Source: an uncultured Gammaproteobacteria bacterium
Lineage (GTDB): Bacteria > Pseudomonadota > Gammaproteobacteria > Nitrosococcales > Methylophagaceae
Direction: 5' to 3'
Length of the DNA: 64,000 nt
Assembly (NCBI GenBank): GCA_937900515.1
Contig: CALCCU010000113.1
Span: 1-64,000 of the forward strand
Shown piece after piece: positions 1-64,000 of the stretch. The translations under genes were made by a program, and so were the position numbers. The notes beneath the pieces were generated by a model. That model was not told the DNA's origin. It saw only the letters and a program-made list of their open reading frames with translations, and ran no database searches. How positions within the stretch are numbered: position 1 is the first letter of the stretch; every line of letters starts with the position of its first letter.

Positions 1-36
1 GGACGGAACCGCTCGCTACCGCGACCGGTTCCGTCC
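1..36. repeat. GC-rich 36-nt palindrome at window edge
   Basis: Bases 1-10 (GGACGGAACC) are the exact reverse complement of bases 27-36. The pairing continues inward (11-16 with 21-26, one mismatch) to a four-base loop, giving a 16-bp stem. It is much richer in G+C than the DNA around it. It lies inside an open frame that runs in from the left edge, so it could be a REP-like element inserted in coding DNA, or chance. The left side is cut by the window, so a longer repeat cannot be ruled out. Confidence 0.5.
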
Positions 37-161
37 TAACGGCTGTCGGCAATGATGCTCTTATCAAACGTACAGTTGACATTGAATTTCCCTTCAATCA
101 AAATGATGGAATGCATGCAAATCCTACGAAACAGACAGCTCAAATTATCATCATTCCATAG
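3..161 (+). CDS. C-terminal fragment of an unknown protein (5' end outside window)
   Basis: The frame starting at base 3 is open from the window edge to a TAG at 159-161, encoding about 52 residues that end in a run of isoleucines and proline (QIIIIP). No start codon is visible, so this would be the tail of a gene beginning upstream. A rho-independent terminator follows 35 bases later, as expected for a real gene end. The first 12 codons lie in the GC-rich palindrome. I do not recognise the family, and the open stretch is short enough to be chance. Confidence 0.35.
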   Translation, partial: TEPLATATGSVLTAVGNDALIKRTVDIEFPFNQNDGMHANPTKQTAQIIIIP

Positions 162-196
162 GAATGGTGGGATTGTTGATGCGTCACTAATTTATC

Positions 197-220
197 AAAC
201 CCGCCCAAGAGGCGGGTTTT
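197..220 (+). terminator. Rho-independent terminator
   Basis: A perfect 9-bp stem (AAACCCGCC at 197-205, GGCGGGTTT at 211-219) with a 5-base loop, followed by TTTT. It closes whatever reads in from the left edge and insulates the kinase-like gene that starts at 261. Confidence 0.85.
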
Positions 221-260
221 CTATTTCTGCCTCTGGGTAATAGTCCTTGGAGGAACTGGA

Positions 261-785
261 ATGAAAAAAGTAGCAGTCTTCGGTAAGCCCGCTAATGGGA
301 AATCCACTTTAAGCAAAAGACTTGCATCAGCCACCGGAATAAAATTGTATGCTTTGGATTCAATTTTATATGAAAAGAATGGCCAAGAGATAGATAGGGA
401 AAGTTATGAAGAGGCTCACGAGAAGATTCTCTCCTCTGAAGAGTGGATTATTGAAGGTTTTGGCCCAATAAATTCATTGAATTCTTTCCATAGACGCTTG
501 GAAGAAGCCGACACTCTTATCTACATAGAGTTGCCTTACTTGGTTACCTATTGGTTAGTAACCAAGCGGTTCATTAAAGGATTGGTCAAAAAACCAGAAG
601 GTTGGCCTGATGGGAGTTCTATATTAAAGGGGACGCTTAATAGCTACAAGGTATTAAAGCTTTGCCCCAAATTTTGGAACAATGGGTTCTTACAAAAGCT
701 GGAGAAACTATCGGCAAACAAGAAACTGTATGTCATTCGGTCGATTTCTGAGTTAAATAGCTTTATTGAGAAAAATGTGCAATAA
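261..785 (+). CDS. P-loop NTPase, adenylate kinase/topology-modulation-like
   Basis: A 174-residue cytosolic protein with a Walker A loop at residues 8-16 (GKPANGKST) directly after the first beta strand. Next come a D-S-I-L-Y segment (about 33-37) and an IIEGF segment (about 62-66), the layout of small nucleoside/shikimate-kinase-type P-loop proteins often annotated as adenylate kinase or FlaR-like topology modulation protein. The substrate is unknown. The ATG has a good ribosome site (TTGGAGG, about 8 bases upstream). The gene is isolated between a terminator and the attC-like palindrome at 784-875, which begins at its stop codon as in integron cassettes. Family-level call only. Confidence 0.75.
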   Translation: MKKVAVFGKPANGKSTLSKRLASATGIKLYALDSILYEKNGQEIDRESYEEAHEKILSSEEWIIEGFGPINSLNSFHRRLEEADTLIYIELPYLVTYWLVTKRFIKGLVKKPEGWPDGSSILKGTLNSYKVLKLCPKFWNNGFLQKLEKLSANKKLYVIRSISELNSFIEKNVQ

Positions 786-875
786 ATCGCTTATAACAAG
801 CACATTAAAAATCGCCCACAAAAAACGTGGGCTGAACTCGCTGACGCTCGCCTTTTATGTGAGCGTTAGCGATTT
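784..875 (+). other. attC-like recombination-site palindrome
   Basis: Outer arms AAATCGCT (784-791) and AGCGATTT (868-875) pair perfectly. Inside them lie AAC (795-797) and GTT (865-867), a 3x3 unpaired spacer, then CACAT-T-AAAA (801-810) pairing with TTTTATGTG (853-861) and leaving T806 extrahelical. A further hairpin, GCCCAC/GTGGGC (814-819/827-832), sits in the centre. R-box AAC/GTT, unpaired spacer, L-box with an extrahelical base and variable terminal structure is the architecture of integron attC sites. The right box reads GTTAGCG, not the full GTTRRRY consensus, and no integrase is in the window, so identity is probable rather than certain. A simple terminator is less likely because no U-tract follows. 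Confidence 0.5.
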
Positions 876-899
876 GTTCTAATTTTGTTCGTTTAGAAT

Positions 900-1316
900 T
901 TGAATGTGGATGAGGCAATCATAGTGCTATTAAAAACGTTTTCGATTGGTTTGTTGCTTGCTTTTGTTGAAGTTGTAAATGGAAATATCAGAGTACGAGT
1001 TTTACATCATCTATGCGGTAAAAAACTAGCGAAAAAGATCAGTTTCTTTTCAGGCACAACATTAATATACGCTATATCCTGGTTTACATTACCATGGATT
1101 TATCCCGCCAATTATTTTGACTGTTTTAAAATAGGTTTTGTCTGGTTGTTGATTATGCTAGGGCTAGACATATATTTTGGGAGATATGTATTTAAATTCA
1201 AATGGAATAGAATAATCGAAGATTTTAATCCATTTAAGGGTAATCTACTTAGTGTAGGTATGTTTTTGCTTTTCTTAAGTCCTAGTATCGTGTTTTGGAT
1301 ACATTCCAGTAATTAA
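900..1316 (+). CDS. Small integral membrane protein, unknown function
   Basis: A 138-residue protein with about four hydrophobic segments (roughly residues 7-27, 45-66, 76-96 and 114-134) joined by basic loops, so an inner-membrane protein. The only in-frame start is TTG at 900 (GTG at 906 is an alternative), and no strong ribosome site precedes it, making the start uncertain. No motif points to a function. The 3' end is immediately followed by the left inverted repeat of the transposase element, which may have removed the gene's original downstream sequence. Confidence 0.55.
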   Translation: MNVDEAIIVLLKTFSIGLLLAFVEVVNGNIRVRVLHHLCGKKLAKKISFFSGTTLIYAISWFTLPWIYPANYFDCFKIGFVWLLIMLGLDIYFGRYVFKFKWNRIIEDFNPFKGNLLSVGMFLLFLSPSIVFWIHSSN

Positions 1317-1318
1317 AT

Positions 1319-2038
1319 GGGACGCTACCCTTTTATATTGGGCCGGCCTCGTGGACGATAGCGTAAAATGCTATTTGCTTTCTGCTCAAGCTTCTCAATA
1401 AAACTATCTGAACCGCAGGGCAAGCCTTTTTCTACATACCTTTCCAATATATTCGTTACTGCTTTACTCTCAGCAACACTCAACCAGTCAGACCACTGTT
1501 CATCTGGTATTCCAACGAGCAGTTTTGCATAGCTAGATAAGGCTGCACTCTCAACAAGGCCACAATGAAAACCGGCACTTGACCATTTATAGTCTTCGGC
1601 TTTTTCTACCATACCGGCCTCAACGGGATTTCTTTCAACATATCGAATAGCTGAATAAGTGTGAGCATCATCTAATGCTGATGAAAAAAAGCGACCTTGC
1701 CATAAATGACCTGTCCAACCATGCTGCTTGTTGATGTACTGGGCATATCTCATATGAAGCGGCTTTAATACTTTCTGCAAGCCATCTTCTGTTTTAGGAA
1801 CCAAAATTAAATGAATGTGATTATCCATTAAACAGTAAGCAGCGATAATCACATGATGCTTTTTACAGTAGTCGATAAGCAACTCAAGATAAAATTGCTT
1901 ATCATCATCATTGAAAAACACATCTTCACGTCGGTTTCCACGTTGAGTGATGTGATGGGGAAGGTTAGGAAAGACGTGTCGGGCTACTCTAGGCATGAGA
2001 CAATAAACGCAACTTAGACAATTAAAGGGTAGCGTCCC
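1319..2038. mobile_element. RAYT-type element with 15-bp inverted ends
   Basis: The sequence GGGACGCTACCCTTT at 1319-1333 is repeated in perfect inverted orientation at 2024-2038, flanking one transposase gene whose stop codon lies in the left repeat. Each repeat can itself form a small GGG/CCC hairpin, as REP-type ends do. The 720-bp unit sits between two cassette-sized genes. No target-site duplication is obvious, which is normal for HUH transposases. Confidence 0.75.
1325..1996 (-). CDS. REP-associated tyrosine transposase (HUH, Y1 family)
   Basis: A 223-residue protein of the IS200-like Y1 transposase family. It opens with the MPRxAR...HHITQRGN block typical of RAYTs, carries the metal-binding HUH motif at H60-I61-H62, and has the likely nucleophilic Tyr119 in RYVERNPVEAG. 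Proteins of this family nick single-stranded DNA at REP hairpins through a 5'-phosphotyrosine intermediate. Length is normal and no frameshift is visible, so the gene may be functional. It is the only gene between the 15-bp inverted repeats. The ATG at 1996 fits the conserved N terminus. Confidence 0.9.
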   Translation of the reverse strand: MPRVARHVFPNLPHHITQRGNRREDVFFNDDDKQFYLELLIDYCKKHHVIIAAYCLMDNHIHLILVPKTEDGLQKVLKPLHMRYAQYINKQHGWTGHLWQGRFFSSALDDAHTYSAIRYVERNPVEAGMVEKAEDYKWSSAGFHCGLVESAALSSYAKLLVGIPDEQWSDWLSVAESKAVTNILERYVEKGLPCGSDSFIEKLEQKANSILRYRPRGRPNIKG

Positions 2039-2056
2039 CTTTTAGGAAAAAGATTA

Positions 2057-2764
2057 ATGAAGGTTTTAGTAGTCGGTGCAAGTGGAGCAACAGGACGACT
2101 CTTAGTCGAACAATTACTTAGTCTAGATGTCGAAGTAAGTGCAATCATTCGATCGCCCGATGCATTGCCTGACAATCCTAATTTATCCAAAATTCACGCT
2201 TCTGTTCATAGCCTGACTAGCTCAGAAATGGCCGTACATATAAAAGGATGTAATGCTGTTGTTTCTTGCCTAGGCCATAATCTTACGTTTCAAGGTATGT
2301 TTGGTAGCCCTAAATTACTGGTAACAGAGACCATTCAATGTATATGCAGTGCTATTCAATCTTTAAATTTGGATCAGCCTGTTAAAGTAATACTTATGAA
2401 TACAACAGGAAATAGCAATGGAGACATTCCCGAGAAACCTCCATTAAGTCAACGTATTGTTGTTTCAATATTAAGAGCTTTACTCCCCCCGCATGTAGAT
2501 AATGAAAAAGCAGCAGATTTTTTGCGTACTCAAATCGGACAAAATAATAATGCCATTGAATGGGCTGCCGTTCGGCCTGATGCTCTAACAGATGAAAAAG
2601 AGCTTACAGCTTATAACATTCATCCCTCTCCTATTAGAAATGCAATTTTTGATGCTGGTGCAACAAGCAGGATCAACGTAGCAAATTTTATGGCTGAACT
2701 AATATTAAACGAAAGTGTTTGGAAGAAATGGAAAGGTCGTATGCCCGTAGTTTATAATAGATAA
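2057..2764 (+). CDS. NAD(P)-binding Rossmann-fold reductase (NmrA/SDR-like)
   Basis: A 235-residue cytosolic protein starting with a beta strand and the dinucleotide-binding motif GASGATG (residues 7-13), followed by a basic residue typical of NADP preference. The rest matches atypical short-chain dehydrogenases of the NAD(P)H-binding (PF13460) kind: a VVSCLGH segment after the fourth strand and a WAAVRPDALT segment near the substrate site. The classical YxxxK pair is not evident, so it may be a reductase with altered chemistry or a redox sensor. It starts 18 bases after the right end of the transposase element, and an attC-like sequence overlaps its stop codon. Substrate unknown. Confidence 0.8.
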   Translation: MKVLVVGASGATGRLLVEQLLSLDVEVSAIIRSPDALPDNPNLSKIHASVHSLTSSEMAVHIKGCNAVVSCLGHNLTFQGMFGSPKLLVTETIQCICSAIQSLNLDQPVKVILMNTTGNSNGDIPEKPPLSQRIVVSILRALLPPHVDNEKAADFLRTQIGQNNNAIEWAAVRPDALTDEKELTAYNIHPSPIRNAIFDAGATSRINVANFMAELILNESVWKKWKGRMPVVYNR

Positions 2765-2812
2765 CAACACACGGCATAGGCTGATATCTTAGCTGTGCTT
2801 GTAGCGTTAGGC
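2759..2812 (+). other. Second attC-like site, short
   Basis: It runs from the SDR stop codon (AAC at 2763-2765) to GCGTTAGGC, with GTTAGGC at 2806-2812 matching the attC right-box consensus GTTRRRY exactly. The interior folds: GCATAG-g-CT pairs with AG-C-TGTGC around a GATATCTT loop, with a bulged G. At about 54 nt it is at the short end for attC sites, and the left box (AGATAAC) departs from RYYYAAC. The next gene starts 26 bases downstream, a cassette-like spacing. Confidence 0.5.
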
Positions 2813-2838
2813 ATACTTACTAAAGCAGGAGTAAACTA

Positions 2839-3255
2839 ATGATACACCTAATTTATATAAGCTCTGCTACTAGCTGGCCATCCGAAGATGACCTAAAGCA
2901 ATTATTGGCTCAATCTAGAGCCAGAAATCTAAAGCTAAATATTACCGGTATGCTGCTCTATGACAACGCGACATATATGCAAGTATTAGAAGGCCGAGAA
3001 AAAGATGTGCATGACATATATAACTCAATTCTCAAAGACCCTAGAAACACTGGTAATGTTGTGCTTGTAGAAGAAGAAATTAGTCAAAGAGACTTTCAGA
3101 ATTGGAGTATGGGGTTTAAGATTTTAAAAAGTTGTTCCTCAGAAGAGTTACCTGGATTTCAAGATGCTTTCAATGGAAAGCTTGATAAAGAATTAGCTGT
3201 CAAAAACACCTCTAAAGCACTGGCGTTACTTATGGGCTTCGCAAAACATGTCTAA
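2839..3255 (+). CDS. Stand-alone BLUF-domain blue-light sensor
   Basis: A 138-residue protein made of one BLUF domain (about residues 1-95) plus a short helical tail. The flavin-contacting residues are in place: Tyr6 (HLIYIS), Asn34 (NITGMLLY) and Gln48 (MQVLEG), with a WSMGF segment later. BLUF domains bind FAD and shift the Tyr-Gln hydrogen bond on blue light. No output domain is fused, so it must act through a protein partner; none is adjacent. The start has a good ribosome site (GCAGGAG). The stop codon overlaps GTCTAAC (3250-3256), a perfect match to the attC left-box consensus, although no matching right box was found. Confidence 0.92.
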   Translation: MIHLIYISSATSWPSEDDLKQLLAQSRARNLKLNITGMLLYDNATYMQVLEGREKDVHDIYNSILKDPRNTGNVVLVEEEISQRDFQNWSMGFKILKSCSSEELPGFQDAFNGKLDKELAVKNTSKALALLMGFAKHV

Positions 3256-3500
3256 CACGTCTCTCAAGCAAAGATGCTAAAAATCATGGTGTACGTCAGT
3301 TTAAACCTTAAGTGCAACCAAATCCTATTCTCGTATTAAACTACTAAATTATAAAGTTGCTATTTTTACAGGGGCGCAACGAGGAATCAGCACGAAGCAA
3401 ACTACAACACTGCGTAAGATACTGCAATCGGAGGCTTCGCCTAACACGCTGAGTATCAACTTTGATGTATGACAACCATTAAAACTGCAAGGAAATATCA
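3256..3500. other. Gene-free stretch with a small hairpin
   Basis: 245 bases without a supported gene. A short hairpin AGGC-TTC-GCCT lies at 3432-3442, and GCCTAAC at 3439-3445 again fits RYYYAAC, but I found no partner box. The stretch separates the accessory genes from the SIMPL gene and may be degraded cassette DNA. Confidence 0.4.
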
Positions 3501-4220
3501 ATGTCACTAGAAAGTAAACAAAACTCGTTGGTACTGGGTATATTCATATTGCTTGGATTAACATCGCTTGGCTACCTGCTGGGAAGTTCCGCTCTTAAAT
3601 ATAAAGAATATGAACGAACGGTAACCGTGAAAGGCTTATCCGAAAAAGAGTTTGGCGCTGATATTGTAATTTGGCCCATACAATTTACAGCGGCAGGCAA
3701 TAACCTTGAAGAACTCTATGAAGCGATCGACCAAAACACCAGCAAAATAAGTGCGTTTTTAACCGCCAAGGGTATTGATAAAAAAGAGGTTTCATTTGCG
3801 GCACCTTCGATCACTGATAAATCGGCTCAGCAATATGGCGGTCATCAAAAGGCGGAGTTTCGCTATACGGCTATTCAAACGGTTACGGTTTACTCGAGCT
3901 TTATTGATTCGGTTCGAAAAGTAATGGGCGAGTTATCAGAGCTAGGTAAACAAGGCATTGTATTTACTGGTGGCAATTATCAATCTCAAACTGAGTATTT
4001 ATTTACTCGCCTCAACGAGATAAAACCAGAGATGATTGAAGAAGCGACCCGTAAAGCACGAGAAGTTGCAGAAAAGTTCGCATCAGACTCAAAAAGTAGC
4101 CTTGGCAAAATTAGGAAGGCAACTCAAGGTCAATTCAGTATCTCCGCTAGAGATAAAAATAATCCACATATTAAGAAAGTGAGAGTGGTTTCCACCGTAG
4201 AGTACTATTTGTCTGACTAA
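3501..4220 (+). CDS. SIMPL-domain (DUF541) protein
   Basis: A 239-residue protein with an N-terminal hydrophobic anchor or signal (about residues 11-28) and a SIMPL/DUF541 domain over the rest (YERTVTVKGLSEKEFGADI near the start, VRVVSTVEYYL at the end). Proteins of this type sit in the periplasm or are exported; their role is poorly defined, with links to oxidative stress reported for relatives. The ATG has an AAGGA ribosome site. The TfoX-like gene follows after 16 bases and may be co-transcribed. Confidence 0.85.
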   Translation: MSLESKQNSLVLGIFILLGLTSLGYLLGSSALKYKEYERTVTVKGLSEKEFGADIVIWPIQFTAAGNNLEELYEAIDQNTSKISAFLTAKGIDKKEVSFAAPSITDKSAQQYGGHQKAEFRYTAIQTVTVYSSFIDSVRKVMGELSELGKQGIVFTGGNYQSQTEYLFTRLNEIKPEMIEEATRKAREVAEKFASDSKSSLGKIRKATQGQFSISARDKNNPHIKKVRVVSTVEYYLSD

Positions 4221-4236
4221 GAAATATAGGACTAAT

Positions 4237-4572
4237 ATGGCTTCAGATGAAAATTTCGTGAAGTTTATTGCCGAACAAGTTGAGACTGTTGGCAATATCC
4301 GCTACCGGAAAATGTTTGGCGAATATGCCTTGTATTGCAATGAAAAAGTGGTCGCCTTAATCTGCGATAATCAATTATTTGTCAAAAGAAGTAATGCTGG
4401 CCGTGCATTTATCGGTGATGTTGTTGAATCACCTGCATACAAGGGTGCAAGGCCATCCTTTTTAATAGAAGATCAATGTGAAGACAAAGAATGGTTGAGC
4501 GAACTGATTCGATTAACGGAAAAAGAATTGCCCCTTCCTAAAAAGAAAAAAGTACCTAACCCAAGCTCATAA
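4237..4572 (+). CDS. TfoX N-terminal domain protein
   Basis: A 111-residue cytosolic protein matching the TfoX/Sxy N-terminal domain: the YRKMFGEYALYCNEKVVALI block (about 23-42) and the LFVKRSN and AYKGARPSFLI segments. It lacks the C-terminal helix-hairpin-helix domain of full-length competence regulators, so a role in competence should not be assumed; single-domain versions are common and uncharacterised. It ends in a lysine-rich tail, and a terminator starts one base before its stop ends. Confidence 0.85.
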   Translation: MASDENFVKFIAEQVETVGNIRYRKMFGEYALYCNEKVVALICDNQLFVKRSNAGRAFIGDVVESPAYKGARPSFLIEDQCEDKEWLSELIRLTEKELPLPKKKKVPNPSS

Positions 4573-4590
4573 AAGGGCAGCCCCCTTTTT
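4571..4590 (+). terminator. Rho-independent terminator
   Basis: AAAAGGG (4571-4577) pairs with CCCTTTT (4583-4589) around a short loop and is followed directly by more T. It overlaps the TfoX-like stop codon and ends the SIMPL/TfoX unit before rhlE. Confidence 0.75.
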
Positions 4591-4616
4591 ATAACAATTA
4601 TTAAGGATATTCACCG

Positions 4617-5894
4617 ATGTCATTTAGCTCTTTAGGCTTGTGTGATGAATTATTAAAAGCCGTTGCAGAGCAAGGTTATACATCGCCCTCCCCCATACAG
4701 CTTGAAGCGATTCCCGCCGTTCTTAGTCAGCGAGATGTGATGGCGGTGGCACAGACAGGTACGGGAAAAACAGCTGCCTTTACACTACCTATGGTGCAGC
4801 TTTTATCTAACGCCCCTAGTCTACAGTCTCAATCTATACGTGCCTTAGTTATTACTCCTACCCGTGAACTCGCGGCTCAAGTTGCAAAGAGCATTGAAAA
4901 CTACAGCCGTCATATGAATATTCGCTCTACAGCGGTGTTTGGTGGCGTGAGGATTGAACCACAGATTGCTGAACTGCAAGATAGCGTGGATGTGCTGATT
5001 GCTACGCCGGGCCGTTTAATGGATCTTTATAATCAGCAAGCCGTTAACTTTGATCAGCTTGAAATGTTTGTCTTGGATGAGGCTGATCGTATGTTGGAGT
5101 TGGGCTTTATCGACGATATTCGTGCAATCCAAAAACTACTGCCTAATAAACGCCAAACCTTGATGTTTTCTGCGACCTTTTCTAAAGAAATTAAATCACT
5201 CGCTAAGGGCATGTTAAATCAACCTTTGTTGATTGAAGTGACTGCTGCAAATAGCATTGTCGATACCATCACTCAAAAATTATATCCCGTAGTCAAAGAG
5301 TACAAAGGTGACTTATTAACCTACCTAATTAAAAAGAACCGCTGGTCGCAAATATTGGTATTTAGTCGTACTAAACAGGGAGCCGATAATTTAGTCATCC
5401 ATCTGAAAAAGGCAGGTATTCATGCCGAGTCAATTCATGCCAATAGAACCCAGCATGCACGTACACTTGCACTAGAAGGTTTTAAAAATGGAACGGTTCG
5501 GGCCCTGGTCGCCACTGATATTGCTTCTCGAGGTATTGACATAGAACAACTGCCCTGTGTGGTTAACTTTGACCTCCCCTATGTTGCTGAAGACTATGTA
5601 CATCGCATTGGTCGTACTGGCCGAGTTGGCACTGCGGGTTTAGCGGTGTCATTTTTCAGTGAAGATGAATCAAAGCAATTACAATCTATTGAACGCCTCA
5701 TCGGCCATTCCTTAGATCGTGAAATCGTTCATGGCTTTGCACCTCTTGCCTCTGATAAGCCTAAAGTTAGCTCTCCGTATGACGATGAAGAGTTTGGCAA
5801 TTTTGAACCCGATCCTAAGCCGAAAAATCGAGGTAAACTTCGAGGGCGCGGTAAGCGTGGTGGTAAAGTAGCTAATCGGAACCGCAATCATTGA
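4617..5894 (+). CDS. rhlE: DEAD-box ATP-dependent RNA helicase RhlE
   Basis: A 425-residue helicase with every core motif: Q motif (SPIQLEAIP, about 25-33), Walker A AQTGTGKT (45-52), PTRELAAQ (81-88), TPGRL, DEAD at 154-157, SAT, and HRIGRTGR near 331-338. The C terminus is a basic tail rich in K/R/G (about 400-425) typical of RhlE and suited to RNA binding. It unwinds short RNA duplexes and acts in ribosome assembly and mRNA turnover. Ribosome site AAGGA upstream. It is a single gene between a terminator and the DUF1003 gene. The DEAD-box call is certain; RhlE over SrmB or DbpA rests on the tail and overall resemblance. Confidence 0.93.
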   Translation: MSFSSLGLCDELLKAVAEQGYTSPSPIQLEAIPAVLSQRDVMAVAQTGTGKTAAFTLPMVQLLSNAPSLQSQSIRALVITPTRELAAQVAKSIENYSRHMNIRSTAVFGGVRIEPQIAELQDSVDVLIATPGRLMDLYNQQAVNFDQLEMFVLDEADRMLELGFIDDIRAIQKLLPNKRQTLMFSATFSKEIKSLAKGMLNQPLLIEVTAANSIVDTITQKLYPVVKEYKGDLLTYLIKKNRWSQILVFSRTKQGADNLVIHLKKAGIHAESIHANRTQHARTLALEGFKNGTVRALVATDIASRGIDIEQLPCVVNFDLPYVAEDYVHRIGRTGRVGTAGLAVSFFSEDESKQLQSIERLIGHSLDREIVHGFAPLASDKPKVSSPYDDEEFGNFEPDPKPKNRGKLRGRGKRGGKVANRNRNH

Positions 5895-6017
5895 AGAAAC
5901 TCCTCAGCTAGAAGTAATTGTAGCTAGCATTAACTTATCTAGACAATTGCCTAAGACGTCGTCCATAATTTATCTGTTCAAATAGTCGTTAACACCACTG
6001 TTAATAAGGGTCATAAA

Positions 6018-6506
6018 GTGAAAAAATATTTTGAAAACTTGGCAAAAGCATTATTGGCTCAACCCTTTGGTGATTTAAGTTCTGGCCAGCAAAAAGTAAT
6101 AGAAAGTATTGCTGAAAATACTGCCGTATCTGAAAACGTCAATGAAACTTTCCATGACAGCTTAACAAACGGTCAACTCTTAGCCGATAAAATAGCTTCT
6201 TTTGGTGGTTCATGGACATTTATAGGCCTATTTTTATCATTTATAGTCGGGTGGATCCTCATAAATACGATATGGCTGACAGGGGGAACAAACTTTGACC
6301 CTTACCCGTTTATTTTATTAAATTTAGGACTTTCTAGCTTAGCCGCTTTTCAAGCTCCTATAATCATGATGTCTCAAAACAGGCAAGCAGCAAAAGATCG
6401 ATTAGAGCAAAAAGCAACGTTTGAAATAAATTTAAAGTTGGAATTAGAGTTAATGAGACTTCATGAAAAATTTGATGTACTTAAAAATGAGCTCGACAAT
6501 AAATGA
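6018..6506 (+). CDS. DUF1003 family membrane protein
   Basis: A 162-residue protein with two membrane segments (about 63-84 and 95-117) and the DUF1003 signature around them (DPYPFILLNL, then QAPIIMMSQNRQAAKDR). A helical, probably coiled-coil tail follows (about 125-162). Function of the family is unknown. Its stop overlaps the start of the small MscS-like gene in an ATGA arrangement, so the two are translationally coupled and probably work together in the inner membrane. Confidence 0.85.
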   Translation: MKKYFENLAKALLAQPFGDLSSGQQKVIESIAENTAVSENVNETFHDSLTNGQLLADKIASFGGSWTFIGLFLSFIVGWILINTIWLTGGTNFDPYPFILLNLGLSSLAAFQAPIIMMSQNRQAAKDRLEQKATFEINLKLELELMRLHEKFDVLKNELDNK

Positions 6507-7021
6507 AAATACTCATCTTTATTGTTGTAATCATCGCCTTTTTTGGATGTATTCGACTTAGTAATTCTGTGGTTAAAAGCTATGGTGATAAACGAGATGT
6601 CAGTGCATACAGAATCAAGTACATTGCTAAAACTCTTGATATAGCGCTACTTGTTTTTTTCTCAATCTTGTTAGCTAATTTATCAGGCATTGAGTATTCA
6701 CAAATATCAATTTTTCTGTCTTCCGTCTTTGCCATAATAGGTGTTGCTCTTTTTGCACAATGGTCAATCTTAAGCAATATAACAGCAAGCTTAATTATAT
6801 TTTTTGCTTTCCCTTATCGGGTCGGAGACAAAATTAAGGTGATTGATAAAGACGACGACATTAGCGGAATCATTGAAGAGATAACACTTTTCCATGTTCT
6901 AATCAAAAGAGGCGATGAAATAATTACTTATCCTAATACATTAATTTTGCAGAAAGGTGTTATTAAAGTTCCAAGTGATAGTAAGTCTTTAGAACCTCAT
7001 TCTGATGTGCATGATGATTGA
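6503..7021 (+). CDS. Short MscS-type mechanosensitive channel homolog
   Basis: A 172-residue protein with membrane segments near residues 2-15, 48-62 and 72-105. The last resembles the MscS pore helix and its continuation (QWSILSNITASLIIFFAFPYR), and the start of the beta domain follows (VGDKIKV...GIIEEITLFHVLIK...YPNTLILQKGV). It stops after the beta domain, lacking the alpha/beta C-terminal vestibule of the roughly 286-residue E. coli MscS. It might form a minimal channel or need a partner. Overlaps the DUF1003 gene by 4 bases. Confidence 0.82.
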   Translation: MKILIFIVVIIAFFGCIRLSNSVVKSYGDKRDVSAYRIKYIAKTLDIALLVFFSILLANLSGIEYSQISIFLSSVFAIIGVALFAQWSILSNITASLIIFFAFPYRVGDKIKVIDKDDDISGIIEEITLFHVLIKRGDEIITYPNTLILQKGVIKVPSDSKSLEPHSDVHDD

Positions 7022-7048
7022 TAACCATCGTTTGTTGTCACACTAATA

Positions 7049-7777
7049 TTGTTGAGTATATTCTTGATAAAAAAGCACTCACTATTCTTATTAATAGTAT
7101 TGAGCATCAGCGCTCTTTTGATTGGCTATGCTTTTGATTTCAAAACACCGTTTTATCGTTATTCCCCCGAGCGCTTTGAAACAGCCATTACACAATTTGA
7201 GCAGAACGACGCTCAGTTAGCAGAGCTTCAACCTGACGGCATTATGTTTTATGGCAGTTCGAGTATTCGTGGCTTGCAGACTCCCATTGCACAAAGCTTT
7301 CCGAGCTTAAACATAATCGTAAGAGGGTTTGGCGGTAGTATGATGCACGATCTCTTGTTCTATTTTGACCGTGTAGTATTACCACATGAGCCTAAAATAT
7401 TATTTATATATGCAGGTGAAAACGATGTTAGCGCCCATGTTTGGCAACACACCATTCTTGATAGATTGACTCAGATAATTGGAAAAGTTAAAACTCATTT
7501 ACCGAACACACAGGTGTATTTTATATCTATCAAACCAACGCCCTATCGTTGGTCTCTAAATAATGAGCAGAAAAAAGTAAATCTCTTAGTTCAATCACTT
7601 GCTGAACAATCAGATCAGCTTAATTTCATTGACATTGACCCCATCATGCTCAATCAAGCAAATCAACCTGAGCCAAGCTTGTTCCAAGCAGATGGGATTC
7701 ATATGTCTCCAGCTGGTTATCAACGTTGGATTAATTTAATAAAGCCAATATTAATCCCCAAAAAAAGCGAACCTTAA
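7049..7777 (+). CDS. SGNH/GDSL-type hydrolase, membrane-anchored
   Basis: A 242-residue protein with an N-terminal hydrophobic helix (about 11-29) that would anchor it to, or carry it across, the inner membrane, then an SGNH hydrolase fold. Visible blocks: block I GSSS (69-72, probable nucleophile Ser71), block II GFGG, block III GEND, and block V DGIHMSPAGY containing the Asp-His pair. The substrate is unknown; relatives are esterases or acyl/acetyl hydrolases of carbohydrates. No ATG exists upstream of block I, so the TTG at 7049 (or the next TTG) must serve, with no clear ribosome site. Its stop lies within the metE terminator hairpin. Confidence 0.8.
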   Translation: MLSIFLIKKHSLFLLIVLSISALLIGYAFDFKTPFYRYSPERFETAITQFEQNDAQLAELQPDGIMFYGSSSIRGLQTPIAQSFPSLNIIVRGFGGSMMHDLLFYFDRVVLPHEPKILFIYAGENDVSAHVWQHTILDRLTQIIGKVKTHLPNTQVYFISIKPTPYRWSLNNEQKKVNLLVQSLAEQSDQLNFIDIDPIMLNQANQPEPSLFQADGIHMSPAGYQRWINLIKPILIPKKSEP

Positions 7778-7793
7778 ATAAATAAGGTTCGCT
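7760..7793 (-). terminator. metE rho-independent terminator
   Basis: Eleven-base perfect arms at 7766-7776 and 7783-7793 with a 6-base loop. Read on the minus strand the stem is followed by a run of seven T (the A-tract at 7760-7766), so it ends metE transcription. On the plus strand no T-run follows. Confidence 0.88.
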
Positions 7794-7804
7794 GAGTCAA
7801 TTCT

Positions 7805-10081
7805 CTATATATACTGCTTTCTCAATATATAACTAGCATCGACCATCGCTTGCAAAGCAGGTTTCACTTGCTGCCAGTTCCGTGTTTTCAATCCACAATC
7901 GGGATTCACCCACAGTTTATCAATATCAATTCGCTCCGCTGCTTTTTGCATTAGTGAAACGATCCCTTCTACTGATGGGACATTCGGTGAGTGAATATCG
8001 TACACCCCAGGACCAATATCATTGGGATAGTTAAAGGCGTTAAACACATCTAACAATTCCATATCCGAGCGGGAGGTTTCAATCGTAATCACATCAGCAT
8101 CCATATCAGCTATCGCTTCGATAATGTCATTAAACTCTGAATAACACATATGAGTATGAATTTGAGTTTGATCGCTGACTCCATTTGCACTTACTTTAAA
8201 ACAATTTACCGCCCATTTTAAATATTCCTGCCATTGAGATTGTCTTAACGGTAAACCTTCTCGTAATGCTGCTTCATCAATTTGAATCATTTCGATACCT
8301 GCTGCTTCAAGATCTTTAACCTCATCTCTAATCGCTAAAGCTAATTGCAAGCAAGTTTCTGAGCGTGGTTGATCATCACGTACAAATGACCAATTCAACA
8401 TAGTCACAGGACCCGTTAGCATACCTTTTACAGGCTTATCACTGAGGGACTGCGCATAATTAGCCCACTCGACTGTGATTGGTTTTGGACGTGAAATATC
8501 ACCGTAGATAATAGGAGGCTTCACACAGCGTGATCCATAGGATTGAACCCAGCCGTATTGACTAAAGGCATAACCTTCAAACTGTTGGCCAAAATACTCC
8601 ACCATATCATTACGCTCTGCTTCACCGTGAACCAATACATCAAGGCCAATTTCTTCTTGAAGCACTACCGTATTTTGGATTTCTTGCTTTATAAACTGCT
8701 GATAACTTTGTTCATCTAATTTCCCTAATTTATATTGCTTGCGTGCTTGACGTATTTCAGGAGTTTGAGGAAATGAGCCAATCGTAGTAGTTGGAAAGGC
8801 AGGCAGTTTGAAACGTTCTTTTTGAATCACTGCACGGCTTGAATAATTACTTTTTCGTTCAGCCATACTTTTATCTACTTGCTGTAAACGTGTTTGAATA
8901 ATCGGATTATGAACGATACTTGCTTGCTGACGAGTAGTGATTGCTAAGGCATTATCTGCCAGCTGTTTAGCAACATACTCACGGCCATTATTAAGCGCTA
9001 AAGCAATGGTATTTAACTCTGCTAGTTTTTGTACGGCAAAGGATAACCAACTTGCTATTTCCGAGTTTAACTCCGTTTCACTTTCTAGATCGACTGGCAC
9101 ATGAAGTAATGAACAAGAAGGTGCTAACCACAACCTGTCTTTCAATCTTGCATGAATAGGCTCTAACCAATTGATCACAGCATTCAGGTCTGTTTTCCAG
9201 ATATTTCGTCCATTAACAACACCTAATGACAACACTTTATGAGCAGGTAACCAATCAATGATTTTATTCACTTCCTCAAAGCCATTAATCGCATCAATAT
9301 GTAAGCCTCCAACGGGTAATTCACATGCCAACAATAAGTTTTCTTGTAACTGACCGAAGTAGCTGGTTAACAATATTTTTGGTGGCGTTCTATTCAATGC
9401 CAAATAAGCTTGTTTAAATGCATTTTGCCAGTCCAAATTAAGCTCGGTAATCAAAATAGGCTCATCAATTTGCACCCACTCTACTCCTTGCTTCTCTAAC
9501 TCTAATAGCAACTGTTGGTAGACAATCAAGATATCATCTAATAGTGACAATTTATCAGTTTCATCTTTTGATTTACCCAACCATAAATAACTGACAGGCC
9601 CTAAAATAACGGGTTTAATTGTGTGACCAAGCTCCTTTGCTTCTTTTATTTGAGCTAAGAAACGATCGGCATGCAGTGAAAAACGCGTATTCGCATCAAA
9701 CTCAGGCACAATATAATGGTAGTTAGTGTCAAACCATTTAGTCATTTCTCCCGCTGCGCTTTGTTGGCAAAATGACGTGCTTTGTGATTGACCACGGGCA
9801 ATTTGAAATAAACGATCTAAGTCACTCGCCTCTTTATCAATTCGATCGGGTTCATTGCCTAATAAAATACTGGTATCGAGCACATGGTCGTAAAAAGAAA
9901 AATCACCTACAGGAACATAATCTAAATCTGCTTGTAACTGCCAATGCTTATTACGAAGTGTTTGCGCAGTCTGTTCAAGTTGGTCCTGCCTGATCTCATC
10001 ACGCCAATAGGATTCTAGTGCAAATTTAAGTTCACGTTGTTTACCAATCCTAGGAAAGCCAAGGTTATGAGTGGTTATCAT
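7805..10081 (-). CDS. metE: Cobalamin-independent methionine synthase MetE
   Basis: A 758-residue cytosolic enzyme that moves the methyl group from 5-methyltetrahydropteroyl-triglutamate to homocysteine, the last step of methionine synthesis. The N terminus ([16 protein letters not shown]) matches MetE when the ATG at 10081 is used; the frame extends 11 codons further upstream but those do not look like MetE. C-terminal zinc ligands are present in HTHMCYSEF and in NPDCGLKTR, and the homocysteine region [13 protein letters not shown] is intact. Divergent from metR, the expected regulator. The B12-independent enzyme implies methionine synthesis without cobalamin here. Confidence 0.97.
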
Positions 10082-10128
10082 CTTTCTGTCCGTTATCTCT
10101 GAATAAAAAAACACTATTGTAGAGACAG

Positions 10129-10180
10129 AACATCATGAGTAATAATGATGTTTTACTGTAAACCTATAAGATTTACTCAT
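10129..10180. promoter_or_regulatory. metE-metR intergenic palindromes, candidate MetR operators
   Basis: Two overlapping inverted repeats: AACATCAT (10129-10136) with ATGATGTT (10145-10152), and ATGAGTAA (10135-10142) with TTACTCAT (10173-10180), the second ending 2 bases before the metR start. MetR binds dyads between metE and metR in enteric bacteria. These do not match the enteric TGAA-N5-TTCA core, so assignment is by position only. Confidence 0.45.
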
Positions 10181-10182
10181 AT

Positions 10183-11076
10183 ATGATTGAGCGTAGCCAT
10201 TTAAGAATCATTCAAGCACTCGCCGATAACGGTACATTGACCGCAGCAGCCAATGCCTTATTTCTTACTCAACCCGCCCTGTCTCATCAGATGCGATATT
10301 TGGAGAAAAAGCTCGAAGTCACCTTATGGGAGCGGGATGGTCGTTCATTACGATTAACCCAAGCAGGCAATTTACTACTACAAGTAGCGCGGCAGTTACT
10401 ACCTGTTTTTGAACAGACTGAAAAAACACTAATAGCCTATGGTGAAGGACGTTCAGGCATTCTAAGACTTGGGGTTGAGTGTCATCCTTGTTATGAGTGG
10501 CTTAAAAAAATTCTGGCCGATTTCTTAAGCGCAATGCCTGATATGGATGTTGATATTATTAATAAATTTCAGTTTTCAGGCATGGAAGGTTTGCTTAATC
10601 ATCATGTCGATTTATTAGTTACGCCTGATCCAGTTAGACTGAAAGGCCTGCATTTTGAGCCTTTATTTGATTATGAAGTGGTATTGCTAGTCGCTCAATC
10701 TCACCCTCTTGCAGGCCAAAAGACAGTAACCGCGGAACAGCTTAGTGATGAATTATTAATGACCTTTCCCGTAGCCCATGAGCGTTTAGATATTTTCACC
10801 CAATTTTTATTGCCTGCAGCGGTTACTCCAAAAACAAAAGCAATTGAGTCACTGGATATTATGGTACAGATGGTGGCGCTGAACCGAGGAATCACCGTTT
10901 TACCAAGCTGGTTGGCCGATGACTATAGTGAAAAATTACCTGTTACCCGTGTTCGACTGGGTAAACGAGGCATTAATAAAACACTGTATGCAGCTATGCG
11001 TGAAACGGATCAAAGCATTAAATATATGCAGGAGTTTATTGATTTAGGCAAAGCAAATGCTATGACTGCTCATTAA
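10183..11076 (+). CDS. metR: LysR-type regulator MetR
   Basis: A 297-residue LysR-family regulator with an N-terminal winged helix-turn-helix (about 4-62; TLTAAANALFLTQPALSHQM is the recognition region) and a C-terminal ligand-binding domain (about 90-290). MetR uses homocysteine as co-effector and activates metE and other methionine genes. Identity is supported by the N terminus and by the divergent position next to metE. Its last four bases overlap the end of the convergent barrel gene. Confidence 0.93.
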   Translation: MIERSHLRIIQALADNGTLTAAANALFLTQPALSHQMRYLEKKLEVTLWERDGRSLRLTQAGNLLLQVARQLLPVFEQTEKTLIAYGEGRSGILRLGVECHPCYEWLKKILADFLSAMPDMDVDIINKFQFSGMEGLLNHHVDLLVTPDPVRLKGLHFEPLFDYEVVLLVAQSHPLAGQKTVTAEQLSDELLMTFPVAHERLDIFTQFLLPAAVTPKTKAIESLDIMVQMVALNRGITVLPSWLADDYSEKLPVTRVRLGKRGINKTLYAAMRETDQSIKYMQEFIDLGKANAMTAH

Positions 11077-12275
11077 AAATAGCGTGCTAATTCGAGCTGA
11101 ATATAGTCATCACGTCTAATTTGATATAACGAAGACTGGGCTTGATCTGACTTGAATATTCGACCTTCTAATGAGAGGGTCCAGTTATTACCAAACCGAC
11201 GACTTGCCTCAATATTCCATGCTGCATCACTGCTGTCTAGATCTTGAACCAGACCAACTAACAGTTCGGTCGATTGTTCATCATTCCATGTAATACGACT
11301 ACCTATCATTACATCATTTTCAAACGGCGTAATTAATTCATCGTTACGATCATCAAATAAATACTCACTTATCAGGCCAACGTCATAGTTACTTTCAAAC
11401 ACACCATAAAAAGTGTATTCAAAACCACCCGTTAAGGCTGTGAAGGTTTCTGAGCTAGTATCCCGACGGATGACTTCTAACTTCCACAACCATGAATCAG
11501 TGGTATTTTGTAACTCAAGGCCCGTTTGGTTCATGACTTCATAATAAGGGGTTAATGCTGTTGCAGTGCTGTTAAGCTGTAAAACTGGCTCTCGGTTTGT
11601 GCCATAAAAATGCGATAAAGCGACATCCCAATTCCCAATAGATTGTGACCAACGCATGGCGACATCAAGGTGATGTTGTTTGGCTCCTGACTCATATCTA
11701 GCGTTATCAGTATCAACCACTAATTGACTGCGTAAGCGCCCTTGTTTACCTACAAAGGTACGTTCACGGAAATAGGGTAAAACAAACAAGTCAAATGTTC
11801 CCCAGTCTTTAAAAAAACTGAGATTTATCATCGGCTGGCCGAGTTTGTCTTCAGTATCTGTATTTTCAACTAAGTCAGTTTGATTTATTACATCAACCAA
11901 GTGTTGTGACTCTGTAACGCCCCAATAGACTTTACCTACACCTAAGCGTACTTCCCACTCATCTTCTGCTATTAGCCAGCGTGCTTCACGTAAATCAGCA
12001 TGCGTGCGTTCTGCATCTTCGCTATCTACACGTAGAAAAGGCGCGACAATTATGCTTTGTCGGCCATCATCCCATTCATGGTAAAACTCAGGTGCAAACA
12101 CAGCTGAAATATCATGTTCACCCACGCCTTCATTGAACGTTTGATGGGGAAAGTAACGATATTCAAGCGCACTGTAACCAGACCACTCAGCAGCTTGTGC
12201 TGAACTTTGTACTAACAATAGGCCTACAGAAAGCAGTAATATTTTAGCGTTGGCGTTTAAGATCATTTTTCTCAA
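11073..12275 (-). CDS. Predicted outer-membrane beta-barrel protein of an RND export set
   Basis: A 400-residue protein with a signal peptide (hydrophobic 12-25, likely cleavage after AQA at about 29) and many alternating, aromatic-rich strands (WSGYSALEYRYFP, WEVRLGVGKVYWG, GFEYTFYGVFES). It ends in ...LELARYF, a terminal-Phe signal for BAM-mediated insertion. I read it as an outer-membrane barrel; the exact family is not recognised. It overlaps the upstream LolA-like gene by 32 bases (23 if the fourth-codon Met is used), so it is translated with it and is the probable outer-membrane part of the system. Confidence 0.8.
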   Translation of the reverse strand: MRKMILNANAKILLLSVGLLLVQSSAQAAEWSGYSALEYRYFPHQTFNEGVGEHDISAVFAPEFYHEWDDGRQSIIVAPFLRVDSEDAERTHADLREARWLIAEDEWEVRLGVGKVYWGVTESQHLVDVINQTDLVENTDTEDKLGQPMINLSFFKDWGTFDLFVLPYFRERTFVGKQGRLRSQLVVDTDNARYESGAKQHHLDVAMRWSQSIGNWDVALSHFYGTNREPVLQLNSTATALTPYYEVMNQTGLELQNTTDSWLWKLEVIRRDTSSETFTALTGGFEYTFYGVFESNYDVGLISEYLFDDRNDELITPFENDVMIGSRITWNDEQSTELLVGLVQDLDSSDAAWNIEASRRFGNNWTLSLEGRIFKSDQAQSSLYQIRRDDYIQLELARYF

Positions 12276-13026
12276 AGTCTTTATCTGTTAAACCCGTTCT
12301 AAATTTATAGTTACTAAATTTCAATTCGGTGGATTTACCATTTTGTTTATTTTCCATTGTCATTGTTAGCGGACGCCAATATTGATCGAGGAATTTTTGA
12401 TAATCACTAAATTGTTGTGTTTTTAATAAGCTATTTTTTCTATCAAAATAATCAACTTTTCGAAGTTGGTATTCTGCCTTATCTATCCACAATATACTTT
12501 TGGTATAACCCGAATATTTATAAAGTGGTTTGGTTTCTACTACAAAGCAATCCATGCCATCAATAACTTCATCACTTAAATAGACATAACTGTATTTTTC
12601 GATTTCAAATGAGCTGATATCTTCATAAGCAAACTCACTGCCCATAAATGGCCCTGATTTGTTGCTTGATGAAATGCGTTTCACACGTTTTAATGCGGGT
12701 AAAAAGATCCATTGCTCATCGGCATCAAGTGCATGAGAATAAGTTAGAAATGCCGTACCTTTCACATCTCTTGGCTGATCGAATACCGTCAGACTTTTAT
12801 CGCCATCCCCTTCGACTTCAAGACTTTTAATTCGCATCTCACGAATACTTTCTCCGCCTTTTTTATTTCTGAGAGTCATTAACAGATCAGCGGAGCTGTC
12901 CACCCAGCCTTTATCTCTATTATCAGATTCTGTAATAATCGCTAAGCCTTTTTCTGCGGCAGTTTCCGCCTGAACTGTTGGTAATAATCCAACAAGTAAA
13001 AGCATTGTCACTATTCCTTTATACAT
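12244..13026 (-). CDS. LolA-like outer-membrane lipoprotein-sorting family protein
   Basis: A 260-residue periplasmic protein: signal peptide with cleavage after VQA (about residue 20), then the fold of the 'outer membrane lipoprotein-sorting protein' family (PF17131 type). Characteristic stretches are DEQWIFLPALKRVKRISSSNKSGPFMGSEF-like sequence (about 103-132) and the strand-rich C-terminal half. Such proteins are thought to shield a hydrophobic ligand in a half-barrel like LolA. It overlaps the RND gene by 8 bases and the barrel gene by 32, so the three form one operon and it is the likely periplasmic carrier. Confidence 0.88.
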   Translation of the reverse strand: MYKGIVTMLLLVGLLPTVQAETAAEKGLAIITESDNRDKGWVDSSADLLMTLRNKKGGESIREMRIKSLEVEGDGDKSLTVFDQPRDVKGTAFLTYSHALDADEQWIFLPALKRVKRISSSNKSGPFMGSEFAYEDISSFEIEKYSYVYLSDEVIDGMDCFVVETKPLYKYSGYTKSILWIDKAEYQLRKVDYFDRKNSLLKTQQFSDYQKFLDQYWRPLTMTMENKQNGKSTELKFSNYKFRTGLTDKDFEKNDLKRQR

Positions 13027-15322
13027 GACGTTTTTCCTCGAGTTTCATTAATAAGGGTGGTAAAAATAAGAAATCCATAATCAAAGCAATCGCAATGGTG
13101 ACGGCAGTCATCACGCCCATATCGGCATTTAGTGAAAAGTGAGACTGTGCTAAAACAATAAAGCCTGTAACTAATACTAATGACGTCACCCAAAGTGCCA
13201 CACCAACTGTATTAAAGGCGTAACGAATAGCTTGTTCCGTATTCAGTCCTTTTTCACGTCGCGCACGTAGGTATTTACTCAAAAAATGCACGGTATCATC
13301 AACAACAATCCCTAGTGTCATCCCCGTTACAACAGACAGTGACATGCCCACTTGTCCGACAGTGAAGCCCCATATGCCAAAGGCCATGCCCGCTGGTAAC
13401 AAGTTGGGAGCGAGACTGACAAGCCCCACTCGAAATGAACGCAGCGCTAACATCAAAATAAAAGAAATGAGCACTAGAGCGAGTGTAGTGCCCACCAACA
13501 TACTCTCTACATTTCGTTTACCAATATGAGCAAACATAATCGTCGCACTTGCCCCAGAAAACTCTATTTCAGGAGTATTTGTTTCTAGCCATGCCCCTAT
13601 TTTTTCCTCAAGTGCTAATACTTGTTCAGTATGCAAATTTTCAAATGTAACTGTCAGTCTAGTTGCACTTTTATCAATATCAATTTGATCAGTTAAATCT
13701 AAACCATAAGGTAAGGACATTTCATATAACAATAAATATTGAGCCGCTAATTCGCGTGTTTCAGGTAAGCGGTAATAACTAGGATCATCACCATGCATAT
13801 TTTTATTGAGACGTTTGTATATATCAGTCACGGTACGCACATGCATGACATATTTTTGCCCACGCAGCCAGTTGGCAAACAGCTCTACCTGACGAAGAAA
13901 CTCAGGGTCATTTACACCTCCACTTTCACCTTGTTTGAGTGAATAGTGAATATCATAAATACCACTCAAGTTTTCAACCGTGAAGTCAGTATCACGTCTA
14001 AACTCAACTGTTTCATCAAAATATTCAACAAATTGATCGTCTAATTTATTGGTGGGTAATAAACTAACTAACACTAGTCCTATTAACCCCATACTCCATA
14101 ATAATTTACGGCTATTAACCACCACAAAGTCAGCCAACTTCGCCATAGACTTCTGACTAGTATCGCTAGTAGCTGTTTGACGAACACGTACAGGTAGTAT
14201 CATCATCAAAGCAGGCAATGTTGTAATCGAAAGTACAAAGGCAATGAGTACCCCTATTGCCACTACATTACCTAAATCATGAAATGGCGGTACATCACTA
14301 AAGTTCATACTCATAAACCCAATCGCAGTAGTGATACTGGTGATAAAGATAGGTTGTAAATTAACGCGAAGGCTATCACTCATTGCCGCTTTCTTATCTT
14401 GCCCTGCTCGCATATTTTGTAAAAAGGTTACAAGGAGATGAACAGCATCAGCTACCGCCATCGTCAGGATGATCGTCGGAGCTGAAGCTGTGGGTGGTGT
14501 TAATTTCCAGCCTAACCAGCCCATACTCCCCATTCCAAAGAGAATGGCACTGAAGATAATAATCACTGTTGCAATAGTGGCTGATACAGACCGTAATAAA
14601 AGCCCAAGTACCACAATAACGACTAGAAACATCAGTGGCACAAGGTTTTGCATATCTTGTTGTGCAGATTCACCGAATGAGTTGTCCATCATCGATAAGC
14701 CACTTAAGTAAATCTTTATATCAGGATTAACCGCTAAAACCTCATCGCGTAATGCTCTTGCTGCAGCCACCACTTCGCCGACTTCATTCAAGCTTTCTCC
14801 AGGAAGTTGAACTGTCACGTTGATAGCCGTTACATGCCCTTTTGGAGAAATTAAACGATGAACTAATAAGGGCTCGTGAGTCGCTATGTCTCGGACTCTA
14901 TCTAAATCTGCTTGGCTAAACTGACTCGCGCCTTCAACTAAATTGGCAACGATAAGATCATCTTCTTCAGCTACTGTATGCTGATAATTACTAATAGAAT
15001 CTACGCGACTTGAATAAGGTATTTGCCACGACTTATCAGTGATATCTTCAATTAATGAAAGTGTTTTATTGCTAAATACTTCTCCATCATCTGGCGCCAA
15101 AACAAACATGACGTTATCAGCTTTATTAAAAGTATCCTGCAATTCTTCAAAGGCTAGTAATTGTGGATTATCTGCACTAAAAAATTCACGGTAATCATTA
15201 CTAAACTGTAAAAACCGCCCTCCACTGGCTGTCATCAGAATGACAATGACCGAGAGCACTAATAATCGCCAAGGGTGATTGACGATAAATTCTGCGTATC
15301 GGTTACTAAATGATGACGTCAT
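13019..15322 (-). CDS. RND superfamily (MMPL-type) exporter
   Basis: A 767-residue inner-membrane protein in two matching halves. Each half has one membrane helix (about 17-35 and 408-426), a large periplasmic loop, then five helices (about 225-375 and 625-765). GMSLSVVTGMTLGIVVDDTVHFL contains the acidic GxxxDD proton-relay segment, mirrored by TMAVADAVHLL in the first half. This is the 'predicted exporter of the RND superfamily' type (MMPL/HpnN-like), driven by proton-motive force and usually moving lipids or hydrophobic molecules. No adaptor (HlyD-like) gene is near; the LolA-like protein may take that role. First gene of the trio. Confidence 0.9.
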   Translation of the reverse strand: MTSSFSNRYAEFIVNHPWRLLVLSVIVILMTASGGRFLQFSNDYREFFSADNPQLLAFEELQDTFNKADNVMFVLAPDDGEVFSNKTLSLIEDITDKSWQIPYSSRVDSISNYQHTVAEEDDLIVANLVEGASQFSQADLDRVRDIATHEPLLVHRLISPKGHVTAINVTVQLPGESLNEVGEVVAAARALRDEVLAVNPDIKIYLSGLSMMDNSFGESAQQDMQNLVPLMFLVVIVVLGLLLRSVSATIATVIIIFSAILFGMGSMGWLGWKLTPPTASAPTIILTMAVADAVHLLVTFLQNMRAGQDKKAAMSDSLRVNLQPIFITSITTAIGFMSMNFSDVPPFHDLGNVVAIGVLIAFVLSITTLPALMMILPVRVRQTATSDTSQKSMAKLADFVVVNSRKLLWSMGLIGLVLVSLLPTNKLDDQFVEYFDETVEFRRDTDFTVENLSGIYDIHYSLKQGESGGVNDPEFLRQVELFANWLRGQKYVMHVRTVTDIYKRLNKNMHGDDPSYYRLPETRELAAQYLLLYEMSLPYGLDLTDQIDIDKSATRLTVTFENLHTEQVLALEEKIGAWLETNTPEIEFSGASATIMFAHIGKRNVESMLVGTTLALVLISFILMLALRSFRVGLVSLAPNLLPAGMAFGIWGFTVGQVGMSLSVVTGMTLGIVVDDTVHFLSKYLRARREKGLNTEQAIRYAFNTVGVALWVTSLVLVTGFIVLAQSHFSLNADMGVMTAVTIAIALIMDFLFLPPLLMKLEEKRHV

Positions 15323-15542
15323 GTCCTTAATCCTGAATTATTTAATAAATATTCACTACTCACTAACTTTTTGTACTTTTGAAACGATTTTTATAAACAA
15401 TCAAAAAACAATGCAGCCTTTACAATTACGCACTTGAGACTGGGTATACAGTTTAGTCATGGCTGACTCCGTACATCAATGAATTCTGAACACTATTCTA
15501 CTAAAGCCAGTAAACCCTTCATAAATGAAATTTATATAGGCC
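15323..15542. other. Gene-free region upstream of the RND operon
   Basis: 220 AT-rich bases between the RND start and the psd stop. On the minus strand AGGATTAAGGAC precedes the RND ATG and is its ribosome site. The promoter of the export operon must lie here, but no convincing -35/-10 pair or operator dyad was seen. Confidence 0.4.
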
Positions 15543-16433
15543 CTATACCATGGCTTGTCCGAGTTTAATCGGCATAGCTGCTTTTAATTCTTTACTAAAT
15601 TTTCTTGCTTGCTTAGGTAATAACATAACAACCGTCGAGCCCATATTGAAACGCCCCATTTCTTGGCCTTTTTGCAAAGTAATCGCTTGTTCAGCACTGT
15701 ATTCCCAATACTGAATTTCTTTACCATAAGGTGGTGTAATTTGCCCCGACCAGACTGTTTCCATACTGCCTACAAAAATAGCACCGACCAGAACCATTAC
15801 GATAGGTCCTACATCAGTATCAAATACAGTGACAACACGTTCATTACGTGCAAATAGATTAGGTACCGTGCGTGCCGTACGTGGATTGACTGAAAATAAC
15901 TTTCCAGGGATATAACGCATCTGACTTAATGTGCCCGTTAACGGCATGTGAATACGGTGATAGTCTTTTGGTGACAAATAGATGGTGGCAAATTCACCTT
16001 GTTCAAACTGTTCAGCAAGTTTTTCATCACCACCTAATAATTCAACCACACTGTATTGTCGGCCTTTGGCTTGGACAATTTGGCCATCACTAATTGAACC
16101 CAATTGACTTATTGCGCCATCAACAGGTGATGTAATGACATTCTCGCCAGAGGCAATGGGACGAACACCTTCCCGCAATTCACGAGTGAAAAAAGCATTA
16201 AAACTATTAAATGCGGCTAAATCAGTTTGCGCTGCTTCATCAATATTGACCTTATATTTCGCAGTAATGAATTCAATAAAGGCATTTTTAAACCACGTTA
16301 CTTGGCTTTGTGTAAGACGATGCATCAAGACAGATAAACTATGTTGAGGGATAAGGTACTGTGGAAGCGTAATAAATTTATCCCATAAAGAAACCTCTGC
16401 TTTAGTTTCATTATGTATTTTTTTGTCTGTCAA
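15543..16433 (-). CDS. psd: Phosphatidylserine decarboxylase proenzyme
   Basis: A 296-residue membrane-associated enzyme that decarboxylates phosphatidylserine to phosphatidylethanolamine. The proenzyme cuts itself at a Gly-Ser bond to make the pyruvoyl group; the site is the GST in FNMGSTVVML near the C terminus. Other conserved blocks are PVDGAISQLG, YLSPKDYHRIHMP (catalytic His), FSVNPRTARTVPNLFARNERV and VGAIFVGSMETVW. The start is TTG at 16433 with AGAGGAA about 9 bases upstream; no ATG precedes the conserved region. Divergent from the flagellar operon. Confidence 0.95.
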   Translation of the reverse strand: MTDKKIHNETKAEVSLWDKFITLPQYLIPQHSLSVLMHRLTQSQVTWFKNAFIEFITAKYKVNIDEAAQTDLAAFNSFNAFFTRELREGVRPIASGENVITSPVDGAISQLGSISDGQIVQAKGRQYSVVELLGGDEKLAEQFEQGEFATIYLSPKDYHRIHMPLTGTLSQMRYIPGKLFSVNPRTARTVPNLFARNERVVTVFDTDVGPIVMVLVGAIFVGSMETVWSGQITPPYGKEIQYWEYSAEQAITLQKGQEMGRFNMGSTVVMLLPKQARKFSKELKAAMPIKLGQAMV

Positions 16434-16466
16434 TTTTCTTATTCCTCTTTTGCTTATACAATAAGC

Positions 16467-16496
16467 TTGTCATAATTTTAGATTTCTATGTATACA
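16467..16496 (+). promoter_or_regulatory. Possible sigma-70 promoter for the fliL operon
   Basis: TTGTCA (16467-16472) and TATACA (16491-16496) are spaced by 18 bases and lie just upstream of the first fliL-like gene. Matches to the consensus are 5/6 and 4/6. No sigma-54 (TGGCAC-N5-TTGC) or sigma-28 site was seen here. Position and spacing are the only support. Confidence 0.3.
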
Positions 16497-16515
16497 CCAA
16501 GGAGTATATCAAGCA

Positions 16516-16929
16516 ATGTCCAAAGCAACTCATGCTCTGCTACTACTTTTACTTTCATTGCTCACAGCCCCTTTATGGGCCGCCGATGAAGAGCAAGCTC
16601 CACCTAGTGCGATTTATTATGCCATTCCCGAACCCTTCACTATCAATTTTCTTAGCCAAAGCAACCAAAAAGTACGCTTTATGCAAGTTAAGGTAACATT
16701 GATGGCTCATGATCAAGAGATGATCGATCAAGCTGAATTAAATCTGCCCATGCTGCAAGATGAATTACGAACATTATTTTCCGATCAAACCATTGATACG
16801 GTAAGTACTGTTGAAGGCCGTAAAGCCATTCAAGCATCAGCACTTGAAACGCTAAAATCAATTTTGAAAGAAGAAACAGGTAAAGATAATTTAGATGCGG
16901 TTTATTTTACTAGTTTCATTCTTCAGTAA
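16516..16929 (+). CDS. Secreted FliL-like paralog
   Basis: A 137-residue protein with a cleavable-looking signal peptide (hydrophobic 8-20, LWA-A near 22) followed by a FliL domain. The order AIPEPFTINF..., RFMQVKVTLMAHD, and the closing LDAVYFTSFILQ parallels the FliL gene 50 bases downstream (SMEKPLIANFS..., RYLSVSLKVMS, INAVYITKLIMQ). Unlike FliL it has no permanent membrane anchor, so it should be free in the periplasm, perhaps at the stator ring. The ribosome site is AAGGAG. It looks like a diverged duplicate of fliL. Confidence 0.82.
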   Translation: MSKATHALLLLLLSLLTAPLWAADEEQAPPSAIYYAIPEPFTINFLSQSNQKVRFMQVKVTLMAHDQEMIDQAELNLPMLQDELRTLFSDQTIDTVSTVEGRKAIQASALETLKSILKEETGKDNLDAVYFTSFILQ

Positions 16930-16980
16930 AACAGGCATAGTAATTGCTTATTTCATACGTAATAAATAGGATATTTCAAG

Positions 16981-17487
16981 ATGGCAGAAACACAAAATGA
17001 CGTCGATGTAACTGAAGAAGCATCTGGCGGCAAATCTAAAATGTTGATTATTATCGCAGTGGTTGTACTGATTCTTGCGGGTGTCGGTGCATTTTTATTC
17101 ATGGGCGATGAAGAAAAACCTGAAGAAGCTACCTCAGCTGAGGCCGCAACAGCCGTGAAGGCACCACCGATATATTTCAGCATGGAAAAACCACTAATAG
17201 CGAATTTTTCTAAACAAAGTAACGATGCTGTTCGTTACCTTTCTGTCAGCCTAAAAGTAATGTCAAGAGAGCAAACTTCCATTGATGCATTTACATTACA
17301 TACACCAGCAATCCAGCATGAATTGTTGCTGTTACTTTTTGGTCAAAAATATGACGAACTGAATACAAGTGCCGGTAAAAAAGCATTAAAAGCACAGATA
17401 CTAGCCACTATTAATGGCGTACTTAAAGCACAAGAACATGAAGGTGAAATAAACGCTGTGTACATTACTAAACTGATTATGCAATAA
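16981..17487 (+). CDS. fliL: Flagellar basal-body protein FliL
   Basis: A 168-residue inner-membrane protein with a short cytosolic N terminus, one membrane helix (about 20-38), an Ala/Glu-rich linker and a periplasmic FliL domain (about 58-168). FliL forms a ring around the stator units and supports torque and swimming. It is followed after 4 bases by fliM, the normal order. Second of two fliL-type genes in tandem. Confidence 0.93.
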   Translation: MAETQNDVDVTEEASGGKSKMLIIIAVVVLILAGVGAFLFMGDEEKPEEATSAEAATAVKAPPIYFSMEKPLIANFSKQSNDAVRYLSVSLKVMSREQTSIDAFTLHTPAIQHELLLLLFGQKYDELNTSAGKKALKAQILATINGVLKAQEHEGEINAVYITKLIMQ

Positions 17488-17491
17488 CTCT

Positions 17492-18511
17492 ATGGCTGTT
17501 CAAGACATACTCTCACAAGATGAAGTTGATGCTCTGCTTAACGGCATGGGTGGCGATGAAATAGAGACCGACGTTGAGGTCGAGGATGATGGTTCTGCTC
17601 GCGAATATAACTTCGGTAATGAAGATCGCATCATCCGTGGGAGAATGCCTACTCTAGAGATGATCAATGAACGTTTTGGTCGTTATCTCAGAATAAGTCT
17701 ATTCAATATGCTACGCCGCTCTGCTGAGATCTCAGTGGGTGGTGTACAGGTAATGAAATTCTCAGAATATATTCATACCCTTTTCGTCCCTACTAGTTTA
17801 AATATTTTTCAAATGCAACCGCTTAGAGGATCTGGCTTAATCGTATTTGAACCTAAATTAGTATTCACGATTTTAGATAATTATTTTGGTGGTGAAGGAC
17901 GCTTCCAGGCACGTATCGAAGGTCGTGAATTTACGGCAACAGAATTACGCGTTATCAATATGGTATTGATGACGTGTTTCAAAGATTTAACTGAAGCCTG
18001 GTCTCCAGTAATGGATATGCATTTTGAATTTATAAACCACGAGGTTAACCCACAATTTGCTAATGTGGTCAGTCCAAGTGAAGCGGTTGTTATTTCAACT
18101 TTCCATATTGAACTTGAAGGTGGCGGCGGCGATATTCACGTCACACTGCCTTACTCAATGATCGAGCCTATCAGAGAGTTACTTGATACAGGTATCCAAA
18201 CTGACAGTTCTTCTGATGATAGCCGTTGGAAAACATCGATGCGTGAAGAAGTATTATTAGCCGATGTCAATATGGCGGCAGATCTAACTGAGATTCAAAT
18301 GAGTCTAAAAGAAATCCTTAACTTAAAAATAGGTGATATTTTACCCATTGATATGCCTAAAACTGTTGTCACTAAAGTGGAAGGTCTGCCTATGTTCCAA
18401 GCAACATTTGGTGAGCATAAAGATAAAGTCGCATTGAAAATTACCAATTTAATAGAACACCCTAAAGACACAACGCCTCAATTTACCGTGAGACGAAGCA
18501 AAGAGAGTTAG
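17492..18511 (+). CDS. fliM: Flagellar motor switch protein FliM
   Basis: A 339-residue C-ring protein. The N-terminal peptide ILSQDEVDALLNGM (about 6-19) is the CheY-P binding site. The middle domain (about 50-230) carries the conserved GGVQ segment, and the C-terminal SpoA domain (about 250-320) packs with FliN. Length is normal. The downstream fliN starts after 2 bases. Confidence 0.97.
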   Translation: MAVQDILSQDEVDALLNGMGGDEIETDVEVEDDGSAREYNFGNEDRIIRGRMPTLEMINERFGRYLRISLFNMLRRSAEISVGGVQVMKFSEYIHTLFVPTSLNIFQMQPLRGSGLIVFEPKLVFTILDNYFGGEGRFQARIEGREFTATELRVINMVLMTCFKDLTEAWSPVMDMHFEFINHEVNPQFANVVSPSEAVVISTFHIELEGGGGDIHVTLPYSMIEPIRELLDTGIQTDSSSDDSRWKTSMREEVLLADVNMAADLTEIQMSLKEILNLKIGDILPIDMPKTVVTKVEGLPMFQATFGEHKDKVALKITNLIEHPKDTTPQFTVRRSKES

Positions 18512-18513
18512 TT

Positions 18514-18951
18514 ATGAGTGAAGATAATCAAGACGTTGCAGACGAATGGGCTGCCGCACTAGAAGAACAAGGTACAGCTGAAGGTGCTGAAGAAGATCCA
18601 TGGGCAGCTGCTTTAGAAGAACAAGCTGAAGCCGAAAAAGCGCCAATAACTCAACTTAATGATGATGCTGCGCCCCGAAAGCTAGATACTGATATTGATT
18701 TAGATATGGTGCTGGATATTCCAGTCACTATTTCAATGGAAATTGGCCGAACTAAAATTAATGTTCGTAATCTATTACAATTAAGTCAAGGTTCTGTCGT
18801 AGAGCTAGACCGGTTGGCTGGTGAGCCGATGGATGTATTGGTCAACGATACACTGATAGCTCATGGTGAAGTCGTTGTTGTTAATGATAAGTTTGGTATT
18901 CGCCTGACTGACGTTATTAGTGCTGAAGAACGCATTAAGAAATTAAAATGA
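18514..18951 (+). CDS. fliN: Flagellar motor switch protein FliN
   Basis: A 145-residue C-ring protein with an acidic Ala-rich N-terminal region (1-60), where a short unit is repeated (EWAAALEEQ at 11-19 and PWAAALEEQ at about 29-37), then the SpoA domain (about 68-145: LDIPVTISMEIGRTKINVRNLLQL...VNDKFGIRLTDV). FliN binds FliM and the export ATPase regulator FliH. It overlaps fliO by 4 bases. Confidence 0.96.
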   Translation: MSEDNQDVADEWAAALEEQGTAEGAEEDPWAAALEEQAEAEKAPITQLNDDAAPRKLDTDIDLDMVLDIPVTISMEIGRTKINVRNLLQLSQGSVVELDRLAGEPMDVLVNDTLIAHGEVVVVNDKFGIRLTDVISAEERIKKLK

Positions 18952-19391
18952 TGAAGCCATGTGCAAAAATCTTATTAACCCTATGCCTCATCGTAATGAG
19001 TCAAATCTCGCAGGCAGCGGAACAGGCAACGGCAAAAACGCTATCGACTCCACCTGTATCAACCAGTGCATTATTTGAAACATTCCTTGGCCTCATTTTA
19101 GTATTAAGCCTTATCGCTTTTCTAGCCTGGTTATTACGTCGAACTGGCCGTTTTCAAATGACCGCCAATGGAGAAATGAAAATTATCGCTTCATTAGCTC
19201 TTGGGCCTCGCGAACGAGCAGTACTACTTCAGGTCGGGGAGCAACAATTGTTAGTAGGCGTGACAGCACAACAAATTCAAACATTGCATGTGCTTGATAA
19301 AAATATTACTTCAAATAGTAATGAAGTCACTCACTCAGGTTTTGCCAAAAAGCTCCATAAAATGATGCAACAAGGAGATAGTGAAACATGA
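18948..19391 (+). CDS. fliO: Flagellar biosynthesis protein FliO
   Basis: A 147-residue protein with a signal-like N terminus (6-23), one strong membrane helix (about 42-63) and a small cytosolic domain with [32 protein letters not shown], the typical FliO core. FliO is a chaperone for assembly of the FliP ring of the export gate. It overlaps fliN and fliP by 4 bases each. Confidence 0.92.
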
Positions 19392-20125
19392 TTCGACTAC
19401 TCTTCACATGCTTATTACTTGGCACTCCATTACTTTCATTAGCAGCCCCTGGTATTCCAGCAGTTACACTAACGACCGGTCAAGATGGTGGCCAAAGTTA
19501 CTCGGTCACATTACAAATACTAGCCTTAATGACTATATTAACGTTGCTACCTGCGGCGTTGATGATGATGACATCATTCACTCGAATCATTATTGTATTA
19601 TCTATTCTCCGTCAGGCGATGGGCGTTCAGTCAACACCTTCAAACCAAATATTAATTGGCTTATCGTTGTTTTTAACTTTTTTCATCATGCACCCCGTCT
19701 TTGATAATGCTTACCAAAATGGTGTAAAACCTTATATGGATGGTGAGATACAAATTCAAGATGCTATAGAAAAAGCCGGTGGCCCATTTAAAGATTTTAT
19801 GTTGGCTCAAACGCGTGAGAGTGATATTGAGCTATTTGCCAGTATTGCTGGCCACGGTGATATTATTACTGCAAAAGAAGTCCCTTTTACAATATTATTA
19901 CCATCCTTCGTTACCAGTGAGTTAAAAACAGCATTCCAAATTGGCTTCCTTATTTTCATCCCCTTTTTAATCATTGACTTAGTGGTTGCCAGTGTATTAA
20001 TGGCAATGGGTATGATGATGTTGTCCCCCATGTTAATTTCATTGCCCTTTAAATTAATGTTATTTGTATTAATTGATGGCTGGGCATTATTAATGGGTAC
20101 ATTAGCGTCGAGTTTTTATATCTAG
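19388..20125 (+). CDS. fliP: Flagellar export gate protein FliP
   Basis: A 245-residue protein with a cleavable signal peptide (about 1-19) and four membrane segments. The conserved [24 protein letters not shown]-like block (about 64-85) and [18 protein letters not shown] (about 198-215) identify it. Five FliP subunits form the core of the type III export gate with FliQ and FliR. fliQ starts 2 bases after its stop. Confidence 0.97.
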
Positions 20126-20127
20126 CT

Positions 20128-20397
20128 ATGACTCCTGAAACAGTTCTTACCATCATGCAGCAAACTCTACAGGTAATCACAATGTTACTTGCAGTCATAT
20201 TGTTGCCCGCATTATTTGTCGGTCTATTGGTCAGTATGTTTCAAGCCGCTACTTCCATTAATGAACAAACATTAAGCTTTATCCCTAAATTACTAATCAC
20301 CATCTTAGTGTTAGTCTTTGCAGGTCCATGGATGCTAAGTGTACTAACAGGTTATGCACAACGTGTTTTTGAAGACATTCCTTTCCTAATCGGTTAA
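20128..20397 (+). CDS. fliQ: Flagellar export gate protein FliQ
   Basis: An 89-residue protein with two membrane helices (about 14-38 and 50-75), matching FliQ in size and in the block VGLLVSMFQAATSINEQTLSF (about 31-51). Four copies join FliP and FliR in the export gate. Tightly packed between fliP and fliR. Confidence 0.95.
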   Translation: MTPETVLTIMQQTLQVITMLLAVILLPALFVGLLVSMFQAATSINEQTLSFIPKLLITILVLVFAGPWMLSVLTGYAQRVFEDIPFLIG

Positions 20398-20399
20398 CC

Positions 20400-21182
20400 A
20401 TGGACTTTAGTGATGCAGAAATTGGCGGCTTATTAGGCACCTACCTATGGCCGTTTATTCGTATTGCAGCATTAGTCATGGTTGCACCTATATTTAGCAG
20501 TAACTTCGTCAATGCACGTAGCCGTTTATTAATCGCTTTAGCTATTAGTATTGTCATTGTGCCTAGCCTTCCTAATGTTGCTCCTGCCATTTCTCCATTA
20601 AGTGGTGACGGTTTATTACTCGTCGCTCACCAGATATTAATTGGTGCTTGCATGGGCTTTATGCTCCAACTTTTATTTAATGCTTTCATCATTGCAGGAC
20701 AAATTATCGCCATGCAAATGGGGCTTGGTTTTGCATCCATGGTCGATCCACAAAATGGTGTTACCGTACCGGTCATCAGTCAGTTCTATCTGATCTTTGT
20801 CACCTTAGTGTTTATCAGCCTTGATGGTCACCTCATCCTATTGCAAGTATTAGCTGAGAGTTTCATTACGCTTCCTATATCCCCAACAGGGCTACCAGCT
20901 ACTAGCTTCCGTGATGTTGTTTCACAAGCCAGTTGGATGTATGCATCAGGCGTATTAGTCGCGTTGCCTGGTATAGGTTCATTGATGATGGTGAACTTAG
21001 CTTTCGGTATTCTGTCTAGAGCTGCGCCGCAAATCAGCCCATTTTCTATTGGTTTCCCACTTTCTATCATTTTGGGCTTTGCCATTATCTTTGTCACGCT
21101 TCCAGCCGTTTCACATCATTTAGTCAATATGTCTGAGCACATACTAAAAATGATTCGATTATTGGTACAACCCAATGGCTGA
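20400..21182 (+). CDS. fliR: Flagellar export gate protein FliR
   Basis: A 260-residue inner-membrane protein with several hydrophobic helices and FliR landmarks: FIRIAALVMVAPIFSSNFVNARSR near the start (about 19-42) and MQMGLGFASMVDPQNG (about 103-118). One copy completes the FliP5Q4R1 gate. Its end overlaps the flhB start by 8 bases. Confidence 0.96.
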   Translation: MDFSDAEIGGLLGTYLWPFIRIAALVMVAPIFSSNFVNARSRLLIALAISIVIVPSLPNVAPAISPLSGDGLLLVAHQILIGACMGFMLQLLFNAFIIAGQIIAMQMGLGFASMVDPQNGVTVPVISQFYLIFVTLVFISLDGHLILLQVLAESFITLPISPTGLPATSFRDVVSQASWMYASGVLVALPGIGSLMMVNLAFGILSRAAPQISPFSIGFPLSIILGFAIIFVTLPAVSHHLVNMSEHILKMIRLLVQPNG

Positions 21183-22308
21183 AGATACTGGACAAGATAA
21201 AACCGAACAACCCTCCGCCAAACGTCTCACTGATGCGAGGGATAAAGGTCAAGTTCCTCGGTCCAAAGAATTTGCCACTGTACTAGTCTTAATAGCGAGT
21301 GCCGTTGCGATGTTGTTTTTGGGAGAGCGAATAATCCATAGCGTCGCCCAAGTAATGGAAACATCATTTAGCTTAACTAAAAAACAATTGTTTGATCCTT
21401 CAGCACTTATTCATCATTTTTTATACTCCCTAGAAACGATTGCATTTGATTTGGGTAGTTTTTTAGCTATCACTGTGATCGCAGCAATCGTTGCTCCAGC
21501 GAGTACAGGTGGCTGGAACTTTTCTACCAAAGCCTTAGCTGTAAAACCAGAGAAGCTTGATCCAATCAAAGGACTCAAGCGTGTTTTTGGTCCACAGGGA
21601 TTAATCGAACTAGTCAAAGCCTTAGCGAAGTTCTTTCTAATCGGTATTATCGCAACCCTTATTATTTGGAATCTACGTGACCAGTTATTGACACTGGGCA
21701 TGCAAGAGGTCGAAGTAGCCATGGCTGATTTAGGCTATCTGGTGCTTTGGGTTTTTTTATCTATCTCAGCTAGCTTAATTTTAATTGCCTTAGTTGATGT
21801 TCCTTTCCAACATTGGAATCATATTCGTCAGCTAAAAATGACTAAGCAAGAGTTGAAGGATGAAAGTAAAGAAACAGATGGTAACCCTGAACAAAAAGGT
21901 CGTATTCGTCGTATGCAAATTGAGCTATCTCAACAACGCATGATGCAAGACGTACCAGAGGCTGACGTAATTATTACTAACCCTACTCACTATGCCGTTG
22001 CCTTACGTTACGATCAATCAGGAAATGGTGCTCCTATTGTGGTTGCTAAAGGTGCAGACCTAATTGCCCAACAAATTCGCATGGTCGGTGATGCTAATGA
22101 AGTGCCTATCTTAGAGGCTCCTCCACTTACTCGAGCTATTTATTACAGTGCAGAAATCGGCGAGGAAATCCCAGCTGGTCTGTATATTGCAGTGGCTCAA
22201 GTGTTAGCGTTTGTCTTCCAGTTGCGCCGATATAATAACCGAGGTGGTAACAAGCCTCATATCAACACGGAGGACTTGCCTATACCAGATGAATTAAAAC
22301 GAGATTAA
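21175..22308 (+). CDS. flhB: Flagellar export switch protein FlhB
   Basis: A 377-residue protein with four membrane helices (within about 30-210) and a cytosolic C-terminal domain. The self-cleaving NPTH motif is at residues 269-272; cleavage between Asn and Pro changes export from rod/hook to filament substrates, in response to FliK. N terminus DKTEQPSAKRLTDARDKGQVPRS is typical. The separate FlhX gene at 37623 resembles the part after this motif. Confidence 0.97.
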   Translation: MAEDTGQDKTEQPSAKRLTDARDKGQVPRSKEFATVLVLIASAVAMLFLGERIIHSVAQVMETSFSLTKKQLFDPSALIHHFLYSLETIAFDLGSFLAITVIAAIVAPASTGGWNFSTKALAVKPEKLDPIKGLKRVFGPQGLIELVKALAKFFLIGIIATLIIWNLRDQLLTLGMQEVEVAMADLGYLVLWVFLSISASLILIALVDVPFQHWNHIRQLKMTKQELKDESKETDGNPEQKGRIRRMQIELSQQRMMQDVPEADVIITNPTHYAVALRYDQSGNGAPIVVAKGADLIAQQIRMVGDANEVPILEAPPLTRAIYYSAEIGEEIPAGLYIAVAQVLAFVFQLRRYNNRGGNKPHINTEDLPIPDELKRD

Positions 22309-22309
22309 G

Positions 22310-24391
22310 ATGGAAAATAACGATATTCTTGCCCGACTAAAAGCATTTGCGAATGGTGGCTTAGCGGCTCCTATCGCGCTTATTGCGCTACTTTCGATGG
22401 TAGTACTCCCTCTTCCTCCTTTTATGCTGGATATGCTGTTCAGTTTTAATATTGCACTATCTCTTGTCATTATGTTGGCAAGTATCTATGTTCTAAAACC
22501 ACTTCACTTTGCTGCTTTTCCTAGCATACTTCTCATTGCGACCTTATTACGCTTAGCACTTAACGTGGCTTCAACGCGTGTCGTGTTATTAGAAGGTCAC
22601 ACGGGTACAGGAGCGGCAGGTAATGTAATTGAAGCCTTTGGTGAATTTGTTATCGGTGGTAACTACACGGTAGGTTTCGTTGTATTTGCCATCCTAGTCA
22701 TTATCAACTTTGTGGTAGTAACCAAAGGTGCGACCCGTATTGCGGAAGTGAGTGCTCGATTCACTTTAGACTCTATGCCTGGTAAACAAATGGCGATTGA
22801 TGCCGATTTAAATGCCGGTTTAATTGATCAAGACCAAGCACGTGCTCGACGTGAAGAAATTATGCAAGAGTCTGATTTCTATGGTTCTATGGATGGTGCC
22901 AGTAAGTTTGTTCGTGGTGATGCTATTGCTGGTATTTTGATCTTAATAATAAATATTGTCGGTGGTTTTATTATAGGCGTTGCTCAACATGATTTAAGCT
23001 TTGCTGAAGCGGCTCATAACTACACTTTATTAACTATTGGTGATGGTCTCGTTGCTCAAATCCCTTCTCTATTGCTCGCCACTGCAGCAGGTTTATTAGT
23101 TACTCGTTCTACCAAAGAACAAGATATGGGTGACCAAATTGTTGCTCAGCTGTTTAAAGAGCCTAAAACGCTAGCGATTACTTCTGCAATATTAGGTGGA
23201 ATGGGACTTATCCCAGGTATGCCAAACCTACCTTTTTTAATCCTTGCCATAGCTGGCGGTACCGCTGCATGGATGATTGCTGAACGTCAAAAACTCGCCA
23301 ATACAGTAGCTGAGGTTACACCTGAACAAACAGAGGCACCTAAAGAACAGCGTGACCTAGGCTGGGAAGATCTATCCCCCGTTGATCCAATTGGTTTAGA
23401 AGTTGGCTACCGCCTTATTCCCCTGGTAGATAAAAATCAAGGTGGTCAATTAATGAATAGAATCAAAGGTATCCGTAAGAAGATTTCCCAAGAACTTGGA
23501 TTTCTTATTCCCCCTGTCCACATTAGAGACAACCTTGATTTATCGCCTACCGCTTACCAAATCACCCTATTCGGCGTTACTTTTGGTGAAGCCGAGGTCT
23601 ATCCAGAGCGCATGATGGCTATAAATCCTGGTCAAGTTTTTGGCGAATTAGATGGCATAAAAGGCCAAGACCCAGCATTTGGATTAGATGCTGTATGGAT
23701 CGAGCCAAATCAACGTGAACATGCACAAGCACAGGGTTATACTGTTGTCGATGTCGACACCGTTATTGCTACTCATCTAAGTAAGATTTTACAGAATCAT
23801 GCTCATGATTTATTAGGCCGAGAAGAAGTCCAACAACTACTTGATAATCTTGCTAAAACAGCCCCTAAATTAGTCGAAGGTTTAGTACCAGATGCCCTGC
23901 CTTTAGCAACCGTTCAACGTGTACTGCAAAACTTATTAGAAGAGAACATTCCTATCCGTGATGTTCGCACGATTACTGAAGCATTATCAGAACAAGCTGC
24001 TCGTAACCCTGATCCAGAAGCACTTACTGCTGCAACCCGCATGGAGCTTAGCCATTCTATTATTCAACACGTTAATGGTATCAAGGCTGATTTACCGATT
24101 ATTACGCTAGACCCAGAACTGGAACAGATATTGCTTCAAACACTACAAGCTACCGGAGATGGTGGCGCTAGTTTAGAACCAGGATTAGCTGAAACTATGC
24201 ACAAGAATCTACAAGAAGCGACACAACGACAAGAAATGTCTGGTGAATCAGCCATTCTGGTCGTACAAGCAGGTTTACGTACATGGATTTCTCGCTTCAT
24301 ACGGCACTCTATTCCAAGCTTAAATGTCTTGTCGTATAACGAGATACCTGATAACAAACAAATAAGAATTGTTGCTAACGTTGGTCGTTAG
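22310..24391 (+). CDS. flhA: Flagellar export protein FlhA
   Basis: A 693-residue protein with about eight N-terminal membrane helices (up to about 325) and a large cytosolic domain that forms the nonameric docking ring for substrates and chaperones. The FHIPEP-type signature region (about 147-170, GATRIAEVSARFTLDSMPGK) is present. Starts 1 base after flhB ends. Length normal. Confidence 0.97.
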   Translation: MENNDILARLKAFANGGLAAPIALIALLSMVVLPLPPFMLDMLFSFNIALSLVIMLASIYVLKPLHFAAFPSILLIATLLRLALNVASTRVVLLEGHTGTGAAGNVIEAFGEFVIGGNYTVGFVVFAILVIINFVVVTKGATRIAEVSARFTLDSMPGKQMAIDADLNAGLIDQDQARARREEIMQESDFYGSMDGASKFVRGDAIAGILILIINIVGGFIIGVAQHDLSFAEAAHNYTLLTIGDGLVAQIPSLLLATAAGLLVTRSTKEQDMGDQIVAQLFKEPKTLAITSAILGGMGLIPGMPNLPFLILAIAGGTAAWMIAERQKLANTVAEVTPEQTEAPKEQRDLGWEDLSPVDPIGLEVGYRLIPLVDKNQGGQLMNRIKGIRKKISQELGFLIPPVHIRDNLDLSPTAYQITLFGVTFGEAEVYPERMMAINPGQVFGELDGIKGQDPAFGLDAVWIEPNQREHAQAQGYTVVDVDTVIATHLSKILQNHAHDLLGREEVQQLLDNLAKTAPKLVEGLVPDALPLATVQRVLQNLLEENIPIRDVRTITEALSEQAARNPDPEALTAATRMELSHSIIQHVNGIKADLPIITLDPELEQILLQTLQATGDGGASLEPGLAETMHKNLQEATQRQEMSGESAILVVQAGLRTWISRFIRHSIPSLNVLSYNEIPDNKQIRIVANVGR

Positions 24392-24408
24392 AGTCTGAGG
24401 TCATTATT

Positions 24409-25629
24409 ATGAAAATTAAACGTTTCCAAGCTGCGGATGTTCGCCAAGCCATCAAAGAAGTTCGAGATGTATTGGGGCCAGATGCTGTGATCTTATCTAA
24501 TAATCGTGTTGATGGTGGAGTAGAAATTGTTGCTGCAACCGATTATGACGAGTCACAATTCAAGCAATATTCTCAACCACGACAAGCTGAAGTAAAACAA
24601 GCTCAAGCACCGAAGGTTGAAATTAATCCTTCTGAAAAAATAGCACCTCAACAAGCTAGATATGAACAAGCTGAGCCTCGTCAGAATGTATGGTCACAAG
24701 AGCCTACATTAATTCAAATGCGTAAAGAGATTTCAGGTTTGAGAGATATGTTGCAAAACCAACTATCCGATCTCACATGGAAAGATATGGAACGCAATAG
24801 CCCCACTCAAGTACAAATATTACAGCGCCATTTGCAAATGGGTATTCAAGTTGATTTAGCAAAGAAAATGGCATCACAAATTCAAGGTATTGATGATGTT
24901 GATCTAGCATGGCGTCAATCACTCGGTATATTGGCCAACGAAATTGATATCTTCGATGACGATATTATCAATCGAGGTGGTATTTGCGCACTTGTTGGCC
25001 CTACTGGTGTTGGTAAGACAACAACTATTGCCAAAATTGCCGCACGTTGTGCCCTTAAACATGGAGCTAAAAACGTTGCACTGATTACTACTGATTGTTT
25101 CCGCATCGGTGGCCAAGAACAGTTACGTACTTATGCTCGTATTCTTGGGGTTCCTGTCCGTGTTGCTAAAACACATGAAGATTTAGCTTTAGCGCTCAAT
25201 GACTTATTAGATCGCCGCTTTATCTTAATTGATACAGCAGGCATGAATCAGCGTGATGTGCAGTTAGCAGAAAAATTTGCTGTACTAAAACAACAATCAC
25301 CTAAAATAAAAAATTACTTAACTGTGTCCGCGACCACACAAGCAAGTGGTCTAAATGATATTATTAACACTTTCTCAAACCTTGACTTAAGTGGGTGTAT
25401 ATTAACCAAGACAGATGAAGCAAGTAGCCTCGGCGGTGCAATCTCAGCATTAATTCGCAATAGATTGCCACTAGCGTATATTTGTAATGGTCAGCAAGTA
25501 CCTGAAGATTTCAGCCTTGCTCGCCCTAATACTTTAGTTAAACAAGCCAGTGATTTAATGAACGAAGAACAATTACATATGGATCCACACAACCTATCCA
25601 CCTATGGAGGCATGGCTGCTTATGGCTGA
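24409..25629 (+). CDS. flhF: Flagellar placement GTPase FlhF
   Basis: A 406-residue SRP-type GTPase: N-terminal basic region (1-70), an Ala/Gln-rich linker, an N domain (about 100-180) and the G domain with Walker A GPTGVGKTTT (near 198-207), TTDCFRIGGQEQL, IDTAG and TKTDEA. FlhF marks the pole for assembly of the first flagellar components. Its gene overlaps fleN by 8 bases, as fits their joint action: FleN stimulates its GTPase. Confidence 0.97.
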   Translation: MKIKRFQAADVRQAIKEVRDVLGPDAVILSNNRVDGGVEIVAATDYDESQFKQYSQPRQAEVKQAQAPKVEINPSEKIAPQQARYEQAEPRQNVWSQEPTLIQMRKEISGLRDMLQNQLSDLTWKDMERNSPTQVQILQRHLQMGIQVDLAKKMASQIQGIDDVDLAWRQSLGILANEIDIFDDDIINRGGICALVGPTGVGKTTTIAKIAARCALKHGAKNVALITTDCFRIGGQEQLRTYARILGVPVRVAKTHEDLALALNDLLDRRFILIDTAGMNQRDVQLAEKFAVLKQQSPKIKNYLTVSATTQASGLNDIINTFSNLDLSGCILTKTDEASSLGGAISALIRNRLPLAYICNGQQVPEDFSLARPNTLVKQASDLMNEEQLHMDPHNLSTYGGMAAYG

Positions 25630-26488
25630 TATAGATCAAGCCCATGGCCTAAGAAAAATGACAAATATCCCTCGTCCGGTAAAAGTTATTGCTGTCGCAA
25701 GTGGCAAAGGTGGTGTTGGTAAAACTAATGTTACTGTCAACTTGGGTACAGCATTAGCGGCACAAGGAAAACAAGTATTGCTACTTGATGCCGATCTAGG
25801 TCTAGCTAATATTGATGTGATGCTTGGCTTACATCCTCAATATAATTTAATGCATGTATTAGATGGTAGTAAATCACTCGAAGAAATTATTGTTGAAGGT
25901 CCTCATGGTCTGAAAATTATCCCTGCTGCCTCGGGAGTTCAGAAAATGGCTGAACTCAGCCCTGCTGAACATGCAGGTATGATTCAAGCTTTTAGTGAAA
26001 TGGATCAACATATTGATGTACTACTCATCGATAGTGCAGCTGGGATAGCAGACAGTGTGGTGAGTTTTACCCGCGCAGCACAAGAAGTAATTGTCGTCGT
26101 GTGCGATGAACCAGCTTCTATTACTGATGCCTACGCATTTATCAAGTTACTTAGCCGAGAATATGACGTCACCCGCTTTCATGTTATTGCCAATATGGTA
26201 CGAAATGTTCAAGAAGGGCGTGAATTATTTAATAAAATCTCATTGGTTTGTGATCGTTTCTTAGATGTTTCCCTTGATTTCATGGGGATCGTTCCTTTCG
26301 ATGATGACTTGCGTAGAGCTGTAAAAAAACAACGATCAGTAGTCGAATTTATGCCAAGAAGTAAAGCTGCTACGGCATTTGTACATTTAGCCAAGAAAAT
26401 CGAATACTGGCCAGTTCAAAAACAACCAAGAGGTCATATGGAATTCTTTATAGAACGTCTAATTCAGGCTAGTTTGGATATCGCCTAA
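25622..26488 (+). CDS. fleN: Flagellar number regulator FleN (FlhG), MinD-like ATPase
   Basis: A 288-residue MinD/ParA-family ATPase with deviant Walker A KGGVGKT (29-35), DADLGLANIDVMLG and IDSAAGI. The start at 25622 is preferred over the ATG at 25604 for two reasons: GGAGG (25606-25610) sits 11 bases upstream, and residues 5-11 then read DQAHGLR, the DQAxxLR motif by which FlhG activates FlhF. It limits the number of polar flagella and, in Pseudomonas, also inhibits the regulator FleQ. fliA follows at once. Confidence 0.95.
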   Translation: MADIDQAHGLRKMTNIPRPVKVIAVASGKGGVGKTNVTVNLGTALAAQGKQVLLLDADLGLANIDVMLGLHPQYNLMHVLDGSKSLEEIIVEGPHGLKIIPAASGVQKMAELSPAEHAGMIQAFSEMDQHIDVLLIDSAAGIADSVVSFTRAAQEVIVVVCDEPASITDAYAFIKLLSREYDVTRFHVIANMVRNVQEGRELFNKISLVCDRFLDVSLDFMGIVPFDDDLRRAVKKQRSVVEFMPRSKAATAFVHLAKKIEYWPVQKQPRGHMEFFIERLIQASLDIA

Positions 26489-27220
26489 ATGAAAGGCGTC
26501 GCTATGTATAGTGAATCATACAATTCAAACAAGACATTAACAGAACTTGTTGAACAGCATGCAACACTGGTAAAGCGAATAGCCTACCACCTTATCGCTC
26601 GTCTACCACATACGGTTGATGTCGATGATCTCATTCAAGCTGGCATGATGGGCTTACTTGATGCAGCTAAACACTATAATGAAAGCCAAGGTGCCAGTTT
26701 TGAAACCTATGCTGGAATTCGCGTACGCGGTTCAATGCTTGATGAAATACGAAGAAATGATTGGGCACCTCGCTCGGTACACAAAAAAGCCCGAGACATT
26801 GCTGATGTAATTCAACAAATCGAACAACAACAAGGTCGACATGCACACGATGATGAAATAGCAAAAGCACTGAATATAAGCATTGAAGACTACCATCAAC
26901 AATTACATGAATCATCTGGACATCAACTGTTCAGTCTTGATGAATTTAATGATAGTGATGAAACTCATGCTCAGCCGATTACAGCAGAACTATCGGGGCC
27001 CGTAGACTCGCTTCAAACAGAAGGTTTTGAATCAGCACTGGCACAAGCAATAAAAACACTCCCAGATCGTGAAAGAATTTTAATGGGATTGTATTACAAT
27101 GAAGAATTGAATTTAAAAGAAATTGGTGAAGTATTAGGCGTCAGTGAATCTCGTGTGAGTCAGCTGCATAGCCAAACCGTCATTCGACTTCGCTCCAAAT
27201 TAAATGATTGGTTAAACTGA
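26489..27220 (+). CDS. fliA: Flagellar sigma factor sigma-28 (FliA)
   Basis: A 243-residue sigma-70-family factor with region 2 (about 30-100: DDLIQAGMMGLLDAAKHY, FETYAGIRVRGSMLDEIRRNDW), region 3 and region 4 (about 185-240: LKEIGEVLGVSESRVSQLHS). It transcribes late flagellar and chemotaxis genes. The ATG at 26489 abuts the fleN stop; an ATG at 26504 has AAAGG 7 bases upstream and could be the true start, shortening the protein by five residues. No anti-sigma FlgM gene is in the window. Confidence 0.96.
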   Translation: MKGVAMYSESYNSNKTLTELVEQHATLVKRIAYHLIARLPHTVDVDDLIQAGMMGLLDAAKHYNESQGASFETYAGIRVRGSMLDEIRRNDWAPRSVHKKARDIADVIQQIEQQQGRHAHDDEIAKALNISIEDYHQQLHESSGHQLFSLDEFNDSDETHAQPITAELSGPVDSLQTEGFESALAQAIKTLPDRERILMGLYYNEELNLKEIGEVLGVSESRVSQLHSQTVIRLRSKLNDWLN

Positions 27221-27244
27221 ATACAGGAAAGGGGAGGATCTACC

Positions 27245-27634
27245 TTGGATAAAGATATGAAAATTCTAATTGTGGACGATTTTTCGACCATGAGACGAAT
27301 TATAAAAAACTTACTTCGTGACTTAGGCTTTAGTAATACAGTAGAAGCTGATGATGGCCTAACTGCTTTACCCATATTACAAGCGGGAGGAATAGATTTC
27401 CTCGTTACCGACTGGAATATGCCTGGCATGCAGGGTATTGATTTGCTGAAAGCTGTTCGTGCTGATGAAAAGTTATCGAATATACCTGTTTTAATGGTAA
27501 CCGCTGAAACCAAACGTGAGCAGATTATCGTTGCCGCTCAGGCTGGTGTTAATGGTTATGTTGTTAAGCCTTTTACCGCTGCGACTTTAAAGGAAAAAAT
27601 CGACAAGATTTTTGAACGTATTGACGCACAATAA
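27245..27634 (+). CDS. cheY: Chemotaxis response regulator CheY
   Basis: A 129-residue single receiver domain with the acidic pair Asp11/Asp12, phospho-acceptor Asp56 (VTDWNMPG), the MVTAET switch threonine and the VVKPFT lysine. Phosphorylated CheY binds FliM to alter motor rotation. The start is TTG at 27245: GGGGAGGA lies 6 bases upstream, while the ATG at 27257 would be badly placed. 15 bases to cheZ. Confidence 0.97.
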
Positions 27635-27649
27635 CTACTGAGGCTTACC

Positions 27650-28384
27650 ATGGAACTAAACAAAACAGAACAACTCGAAGCAGCAAGAGCGCTCATTGCC
27701 GCCATAGAGTCTGATAATAATGAACAAGCTCAACAACAATTAACAATCCTGACTCAAACGCAAGAAAGTGCGCTGTTCAATGAAGTTGGCAAGCTCACAC
27801 GTGAGTTACATGAGTCAATGAGTAACTTTAACCTCGATTCACGTCTAATTGATTTAACTAAAAATGATATGCCTAATACACGTGAACGACTTAACTATGT
27901 CATCACAACTACAGAAGCAGCAGCACATAAAACATTAGGCTTCATAGATCAGACTCTTCCCCTTGCCTCTGAACTTAAACAAACCGCTGAAAATATAAAC
28001 GAAAGTTGGCACCGTTTTCGCATGAAAGAAATGACTGCTGATGAGTTCCGTGCATTAAGCAAAGAGATAGAAGCCTATTTGCCAGAAGTGACTAATCACT
28101 CTGAACAAATTCATGCCAACCTATCAGAAATGATGATGGCACAAGGTTTTCAAGATCTAACAGGACAAGTTATTCGCCAAGTAATTAGTTTGGTGGAAGA
28201 AGTAGAAGACAGTTTAGTTCAACTCGTTAAGATTGCTGGCAAGCATATTGATGAGCAACCAAAGAAAGACAAACAGGTTGATGCAGTCAAGGCCGAAGGC
28301 CCACAGATTAATGCTGCAGACAACCCAAATGTTATGAATGATCAAGATGAGGTCGATGATTTGTTATCAAGTCTAGGCTTCTAA
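27650..28384 (+). CDS. cheZ: CheY-P phosphatase CheZ
   Basis: A 244-residue, mostly helical protein. The active-site helix is visible as MMMAQGFQDLTGQVIRQV (Asp and Gln within QDLTGQ), and the C-terminal peptide DEVDDLLSSLGF (233-244) is the CheY-binding tail. CheZ speeds removal of phosphate from CheY. Lies between cheY and cheA as in Pseudomonas and Vibrio. Confidence 0.96.
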   Translation: MELNKTEQLEAARALIAAIESDNNEQAQQQLTILTQTQESALFNEVGKLTRELHESMSNFNLDSRLIDLTKNDMPNTRERLNYVITTTEAAAHKTLGFIDQTLPLASELKQTAENINESWHRFRMKEMTADEFRALSKEIEAYLPEVTNHSEQIHANLSEMMMAQGFQDLTGQVIRQVISLVEEVEDSLVQLVKIAGKHIDEQPKKDKQVDAVKAEGPQINAADNPNVMNDQDEVDDLLSSLGF

Positions 28385-28396
28385 AGGATAGCAATA

Positions 28397-30430
28397 ATGG
28401 CGTTAGACACTGATGATGAAATCCTACAAGACTTTTTAGTCGAGGCAGAGGAAATATTAGAAGGCTTGAATGAGCAACTGGTTGAACTCGAAACTCAGCC
28501 TCAAGATAGTGACCTACTCAACTCTATTTTCCGTGGATTTCATACGATTAAAGGTGGCGCAGGCTTTTTAAGCCTTGATGCCATGGTGACCTTATGTCAC
28601 AAATGTGAAGATCTATTTAATCTTCTCCGCCAAGGTGATCGTAGTGTCGATGCTAATATGATGGATACCTTTTTAAAGGTACTCGACATATTAAATACCA
28701 TGTTCGAAGAAACTAAAGCGGGAGAATATCCAACCGCTGCTGATCCAGAAATCATTAATCAGCTTGCTCACTACCTAGATCCTAATGCCGCTCCTGCTGC
28801 AGCTCCTGAGGTACCTAAAGAACCTGAACCTGAGCCAGAACCAGTTATTGCAGAACCAGCTCCTGTAGAAAACAGTGCTGACCCAGCAAGTGATGATATT
28901 ACCGATGAAGAGTTTGAAGCATTACTCGATCAGCTCCATGGTGATGGGGCCCCAGGAATATCAAGTACACCCGAACCAGAAAAAGCCCCTGCACCAGCAC
29001 CCGCTGATAATGACGATATTACTGAAGAAGAATTTGAAGCATTATTAGACGAGTTACAAGGTAAAAAGAAAGCGGCCAGCACAGAAACGCCTAAAGAAGA
29101 AGTTGCTAAGCCTACTACTCCTGCTGTTGAAAAGGTGGAACCTACACCGACACCTGCAGAGCCTGTGAAAAAAGCAGAGCCTCCCAAACAAGAATCTACT
29201 CCAGCTGCTGAGAAGAAACCAACAGCAACGGCAAAACCTGCCGCCGCCGCGAAGCCAGCGGAAACAACTGTCCGAGTTGATACTGCCCGTTTAGATGACA
29301 TAATGAATATGGTGGGTGAATTAGTGCTAGTTCGGAATAGGATTAGTACGCTTGAAACTGCTTTTGAAGATGAAGAAATGGCTAAAGCAGTTAATAACTT
29401 AGCTGTCGTTACAGGTGATTTACAAACAGCTGTAATGAAAACACGGATGCAACCCATCAAAAAAGTATTTGGTCGCTTCCCTCGTGTTGTTCGTGACTTA
29501 GCCCGAACCTTGAAAAAAGATATTAACCTTGAATTGCGCGGTGAAGAAACTGATTTAGATAAAAATTTAGTTGAGGCGCTAGCGGATCCTTTAGTGCATT
29601 TAGTTAGAAATGCTGTTGACCATGGTATTGAAATGCCTGATGTCCGTGAGGCAGCGGGAAAACCGCGCCAAGGACATGTAGTTTTAGGTGCAGCACAAGA
29701 AGGTGACCATATCCTACTAACCATCTCAGATGATGGTGCAGGAATGGATGCCAATGTCTTGCGTCAAAAAGCTGTCGAAAAAGGCATGATGGATGAGGAA
29801 TCAGCATCTCGTTTAACCGACTCTGAAAGCTATGCGCTTATTTTCGCTCCTGGTTTTTCAATGAAACAAGAGATCTCTGATATTTCAGGTCGTGGTGTTG
29901 GTATGGATGTTGTGAAAACCAGCATTTCAAAACTCAATGGTGTGATCGATATTCAATCTGATCTCGGAATAGGAACAGTTCTTTCAATCAAAGTTCCTCT
30001 CACACTCGCTATCATGCCAACTCTAATGGTTATGTTAGGTGATCAGATTTTTGCCTTCCCTCTTGTTAGTGTCAATGAAATCTTTCACTTAGATCTTAGC
30101 AAAACAAATGTCGTCGATGGTCAGAAAACTATTATGGTTCGTAATAAAACTCTACCACTCTTCTATTTAAGAGAGTGGTTAACGGACACATTTAACGATA
30201 CAGGAAAACCTGATATTGAACATGTGGTTATCGTAAATGTAGGTACTCGACGCGTTGGCTTTGTTGTCGATCAGTTAATTGGGCAAGAAGAAGTAGTCAT
30301 AAAACCTTTAGGCGCTTTATTACAAGGTACTAAAGGGCTCGCAGGTGCTACAATTACAGGCGACGGGCGAATCTCACTTATTCTTGATTTTCCTGAGTTG
30401 ATGGCTTCCTACGCAAATAGAGGATATTAA
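28397..30430 (+). CDS. cheA: Chemotaxis histidine kinase CheA
   Basis: A 677-residue kinase: HPt domain (about 1-110) with phospho-His49 (FHTIKGGAGF), a long Pro/Ala/Glu linker (about 130-285), dimerisation domain (about 288-355), ATPase domain (about 355-540; NAVDHGIE, DDGAGMD, GRGVGMDVV) and CheW-like P5 domain (about 540-677). No ordinary CheY/CheB-binding P2 domain is evident. Instead the linker has two copies of an acidic motif, DDITxEEFEALLDxL, at 166-180 and 206-220. It couples receptors to CheY and CheB. Confidence 0.97.
   Translation: MALDTDDEILQDFLVEAEEILEGLNEQLVELETQPQDSDLLNSIFRGFHTIKGGAGFLSLDAMVTLCHKCEDLFNLLRQGDRSVDANMMDTFLKVLDILNTMFEETKAGEYPTAADPEIINQLAHYLDPNAAPAAAPEVPKEPEPEPEPVIAEPAPVENSADPASDDITDEEFEALLDQLHGDGAPGISSTPEPEKAPAPAPADNDDITEEEFEALLDELQGKKKAASTETPKEEVAKPTTPAVEKVEPTPTPAEPVKKAEPPKQESTPAAEKKPTATAKPAAAAKPAETTVRVDTARLDDIMNMVGELVLVRNRISTLETAFEDEEMAKAVNNLAVVTGDLQTAVMKTRMQPIKKVFGRFPRVVRDLARTLKKDINLELRGEETDLDKNLVEALADPLVHLVRNAVDHGIEMPDVREAAGKPRQGHVVLGAAQEGDHILLTISDDGAGMDANVLRQKAVEKGMMDEESASRLTDSESYALIFAPGFSMKQEISDISGRGVGMDVVKTSISKLNGVIDIQSDLGIGTVLSIKVPLTLAIMPTLMVMLGDQIFAFPLVSVNEIFHLDLSKTNVVDGQKTIMVRNKTLPLFYLREWLTDTFNDTGKPDIEHVVIVNVGTRRVGFVVDQLIGQEEVVIKPLGALLQGTKGLAGATITGDGRISLILDFPELMASYANRGY
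28892..29062 (+). repeat. Two-copy acidic motif in the CheA linker
   Basis: Residues 166-182 and 206-222 of CheA are the same motif (D-D-I-T-x-E-E-F-E-A-L-L-D-x-L-x-G), 40 residues apart, in otherwise low-complexity Pro/Ala sequence. The core E-A-L-L-D/D-A-L-L-N resembles the CheY-binding peptide of FliM and the CheZ tail encoded in the same window. Confidence 0.85.
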
Positions 30431-30437
30431 ATTCCCT

Positions 30438-31475
30438 GTGACACTTCGTGTACTGATTGTTGATGATTCGAGATTCTTTCGTAGACGGCTGTCCGAAATA
30501 ATCTCAATAGATCCTCTTATTTCTGTTGTTGGGATGGCTGAAAATGGTCAGCAAGCAATTGACCAAGTGAAACAGTTAAAGCCTGATGTCATCACTATGG
30601 ATATTGAAATGCCGGTGATGAATGGCATCGATGCTGTTAAGGCAATCATGGCTAGCCATCCTACTCCAATTTTAATGCTCTCAACTTGGTCTACTGATGG
30701 AGCCAAAGCAACATTAGAGGCATTAGAGGCTGGCGCTGTCGACTATATGCCCAAACGGTTCGAAACTATCTCAACAGACAGTTCTGTTGTTCATCATGAG
30801 CTATGCCAGCGTCTTAGAAAATTAGCACGTTCTAAAGTTGTAACGACTCATACCTCTCCCTCTCCTGCCCAACGCATCACTCCAGTATTTAAGTCAGCTA
30901 AGAAACAATCGCTTAGTTTAGTTGTTATTGGAACCTCAACGGGCGGCCCTATCGCTTTACAAAAAGTATTAACTCAACTGCCTGCAAGCTTTCCTTACCC
31001 AATTCTACTTGTTCAACATATGCCAGCAACATTTACCCCTTCTTTTGCTGAACGGTTAGACAAGCAATGTAATATTAAGGTGAAGCATGCTGAAAATGGA
31101 GATATCTTAACGGCAGGTACTGCTTATCTTGCTCCTGGTGGAACACAGATGACTCTAAAGGCGGATGGTCAAAAGAGGTATCTTAAAGTTCAAAGTGGGC
31201 AAGCAAGTGAATCTTATAAACCTTGTGTTGATATCACTCTTGAGTCTGTAAAAAACGACTGCCCGAAAGAAACCTTAGCAATTATTCTCACAGGAATGGG
31301 ATCCGATGGGTTAATTGGTTGCAAACATCTCAAAGAATTAGGTGGCACAATTTGGGCTCAAAATGAACAGAGCAGTACAATCTACGGTATGCCAAAAGCA
31401 ATTGTGGATGCAGGTATAGCGGAAAGAATCTTAGATATTAATGAGATAGGTCATCATCTAGCGGAGCTTAAGTAG
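30438..31475 (+). CDS. cheB: Chemotaxis methylesterase CheB
   Basis: A 345-residue protein with an N-terminal receiver domain (about 1-120; phospho-Asp in TMDIEMPVMNG) and a C-terminal methylesterase domain (about 160-340) with Ser in GTSTGGP, His in VQHMPATFTPSFAERL and Asp in GMGSDG. It removes methyl groups from chemoreceptors for adaptation. Start is GTG at 30438, with AGAGGA about 13 bases upstream. CheR is not in this window. Confidence 0.96.
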   Translation: MTLRVLIVDDSRFFRRRLSEIISIDPLISVVGMAENGQQAIDQVKQLKPDVITMDIEMPVMNGIDAVKAIMASHPTPILMLSTWSTDGAKATLEALEAGAVDYMPKRFETISTDSSVVHHELCQRLRKLARSKVVTTHTSPSPAQRITPVFKSAKKQSLSLVVIGTSTGGPIALQKVLTQLPASFPYPILLVQHMPATFTPSFAERLDKQCNIKVKHAENGDILTAGTAYLAPGGTQMTLKADGQKRYLKVQSGQASESYKPCVDITLESVKNDCPKETLAIILTGMGSDGLIGCKHLKELGGTIWAQNEQSSTIYGMPKAIVDAGIAERILDINEIGHHLAELK

Positions 31476-31477
31476 CC

Positions 31478-32218
31478 ATGGATATACTCAGTCTTTTAGG
31501 TATCATTATTGGGTTTGGAGCTATTATTGGAGGTCAATACCTCGAAGGTGGCCACATAGACTCAATCTTAAATGCTGTCGCATTAATGATTGTCTTAGGC
31601 GGTACATTAGGTGCCGTCATGTTACAGACTTCCCTAAAAACATTTCTCGATGCCCTTAAAATGATGTCTTGGGTATTTGTCCCCCCCAAATTATCAACAG
31701 AAGAATTGCTTGAAAAAATTCTTGAATGGAATCAAATTGCGCGCCGAGAAGGTCTGTTTAAATTAGAGTCTTTAGCCGAACTTGAAGAAGATCCTTTTAT
31801 AGAAAAAGGCTTACAGCTGATTTCAGATGGTGGAACGCCTGAGATGATTCGTGAAATTTTAGAAAATGATCTAGACATTCAAGAAGCAAAAGAAATACAG
31901 GCGGCGAAAGTCTATGAAGCAATGGGCGGCTATTCACCAACAATTGGTATCATCGGCGCTGTGTTAGGCTTAATACATGTGATGAGAAATTTAGCAGAGC
32001 CCTCTTCTTTAGGTTCTGGTATTGCCGTAGCCTTTGTTGCAACTATTTATGGTGTCGGCTTAGCTAACTTACTTTTCTTACCTATAGCGAATAAGCTTAG
32101 AGCAGCGATTGAACGTCGCACTAGCTATTACATTATGCTCATTGAGGGCTTAATTAAAGTTGCTGATGGTGAAAACCCACGTATCATTGAAAGTCATCTA
32201 CAAGTCTATCTTGACTGA
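31478..32218 (+). CDS. motC: Flagellar stator protein MotC (MotA family)
   Basis: A 246-residue MotA/PomA-type proton- or sodium-channel subunit with four membrane segments (about 2-20, 30-50, 145-170, 178-200) and a cytosolic loop between the second and third. The conserved pore-helix region is GGYSPTIGIIGAVLGLIHVM. It pairs with MotD just downstream to form a stator around the rotor. Position after cheB matches the MotCD stator of Pseudomonas, so a second stator pair (MotAB) may lie elsewhere. Confidence 0.94.
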   Translation: MDILSLLGIIIGFGAIIGGQYLEGGHIDSILNAVALMIVLGGTLGAVMLQTSLKTFLDALKMMSWVFVPPKLSTEELLEKILEWNQIARREGLFKLESLAELEEDPFIEKGLQLISDGGTPEMIREILENDLDIQEAKEIQAAKVYEAMGGYSPTIGIIGAVLGLIHVMRNLAEPSSLGSGIAVAFVATIYGVGLANLLFLPIANKLRAAIERRTSYYIMLIEGLIKVADGENPRIIESHLQVYLD

Positions 32219-32226
32219 GGATTGCT

Positions 32227-33117
32227 ATGGCACGCAGAAAAAAAGTTGAGGAACACGTTAATCACGAGCGATGGTTAGTATCCTATGCTGACTTTATTAC
32301 ACTGCTCTTCGCTTTTTTTGTGGTTATGTATTCCATATCTTCCGTTAACCAAGGTAAATATCGAGTTTTATCTGATTCTTTAGAGGCTACATTTGCCGAT
32401 CCACGTCGTTCTATTGATCCAATCCAAATTGGTGAAGTTGAGCGTGGCCTTACCGAAAGAACTCCCAAAAACAATCCGAAAGATGTTGCAGACTCTGAGG
32501 CTATTGAGGTATTCACAGAGCCTCCCGTTTCAGAACAAACCATTGAAACTATTAATGAAATAAGTAAAAAATTAAACTATTCGTTAAAAAACTTAATTGA
32601 TCGAGAAGACGTTAATATCAAACAAGGTGAAGATTGGCTAGAGTTAGAAATGAAGTCTAATGTTCTCTTTTACAGTGGTGAAGCAAGGTTAGAAAATAGT
32701 GCTGTCCCAATTATTGGTAAAGTGGCAGATATATTGCGAGATTCAGCTAACCCAATCCAAGTAGAAGGGTTTACTGATAATAACCCGATCAATACCTCCC
32801 GCTTTCCATCAAACTGGGAGCTTTCTGCTGCACGTGCGGCCAGCGTAGTACACTTACTAGACCGATATGGCTTAGAGCCGCATAGGATGTCAGCAATAGG
32901 TTATGGTGAATTCAAACCTATCGCAGATAACAATACGATAGAGGGCCGACAACAAAATCGTCGAGTCGTGCTTGTTGTATTAGGAGGGCAGCATAGTCGC
33001 CGCGATATAGAAGTATTTACTCCTACTCAAAAAATTAATCCAGTAGTACCTCCTATGCGAGCTCCTACTATACAATCCAATGTTCAAACACAACCACGTT
33101 CAGGGACAACACCATGA
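32227..33117 (+). CDS. motD: Flagellar stator protein MotD (MotB family)
   Basis: A 296-residue protein with a short cytosolic N terminus, one membrane helix (about 21-40) bearing the ion-carrying Asp in VSYADFITLLFAFF, a linker, and a C-terminal OmpA-like peptidoglycan-binding domain (about 125-255; VEGFTDNNPI...NWELSAARAASVV, with GRQQNRRV). It anchors the MotC channel to the cell wall. Overlaps the ParA-like gene by 4 bases. Confidence 0.95.
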   Translation: MARRKKVEEHVNHERWLVSYADFITLLFAFFVVMYSISSVNQGKYRVLSDSLEATFADPRRSIDPIQIGEVERGLTERTPKNNPKDVADSEAIEVFTEPPVSEQTIETINEISKKLNYSLKNLIDREDVNIKQGEDWLELEMKSNVLFYSGEARLENSAVPIIGKVADILRDSANPIQVEGFTDNNPINTSRFPSNWELSAARAASVVHLLDRYGLEPHRMSAIGYGEFKPIADNNTIEGRQQNRRVVLVVLGGQHSRRDIEVFTPTQKINPVVPPMRAPTIQSNVQTQPRSGTTP

Positions 33118-33911
33118 CCATATGGGCAGTCGCCAATCAAAAAGGTGGTGTAGGTAAAACCACCACAGTAGTGAGCTTAGCAAGCCTATTAGCACAACAA
33201 GGAAAACCTACTCTCGTTTTAGATATGGATCCTCATGGTTCCTTGACCAGTTATTTTGGTCATGATCCTGACACTATCGATAATAGTATTTACACCTTAT
33301 TCCAAAAAATGGATTCAAGCCCAAACTCAGCCATTTTTAACTCCTTAAAGAAAACGAATTGCAGTAATTTATATTTGCTTCCAGCATCGACAGCAATGGC
33401 AACACTCGACCGCCAGCTAGGTGCCCAAGGTGGTAAAGGCCTAGTGATAAAAAAGACCCTAGCCATACTTAAAGATCGTTTTCCTAATATACTGATCGAC
33501 TGCCCTCCGATGCTTGGAGTGCTCATGATTAATGCATTAGCGGCCTGTGACCAATTACTTATCCCTGTTCAAACGGAGTTCTTAGCGCTAAAAGGTTTAG
33601 ATAGAATGCTACATACATTGAGTATGATTAATCATTCTCGTAGTCAAGGCCTTCCGTATCTAGTCGTACCGACTATGTATGATCAGCGTACTCGCTCATC
33701 AATACAAAGCCTTAAGAGCCTTAAAGAGGTTCATGGAACAGGGGTATGGGATAGTGTTATACCTATAGATACTCACTTTCGGGATGCAAGTAAAGCCGGA
33801 ATCCCATTGCCTGTAATGACCCCTAATTCACGTGGCTCAATTGCGTATTCTGAACTATTAGAATCATTAACCCACGCCGAACATAACCCAAAAGATTTAC
33901 CTCATGTCTAA
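33114..33911 (+). CDS. parC: ParA-like ATPase ParC, chemotaxis-array positioning
   Basis: A 265-residue Soj/ParA ATPase with deviant Walker A KGGVGKT (10-16), the DMDPHGSLTSYFG switch and the IDCPPMLGVL block. In Vibrio the ParA-like ParC recruits chemosensory arrays to the cell pole together with ParP and its receptor HubP. The place here, between motD and the CheW-like gene, is the same as in Vibrio and Pseudomonas, so chromosome partition is unlikely. Overlaps the next gene by 8 bases. Confidence 0.92.
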   Translation: MTIWAVANQKGGVGKTTTVVSLASLLAQQGKPTLVLDMDPHGSLTSYFGHDPDTIDNSIYTLFQKMDSSPNSAIFNSLKKTNCSNLYLLPASTAMATLDRQLGAQGGKGLVIKKTLAILKDRFPNILIDCPPMLGVLMINALAACDQLLIPVQTEFLALKGLDRMLHTLSMINHSRSQGLPYLVVPTMYDQRTRSSIQSLKSLKEVHGTGVWDSVIPIDTHFRDASKAGIPLPVMTPNSRGSIAYSELLESLTHAEHNPKDLPHV

Positions 33912-34443
33912 ATCAGATACTATTGCAGAGCATCAGTTAGCACTCTCTACCTATCTAGAGGATATGTTAACCGAAGTCGATCTCGTACCAGAAGAACAGC
34001 CAGGTTTCACTACAAATGAAGGTTGGAAACTATCACCTTTTCAAGCGCTACTTATTGATGTGCAAGGTCTACAACTCGCTATCCCTGAGCATCAGTTAGT
34101 TAATATTCAAATCGCCAATAAAGTCAGTGCAACACCTGAACAAAATTCAGATCAGCACTCAGTCACTATTAATCAAAAACTGACTATCATTGATACAGGC
34201 AAGGTAGTTCTACCTGAAGCGTATCGCGATGAAGATAATCAATCCGCATTTATTATTATTTTATCCGGGGAAAAGTGGGCTCTTGCATGCAATAAAGTGA
34301 ATGAGGTCATTACTTTATCACCTGATTCCGTCAGTTGGAGACAACAAGCAGGTAATAGACCATGGCTTGCTGGCACCATTTCTGAACATAAATGCGGTAT
34401 ATTGAATATTGATGCATTAATTGCACAACTAGAGCAAGCATAG
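33904..34443 (+). CDS. parP: ParP-like protein with CheW-like domain
   Basis: A 179-residue protein with a short acidic N-terminal region (about 1-45) and a degenerate CheW-like domain (about 46-178; FQALLIDVQGLQLAIPEHQLVNI ... AFIIILSGEKWALACNKVNEVITL ... WLAGTISEHKCGILNIDAL). In Vibrio ParP joins ParC to CheA and keeps arrays at the pole. Here the N-terminal part is much shorter than in Vibrio ParP. Name by synteny and domain content. Confidence 0.82.
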   Translation: MSKSDTIAEHQLALSTYLEDMLTEVDLVPEEQPGFTTNEGWKLSPFQALLIDVQGLQLAIPEHQLVNIQIANKVSATPEQNSDQHSVTINQKLTIIDTGKVVLPEAYRDEDNQSAFIIILSGEKWALACNKVNEVITLSPDSVSWRQQAGNRPWLAGTISEHKCGILNIDALIAQLEQA

Positions 34444-34549
34444 TCTTGGCATGAACTCTGCTTGTAGAAATATAAACACTGGATGCCAATATTTTGTCGG
34501 CCTCCTATTCAGACATTATTTATTGTCATGATGTTAAAGGTTAAAAATA
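34444..34549. other. Spacer between parP and cheW with an inverted repeat
   Basis: The largest gap inside the chemotaxis operon (106 bases). TTGGCAT (34446-34452) is inverted as ATGCCAA (34483-34489). It could hold an internal promoter or a processing hairpin; no recognisable sigma-28 or sigma-70 pair was found. Confidence 0.35.
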
Positions 34550-35038
34550 ATGAGTCAAAATGACACAGTAGTAGACGTAGATGCTGATGACCCTATTTTG
34601 CAATGGGTGACTTATCAACTTGAAGAAGAAACCTACGGCATTAATGTAATGCAGGTACAAGAGGTTCTCCGTATTACAGAGATCGCCCCTGTTCCTGGTG
34701 CCCCAAACTACGTATTAGGAATTATTAACCTACGTGGTAATGTCGTCACCGTTATTGATTCAAGAAAACGCTTTGGCTTAAGCAGTAAAGAGAGTGATGA
34801 TAACTCTCGTATTATTATTGTTGAGGTCAATGGTAATGTAGTAGGTATGCTAGTCGATAGTGTTGCAGAAGTCGTTTATTTACATCAATCAGAAATCGAT
34901 ACAGCTCCAAATGTCAATAATGATGATAGCTCACGCTTTATTCAAGGCGTATGCAGTAGAGATGAACAATTATTAATTTTGGTCGATGTTGATAAATTAT
35001 TAAGCGAAGAAGAAATCTCTGATCTCTCTCACGCATAG
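34550..35038 (+). CDS. cheW: Chemotaxis coupling protein CheW
   Basis: A 162-residue CheW domain protein: WVTYQLEEETYGINVMQVQEVLRI near the N terminus (about 18-41), VPGAPNYVLGIINLRGNVVTVID (about 46-68) and ILVDVDKLL at the end. It links receptors with the CheA P5 domain. The preceding ParP-like gene carries a second, diverged CheW-like domain. Confidence 0.97.
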   Translation: MSQNDTVVDVDADDPILQWVTYQLEEETYGINVMQVQEVLRITEIAPVPGAPNYVLGIINLRGNVVTVIDSRKRFGLSSKESDDNSRIIIVEVNGNVVGMLVDSVAEVVYLHQSEIDTAPNVNNDDSSRFIQGVCSRDEQLLILVDVDKLLSEEEISDLSHA

Positions 35039-35052
35039 CAAGGTATAGAATT

Positions 35053-35241
35053 TTGTCTGATGATATTTCTCCTATTCAGCCATTAAGCCCAACTTTGCCA
35101 TCAGCACCATCGCCTGAAAAAGAAGATAATTCTAAAGATAATAAAGACAAACAACGAAAAGATGATAGAAACAGCGATTCACAAACTGATAAGCATAATG
35201 AAGAAAGACCACACCGCGGGCTATTCGATGAATATATCTAG
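35053..35241 (+). CDS. Small polar protein, unknown
   Basis: 62 residues: a proline-rich start (SPIQPLSPTLPSAPSP), a charged Lys/Asp/Asn-rich middle (about 23-50) and a distinct end HRGLFDEYI. It reads TTG at 35053 as start, with AAGGTA about 8 bases upstream, and lies between cheW and the DUF2802 gene with normal operon spacing. The middle is likely disordered and the C-terminal hydrophobic-acidic end may be a docking peptide. No function is known; it could be a chance ORF, but it spans the whole gap between its neighbours. Confidence 0.55.
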   Translation: MSDDISPIQPLSPTLPSAPSPEKEDNSKDNKDKQRKDDRNSDSQTDKHNEERPHRGLFDEYI

Positions 35242-35271
35242 TGAAGTGCTTCAGCTAAAGGAGTTGGTAAA

Positions 35272-35649
35272 ATGACACCGTATTTATTTATTATGGGCTT
35301 CATCCTCGCAATTGTTATTGTCACAATAACAGGATATCGCTTATTAAAATTAAACCAGACTCAAGCTGCAAAAATTGCCGACTTACAAAGCCAATTATCG
35401 GCATTATGTGCAGGGGCTGTAGGAGCTGATAATAGAATTATCAAATTTGAACAAATGCTTAATCAGTTAAAAGAGCACCAGAATACAATCGACCTTGGTA
35501 TGTCATCTCAACATAGTTACGATCATGCGATCCGACTTGCTAGGAAAGGTGTAGGCATGGACCAACTAATAGATAATTGCAATTTAAGTGATGAAGAAGC
35601 ACACCTAATTAATCGACTTCATGGCAGTCAGAACCAAGAGTTACATTAA
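35272..35649 (+). CDS. DUF2802 membrane-anchored protein
   Basis: A 125-residue protein with an N-terminal membrane helix (about 4-24), a coiled-coil stretch (about 28-75) and the DUF2802 C-terminal helix region (HAIRLARKGVGMDQLIDNCNLSDEEAHLI, about 86-114). Genes of this family end the same flagellar/chemotaxis operon in Pseudomonas; function unknown. A clear AAAGGAG ribosome site precedes the ATG. Its last 4 bases overlap the convergent GGDEF/EAL gene. Confidence 0.85.
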   Translation: MTPYLFIMGFILAIVIVTITGYRLLKLNQTQAAKIADLQSQLSALCAGAVGADNRIIKFEQMLNQLKEHQNTIDLGMSSQHSYDHAIRLARKGVGMDQLIDNCNLSDEEAHLINRLHGSQNQELH

Positions 35650-37484
35650 GAGGTAGGAAGCTGATCTTGAGGCATACCAATATAATAGCCCTGAATATAG
35701 TCAACACCGTACCCCATTAGCATTGCCATAGTTGACTCATCTTCGACATATTCAGCGACTGTTTTCTTACCTAGGTCATGTGCAATATCGACCATTGATT
35801 TCACTAATAACTGATCAACGGAGTCATTGAGTAAGTTAGTAATAAAGCTACCATCAATTTTTAGTATGTCCACAGGGAACTGTTTTAGGTAGTTATAAGC
35901 ATTAAAGCCTGCGCCAAAGTCATCTAAAGCAAAGCTAAACCCTAGTGCTTTAAGCTTAATTACCATCTCTTTTGTTTTCTCATAATTTGAAATTGCAGCA
36001 GTTTCTGTGATTTCAAAAATAATCCGCTTAGGATCAACAGCTGTTTCCTCTAATTTTCTTTCAATTAGGGGATAAAGGTTTCTATCGAGGAAAATATTTC
36101 CAGATAGATTGATAGTTAATGCTATCGGTTCTGGAATTGATGCAATTAAATCAAAGGCATGATTAACCACCCATAGATCAATCTGATGAATTAACCCCAT
36201 CGTTTCTGCTACGGGAATAAAGTCATCAGGATAGTAAATTGCATTATCCACTTTCATACGAATCAAGCACTCATAGTGACTCACTTTGCCTGTTTCCACT
36301 GAATGGATAGGTTGATAAACCAATATGAAATTTTGCAACTGTAATGCAGCACGAATACGTGGAGCCCATTCCACATTATGACGTAGTGTTATCATTTCAG
36401 TGTCTTGCGGACTATATAAATTGACGCAATTACGGCCCCGGATCTTAGCGGTAAAACATGCTTGATTGGCATGTGCTAAGACATCACCACTCGTTAAGGT
36501 ATCGGTATGATTGAAAAATTTAACACCAATACTCACTGAAAGATGGTAATTATGCGAATGGTGTTCGAACACATAACCGTCAAATTGCTCACATAATTTA
36601 TCTGCAGTATCAACGGCTTGCTCACTATCAACATTCTCTACCAAGATAGCAAATTCATCAGAGCCTATTCGTACTAGAGTATCTTTCACGGAGAAAAAAC
36701 TACGCAACTCATCAGAAAGTTGTACCAGTAATGCATCGCCAGCCTGATGGCCGATAGCATCATTTAAGACTTTGAACCGATCAACATCCACATAAAATAA
36801 TGCGGCACTAGTGTGGAAGTTACGGATCTGCGTTAATTTTAAGTCAAGCACACTTTCCAACTGACGTCTGTTTAATAAGCCAGTTAAATCATCATGACCA
36901 ACTAAAAACTGTAAACGAGCTTCCATTACTTTTAGTTTAGCTAATTCATCTTCTAGGTGAATTCGGTGCTGATATGCAGCATCGCGCTCTCTTTTAACGG
37001 CTAAAGCTGTCATTACTGCAGGAGGAAATGATTCAGCAGTAAGAGGATGATAAAACAGTGATGTAACGCTATGACCTAAGTCAGTAATTAATTGAGCATG
37101 GTCCCACTGAGACTCTTGTGTTAACGAGATGATCGGTATGAGGCGCCACTCATCGAATTCATCCATAATAATGCGTAGGTCATGGACAGAAACATCGGTA
37201 AGGTTGCTATCTATAACCAATAGATCAATATCACATATTTCACCTAAGATTCCATGCCGTAAACACTCCATGACATCATCGGAATTATAGCAACACAGTA
37301 GATTTGAGAAGCCGCTGATCTGCAACATGGTTTTCATAAACTCTAAATCAGCTGCTTGGGCTCCAGCAATGACAATTTTAGAATCAAGCAATTGCTCAAC
37401 GTTAGAGCCTGCAAGAGGCTCCAACTGCTGATTTAAGGGAACATCATTTAAATGTTCCTTGCTTTTGTCTTTTATTGTCAACAC
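35646..37484 (-). CDS. Receiver-like/GGDEF/EAL protein with altered motifs
   Basis: A 612-residue protein: receiver-like domain (about 36-165; conserved Asp in LLVIDSNL), a coiled-coil linker, GGDEF domain (about 190-355) and EAL domain (about 370-610). The diguanylate cyclase signature reads GSDEF (about 271-275), and the EAL signature reads ECL (about 404-406). Other EAL catalytic residues look intact (INLSGN, FEITETAAI, LDDFGAG, LKIDGSFI, VAEYVEDE). It probably degrades or senses cyclic di-GMP; cyclase activity is doubtful. Convergent with the chemotaxis operon, so a link to motility is likely. Start is the ATG-less TTG/ATG region at 37484 (rc ATG? the codon reads as a start at the conserved length); N-terminal boundary moderately sure. 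Confidence 0.88.
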   Translation of the reverse strand: MLTIKDKSKEHLNDVPLNQQLEPLAGSNVEQLLDSKIVIAGAQAADLEFMKTMLQISGFSNLLCCYNSDDVMECLRHGILGEICDIDLLVIDSNLTDVSVHDLRIIMDEFDEWRLIPIISLTQESQWDHAQLITDLGHSVTSLFYHPLTAESFPPAVMTALAVKRERDAAYQHRIHLEDELAKLKVMEARLQFLVGHDDLTGLLNRRQLESVLDLKLTQIRNFHTSAALFYVDVDRFKVLNDAIGHQAGDALLVQLSDELRSFFSVKDTLVRIGSDEFAILVENVDSEQAVDTADKLCEQFDGYVFEHHSHNYHLSVSIGVKFFNHTDTLTSGDVLAHANQACFTAKIRGRNCVNLYSPQDTEMITLRHNVEWAPRIRAALQLQNFILVYQPIHSVETGKVSHYECLIRMKVDNAIYYPDDFIPVAETMGLIHQIDLWVVNHAFDLIASIPEPIALTINLSGNIFLDRNLYPLIERKLEETAVDPKRIIFEITETAAISNYEKTKEMVIKLKALGFSFALDDFGAGFNAYNYLKQFPVDILKIDGSFITNLLNDSVDQLLVKSMVDIAHDLGKKTVAEYVEDESTMAMLMGYGVDYIQGYYIGMPQDQLPTS

Positions 37485-37622
37485 GAGTAATTATTCGCCA
37501 CTTGCCAGTAATTTTAATACTTGAGCAAAACAATATATCGTTTTCCTATAAAAATCAACACTTAATGAAATTTTTATAATCCAAACTATAAAGTATAATG
37601 TTAGTAAATAATTATAAAGAGT

Positions 37623-37910
37623 CTATCTTTTCATTTTTTCTTTAATTACAGGCACTTTGCCTGATACCAAATAAGCATAGGCAATTACCTCTGCTATAAC
37701 ACGATATAACATCGGGGGGATTTCCTCTCCAAGCTCCATTTCGCTCAATAAGGCTGCGAGCATTACATCTTCTCGCAATGGCACCCCATGCTCACGAGCT
37801 ATACGTATAATCTCCTCTGCTACTTCACCTTCGCCAGATGCAGTTACGGTAGGAGCATTTTCTCCATCGTATTGCAATGCCACTGCACGAGTTGGCTCTT
37901 TCTTAGTCAT
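37623..37910 (-). CDS. flhX: FlhX/FhlB, FlhB C-terminal-domain homolog
   Basis: A 95-residue cytosolic protein corresponding to the FlhB C-terminal domain after the cleavage site (RAVALQYDGENAPTVTASGEG, EIIRIAREHGVPL, LLSEMELGEEIPPMLYRVIAEVIAYAY). Such FhlB/FlhX proteins can stand in for the cleaved FlhB fragment. It overlaps fliK by 4 bases, so the two are co-translated; FliK acts on this very domain of FlhB. Confidence 0.9.
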   Translation of the reverse strand: MTKKEPTRAVALQYDGENAPTVTASGEGEVAEEIIRIAREHGVPLREDVMLAALLSEMELGEEIPPMLYRVIAEVIAYAYLVSGKVPVIKEKMKR

Positions 37911-39565
37911 ACTGAAATATCCACAAGACCAGTTGAAATCTGTTGCATCGCGCTATTATTAGAGGTAGTTGCTTTTTCTACAGCACCACAACTGCAACTT
38001 ACCTGACTTGTAGTAAGATCTAATTTATCCATTGCAGCTTCTAACTCCGGCAAATATTGAGTTAATAACTCCGCACTTTCATTACGTTCGGCTTTAAGAG
38101 CAATTTTCACATCACTTTGGTGGTAGGTCACCATTGCTTGAACAGGCCCTAAATTCTGTGTATCCAAACGAAGTTTCACCTTCCAAATATCATTATCTTT
38201 ATCAACCTCATCCCCATGCTTGTGCTGATCAATTTGCATTTGAATAAGATCTAAATTGTGTTTATCTTTTATTGGTACATCAAACAACCAACTCGCACTG
38301 ACATTACTTGATTCAGGCTCTTTCAAAGTCATCAGCTGATTGAGCTGTAATTTGCTATGAACACCTTCTACTTCTTTAAATAACTGTAATAGCTCAGTGT
38401 GGCTAACCACTACTTTGGAGGACGCTGCTAGTGACTGAGATAATGGCGTCAATGGTTTTGTCAGTAATTGTGCTAATGACAGTGCTTGTTCTGGACTATT
38501 TATAGTAGATGAAAAACTAGTTGATGGAGTCAACAGTAAGGGAACTCTATAATTATTAGACAACAAAACATTGAGTAGCTGAGCGGGAGTTTTACCTGCA
38601 ACACTTAGCGCCGATGGTACTTGACTAGGTAAATTGTTTAATTCGGGCTTAACGGCCCCATTCTTTATATCAGCCAAACTTAACTCGACGACATTGAGTA
38701 GTTTACCTAAATTGGCTTTAAAATCTTGTGACTGATTGGCTTGCATGGGTTGATTCAGCATCTTACTTTCCATAAAAGTTCCTGATGATGAAACGGCTTG
38801 TTGAAATCGACCTGGCTGAGATAATTGCGTTTTATCAGCGGTATGTTGCACTAACTGGTCAATCACTTGACGAATGCTGTCTGGTAACGATTGTTGTTGA
38901 ATTAAATTTGAAATAACTTTTAGCTGAGGAGTCTCAACCTGCCGAGATAAAAGTTGACGAATATTATCTAAAATTCGCTGCTCTCGCGGTAACTCAGCTG
39001 GAGGGATAAATTGAATATTCAGAGGCTTTATACTCACCACCTTCATATCTAATGTATCACCGATTTTCGGCTGCTGTACTAGCTTTGTAATATCTATATC
39101 AAACTGTTGCGGTGAACTAGTGGTAGTTGACTTGCCATTAGCAGAAGCATTAACGACTGTCTGAACTAATAATCTGTTCTCAGCTAATAGCTTCACAACT
39201 TCAACAGCCACTTGTTGGCCTACTCTTAAATCACTCGCTGTAAATAAGTTTAATTTATCTAGTGGCGCGGCTGAATTAATTGAGGGTGCTAATGGGGCAG
39301 GAGTTAAGCCAGATAAGATTTTAAGCGCTAATTTACCCTCTTCAATCACCAACTCTACGGGTATGGTTTGACCCGATTGTAATGCAACTGGCATCCTAAA
39401 CTCTGTTGGTTTTCCTGCAATATTAACTGTAACTGTATCACCCACTGCAACAGCTTTAGATACTTCGATATCTAAGCGCTGCCCCACTCGCACATCAGCT
39501 AATTGTTGCGGGGAAATATTTTTTACCGTAGCGGTAATAGTTGATGCGGATTGATGAACAAGCAC
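37907..39565 (-). CDS. fliK: Flagellar hook-length control protein FliK
   Basis: A 552-residue protein with a long Gln/Ser/Leu-rich N-terminal and middle part (1-420) and a C-terminal hook-length control domain (about 430-520; LRLDTQNLGPVQAMVTYHQSDVKIALKAERNESAELL). The C terminus carries an unusual SCSCG segment. FliK measures the hook and flips the FlhB export switch. Start is GTG at 39565 with only a weak ribosome site. Usually fliK lies next to fliL; here it sits on the other strand past the chemotaxis operon. Confidence 0.88.
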   Translation of the reverse strand: MLVHQSASTITATVKNISPQQLADVRVGQRLDIEVSKAVAVGDTVTVNIAGKPTEFRMPVALQSGQTIPVELVIEEGKLALKILSGLTPAPLAPSINSAAPLDKLNLFTASDLRVGQQVAVEVVKLLAENRLLVQTVVNASANGKSTTTSSPQQFDIDITKLVQQPKIGDTLDMKVVSIKPLNIQFIPPAELPREQRILDNIRQLLSRQVETPQLKVISNLIQQQSLPDSIRQVIDQLVQHTADKTQLSQPGRFQQAVSSSGTFMESKMLNQPMQANQSQDFKANLGKLLNVVELSLADIKNGAVKPELNNLPSQVPSALSVAGKTPAQLLNVLLSNNYRVPLLLTPSTSFSSTINSPEQALSLAQLLTKPLTPLSQSLAASSKVVVSHTELLQLFKEVEGVHSKLQLNQLMTLKEPESSNVSASWLFDVPIKDKHNLDLIQMQIDQHKHGDEVDKDNDIWKVKLRLDTQNLGPVQAMVTYHQSDVKIALKAERNESAELLTQYLPELEAAMDKLDLTTSQVSCSCGAVEKATTSNNSAMQQISTGLVDISV

Positions 39566-39632
39566 AATAAATTAAGCCCACTCTATGAATACAGGGTTAG
39601 TATAACAAGAAGCTAAGAGGTGAAATCATGAA

Positions 39633-40238
39633 TTAATTTATCAATGATTTTAGTTGTCGATCATGCTGTTTTGCTAATACTAATTGAGCGAATAAACTTC
39701 CTAGTAATGCTAAAAACATATCCCATTGCGTATCCCAATTATCGCCTTGTGTCCCTAAAAAGGCTTCGGCAGCTTGATCATTAATCGTCGCCACCCACCA
39801 TTCAATGAGTTCATAAAAAGCACTAATTGATAAACTGATTGCACACACCAATGCAAACAACCATTTTCCTCGTTGCAATGGTGATGTTCGCAGCAAGAGT
39901 TCACGCCCAACAATGGCTGGAACAACACCTTGAAGAAAGTGACCAAACCGATCGTAATGGTTTCGAGCTAAATCAAATTCGGTTTGAATCCAATTAAAGA
40001 GTGGATTTTCTGCATAGGTGTAATACCCACCTACAATTAAAATTAAACCAAATATAGTTAATAAACGATAACTCAGTTTCGTTAAGACAAACTTCTTGTG
40101 GCTAAACCATAGAATAGGAAGAGCAATCATCACTGGAAAGGTTTCTAAAAACCACGTTAATCTATCGGCAACAGGCTGAATTCCTGACACTATCAGACAG
40201 GTAAAAACAAAATAGAACCAACCTTTTTGCTCCGTCAT
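39633..40238 (-). CDS. YjdF-like DUF2238 membrane protein
   Basis: A 201-residue inner-membrane protein with about six hydrophobic segments and the DUF2238 signature: HYDRFGHFLQGVVPAIVGREL (about 93-113), then AFYELIEWW (about 139-147) and TQGDNWDTQWDMFLALLG (about 162-179). Function unknown; conserved acidic and His residues face the membrane. 14 bases separate it from apaG upstream, so it is probably the last gene of the pgl-glk-apaG unit. Confidence 0.85.
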   Translation of the reverse strand: MTEQKGWFYFVFTCLIVSGIQPVADRLTWFLETFPVMIALPILWFSHKKFVLTKLSYRLLTIFGLILIVGGYYTYAENPLFNWIQTEFDLARNHYDRFGHFLQGVVPAIVGRELLLRTSPLQRGKWLFALVCAISLSISAFYELIEWWVATINDQAAEAFLGTQGDNWDTQWDMFLALLGSLFAQLVLAKQHDRQLKSLIN

Positions 40239-40252
40239 AATTGTAAATTAAA

Positions 40253-40636
40253 TCAATGTAAGGTCTGAGGCGCTGAGAGTGTAAAAGCTGGAATATCTAC
40301 ATCAAAGTGTTCGCCGTCATCGTTCACCATGGTGTAATGACCTTGCATCATTCCTACTGGCGTATCTAACATAGCTGCACTGGTGTAAGTAAACTCTTGT
40401 TCAGGAGCTAAGTAAGGGTGAAGGCCAATGACACCATCTCCTTCTACTTCTTGCTCGTAACCATTCCCCCCAGTTATCTTCCAATAACGAGATAACAATC
40501 TAGCGGAGCTAAGTCCTTTGTTTTTAATGGTAATAGTATATGAAAAAAGATAACGATCTTTTTCAGGTTGAGACTCTTGGTCTAAAAATTGAGTATCAAT
40601 ATCAATGGCAATATGAGTATTTTTTTCTATAGTCAT
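40253..40636 (-). CDS. apaG: ApaG domain protein
   Basis: A 127-residue protein with a fibronectin-III-like fold: QFLDQESQPEKDRYLFSYTITIKNKG (about 15-40), then LLSRYWKITGGNGYEQEVEGDGVIGLHPYLAPEQEFTYTSA and MQGHYTMVNDDGEHFDVDIPAFTL. ApaG was linked to cobalt/magnesium tolerance in Salmonella; its molecular job is unclear. Length is standard. Lies directly after glk (4-base gap). Confidence 0.95.
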   Translation of the reverse strand: MTIEKNTHIAIDIDTQFLDQESQPEKDRYLFSYTITIKNKGLSSARLLSRYWKITGGNGYEQEVEGDGVIGLHPYLAPEQEFTYTSAAMLDTPVGMMQGHYTMVNDDGEHFDVDIPAFTLSAPQTLH

Positions 40637-40640
40637 TCTA

Positions 40641-41630
40641 TTATTTTATTATTTCCTGTTGGGCTAAATATCGTGCGCCCATTAGCCCAACTTTAGGCTC
40701 TAAAATCAATCGAACTGGAATCGTCTTCGCTAATTCAGACATCTTACCTTTTGCTGTAAAGGCTTTAATAAATGCCCCCGTTTCAAACCGCGCTAAGTTT
40801 TTTGCGGCAATTCCACCTGCAATATATAAACCTGCTCGAGGTAATACTGATAAGGCCAAATTACCGGCTTGAGAGCCGTATATATCAATAAATAGATCTA
40901 AAGCTTGTGAAGCTAATTTATCACCATGGTTAATTGCAAAATCACTAATTGCAGCTCCAGGATCATCAGCAATCATTGCACTACGAAGCTCTGGATCTTC
41001 ATCGTATTGTTTATAAGCACGAAGGAATTCATAAATTGCTACTAAACCCACACCAGAGACTAACCTTTCGTATGATACTTGACCAAAACGCGCCATCATA
41101 TGCTCAAGCAATAAAATCTGCTTTTTATTGGTCGGAGCAAAATCAATATGCCCCCCCTCTGTCGCTATGACTTTCCACTTTTTGTTGACTGCAATTAATA
41201 TAGCTTGACCCAAGCCAGTTCCTGCACCAATCACTGCTCTCGGAGCATCTTCAACTGGCTGCCCTTGTTGCAGGGTGAGGACATCTCCCTCACCTAAGCA
41301 GCTAATTCCATAACCAACAGCTTCAAAATCATTGCACAGATGAACATGTTTGATATTAAATTTATCAGCTAAATCGTCGGCGTTTAATTGCCAAGGCAAG
41401 TTCGTAACACTACCAGTTCGGCCTAACACAGGCCCTGCAACAGCAAAGCAGGCACTCTCAATCGTTAAAGAATTAAGTAACTCATTGTTCAAAAACTCTG
41501 ATAATGCATCATCGAAACAAGCATATTCTGCACTAGCAAATGATTGCTCATATATAACATCGTTATCATCAGTACTTAGTTGGAATAATGTTTTTGTTCC
41601 ACCAATATCGACTGAGAGTAGAAAAGCCAT
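40641..41630 (-). CDS. glk: Glucokinase
   Basis: A 329-residue bacterial glucokinase (PF02685 type). ATP-binding DIGGTKT at 8-14, LCNDFEAVGYG (catalytic Asp, about 98-108), GAGTGLGQA (about 136-144) and EGGHIDF (about 158-164) identify it. It phosphorylates glucose to glucose-6-phosphate with ATP. With the upstream pgl gene it feeds the oxidative pentose phosphate/Entner-Doudoroff route; zwf and edd are not in the window. 3-base gap from pgl. Confidence 0.95.
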   Translation of the reverse strand: MAFLLSVDIGGTKTLFQLSTDDNDVIYEQSFASAEYACFDDALSEFLNNELLNSLTIESACFAVAGPVLGRTGSVTNLPWQLNADDLADKFNIKHVHLCNDFEAVGYGISCLGEGDVLTLQQGQPVEDAPRAVIGAGTGLGQAILIAVNKKWKVIATEGGHIDFAPTNKKQILLLEHMMARFGQVSYERLVSGVGLVAIYEFLRAYKQYDEDPELRSAMIADDPGAAISDFAINHGDKLASQALDLFIDIYGSQAGNLALSVLPRAGLYIAGGIAAKNLARFETGAFIKAFTAKGKMSELAKTIPVRLILEPKVGLMGARYLAQQEIIK

Positions 41631-41633
41631 TTG

Positions 41634-42344
41634 TTATTGACCCGCTGCCGCGGCATCCATAAACCAGTAGTACTCGCCCTGTGGTGCTAAACGTTGCACA
41701 GGTAAACCTTCAACAGCGCCAGTAGTAATATCCTTCACAATATCTGATTTTGCTTCTCCAGCGATAAAGACAATCACTTGGCGTGCAGCATTAATAGTTG
41801 GATAAGTCATCGTTACACGCCATGAGTCAAACTTATCAACATACAAGCTCGTTGTTTTGGTTTCAGTCACATCGAGTGCAGCTGTATCTGGGAATAGTGA
41901 TGCTATATGACCATCAGGGCCTAAGCCTAATAACACTAAATCAAATGGTTGTTCGCCCATTACTTCTTGCATCTTACGGCTATACTTTATTGCAACATCA
42001 GGAGCGACACCTTCTTCAGTTGGCATACGATGTACATTCTCTTGAGGGATTGAAATATGATCAATCATCGCTTCGCTGGCCATTTTGAAATTACTGTCAT
42101 TATGAGTCGGTAATACACAACGCTCATCACCAAAAAACAAATGAACACGAGACCAATCAAGCTGTTCTGTGTATGGCGATGTAGCAAGTTTCTGATATAA
42201 ACCTTTAGGTGTTGAACCACCAGCAAGTGCAACATAAAACACGCCACGTTTTGCGATTGCAGCACGTGCAGAAGCGACAAACTGCTCTGTGGCAGCTTCA
42301 ATTAAGGTTTGAGCATCCGCTAGGATTTTTTGTTCCGCTTTCAT
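41634..42344 (-). CDS. pgl: 6-phosphogluconolactonase
   Basis: A 236-residue enzyme of the DevB type that hydrolyses 6-phosphogluconolactone. Typical blocks: VALAGGSTPKGLYQKL (about 38-53), HLFFGDERCVLPTHNDSNFKM (about 68-88) and LLGLGPDGHIASLFPDT (about 137-153). The ribosome site GGGGAAAG lies just before the ATG. First gene of a pgl-glk-apaG-yjdF unit; its promoter should be in the 170-base AT-rich gap upstream. Confidence 0.95.
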   Translation of the reverse strand: MKAEQKILADAQTLIEAATEQFVASARAAIAKRGVFYVALAGGSTPKGLYQKLATSPYTEQLDWSRVHLFFGDERCVLPTHNDSNFKMASEAMIDHISIPQENVHRMPTEEGVAPDVAIKYSRKMQEVMGEQPFDLVLLGLGPDGHIASLFPDTAALDVTETKTTSLYVDKFDSWRVTMTYPTINAARQVIVFIAGEAKSDIVKDITTGAVEGLPVQRLAPQGEYYWFMDAAAAGQ

Positions 42345-42514
42345 TCTTTCCCCTACTTATTTTCTATAATGAAGCAATCATTATTCTATTGGTATCAAGC
42401 AAGCAAATTTAATTCATTTGTTGCGAAAACGCTAAATAATAAAGCCATCATCTAAAAAGTCCTAATCAAATATGTATAACCCTTAGGAAAACCTTATATC
42501 TATGTCGGCTAAAT

Positions 42515-44029
42515 TTAATACGCTTCTTTAGTCTCAGGTTCAGGAAACAACTCATCCATACCTGCTGTTTTACCATCACTGACCACAATGCGTGCGTGTG
42601 TACGGTTTAAGGCGCGAGGGCTATTAACGCCACATGAGTGCGCGATAACACCCACTTCCTTCACAATATTATTCACGTAATTGCTGACTCTAACCGCTTT
42701 GGACTCAGGAACGAGGCCTTTTTGAAATTTAGGGTTATGAGTCGTAATTCCTGTCGGACAGGTATTTTTATTACACTGCAAAGCCTGAATACAGCCTAAA
42801 GAAAACATAAAACCACGGGCACTTGTTATAAAGTCAGCGCCAACACATAATGCAGAAGCAACTGAGTTTGGTGTCACTAACTTACCTGAAGCAATGACTC
42901 TAATTCTGTCTCGTAAACCATACTCTTTTAATTTATCTACAATCAGCGGCAAGCTTTCTCGTAATGACATACCGACTGAATCAATAAGTGGCATTGGAGC
43001 AGCCCCAGTCCCACCTTCAGCACCATCAATCGTAATAAAGTCAGGAGCACACTCTATTCCTCGGCTTACAATCGCAGCCATTAAGTCATCAACTTGTTGT
43101 GGCGCACCAACTACCATTTTAAATCCAGTAGGCTTACCAGTTACATCTCTAACGCGATTAACCATATCAATCAGAGCATTAAAGGAGGTTATCTCACGAT
43201 GTCGATTCGGGCTAATCGCATCTTTGCCTAGCTCAATGCCTCGTATTCTGGCAATCTCTTCAGTTACTTTACTACCGGGAAGAATACCGCCTTTACCTGG
43301 TTTCGCTCCTTGACTCATTTTAATCTCGAACATTTTGACTTGATGATGTTCAGCTACTTCTCTTAGCTTGTCGTCATTAAGATTACCTTGAAGATCGCGT
43401 ACACCATTTTTTGCAGTACCTATCTGAAATACAATATCTGCGCCTCCTTCAAGATGATAAGGTGATAAGCCACCCTCCCCAGTATTCATCCAGCAACCAG
43501 CTGCTTTTGCTCCAGCTGATAATGCTTGTACAGCTGGTTTTGATAAGGCGCCATAACTCATACCAGAAATATTAATAATTGAGTCTGTCGTATAAGGGTA
43601 TTTGCAATTAGCCCCAATAGTGACATCTTTGGGGGGAACAGCTTCCAAACCTAAATGAGGGAAAGCACAATTGACGAATAAGACTCTACCAACACCATTA
43701 ATATTATCTGTTGAGCCAAATGCGACAGTATTATCGATATTCTTCGCTGCACGATAAACCCATGATCGCTGGGCACGATTAAAGGGCAGTTCTTCACGAT
43801 CCATCGCAAAGAAATATTGACGAAAGAATTCTCCAAGGTGTTCAAAGAAGTAACGAAACCGACCTATTACTGGATAGTTTCGTCGAATCGCCTGCTCAGT
43901 CTGAGTGATATCAGCAATATAGGCAAACATTGCCCAAACGATCAATAAACCAACACCTATTACAAATAAAAAGGCACATATCTCTAAGCCAGCCATTATG
44001 AAGCCACCAAACTCAGATAGATCTTGCAT
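42515..44029 (-). CDS. FMN-binding glutamate synthase family protein
   Basis: A 504-residue protein with an N-terminal membrane helix (about 12-35) and a glutamate synthase-type FMN/iron-sulfur barrel (about 80-490). Visible marks: SGMSYGALSKPAVQALS, GEGGLSPYH, QGAKPGKGGILPG, TIDGAEGGTGAAP, and cysteines in CNKNTCPTG that fit a 3Fe-4S site. It lacks the amidotransferase and other GltB domains, so it is not full glutamate synthase; stand-alone versions are found in many bacteria and their substrate is uncertain. GAGGAGC precedes the ATG at a good distance, supporting this start. Confidence 0.9.
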   Translation of the reverse strand: MQDLSEFGGFIMAGLEICAFLFVIGVGLLIVWAMFAYIADITQTEQAIRRNYPVIGRFRYFFEHLGEFFRQYFFAMDREELPFNRAQRSWVYRAAKNIDNTVAFGSTDNINGVGRVLFVNCAFPHLGLEAVPPKDVTIGANCKYPYTTDSIINISGMSYGALSKPAVQALSAGAKAAGCWMNTGEGGLSPYHLEGGADIVFQIGTAKNGVRDLQGNLNDDKLREVAEHHQVKMFEIKMSQGAKPGKGGILPGSKVTEEIARIRGIELGKDAISPNRHREITSFNALIDMVNRVRDVTGKPTGFKMVVGAPQQVDDLMAAIVSRGIECAPDFITIDGAEGGTGAAPMPLIDSVGMSLRESLPLIVDKLKEYGLRDRIRVIASGKLVTPNSVASALCVGADFITSARGFMFSLGCIQALQCNKNTCPTGITTHNPKFQKGLVPESKAVRVSNYVNNIVKEVGVIAHSCGVNSPRALNRTHARIVVSDGKTAGMDELFPEPETKEAY

Positions 44030-44093
44030 ATTAATGCTCCTCTTTAATATTCGTAATAGCTTAGGTGAAGCAGTTATTAATACTTAATCAGCG

Positions 44094-45608
44094 TTATCTC
44101 AAGAATAATTGATAAGCTGGATTATCGGTTTCTAGCCAATAGTTATAGCCTAGTTCGCTCAAAAATTGAATAAAATCATTTTGCTCATCATTGTTTACTT
44201 GAACACCGACCAAAACTCGACCATAGGCCGCGCCATGATTACGGTAATGAAACAAGCTAATATTCCAACGTTGTCCCATTTTTGTTAAAAACCGCAGCAA
44301 AGCACCTGGACGTTCAGGAAATTCGAACCGATAAAGCTGTTCATTTTTAACTTGTGGTGCGTGTCCACCTACCATATATCGAACATGTAACTTAGCCATC
44401 TCGTTATCACTGAGATCAGTCCATTGATAACCTTCTTCATCTAAACTTGAGAACAGCGCTTCTCGCTCGTCATTGCCGCCATTCACTCGCATACCAACAA
44501 ATACATGAGCATCACTATCATCGGCATAACGATAATTAAACTCAGTAATCGCTTTATCACCTAAAGTTTTACAGAAACGCTGAAAACTACCTTGATGTTC
44601 AGCAATGATAGTAGAAAATAAAACTTCGCGGCGTTCACCTAACTCTGCTCTTTCAGCAACATGGCGTAAGCGATCAAAATTAATATTCGCACCACTATCA
44701 ATGGTAACTAAATGCTTACCTGTAATACCCTCTCGGGCAATATACTTTTTTGCTCCCGCTACAGCTAAAGCTCCTGATGGCTCTGCAATCGAACGAGTAT
44801 CATCAAAAATATCCATGATTGCGGCACAAAGTTCATCACTATCAACAGTAATAACTTCATCAACTGTTTCTTTTGCAATACGGAACGGCTCTACGCCAAT
44901 TTGACGGACTGCCGTGCCATCAGCAAATAAACCGACTTGTTCTAAAACAACGCGTTCATTTTTTTCGAGAGCAGCTTTTAAACAAGCCGCATCATCGGGT
45001 TCCACACCAATCACTTTGATTTCAGGCCAGAACGCTTTTATATAAGCCGACACTCCTGCAAGCAAACCACCACCACCAACAGGTACGAATATGGCATCAA
45101 TAGAATCAGGATGCTGACGCATAATTTCCATGGCAATAGTACCTTGCCCAGCAATCACTTCAGGGTCGTCATAAGGATGTATAAAGATACGACCTTGTTG
45201 TTTCGCTACTTCTAAAGCATAGGTGTAAGCATCATCATAGCTATTGCCACGCAATGCGATTTCAGCGCCATAGGCCTTCACGGCTTCAACTTTGATTGCA
45301 GGCGTGGTTTTTGGCATGACGATTAAGGCCGAAATGCCCATCTTTTTAGCCGATAAAGCAACTCCTTGCGCATGGTTTCCAGCTGATGCAGCCACAACAC
45401 CTTGTTGTCGTTCCTCATCGCTAAGATGAGTCATTCGGTTATAAGCACCTCGCAATTTAAACGAAAAGACAGGTTGTAAATCTTCTCGTTTCAACCACAG
45501 CGTATTATTCAAGCGTTCTGACAAGCGAGGCATATTATCGAGTGGAGTTTCGATTGCCACATCATAAACGCGAGCTTTAAGAATTCTTTCTACATATTCA
45601 GTCAACAT
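44094..45608 (-). CDS. ilvA: Threonine ammonia-lyase, biosynthetic (IlvA)
   Basis: A 504-residue PLP enzyme converting threonine to 2-oxobutanoate, the first step to isoleucine. PLP lysine is Lys51 (FSFKLRGAYN); the phosphate loop is GGGGLL (about 179-184). The C-terminal third (about 330-504) has two ACT-like regulatory domains, the biosynthetic form subject to isoleucine feedback. Divergent from rpiA across a region with several dyads. Confidence 0.96.
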   Translation of the reverse strand: MLTEYVERILKARVYDVAIETPLDNMPRLSERLNNTLWLKREDLQPVFSFKLRGAYNRMTHLSDEERQQGVVAASAGNHAQGVALSAKKMGISALIVMPKTTPAIKVEAVKAYGAEIALRGNSYDDAYTYALEVAKQQGRIFIHPYDDPEVIAGQGTIAMEIMRQHPDSIDAIFVPVGGGGLLAGVSAYIKAFWPEIKVIGVEPDDAACLKAALEKNERVVLEQVGLFADGTAVRQIGVEPFRIAKETVDEVITVDSDELCAAIMDIFDDTRSIAEPSGALAVAGAKKYIAREGITGKHLVTIDSGANINFDRLRHVAERAELGERREVLFSTIIAEHQGSFQRFCKTLGDKAITEFNYRYADDSDAHVFVGMRVNGGNDEREALFSSLDEEGYQWTDLSDNEMAKLHVRYMVGGHAPQVKNEQLYRFEFPERPGALLRFLTKMGQRWNISLFHYRNHGAAYGRVLVGVQVNNDEQNDFIQFLSELGYNYWLETDNPAYQLFLR

Positions 45609-45918
45609 GACCTTAGCTTTTTCTTCATTAAATAAAAAATAGTCTGCCTACACTACCACTAGCCATGATTTATCTCTAATAATTAGTAGCAATACTTGGC
45701 AATGCGATACGTATAGCATTGCCTCTAAACCATATGTCTAAGTGCCAAACACCATCAGTTTTAAACAGCTTTTTTATGTTTTAATTTAATTACAGTAATC
45801 ATCGATACGCCTTAATCAAACCATTTTTCACTTCATAAGTGAATGTTTTAGCCTTGTGGATGATTTATCTCTATAATTAGTCGGCTATATTTAACAATTG
45901 TATATAAAGGAAAAAGTA
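45609..45918. promoter_or_regulatory. ilvA-rpiA divergent intergenic region with dyads and a direct repeat
   Basis: 310 bases without a gene. A near-perfect 26-bp palindrome lies at 45698-45723 (GGCAATGC-g-ATACGTAT-a-GCATTGCC). A second dyad, TTCACTT-cat-AAGTGAA, is at 45827-45843. A 22-23 base direct repeat beginning ATGATTTATCTCTA occurs at 45665-45687 and 45860-45881. AAGGA before 45919 is the rpiA ribosome site. Promoters of both genes must lie here, and the dyads are candidate operators; none matches a regulator I recognise. Confidence 0.55.
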
Positions 45919-46581
45919 ATGACTGCTGATGAAATGAAAAAACAAGCCGCTTATGCTGCACTAGAACATATTAATACTGATGGTATTGTTGGTGTAGGTA
46001 CAGGCTCTACGGTTAACCATTTTATCGATGCTCTTGCTACGATTAAAGACAAAATTGAAGGCGCAGTTTCAAGCTCAATCGTTTCAACTAAACGCTTAGA
46101 AGATCATGGAATTAAAGTATTCGACTTAAACGATGTAAGCGAAGTCGCCGTATATATTGATGGTGCTGATGAGTCCGATGACAACCTTCACTTAATCAAA
46201 GGCGGCGGTGGCGCATTAACTCGTGAAAAAATCATCGCTGCTGCAGCTGATAAATTCGTATGTATTGCTGACGCTAGTAAGTTAGTCAATGTTTTGGGTA
46301 AATTCCCGCTTCCTGTTGAAGTGGTGCCAATGTCACGTAGCTATGTCGCACGTGAAATCGTCAAAATGGGTGGACAACCTGTCTACCGCGAAGGATTTAT
46401 CACCGATAACAGCAACGTTATTCTAGATGTTCATGGCTGGGATATTACTGAAGCTATCAAACTAGAAAAAGAACTAAATAATATCGTGGGTGTCGTAACA
46501 AACGGTCTATTTGCAATGCGTCCAGCTGATGTTTTACTACTTGGTAGTGAAGACGGTACAAAAACTGTTTACGCTAAATAG
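45919..46581 (+). CDS. rpiA: Ribose-5-phosphate isomerase A
   Basis: A 220-residue enzyme interconverting ribose-5-phosphate and ribulose-5-phosphate. Signature blocks: [15 protein letters not shown] (about 24-38), [27 protein letters not shown] (catalytic Asp and Glu, about 77-103) and [13 protein letters not shown]. The frame is open from 45898, but the ATG at 45919 has AAGGAAAAA at the right distance and matches family length. Functionally linked with pgl in sugar phosphate metabolism. Confidence 0.97.
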
Positions 46582-46593
46582 TTAACTCAATTG

Positions 46594-46623
46594 TTCAGCT
46601 CTCTCCATTTGGGAGAGCTGAAA
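46594..46623 (+). terminator. Hairpin after rpiA, possible terminator
   Basis: TTCAGCTCTC (46594-46603) pairs with GAGAGCTGAA (46614-46623), ten base pairs. Only two T follow, so as a terminator it would be weak or rho-assisted; it may also stabilise the rpiA mRNA. It ends 22 bases before lolC. Confidence 0.5.
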
Positions 46624-46645
46624 TTAACCAAAAGAACCTAACCTA

Positions 46646-47893
46646 ATGTTCAAACCTCTAAGTGTATTCATTGGTTTACGCTATACACGCGCTAAGCGTC
46701 GAAATCATTTCATTTCATTCATCTCATTAACATCCATGTTAGGAGTTGCACTCGGTGTTGCTGCTCTTATCACTGTATTATCGGTAATGAATGGATTTGA
46801 AAAAGAGCTGCGTGAACGAATATTAGGAATGACCTCTCATGCCTTTATTACAGGTTCCAATGGCACTCTCAAAGACTGGCCGTCACTACAAGACCGCATC
46901 GTTAACTTTGAACACTTGGTTGACTCAGCGCCTTTTGTAGAAGGTCAGGCTATGTTAAGCCAAGGTAACCGAGTCAGAGGGAGTTTAATTCGTGGTGTTG
47001 ATCCTCAACTAGAAGGCCGTGTATCCACGATAGGTGACAAAGTTATTCAAGGAGAACTTAGAGCGCTAACATCTGGTAGCTTTGGCATTATCCTTGGTAA
47101 AGATTTAGCGATGGCAATGGGCGTCAGAAAAGGGGATAAAATCACCCTGATTACGCCACATGTTTCCCCTACCCCCGCAGGTATTATGCCTCGTCTAAAA
47201 CGCCTCAATGTCGTAGGCGTGTTTGAAATAGGCATGTATGAATATGATAGCGCACTTGCCATCATGAATATTGACGATGCTGCTAAATTATTTCGCATCC
47301 CTGATGGCGTGTCAGGCTTACGTTTAAAATTAGATGATGTATTTAAAGCGCCAACCATCACTCGAAACCTAATGGCTGAATTGCCAGCAAGCTATCGAGC
47401 AGCTGATTGGACTTATCAACATGCCAATTTCTTTCGCGCACTGAAAACAGAAAAAACAGTGATGTTTGTTATTTTAATGTTAATCGTTGCTGTCGCTGCA
47501 TTTAATATCGTATCAACTCTAATTATGATGGTCACAGATAAACAATCTGATGTCGCCATTCTTCGTACTTTGGGCATGACGCCTCGTGGGATTATGACGA
47601 TATTTATGGTTCAAGGAACCTTGATTGGTATTTTTGGCACTTTAATAGGTGTTATTGGTGGCGTCACGCTAGCCCTTAATGTTGAAACGATTATTGCCAA
47701 ATTAGAACAGCTACTTGGTTATCAGTTCCTGCCTGCTGATGTTTACTATATAAGTAGCTTACCATCAGATTTACAATGGAATGATGTCACAGTAGTTGGA
47801 CTAACATCCTTTATTTTATCGCTTATTTCAACCCTTTACCCTTCATGGCGAGCAGCTAAAATTCGACCAGCCGAGGCTTTACGTTATGACTAA
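46646..47893 (+). CDS. lolC: Lipoprotein-releasing permease LolC/LolE (possibly LolF)
   Basis: A 415-residue inner-membrane protein with one N-terminal helix (about 25-48), a periplasmic domain (about 50-270) and three C-terminal helices (about 275-300, 320-350, 380-400), the LolC/E plan. N terminus [32 protein letters not shown] is characteristic. With LolD it extracts lipoproteins from the inner membrane and hands them to LolA. Only one permease gene is present here, so it may form a homodimer as LolF does. Overlaps lolD by 8 bases. Confidence 0.93.
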
Positions 47894-48569
47894 CCCTATT
47901 ATTCTAAAGTGTAGTCAGATTGCTAAACAGTTTTCTGATGGCGGCTTAGATACAAATGTATTGAGTGATATCAATCTAACTATCAAAAAAGGCGAACGCC
48001 TAGCGATTGTTGGTAGCTCAGGTTCGGGAAAAAGTACACTTCTTCATATTTTGGGTGGGCTAGATGAGCCAAGCAAAGGTACTGTTGAACTATTAGGCCA
48101 AAATATTAATGAATTATCTGTTAATAAACTCAGTCAACTACGTAATCAAACCCTCGGCTTTGTATACCAGTTTCATCACTTATTACCGGAGTTTACCGCG
48201 GTTGAAAATGTAGCAATTCCACTTGTTATTGGTGGTCAATCACCAAAACACGCACAACAACAGGCGGAGGAATTGTTGGTAAAAGTAGGCTTAGGTCATC
48301 GCCTAGAGCATAAACCAAGTGAATTATCAGGTGGAGAGCGTCAAAGAGCAGCTTTAGCCCGAGCTTTGATCACAAAACCCGCTTGTTTGCTTGCTGATGA
48401 ACCGACAGGAAACCTCGACTCACGTACTGCTCAAGCGATTTTTGACTTAATTATAGAGTTAAATGAATCACTAGCTACAGCATTAGTTATTGTTACACAC
48501 GATACTAAGCTAGCCGCTAAAATGGACACTATTCTAACCTTACAAGATGGTCGATTAACCGCTCACTAG
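47886..48569 (+). CDS. lolD: Lipoprotein-releasing ATPase LolD
   Basis: A 227-residue ABC ATPase: Walker [10 protein letters not shown] (about 43-51), Q-loop [14 protein letters not shown], signature [15 protein letters not shown] (about 142-156), Walker [13 protein letters not shown] and the H-loop His in VTHD. It powers Lol[15 protein letters not shown]-type sequence after the Q-loop is typical of LolD within this ABC group. Confidence 0.96.
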
Positions 48570-48575
48570 ACCTAA

Positions 48576-49097
48576 TTATTTAGTAGTGTTTTTTTTCTTT
48601 CTCTTTAGCCAATTACGAATCACAACCAAGCGCCATACAAGTCGAGTACCTAATACACCTAACAATGCAGCAATTAAGCCACAGATTAAACTGCCCAATA
48701 AGAAAGGCTGCCAAATAGTTATAAACTCAGAGCTGAGCCATTCCCATGTCAATGAAAAGTCATGCTTTTCAACAGGGATCTGTAAAATCCAAGCACCCAC
48801 TTTGTAAACAAAAAAGTACAGTGGAGCAATGGTAATAGGATTAGAAATCCATACTGCCATTACTGAGACTGGTAAGTTAACTCTCAGTAAAATCGCTAAC
48901 GCTGCGGCTACAAACATTTGCCCTAATATTGGCATAAAACCAATGAATAGACCTAAAGCTAATCCCCCAGCCACTGAACGACGATTTAAATGCCACAGTT
49001 TTGGCTCAGTTAAACGCTGACCGAACTTTTGCAGATGTGGATGTTCGCACATCGTTTTATGATCTGGCATTATACGTTTCAGGAATTTACGAGGCAT
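48576..49097 (-). CDS. DUF2062 membrane protein
   Basis: A 173-residue protein with three membrane segments (about 45-68, 76-98, 130-155) and the DUF2062 pattern RRSVAGGLALGLFIGFMPI ... RVNLPVSVMAVWISNPITIAPLYF. It ends in a Lys-rich tail. Function unknown; relatives include parts of glycosyltransferase or lipid-handling proteins. Convergent with lolD, 6 bases apart, and divergent from comEC. Confidence 0.85.
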   Translation of the reverse strand: MPRKFLKRIMPDHKTMCEHPHLQKFGQRLTEPKLWHLNRRSVAGGLALGLFIGFMPILGQMFVAAALAILLRVNLPVSVMAVWISNPITIAPLYFFVYKVGAWILQIPVEKHDFSLTWEWLSSEFITIWQPFLLGSLICGLIAALLGVLGTRLVWRLVVIRNWLKRKKKNTTK

Positions 49098-49141
49098 AGT
49101 TGCTCATACAATTGTTATGTCGAGCGCTATTATAGGGATAT

Positions 49142-51406
49142 ATGATTAAAACTGCTATCGCATTCATGTTTGGCTGCGTATTATTTTTGCAGCTAAATTT
49201 TTTACCTGAACCAGTCTGGTTTTGGATCATACTTCCAACAGTCATTTTACTGTTCTTTACCAAAGCTCGCATACTCGCTTATCTACTATTTGGGATATTA
49301 TGGACCTTCTGTTCAGTACAAGGCGAAATTGACAGCAGACTAACCGCTGAATTGGAAGGACAAGATATAAGACTATCAGGTACTATTGCTTCTATTCCTG
49401 AGCGTAATTCCAATCGAATTCGATTTATATTTAAGCCTAATAAAAATCATTATTCACTTCCCAATAAAATCCGACTTAATTGGTATAAACCATTACCTAT
49501 CGAAATCAATGCTAATGAACAGTGGCAGCTAACAGTACGTTTAAAACAAATACATGGCATGTCCAATCCAGGAGGTTTCGACTATGAGGCATGGTTATTT
49601 CAACAAGGCATTGGCGCAACAGGCTATGTTCGTTCGAGTAGTAATAATACAAAATTAGCCACTGCTTCAGTTTACTCTATCAATTCACTTCGCCAAGCAC
49701 TGATGAACAAATTAGAGTTGTACTTAGCTGAAAGTCCAAATCTAGGCTTAATTGAAGGACTGATGACAGGTATTCGTCACAATATTAATCCACAACAGTG
49801 GCAAATACTAAGTACTACGGGAACTAGTCATTTATTAGCCATTTCAGGTCTGCACATAGGACTGGCTGGTGCAATTGGATTTATATGTTTTCAATGGATA
49901 TGGTTACTTCGACCTAAAAATTTATTACTGATTCCTGCCAGCGAGTTTTCAGCTATAGGAAGCTTGTTAGCAGCCCTGTTTTATGCTGCTCTTGCAGGGT
50001 TTTCTATACCTACCCAACGTGCTTTGATCATGTTGATTGTATTACTTATCGGTATTTTGAGTAGACAACCTGTTATTGCTAGTTCACTGCTAGCAGCAAG
50101 TATGCTAATTGTTTTATTGCTCGATCCTATCGCCGTTTTATCCATTGGATTTTGGCTTTCTTTTAGCGCTGTAGGACTAATTTTATACTTAACAAACCAT
50201 CGTTTCCCATCACCTAGATGGCAATGGTTAAAAATACATGGCCTCCTCGCACTTGGGCTAAGCCCCTTACTATTACTGTTTTTCTTGCAAACCTCTGTTA
50301 TCTCTCCAATAGCCAACCTAATAGCCATTCCATTTATCAGTTTTATCATTGTGCCATTACTGCTGTTAGCGAGTGTCATGCTCTGGTTATTTGAACCTCT
50401 CGGAGCCATACTACTTCATACTGCAGACTATTTATTAAGTCTGACTTGGCCTTTATTAGATTATTTAGCAAACATAAGCTTCTCCACCTACAGTATCACT
50501 CCATTGCCCTTTTACTACTTCATTCCAATTATAACTGGCATGGTATTACTACTGAGCCCTCGGGGCTTTCCTGCCAAGTGGATAGGGTTAGTTGGATTCG
50601 TGCCTCTACTTCTTTTTACTCCCACTAAACCTAATGATAGTGAATTCTGGTTTAGTTTATTGGATGTAGGGCAAGGTCTTTCTGCTGTTGTCCAAACCAG
50701 CAACCATATTTTGGTGTTTGATACTGGGGCTAAATTTAGTCCACAATTCAATATGGGTTCCGCCGTACTTACCCCTTATTTAAGGCATCAAGGAATAAGG
50801 GCTATCGACAAGCTAATCATCAGTCACGGTGATAATGATCATATAGGCGGGGCAATCCCTCTCATGGCTGTCATTCCAACTGAACAAGTCATTAGTAGTA
50901 CTACCGATCGCCTTCCTGAATCCATTCCGTGTTACCAGCAAAAACCATGGCAGTGGGATGGTGTAAATTTTGAGATACTCTATCCAAGTAAAAATGATAT
51001 AGGCAGTGAAAATAATCTTTCCTGTGTATTAAGAGTCAGTAGTCAACACGGTAGTGTTTTATTAACGGGAGATATTGAGCTACTTGCTGAAAGCCGATTA
51101 GTTCAACGTTATCACGATAGACTCTCATCAACCGTCATGCTTGCTCCGCACCATGGCAGTAAAACCTCTTCTTCCCTCCAATTTATTAATACCGTTTCAC
51201 CCAAAATAGTCTTAATCCCTTCTGGTTATAGAAATCGCTACCATTTCCCCCATAAAAAAGTTGTTTCACGCTATAAAACCAATGGTATTCCTATTTTCAC
51301 TACCGCGGAACATGGAGCAATGACTATTAAATTTGAAGAAGGTACTATCCCAACTGTCTCATCTTGGCGACACATTGACAGAAAAATTTGGTCAGCATCG
51401 CAGTAA
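49142..51406 (+). CDS. comEC: DNA uptake channel ComEC/Rec2
   Basis: A 754-residue membrane protein: N-terminal helices and an OB-like domain (about 60-160), the competence domain with many helices (about 195-480; STTGTSHLLAISGLHIGLAGA), and a C-terminal metallo-beta-lactamase-like domain (about 500-735) with SHGDNDHIGG, LLTGDIE and LAPHHGSKTSSS. It carries single-stranded DNA across the inner membrane in transformation, where the C-terminal domain may degrade the other strand. The metal-binding residues look complete, so it may be active. The location next to lol/msbA genes is usual in gammaproteobacteria. Confidence 0.95.
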   Translation: MIKTAIAFMFGCVLFLQLNFLPEPVWFWIILPTVILLFFTKARILAYLLFGILWTFCSVQGEIDSRLTAELEGQDIRLSGTIASIPERNSNRIRFIFKPNKNHYSLPNKIRLNWYKPLPIEINANEQWQLTVRLKQIHGMSNPGGFDYEAWLFQQGIGATGYVRSSSNNTKLATASVYSINSLRQALMNKLELYLAESPNLGLIEGLMTGIRHNINPQQWQILSTTGTSHLLAISGLHIGLAGAIGFICFQWIWLLRPKNLLLIPASEFSAIGSLLAALFYAALAGFSIPTQRALIMLIVLLIGILSRQPVIASSLLAASMLIVLLLDPIAVLSIGFWLSFSAVGLILYLTNHRFPSPRWQWLKIHGLLALGLSPLLLLFFLQTSVISPIANLIAIPFISFIIVPLLLLASVMLWLFEPLGAILLHTADYLLSLTWPLLDYLANISFSTYSITPLPFYYFIPIITGMVLLLSPRGFPAKWIGLVGFVPLLLFTPTKPNDSEFWFSLLDVGQGLSAVVQTSNHILVFDTGAKFSPQFNMGSAVLTPYLRHQGIRAIDKLIISHGDNDHIGGAIPLMAVIPTEQVISSTTDRLPESIPCYQQKPWQWDGVNFEILYPSKNDIGSENNLSCVLRVSSQHGSVLLTGDIELLAESRLVQRYHDRLSSTVMLAPHHGSKTSSSLQFINTVSPKIVLIPSGYRNRYHFPHKKVVSRYKTNGIPIFTTAEHGAMTIKFEEGTIPTVSSWRHIDRKIWSASQ

Positions 51407-51484
51407 GCCAACCATAGCGTTTCATCAATGCAACTTTTTCACGTATTATGGGCTCAGTTTTATTGATGAAATGAGATAACACCT
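51407..51484 (+). promoter_or_regulatory. Spaced inverted repeat upstream of exbB
   Basis: TTTCATCAAT (51420-51429) is perfectly inverted as ATTGATGAAA (51472-51481), which ends 3 bases before the exbB ATG and would cover its ribosome site. The enclosed 42 bases probably hold the promoter of the exbB-exbD-msbA-lpxK operon. Confidence 0.4.
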
Positions 51485-52123
51485 ATGTTGGAATTTTTTA
51501 AGGCTGGCGGCCTATTAATGTGGCCATTGTTTATCTGCTCAGCTGTTGCCATTGCTATTATCGGAGAACGATTCTGGAGCTTACAAGCTAAACGCATATC
51601 CCCACCCGACTTGATGACTCAAATTTGGCAGTGGTTAAAAAACGAGCAAATTGATAATAGCCGAATTAGTACACTGCAGCGCAGTTCACCCTTAGGACAA
51701 ATTCTAGCGGCTGGACTTGCCAATCGAAATACTACACGAGAAATCACCAAAGAAAATATTGAAGATATAGGGCGACATGTCACGCTCTCTTTGGAACGAA
51801 ACCTAAATACACTTGGCACCATAGCAGCTATCACACCTTTGCTAGGATTATTAGGTACAGTTATAGGCATGATTAAAGTATTTGCTGTTATCACTACAGA
51901 GGGTGTTGGGAACCCTGAAACTTTAGCAGGCGGTATTTCAGAAGCCTTAATCACTACAGCTATGGGCCTAGTAGTAGCCATTCCAAGCCTTATTTTTTAT
52001 CGTTATTTCCGCGGAAAAATCAATATTCTAGTCGTCGATATGGAGGAAAAAGCGATGAAACTTGTTGAGATCCTACATGGTGAACGTGAGTTTTCTTCAG
52101 AGCTGCGTGCTGATAAGGATTAA
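51485..52123 (+). CDS. exbB: ExbB/TolQ-type proton channel protein
   Basis: A 212-residue MotA/TolQ/ExbB family protein with three membrane helices (about 10-30, 112-138, 155-178); the conserved TPLLGLLGTVIGMIKVF segment marks the second. With the ExbD protein it turns proton-motive force into work on a periplasmic partner. No TonB gene is adjacent. The same pair precedes msbA in many gammaproteobacteria, so a link to LPS/envelope transport is likely. Confidence 0.92.
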   Translation: MLEFFKAGGLLMWPLFICSAVAIAIIGERFWSLQAKRISPPDLMTQIWQWLKNEQIDNSRISTLQRSSPLGQILAAGLANRNTTREITKENIEDIGRHVTLSLERNLNTLGTIAAITPLLGLLGTVIGMIKVFAVITTEGVGNPETLAGGISEALITTAMGLVVAIPSLIFYRYFRGKINILVVDMEEKAMKLVEILHGEREFSSELRADKD

Positions 52124-52125
52124 GC

Positions 52126-52545
52126 ATGAAATTATCACCCCATAAACAGGAACAACCTGATGTTAATCTGACACCAATGATTGATGTTGTTTTCCTGTTA
52201 CTACTCTTTTTTATGGTATCAACTAGCTTCATCCGTGAAAGTTCACTCAAAGTAGATTTGCCTGAAGCAACTGGGCAGTCAATGATAGAACAAGAAACGC
52301 CTATCGATATCATTATTAATGCTGATGGGCAGTTCTTAATCAATGGTATAACCCTTGAAAATCCTAGTCCTGAACAATTATCAGCTCATCTCCAACAAGC
52401 TGTAGGAATCAATGACGATCCCCACATAATAATCAGTGCAGATAGTAATGCTGAATATCAAAATATTGTTACCGCAATGGATACAGCTCAGCAACTTGGC
52501 TATACACGCCTAACCCTTGCAACACGCCAGAAAACGAAAGAGTAA
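52126..52545 (+). CDS. exbD: ExbD/TolR family protein
   Basis: A 139-residue protein with one membrane helix (about 20-38) bearing the proton-carrying Asp in LTPMIDVVFLLLLFFMV and a periplasmic domain (about 45-135). It is the partner of the ExbB-type channel, whose gene ends 2 bases upstream. msbA starts 2 bases after its stop. Confidence 0.93.
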   Translation: MKLSPHKQEQPDVNLTPMIDVVFLLLLFFMVSTSFIRESSLKVDLPEATGQSMIEQETPIDIIINADGQFLINGITLENPSPEQLSAHLQQAVGINDDPHIIISADSNAEYQNIVTAMDTAQQLGYTRLTLATRQKTKE

Positions 52546-52547
52546 AA

Positions 52548-54314
52548 ATGACTGAAGTGCCAACAAACCATAATAGCCGTGAGCTATACAATCGACTATT
52601 AACGTATGTTAAGCCCCACTGGAATAAATTTCTGGCAGTTATAGTTGCTATGGTTATCTATGCAGGCACAGAAACTGGCTTAGCAGCACTTATGAAGCCG
52701 CTCATTGATGGTAGTTTTGTAAACCAAGATTCTGAAATAATCAAGCTCATTCCCCTTCTATTGATTGGGCTTTTCCTGATTCGTGGTTTAGCTAATTTTG
52801 TTACCACTTATGGATTAGGTTGGATTGCACGTAATGTCATAAAAAACTTACGATCAGAAATGTTTGAACGATTACTAGTATTGCCCGCATCATTTTTTGA
52901 TCAGAGTACATCAGGGCAACTTATGTCCAAACTGCTTTACGATGTAGAGCAAGTTGCCAATGCCACTACTGATGCTATTTTGACTTTAATACGTGACAGC
53001 CTAACTATTATCGGCTTAATAGTATGGATGATTTATTTAAATGGCATGCTGTCATTGATTATTTTACTTACCGTGCCATTGATTGGTTTATTAGTCTATA
53101 AAGTTAGCTCACGTTTCCGGACGATTAGTAAGAATATTCAAGACTCTATGGGTGACGTGAGTCATATCTCAAGTGAAATGATTGAAGGTCACCGCGAAGT
53201 AAAAACCTTTGGTAGTCAGAATTATGAAAACCAACGTTTTGAACAAGCTAACCAGAAAAATCGTCGCCAAAGTATGAAAATGGTCGCTACTGATGCGATC
53301 AGCCAACCCATTATTCAATTGATTACCGTACTTGGTCTCTCAGGCGTGATTTACTTAGCCACCTTGCCTGAGATGCTAGAAACGATCTCTGCGGGTAGTT
53401 TTATTTCGTTCATTACTGCTATGTTTATGATTTTGACACCACTGAAACGGTTAACTAAAATCAATTCAAAATTACAGCGTGGTATTTCAGCCTCTGAAAG
53501 TATTTTTAATTTAATTGATGAGCAAGCAGAGATTGATAATGGCACTAAAACTCTTAAAGACACACGAGGGGAAATTGAATATAAAAACGTCAATTTTAGC
53601 TATAACAATGATAACAACCTTGCTCTAGAAAAAATTTCATTTCATGCCGAACCTGGCCAAACGATCGCATTTGTCGGTCATTCAGGCAGCGGAAAGACAA
53701 CACTCGTTAGCCTACTATCTCGATTTTACCCAAGCACTTCTGGCAACATAAAAGTAGATGGTATTGATATCAATGAACTTACTCTAGCCAGTCTTCGCAA
53801 ACAAATATCATTAGTAAATCAACAAGTTGTATTATTCAACGATACTATAGCCAATAATATCGCCTACGGACACGAACAACATGTCAGTAATGATCAAATT
53901 ATCGCAGCAGCTAAAGCTGCTCACGCATGGGAGTTTATCGAACGCCTACCCGAAGGCTTAGCTACCCAAGTTGGGCAAAATGGTGTTCTATTATCAGGTG
54001 GCCAACGTCAACGTTTAGCTATTGCTCGCGCCTTATTACGCGATGCCCCTATTCTTATTCTTGATGAAGCGACCGCTTCGCTTGACTCAGAAGCTGAACG
54101 TCATATTCAATCAGCATTAGAAACACTAATAACGAATCGTACAACATTAGTTATTGCCCATCGTTTATCGACTATTGAAAAAGCTGACTTGATTGTTGTG
54201 ATGCACAATGGTCATATTATGGAAACAGGTACGCATAGAGAACTGCTAGCGAAAAATCAACACTATGCAGAGCTACATCGCCTTCAGTTTCAAGAAGAAG
54301 CTGTAAACCTCTAA
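52548..54314 (+). CDS. msbA: Lipid A export ABC transporter MsbA
   Basis: A 588-residue half-transporter: six membrane helices (about 20-315) and an ATPase domain (about 340-580) with Walker A GHSGSGKTT, the LSGGQRQRLAIARALL signature, ILDEATASLDS and an H-loop His (VIAHRLST). It flips lipid A-core across the inner membrane. lpxK follows after 3 bases, the conserved msbA-lpxK pairing. Confidence 0.96.
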   Translation: MTEVPTNHNSRELYNRLLTYVKPHWNKFLAVIVAMVIYAGTETGLAALMKPLIDGSFVNQDSEIIKLIPLLLIGLFLIRGLANFVTTYGLGWIARNVIKNLRSEMFERLLVLPASFFDQSTSGQLMSKLLYDVEQVANATTDAILTLIRDSLTIIGLIVWMIYLNGMLSLIILLTVPLIGLLVYKVSSRFRTISKNIQDSMGDVSHISSEMIEGHREVKTFGSQNYENQRFEQANQKNRRQSMKMVATDAISQPIIQLITVLGLSGVIYLATLPEMLETISAGSFISFITAMFMILTPLKRLTKINSKLQRGISASESIFNLIDEQAEIDNGTKTLKDTRGEIEYKNVNFSYNNDNNLALEKISFHAEPGQTIAFVGHSGSGKTTLVSLLSRFYPSTSGNIKVDGIDINELTLASLRKQISLVNQQVVLFNDTIANNIAYGHEQHVSNDQIIAAAKAAHAWEFIERLPEGLATQVGQNGVLLSGGQRQRLAIARALLRDAPILILDEATASLDSEAERHIQSALETLITNRTTLVIAHRLSTIEKADLIVVMHNGHIMETGTHRELLAKNQHYAELHRLQFQEEAVNL

Positions 54315-54317
54315 CTA

Positions 54318-55304
54318 ATGACTGGCTTAGAAAGGTCCTGGTACCAACCTCAGCCTATTCGCTGGCTGCTAGCACCATTATCATGGCTATATAGAGCTAT
54401 TATTGCACTAAGATATTATATGTATCAGAGAGGACTATTTAAATCCTCTTCCCTATCAGTACCAGTCATTATCGTCGGCAATATCACCGTGGGTGGAACA
54501 GGGAAAACTCCCACAGTAATATGGTTGGCCAAACAGTTAAAACAAGCAGGGTACAAACCCGGGATTATTAGCCGAGGTTATGGTGGTAAAGCCGCCGAAC
54601 AACCTATCATTGTCTCGGAAGCGAGTATTGCTAGTGATGTAGGTGATGAACCTGTTATTATTCACCGTCAAGCAGCATGTCCAATGGTCGTTGGTTCTAA
54701 GCGTGTTGCAGCAGGCCAGATGTTACTTACCAACTATGATTGCGATGTCATTATCAGTGACGATGGTTTGCAACACTATGCACTAAACCGAGATATTGAA
54801 ATTGTTGTAATTGATGGGCAACGTGGTTTCGGTAACCAATACTGTCTACCCGCAGGTCCTTTAAGAGAACCTCTATCGCGCTTAGAACAGGTTCACTTTA
54901 TTATTCATAATGGCAGCCCTACTGCGGTGCAGTACAATATGACATTGACTCAACAGCAAGCAGTTAACCTTTCAGACCCAAAAATATCAAAACCATTAGC
55001 TGAATTTGAACAAACCGAAGTTCATGCTGTAGCAGGCATTGGTAATCCACAGCGTTTTTTTGACCAACTCATAACTCAGAAAATGATAGTAACGCCTCAC
55101 CCTTTTGCAGATCATCATCCTTTTGAACCGAGCGATCTCGATTTTGGTGATCAGAAACAAATATTAATGACTGAAAAAGATGCGGTAAAATGCCACCATT
55201 TTGCACATAAAAATATGTGGTATGTACCGATTGAAGCTACAATAAGCGGTAAACTAAGCAAATATTTATTAGACACTTTAGCAGGACTTTCTCGCCATGG
55301 ATAA
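54318..55304 (+). CDS. lpxK: Tetraacyldisaccharide 4'-kinase LpxK
   Basis: A 328-residue membrane-bound kinase that adds the 4'-phosphate to the lipid A precursor. Walker [13 protein letters not shown] (about 55-66), SRGYGGK (about 91-97), DVGDEPVII and [11 protein letters not shown] are LpxK hallmarks. An N-terminal hydrophobic stretch (about 15-35) tethers it to the inner membrane. Overlaps the Trm112-like gene by 8 bases. Confidence 0.96.
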
Positions 55305-55470
55305 AACATTACTCGACATTCTCGCTTGCCCTAGTTGCAAAAGCACGCTGACTTATAAAAAGTCAGAACAAGAATTAGTCTGTGCGGCTTGCCGTCTAGC
55401 CTACCCTATCCGTGACGACATTCCAGTCATGTTAGCGGATGAAGCGAGACAACTAACAGCTGACGAGTAA
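55297..55470 (+). CDS. ycaR: Trm112-like zinc-finger protein (YcaR family, UPF0434)
   Basis: 57 residues: [18 protein letters not shown], then [18 protein letters not shown], so two CxxC pairs (Cys11/14 and Cys29/32) that bind zinc. Matches the small Trm112-like YcaR proteins encoded between lpxK and kdsB in E. coli. In eukaryotes and archaea Trm112 partners methyltransferases; the role here is unknown. Starts within the lpxK end, 4 bases from kdsB. Confidence 0.93.
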
Positions 55471-55474
55471 TCGC

Positions 55475-56233
55475 ATGACTTTTAAAATTGTTATTCCTGC
55501 ACGTTATGCATCAACTCGACTACCTGGTAAACCACTTTTAGATATAGCCGGAAAGCCAATGATTCAGCATGTTTACGAACGTGCGCAGGAAAGTGCTGCC
55601 AATGAAATTATCATTGCAACAGATAATGAAAAGATAAGAGACGTGGCGCAAGGGTTTGGTGCTGATGTTTGCCTCACCAAAGCTGACCACCCTTCAGGTA
55701 CTGACCGTTTGGCAGAAGTAGCTTCTGTAAGAGGTTTTGCTGATGATGAAATTATCGTTAATGTGCAGGGAGATGAACCCTGTTTACCAGCGGCTCTTAT
55801 CAACCAAGTAGCCAATGATTTACAACATCATTCAGATGCTGATATTGCAACCTTATACAGCCAAATCACTCAGGAAAAACAAGTTTTCGATCCGAATGTA
55901 GTTAAGGTTGTGATGGATGGCCAAGGGTATGCACTCTATTTTAGTCGCGCCCCTATTCCATGGATGAGGGATCACTTCGACAAAGAATCTTCTTTGCCAC
56001 CCGAACTGCCGCACTATCGGCATATAGGTTTATATGCTTATAGGGCTAGCTTTCTCAAGCATTACGCGGAATTAACACCCTGCGTGCTGGAGGTGGAAGA
56101 GTCTTTAGAACAATTACGCGCAATGTACCATGGTAAAAGAATTCACATGAGTCCAGCCCAAATATCTACTGGCCACGGCGTTGATACACAAGCTGATCTT
56201 GATGAAGTAAGAAAGCTATTAGAAACCCACTAA
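55475..56233 (+). CDS. kdsB: 3-deoxy-manno-octulosonate cytidylyltransferase KdsB
   Basis: A 252-residue nucleotidyltransferase that activates Kdo with CTP for LPS core synthesis. Typical blocks: IPARYASTRLPGKPL (about 6-20), NVQGDEP (about 91-97) and RAPIPWMRD; HIGLYAYRASFL lies in the C-terminal half. Length normal. Last gene of the exbB-kdsB run. Confidence 0.97.
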   Translation: MTFKIVIPARYASTRLPGKPLLDIAGKPMIQHVYERAQESAANEIIIATDNEKIRDVAQGFGADVCLTKADHPSGTDRLAEVASVRGFADDEIIVNVQGDEPCLPAALINQVANDLQHHSDADIATLYSQITQEKQVFDPNVVKVVMDGQGYALYFSRAPIPWMRDHFDKESSLPPELPHYRHIGLYAYRASFLKHYAELTPCVLEVEESLEQLRAMYHGKRIHMSPAQISTGHGVDTQADLDEVRKLLETH

Positions 56234-56274
56234 TCTACTAAAGACCTATAATTAAGCGAATAACTTTAGTAGAT
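56233..56274. terminator. Hairpin between convergent kdsB and the rne operon
   Basis: ATCTACTAAAG (56233-56243) is perfectly inverted at 56264-56274 as CTTTAGTAGAT, with a 20-base loop. It overlaps the kdsB stop, sits 17 bases from the end of the convergent gene, and could serve both strands. The flanking T/A runs are short. Confidence 0.5.
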
Positions 56275-56291
56275 TTCAACAGCCTATAAGC

Positions 56292-56579
56292 TTAGGGTAA
56301 AATCTGTTTCACTAATAATATATCAATACCGACAGCAAGCATATCGCTATGCAGCTCGCCCTCACCATCAAATACTGGCAGTATATAAGTAACCGGCACG
56401 GTACGATGCCCTTCCCCATACTGTGAAGCTTGGATACTTGTATCAGGGTTTAACACTTGTAAAACTAAGCTACACTCATCCAGTAACTCAATAATTTCAC
56501 ACTCATGCCCCTGATAAACAACTTGCTGCCCCAATAAGGCCAGCAAGTGTTGACGGTCAAATTTATTATTCGCTGACAT
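56292..56579 (-). CDS. Conserved-looking small protein downstream of rne, unknown
   Basis: 95 residues with a mixed alpha/beta, slightly acidic make-up ([48 protein letters not shown]). No signal or membrane segment. The protein looks like a small OB- or SH3-type beta barrel, but that is a guess. It overlaps the rne end by 14 bases, so it is translated with RNase E and may bind RNA or the degradosome. Family not recognised. Confidence 0.7.
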
Positions 56580-59190
56580 CTTCGACAGGCTTCACTTTCC
56601 TAGGAGCACGCCTTCTGGGTGCTTTCTTCTCTTCATTATCGACTGATGCAGGTTTTTTGTCACCCCCATCAACAGAAGAACTTAGCGCTACAGCCTCTTG
56701 CTTATCTTTACTTGGGGCGCGTCTTCTCGGTGCTTTTTTCTCTTCATTATCTGCTGATGCAGAGGTTTGATTACCATTATCAACTGAAGAACTTGGCGCT
56801 ACAGTATCTTGCTTATCTTTACTTGGAGCACGTCTTCTCGGTGCTTTTTTCTCTGCATTCTCTGCTGGTGCAGGATTTTGATTACCATTATCAACTGAAG
56901 AACTTGGCGCTACAGTATCTTGCTTATCTTTACTTGGAGCACGTCTTCGGTTATTTGGCGATGATGGAGAGCGTGGACGACGTGGCTTATTAGAAGCTGT
57001 TTTTTCAGCAGGCGGTGTATTACCATTCACTTCCACTACTGGTTCAGCGGGTACTAAATTACCATTAACTTCAGGCTCTACAGCTTTAGGTATTGCATTA
57101 CCGTCTACTTCCTTTTTCTCTGGTGGAAGTTTATTGCCTGCGTCATCTGGAATATTGACGTTAACATCATTGCGTGGACGACGACGTCGTCCTCCCCGAC
57201 GAGAACGTTTCGCATTCAGGTTTTGTGCATTTTCACCATCTTCATTTCTGCGCTGTTTTTTGTCTGAATTTGTTTCAACTGACTGATTATCGTTACCTCG
57301 TTCCGTAACCTTATTTTGTTCAGTCCCATTGTTTGATTCCGCGCGACGACGAGGCCCTCTACGGTTATTATTACGGTTATTGCGAGGGCGTCTTACTTGC
57401 TCTTGTTGTGAATTTTCTTCTGCTTTTTGATTAGACTTATTAGCAGTAGTTTCTTCTACCTCAGCGGCAACTTCATCAGCAGGTTTACCTGTTAACACAT
57501 TCAACAATCGTTTTAATAAATTCGGTTTCTTGGCTTCAACTGTTTTAACTACTTCTACAGTACTAGTCTTATCAGCTACTGGCGCAGGAGCGGCCGGAGA
57601 AACACCTTTAACAGCAGCTTGTTCAACTACAGGTTTATCACGTAAAGCTTCAGGCACTTCAGGCTCAGGTGAGACCATAAGATGGTGGCTGACTTCATTA
57701 ACTTCGCTACCTTCTTTAATACGCTCAATATCAAAATGCGGTGTATCAAGGTGTGGGTTTGGAATTAATAATAATTTAACATTTTGGCGACGTTCAATGG
57801 CTTCCAATTGCACACGTTTTTCATTCAACATGAAGGTTGCAACTGAAATAGGTAACTGAACCACAAGCTGTGAAATACGATCTTTAGTCGCTTCATCCTC
57901 AACCAAGCGTAATACAGCTAATCCTAGCGATTGAACACCACGAACATGCCCCAACCCGCCACAACGAGGGCAGACTTCTTCATGAGCATCACCTAATGAA
58001 GGACGAATACGCTGGCGAGACATTTCAAGTAAACCGAACCGAGAAATTCTGCCAACTTGTACGCGAGCACGGTCAGACTTCAAATGATCACGTAATTTAT
58101 TTTCGACTTCACGCTGATGTTTTGTTGGCCCCATATCGATGAAATCGATAACAACTAAACCACCTAAATCTCGAATGCGTAATTGGCGAGCAATCTCTTC
58201 AGCGGCTTCAAGGTTAGTATTAAAGGCTGTTTCTTCAATGTCTCCCCCTTTATTAGCACGAGCAGAGTTAACATCAATAGAAATAAGCGCTTCTGTCGGG
58301 TCAATAACTAAAGCACCGCCAGAAGGTAAACGCACTTCATGGCGGAAAGCAGTTTCAATCTGACTTTCAACTTGATAGCGTGTAAATAGTGGAACTTTGT
58401 CTTGATATAACTTGAATTTGTTTAGTTCATGCGGCATAACCATGCGCATGAAGTCATAACCTGTTTGGTAAACATCAGGAGAATCAACCAATATCTCACC
58501 GATATCTTTACGTAAATAATCACGTAGAGCTCGAATGATAATGTTGCTTTCTTGATAGACTAAAAACGGCGCTTTACGCTCTTTATTAGCATTATCGATA
58601 GCAGTCCATAACTGCACCAGATACTCTAAATCCCACTGTAATTCTTCAGCTTGTTTTCCTACGCCAGCGGTACGAACAATCATACCCATGCCTTCAGGCA
58701 CCTCTAATGAGCGTAATGCTTCTTGTAATTCAGCGCGTTCCTCACCTTCAATGCGACGTGAAATACCACCAGCACGCGGGCTATTTGGCATTAAAACAAG
58801 GTAGCGACCTGCAAGACTGATAAATGTTGTTAGTGCTGCGCCTTTATTGCCTCGCTCTTCTTTGTCTACCTGAACAACGAGTTCTTGACCAACGGAAAGT
58901 ACATCTTGAACATTAATTCGTCCAGATGATTCACCATTTTTTTTGTTTGATGTTTTGAAGTATTCTTTTGAAATTTCTTTTAAGGAAAGAAAACCTTGTC
59001 TTTCAGAACCATATTCAACAAAAACAGCCTCTAGGCTCGGCTCAATTCGCGTGATTTTTCCTTTGTAGATATTACCTTTTTTTTGCTCTCTAGATGGAAT
59101 TGCAATATCCAAATCGAACAAGCGTTGGCCGTCGACCATCGCTACACGCAACTCTTCTTCATTTGTTGCGTTAATTAAAATTCTTTTCAT
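56566..59190 (-). CDS. rne: Ribonuclease E
   Basis: An 874-residue endonuclease that starts most mRNA decay and processes rRNA/tRNA. N-terminal S1 domain (about 38-120), 5' sensor and DNase I-like region; catalytic Asp residues in ISIDVNSA and VVIDFIDMG (about 300 and 345); zinc-link CPRCGG (about 403-408). The C-terminal half (about 530-874) is disordered with Arg-rich stretches ([27 protein letters not shown]) and ends in three near-identical 37-residue repeats. A hairpin covers its ribosome site. Confidence 0.96.
56602..56949 (-). repeat. Tandem 111-bp repeats in the rne tail
   Basis: Three full 111-bp units (56839-56949, 56728-56838, 56617-56727) and a partial fourth (56602-56616). Each encodes [10 protein letters not shown]...VDNGNQ...EKKAP. 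The first two units share long stretches of identical DNA; the third has diverged more ([15 protein letters not shown]). This suggests recent tandem growth and possible copy-number variation. Confidence 0.92.
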
Positions 59191-59772
59191 TTATAACCTC
59201 ATTATTGAGGCTCGCACACAGTTTTCCTTGCTATAGCAAGATACTACATCACCTGGGTTCAGGCTTAAGAAGGACAACCAGTCTCTCGTTTCGTACTGCA
59301 ATTAATAATGACAACGCGTCTTACGTTTGCGCATTGCTTTAACCTACATATTGGCTTTAATTCTTATTATTTTTAATTAAATACCATTACCACTTTTACT
59401 CGCGGTAGCTCTGTTTTCAATATCGGCGCTTTCACCCCTTGGCTAAGCTGGCCTGATACCTACTATTAATTACGCTGTGTTTGTCCTGTCTGATGTATCG
59501 TTATCACCTAGACATGCGAACCTGACTTACTCTATATGCTCATAATTGAGCCCAACACACATGACACATTAACTGTTCATCACATGCTTAAATCTAATAC
59601 TTGGGTTTTTACTGCATCTACTCCCGTAATTACTAATATTTCGGAAGGAGCGGCTTACCACTTCTAGGTCATCTCAAAATGCAGGTATACTAGATACACT
59701 ACAAACAGACAGGCCAACGTCAGAATATAACAGTCCTTCGACTTATCAGCAATAGTAGACATTAATTATTTT
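59191..59772. promoter_or_regulatory. rne 5' leader and rne-rluC divergent region
   Basis: 582 bases without a gene. Read as rne mRNA, the leader has three small hairpins next to the start: CCTCA-ATAA-TGAGG (59198-59211), in which TGAGG is the ribosome site 6 bases before the ATG; CTTGCTATAGCAAG (59227-59240, perfect palindrome); and CCTG-AACC-CAGG (59252-59263). RNase E controls its own synthesis through such a leader in E. coli, so autoregulation is likely. Toward rluC, TATACT at 59686-59691 could be a -10 box but lacks a good -35. No clear ribosome site precedes rluC. Confidence 0.6.
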
Positions 59773-60735
59773 ATGAGCACTTCCGATAGCAACAAATCCT
59801 TTTCCGTTCAGTTTATCGATATTTCAGCCGCGCAAGCTGGGCAAAGGATTGATAATTTTTTACTTACTCTCGAAAAAGGAGTACCTAAAAGTCGTATTTA
59901 TCGTGCTATTCGCAAAGGCGAAGTGCGAGTCAATAAAGGCCGAATAAAGCAAACCTATAAAATTCAAACCGGCGACTCAATTCGCGTTCCACCACTGCAT
60001 ACTACTGACAAAGTGGTAATGACAACTGTAAACGATCATGTAAGAAAGCAATTAACCGAAGCAATTATATTTGAAGATGAGCACTTACTTGCTCTGAATA
60101 AACCGCCAGGCCTAGCAGTTCATGCCGGAAGTAATATTGATCAAGGTATTATTGAAAGCCTCCGAATCATTCGTTCTGAATTACCTTATCTAGAATTAGT
60201 TCATCGCTTAGATCGTGATACGTCAGGTTGTTTGTTATTAGCTAAAAGCCGCGAATCACTGCTCAACCTTCAGCAGCAAATGATCAGCCACAACATTGAT
60301 AAGCGTTACTTAACCTTGCTAAGAGGTTATTGGGATAAAGAAGAACGGTTAATTGAACAGTCCTTACAAAAAAATACCGTCTCATCTGGAGAACGAATGG
60401 TCCGTGTTGATCCAGAGGGCAAGTATGCAAAAACTATTTTTGTGCCATTAGAGACATATTCAAAAGCTCAGCTAACAGAAGTCATCTTATTCACTGGTCG
60501 AACTCATCAAATCCGTGTCCACAGCGCTTATATGAATCATCCTGTTGCTGGAGATGATAAATATGGTCAGCGTAATTTTAATCGAGATATGAGAAAACTG
60601 GGCCTAAAACGTATGTTTTTACATTCATGGAAACTAGGTATCACTCATCCCATCACTAACCAACCACTATTGTTAGAGGCCCCTCTGCCAGTCCAGCTTG
60701 ATAATGTTCTTGCTAAATTGAGGCAAGCATCATGA
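59773..60735 (+). CDS. rluC: 23S rRNA pseudouridine synthase RluC
   Basis: A 320-residue enzyme with an N-terminal S4 RNA-binding domain (about 15-75; RIDNFLLTLEKGVPKSRIYRAIRKGEVRVNKGR) and an RluA-family catalytic domain (about 88-300) with the Asp in HRLDRDTSGCLL. RluC makes pseudouridines 955, 2504 and 2580 of 23S rRNA in E. coli. Its divergent position from rne is the conserved enterobacterial arrangement, supporting RluC over RluD. Overlaps the next gene by 4 bases. Confidence 0.95.
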   Translation: MSTSDSNKSFSVQFIDISAAQAGQRIDNFLLTLEKGVPKSRIYRAIRKGEVRVNKGRIKQTYKIQTGDSIRVPPLHTTDKVVMTTVNDHVRKQLTEAIIFEDEHLLALNKPPGLAVHAGSNIDQGIIESLRIIRSELPYLELVHRLDRDTSGCLLLAKSRESLLNLQQQMISHNIDKRYLTLLRGYWDKEERLIEQSLQKNTVSSGERMVRVDPEGKYAKTIFVPLETYSKAQLTEVILFTGRTHQIRVHSAYMNHPVAGDDKYGQRNFNRDMRKLGLKRMFLHSWKLGITHPITNQPLLLEAPLPVQLDNVLAKLRQAS

Positions 60736-61391
60736 GACAGTATGAGCTAATCGTATTTGATTGGGATGGAACCTTGATGGATTCCACAGGGCATATCGTC
60801 AAATGTATGCAACAAGCTATAGCTGAATTAAAGCTTCCTCCACTTGAAAATTCAGCTGTCAGCCATATTATAGGTTTAGGTCTAAATGAAGCAACCCAGG
60901 CTCTTTATCCTGGTATTGATGCCCAAACCACAGATGCTTTGGCGGATGAATATAGAAGAATTTGGTTACAAAACCCTCATGACACCCCTCTGTTTGATAA
61001 TGCTAAAAACCTTCTTACTCGACTCAACCACCAAGAATATTTTCTTGGTGTCGCTACAGGGAAAAGCCGTAAGGGTCTAAATAAGGTATTAGAAAGCTCC
61101 GAGCTGACTTCTTTATTCCATGCAACACGCTGTGCTGATGAATGCCATTCAAAACCACACCCGCAGATGATAGAAGAGTTGATTGATTACTGTGGTGTCA
61201 TGCCAAATAAAACACTGATGATTGGCGACACAGAATATGACTTACAAATGGCTCATAATGCTGGCGCTGATAGTTTAGCAATCAGCCATGGCGCACATGG
61301 GATTGAAACATTAGAAGCCTGTCGACCTCAAGCAATCGTCGATGACTTGTTTCAAGTAGAACACTGGCTCAATAACTTGTCGTGCAGTTAA
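60732..61391 (+). CDS. HAD-family phosphatase, phosphoglycolate phosphatase-like
   Basis: A 219-residue HAD hydrolase: motif I DWDGTLMDS (Asp nucleophile, about residues 9-17), cap domain (about 20-90), motif II ATGK (about 113-116), motif III Lys in SKPHP and motif IV GDTEYDLQMAHNAG. It resembles Gph/YieH-type phosphatases often found downstream of rluC; the substrate is not certain. Co-translated with rluC. Confidence 0.9.
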   Translation: MRQYELIVFDWDGTLMDSTGHIVKCMQQAIAELKLPPLENSAVSHIIGLGLNEATQALYPGIDAQTTDALADEYRRIWLQNPHDTPLFDNAKNLLTRLNHQEYFLGVATGKSRKGLNKVLESSELTSLFHATRCADECHSKPHPQMIEELIDYCGVMPNKTLMIGDTEYDLQMAHNAGADSLAISHGAHGIETLEACRPQAIVDDLFQVEHWLNNLSCS

Positions 61392-61498
61392 GGTTATGAT
61401 TTACTGCACCAACTTGAACACTGACGAATTTGGAAAATAATATGGCGACATTTGGCGACTTTCCACCATCCTCTGCCAATAGTAATAAGGAAAAAACT

Positions 61499-62431
61499 AT
61501 GAGTGAACAAACGAATTGGGAGCGCAAGGTATTGGAAGACCTTGCCTTCTCAGCATTAAATGAACAACGTAAAAGTCGCCGTTGGGGCTATGTATTTAAA
61601 GGATTAATGTTCTTATACTTAATGGCTGTATTGCTATTAATGATGCAGTCAAACGAACTACCTGCTGATACTACAAAACATACAGCCTTAGTTGAAATTA
61701 ACGGTGTCATCGCTGCTGACGCTGATGCTAATGCCGATACGATTGTGACCGGCATTCGTAATGCATTTGATAATAAGAACGCTCAAGGCCTTATCCTTAG
61801 GATGAATACACCTGGTGGTAGTCCAGTTCAATCAGGCATCATCAATGATGAAATCAAACGATTACAATTAACTCGTCCCGAATTCCCTGTTTATGCAGTC
61901 ATTCAAGATGTCTGTGCATCAGGCGGTTATTATATTGCTGCTGCTGCCAAAGAAATTTATGCCGATAAAGCGAGTATCGTTGGATCAATTGGTGTTCGCA
62001 TGGATAGTTTTGGTTTTACTAATGTTATCGAAAAAATAGGCGTTGAACGTCGTTCATTAACAGCAGGAGAAAACAAAGCATTTTTAGACCCGTTTCTTCC
62101 TCTAAGAGATCAAGATGTAAAGCATGCTCATGCTATGCTTAATAATATTCATCAGCAGTTTATCGATGTAGTCAAAGCGGGCCGAGGCGATCGGTTAGCC
62201 GATGACCATCGTTTATTCACAGGTTTATTCTGGTCAGGTGAACAAGCATTATCATTAGGACTTGTAGATGGTCTGGCTAGTAGCAGTAAGGTCGCTCGCG
62301 AGATGATCGGCGCAGAAGATATTATTGATTATACGCCTCGACCAGACTACCTAGATCGTTTCGCAGGCAAGTTGGGTGCAACGATCAATCAAACACTATT
62401 TCAATCTAGTGCTATAGGAGGGTTACGTTAA
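61499..62431 (+). CDS. sppA: S49-family signal peptide peptidase (SppA-type)
   Basis: A 310-residue protein with one N-terminal membrane helix (about 30-50) and a single S49 peptidase domain (about 65-280). Catalytic Ser lies in DVCASGGYYIAAAA and the general-base Lys in AGENKAFLDPF; LRMNTPGGSP is also typical. Size matches the short single-domain form, not the 67-kDa E. coli SppA. The frame is open from 61430, with an ATG at 61442, but AAGG 8 bases before the ATG at 61499 and the start MSEQTNWER favour the shorter version. Confidence 0.92.
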   Translation: MSEQTNWERKVLEDLAFSALNEQRKSRRWGYVFKGLMFLYLMAVLLLMMQSNELPADTTKHTALVEINGVIAADADANADTIVTGIRNAFDNKNAQGLILRMNTPGGSPVQSGIINDEIKRLQLTRPEFPVYAVIQDVCASGGYYIAAAAKEIYADKASIVGSIGVRMDSFGFTNVIEKIGVERRSLTAGENKAFLDPFLPLRDQDVKHAHAMLNNIHQQFIDVVKAGRGDRLADDHRLFTGLFWSGEQALSLGLVDGLASSSKVAREMIGAEDIIDYTPRPDYLDRFAGKLGATINQTLFQSSAIGGLR

Positions 62432-62433
62432 TT

Positions 62434-62583
62434 ATGTCAGAACTACAAAATGAACTTACCGAACAGCAACGTGAAAAACGAGAAGAATTATTCCGCTATA
62501 CTGATCGTTCTCATCCCATGATAGAAGAATTATTCAAGCTAAATGATGAGTCTTCTCAATCAGATAATGTTCTACAAGGCTGA
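62434..62583 (+). CDS. Small charged protein between sppA and the HDOD gene, unknown
   Basis: A 49-residue ORF, ATG at 62434, TGA at 62581. GGAGGG lies about 11 bases upstream, and the ORF starts 2 bases after sppA ends. Its stop is 4 bases before the HDOD ATG, so it fits the operon exactly. It is highly charged and helical at first (LTEQQREKREELFRY), with TDRSHPMIEELFKL after it. No family recognised. Real by position and ribosome site; function unknown. Confidence 0.6.
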   Translation: MSELQNELTEQQREKREELFRYTDRSHPMIEELFKLNDESSQSDNVLQG

Positions 62584-62587
62584 TATT

Positions 62588-63436
62588 ATGAGCTTACCCG
62601 CTGAAGCACTCGTCAATAAGTCACTACAATTAGTATCCCCACCGACAACCTATAGTCAGGTCAACGATTTATTAAATGATGAAAATAGCTCTGCTGAAGA
62701 TATTAGCGCTATTATCAACCTTGACCCAGCACTGACAGCTCGGCTACTTAAAATTGTGAACAGCCCTTTTTACGGCTTTCCATCACAAATAAATACTATC
62801 TCTCGAGCCATCACGATTATAGGTACGCGTGAACTTACTCACTTAGTATTAGCAACTTCAGTGATTAATGCTTTCAGAGGCATTCCGGCTAACTTAATCA
62901 ATATGGCTGACTTCTGGCGTCATAGCCTTGCCTGTGCCATTGCTTCTAAACAACTGGCAATACATTGCGGCTACCGCGCAACTGAACGTTTCTTTATTTC
63001 TGGCTTGCTAAATAATATAGGCTCATTAGTGCTCTATCAAGCTTTGCCAGAACTCGCTAGAGAAGCAATTAACAGCGCTAAATCTGGTAATGGTGTTATT
63101 TCTGAATCAGAAAAAAGAGTGATCGGTTTTGACCACTGTGAAGCAGGCGCAGCATTGGTTAAAGCATGGAAGTTACCTGACTCATTAGGCGAGGTAGCTA
63201 AATATCATCATACTCCATCTCAAGCAGAAGAATTCCCAACCGAAGTCGCAATAATTCATATTGCAGATATAATAGTCAGCTCGGCAGAAATAGGTAACAG
63301 CGGTGATCGCCATGTACCCCCCCTTGATCCTAAAGCATGGGAACTATTTAACATTGATGAACAAGTATTACCGGAAATCTTAGATCAGGTAAGAGAGAAA
63401 CTAGACGATTTAACAGCAGTGATGACATCGTCATAA
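62588..63436 (+). CDS. HDOD-domain protein
   Basis: A 282-residue protein with an HDOD domain (about 10-210): SPPTTYSQVNDLLNDENSSAEDIS, LDPALTARLLKIVNSPFYGFPSQI and TISRAITIIGTRELTHLVLA are typical, as is GFDHCEAGAALVKAWKLPDSL. HDOD proteins lack the HD metal residues and act as signalling scaffolds. The ATG at 62588 with AAGG 8 bases upstream is preferred over 62543, which would overlap the small ORF. Confidence 0.9.
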   Translation: MSLPAEALVNKSLQLVSPPTTYSQVNDLLNDENSSAEDISAIINLDPALTARLLKIVNSPFYGFPSQINTISRAITIIGTRELTHLVLATSVINAFRGIPANLINMADFWRHSLACAIASKQLAIHCGYRATERFFISGLLNNIGSLVLYQALPELAREAINSAKSGNGVISESEKRVIGFDHCEAGAALVKAWKLPDSLGEVAKYHHTPSQAEEFPTEVAIIHIADIIVSSAEIGNSGDRHVPPLDPKAWELFNIDEQVLPEILDQVREKLDDLTAVMTSS

Positions 63437-63458
63437 TTATTAAAGAGGCAATTAATTC

Positions 63459-64000
63459 ATGAGAACAGTATTATTAGGCGCACCTGGTTCAGGTAAAGGT
63501 ACACAAGGTGTTGTGCTATCAAAAAAATATGATATTCCACAAATCTCAACAGGTGATTTATTACGTGCCGCAGTAACAGAAGGCTCTGAACTAGGTAAAC
63601 AAGCCAAAGCAGCTATGGATGCTGGCGCTTTAGTGTCTGATGAGATTGTGATTGGATTAATTCGCGAACGAATTTCGCATGATGATGCTACCAACGGCTA
63701 TATATTAGATGGTTTCCCACGTAATATTCCTCAAGCCAAAGCTTTAGACACTATGCTTGAAGAACTGAACCAACCACTTCAAGGTGTCGTATTACTTGAT
63801 GTTGCCTTCGAAGAGTTATTACAGCGCTTAACCGGTCGCCGTACATGTAAAGACTGTGGTGCCATCTACAACGTTCACTTATCTCCTCCTCAACGTGAAG
63901 ATGAGTGTGATTCATGTCATGGCCCCCTATTCCAACGTGCTGATGATAATGCAGAAACAATTGGCAACCGTTTAAATGTATACCAAGAACAAACAGCACC
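63459..64000 (+). CDS. adk: Adenylate kinase, zinc-LID type (3' end outside window)
   Basis: The first 180 residues of adenylate kinase: P-loop GAPGSGKGT (7-15), STGDLLRAAV, DGFPRN (about 85-90) and GRRTCKDCG. The LID domain has two Cys pairs, CKDC (about 129-132) and CDSC (about 149-152), the zinc-binding form common in Gram-positive bacteria; E. coli Adk has non-metal residues there. It converts ATP + AMP to 2 ADP. AAGAGG about 13 bases before the ATG. The frame continues past the window edge. Confidence 0.95.
   Translation, partial: MRTVLLGAPGSGKGTQGVVLSKKYDIPQISTGDLLRAAVTEGSELGKQAKAAMDAGALVSDEIVIGLIRERISHDDATNGYILDGFPRNIPQAKALDTMLEELNQPLQGVVLLDVAFEELLQRLTGRRTCKDCGAIYNVHLSPPQREDECDSCHGPLFQRADDNAETIGNRLNVYQEQTA

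Follow-up and report, generated by a model that had tools for sequence, protein, structure and literature searches.

How a CheA kinase that lacks the P2 domain delivers phosphate rapidly to CheY is unexplained, even though such kinases are common: a domain survey found P2 absent from over half of known CheAs, which instead have an extended unstructured region between P1 and P3 (PMC10782961). The word 'motif' is absent from that survey's text, and a recent Pseudomonas putida paper still names the region the CheY-binding (P2) domain (PMC11978298). The question is raised anew by a 64,000-nucleotide stretch of gammaproteobacterial DNA (hereafter the window), whose cheA carries two copies of a short motif in the P1–P3 linker. 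The features on which the analysis turns are as follows.

28397..30430, + strand: cheA, 677 aa, an F6-type chemotaxis kinase without P2 (Pfam)
28418..28696, + strand: P1 (Hpt) domain of CheA (PF01627, residues 8-100)
28739..29263, + strand: P1–P3 linker of CheA, from the domain boundaries, with AF2 helices solely at residues 170-181 and 210-222
28892..28942, + strand: motif copy 1, DDITDEEFEALLDQLHG (translation, PSSM)
29012..29062, + strand: motif copy 2, DDITEEEFEALLDELQG (translation, PSSM)

Pfam assigns Hpt (8-100), H-kinase_dim (290-349), HATPase_c (397-536) and CheW (543-671) domains to the window CheA, and neither P2 nor a CheY-binding domain was found among its Pfam matches. The linker is rich in Pro, Ala and Glu and is predicted to be disordered except for both motif helices. 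Translation of 28892-29062 (+) yields DDITDEEFEALLDQLHGDGAPGISSTPEPEKAPAPAPADNDDITEEEFEALLDELQG, that is, DDITDEEFEALLDQLHGDGAPG...DDITEEEFEALLDELQG, which bears out the original prediction of two linker repeats 40 residues apart: the copies begin at CheA residues 166 and 206, a spacing of exactly 40. Within a 17-residue span 14 amino acids are identical, as are 40 of 51 bases; of the 14 positions with the same residue, 6 use a different codon, indicating that protein-level selection keeps both copies alike. These silent codon differences exclude a recent DNA duplication as the source of the copies.

Open reading frames and Pfam matches give the gene order fliA, cheY, cheZ, cheA, cheB, motC, motD, parC, parP, cheW around the kinase. 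This order fits that of F6-type flagellar chemotaxis, F6 being the class name that we take to apply to the window system. The neighbouring genes that bear on the function of the motif are listed here.

27245..27634, + strand: cheY, the proposed partner (PF00072)
27650..28384, + strand: cheZ (PF04344, 249 bits)
30438..31475, + strand: cheB, an alternative partner via its receiver domain (PF01339 and PF00072)
33114..33911, + strand: parC-like ParA ATPase (PF13614 and gene order)
33904..34443, + strand: parP-like CheW-domain protein, 179 aa (PF01584; alignment of ParP proteins)

The window CheY is a close match to solved CheYs, some of these entries being CheY complexes. The window ParP (33904-34443) is short and has no counterpart of the long Pro-rich linker found in the Vibrio protein; its N-terminal helix is retained, as is the RPWLAG tryptophan, the invariant W154. 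Four genomes of the same genus (G002, G186, G192 and G195; 94-99% complete) gave no CheA match above the search threshold, possibly because the genus has lost chemotaxis more than once.

We collected 223 CheAs with a measurable P1–P3 linker from searches of the class, the relatives and the phylum, from a scan of named genomes and from retrieved regions, and scored every linker with a PSSM built iteratively from CheA linkers, taking 4,460 shuffled linkers as the null. The motif was found in 132 of the 223 CheAs, these being all the close relatives of the window's CheA type, and in 358 copies altogether, with one copy in 10 CheAs, two in 37, three in 66 and four in 19. All but two copies (356/358) exceeded the best shuffled linker (10.42 bits), with a median real score of about 46 and scores of 51.5 and 44.0 for the window copies, a gap that is somewhat flattering because the PSSM was trained on the very linkers that it scored; the conservation is plain from the sequences themselves. 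The consensus reads I-[TS]-[DE]-[DE]-E-F-[ED]-A-L-L-D-x-L-H-G, and 357 of the 358 copies have the F. Spacing from copy to copy ranges from 27 to 68 residues (median 41), and the last copy ends 33-99 residues upstream of P3 (median 60). Between the window and relatives from the same genus, identity is 0.89 within the motif and 0.54 over the remaining linker. Carriers include Pseudomonas, Stutzerimonas, Marinobacter, Shewanella, Alteromonas, Photobacterium, Salinivibrio, Aeromonas, Dyella, Stenotrophomonas and Acidithiobacillus. The motif is conserved across polar flagellates, and nearly all Gammaproteobacteria CheAs of the window's type keep the motif in one to four copies.

Structure prediction points to the same segments. 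AF2 applied to CheA 1-293 without an alignment, and so used as a baseline only, gave the P1 helices and isolated helices at 170-181 and 210-222, which are the two motifs. A second AF2 job took the natural cheY–cheA read-through of a relative (L106), with 34 paired alignment rows, and predicted three motif helices with block pLDDT of about 79-84 and an upstream degenerate copy at 60, the linker outside the motif helices lying mostly below 50. Confidence was similar for all copies, and thus no copy was singled out as CheY-seated. A P2 fold was sought in this CheY–CheA read-through and none appeared, the linker forming short helices only. The expectation that the linker holds no classical P2 is therefore upheld by Pfam, by our own P2 profiles and by two AF2 models, and a cryptic P2 in window-type linkers is excluded by Pfam, profile-profile comparison and the same two models.

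Motif and P2 were not found in the same linker. Pfam P2/CheY-binding domains (PF07194/PF09078) matched 0 of 130 motif-bearing linkers versus 13 of 90 motif-less ones, and our own P2 profiles matched 0/132 versus 45/91; about half of the motif-less CheAs have neither element. At five loci (L121, L125, L203, L216 and L301) a motif-bearing and a P2-type CheA share a genome, each with its own element only. On a tree of the core domains three changes suffice to account for the motif, and motif-bearing CheAs form essentially one clade, so that the exclusion amounts to one or two evolutionary events; an independent-pairs test of the exclusion yielded too few pairs. The pattern is consistent with replacement of P2, short of proof. 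The motif occupies the same place between P1 and P3 as the P2/CheY-binding domain (PF07194, PF09078) and is proposed to provide the same docking of CheY or CheB near P1, but P2 is a folded domain whereas the motif consists of one to four short helical segments in a disordered linker, without a profile match. The architecture is that of the P2-less CheAs in the domain survey (PMC10782961), and the repeated motif adds content to their 'unstructured' region.

The case for CheY as the ligand began from a likeness to two other peptides encoded in the window.

17519..17548, + strand: FliM N-terminal peptide DEVDALLNGM, compared sequence (residues 10-19)
28346..28381, + strand: CheZ C-terminal peptide DEVDDLLSSLGF, compared sequence (ORF translation)

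FliM and CheZ peptides, and the P2 domain of E. coli, bind CheY on its alpha4-beta5-alpha5 face. In the window translation the CheZ C-terminus is DEVDDLLSSLGF, as had been stated, and DEVDALLNGM is present in FliM, although at residues 10-19 rather than at the very start of the protein. The CheA motif, FliM and CheZ share the ungapped pattern D-E-[FV]-[DE]-x-L-L-x-x-[LM], along with short helices and flexible ends. The CheA motif differs in having F at position 3, where FliM and CheZ have V or I, in carrying an extra I-[TS] before and HG after the shared pattern, and in being internal and repeated. A FliM/CheZ profile places the CheA copies at about the 98th-99th percentile against the best stretches of other proteins; the CheA profile places FliM and CheZ at about the 93rd. 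When the window proteins are ranked by the CheA profile, CheA comes first, FliM fourth and CheZ fifth, with FlhA and a small protein ahead of the latter two. The FlhA stretch (gene at 22310-24391, residues about 505-514) is a conserved EEVQQLLDNL, and its higher score is a warning against relying on resemblance alone. Over all loci, the best non-CheA match was DYFEALLDDL in a 189-aa Salinivibrio protein (L186:9596-10164) encoded directly after a ParC-like gene and probably carrying a ParP N-terminus. Other ParP N-termini read ALxxYLDxLLxE, which is motif-like, and this likeness might reflect a shared binding surface. The ungapped resemblance to FliM and CheZ is thus real, yet modest, being equalled or surpassed by FlhA and the ParP N-terminus, and we treat it as a lead, short of proof.

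We estimate a probability of about 0.5 that the repeats are helical docking motifs for CheY, and perhaps for CheB, in place of P2. As short docking helices on a flexible linker, they would hold CheY (possibly the receiver domain of CheB) near the phospho-histidine of P1, taking over the work of the absent P2, and several copies would lift the local concentration further. We infer CheY as the ligand, its alpha4-beta5-alpha5 face as the surface held and an effect on phosphotransfer. Where ParP is present, one copy, probably that nearest P3, may double as the ParP-binding LID. The original proposal that the repeats recruit CheY in lieu of P2 gains from the absence of P2, the conservation of the motif and the presence of CheY in every genome examined; it is weakened by the modest likeness to FliM and CheZ and by an exclusion that reflects roughly one event.

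The LID (localization and inheritance domain) itself offers another reading, which we consider unlikely on balance. This segment of CheA lies between P2 and P3 in Vibrio, binds the AIF domain of ParP and is described as confined to ParC/ParP systems (PMC5706961, PMC7534058). Were the repeats LIDs, their target would be the AIF domain of ParP, arrays would be tethered through it to a polar ParC anchor, and a CheY docking site would be unneeded. Like the motif, the Vibrio LID is a linker segment before P3; parC and parP lie close to the window cheA, ParP retains its invariant W154, and the linkers of ParP-bearing species show no other standout element on inspection. ParP-bearing genomes also carry more copies, with a mean of 2.94 (n=89) versus 1.93 in those without ParP (n=14; rank test p 7e-5, uncorrected for kinship), and the extra copies fit ParP using one of them. 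The motif, however, is wider than ParC/ParP systems. With a ParP model built from 15 proteins, no ParP match was found in G010, G147, G293, G131 or G172 (95-100% complete), all five of which keep the motif, as do nine further genomes with only weak, CheW-like ParP matches (G020, G152, G173, G052, G008, G024, G023, G001 and G095). This persistence excludes ParP as the sole reason for the motif and means that docking to ParP, an alternative first offered beside CheY, fails as a general explanation, although ParP may still use single copies. The motif may coincide in part with the LID described for Vibrio CheA; in the literature compared, to which the LID-defining paper did not belong, no text was found that gives or names the motif sequence.

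Other candidate partners are missing from some motif-bearing genomes as well. CheZ is absent in G020, G152, G086 and G131, and the motif is kept in each. A role mainly in docking CheB, which would draw the methylesterase to the array, is in keeping with the position of cheB directly after cheA and with CheB being found in 15 of the 16 genomes tested, and the P2 of E. coli binds CheB too; we nonetheless regard it as highly improbable, as G134 has no CheB match and retains one motif copy. CheY, by comparison, has its gene close to that of the motif-bearing CheA at the loci of genomes that lack a partner, and it is the sole never-missing partner among those first proposed, a comparison outside which CheW, receptors and CheA's own domains lie. 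CheW and CheA's own domains, which are always present, are the partners in a further reading, in which the motifs act inside the array by binding P1, P4 or P5 of CheA or CheW, for regulation or spacing, or self-associate as a SHOCT-like helix. SHOCT (PF09851) matches in Pfam reach E <= 0.01 in 111 of 130 motif-bearing linkers, but the first SHOCT helix is missing where inspected and scores fall under the curated cut-off: the window CheA reaches 20.0 bits and L064 23.9 bits against a cut-off of 27, over the second half of the model only, and SHOCT membership is rejected. Variable spacing (27-68 residues) and copy number also sit poorly with a fixed array geometry, and action within the array appears improbable. 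Least credible of all is that only composition is conserved, the motif being an acidic amphipathic helix without a specific partner. Acidic DExxALL helices are common, and other proteins score similarly to FliM and CheZ; against this, just one of the 358 copies lacks the F, and the L, L, D, L and HG positions are strongly conserved in many families within a fast-evolving linker.

If docking of CheY is the function, a wider scenario comes into view, which we hold tentatively and judge somewhat unlikely: a whole CheA class spanning most polar-flagellate Gammaproteobacteria would have swapped P2 for multivalent FliM/CheZ-like motifs, the kinase, motor and phosphatase would compete by way of related peptides for one face of CheY, and ParP would later have co-opted copies for polar inheritance. 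For P2-less CheAs, a conserved and repeated motif in a supposedly empty linker is a direct and mutable candidate for phosphate delivery in Pseudomonas, Shewanella, Vibrio relatives and xanthomonads. Mutants of its F and LL residues, in one to four copies, could separate CheY docking from ParP tethering.

Several linkers carry variants or elements of their own. In L106, L068, L091, L100 and others, an additional, degenerate copy (such as DEVDxEFDAMLDGA) comes first in the linker, nearer P1, and such first copies look more FliM-like than the later ones. The Tibeticola CheA linker (L249), scored as motif-less, contains EDLEALFNQTLDQVFGKGRAPG, which resembles a degenerate motif copy. P2-less CheAs of epsilon type (L205, L207, L208 and L235; Sulfuricurvum and Helicobacter) have their own P1–P3 linker motif, approximately DYxxMSxxEVEAEIERLL, which is repeated within Sulfuricurvum linkers. 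Beta-type P2-less linkers (L213, L214, L217, L218, L220, L222, L229 and L246) bear one short element, approximately PDWxALxxAxT, and alpha-type CheAs (L242, L284 and L309) have linker elements like [RP]LRPGEVSLDELERAF, two of them in L242 (Maricaulis).
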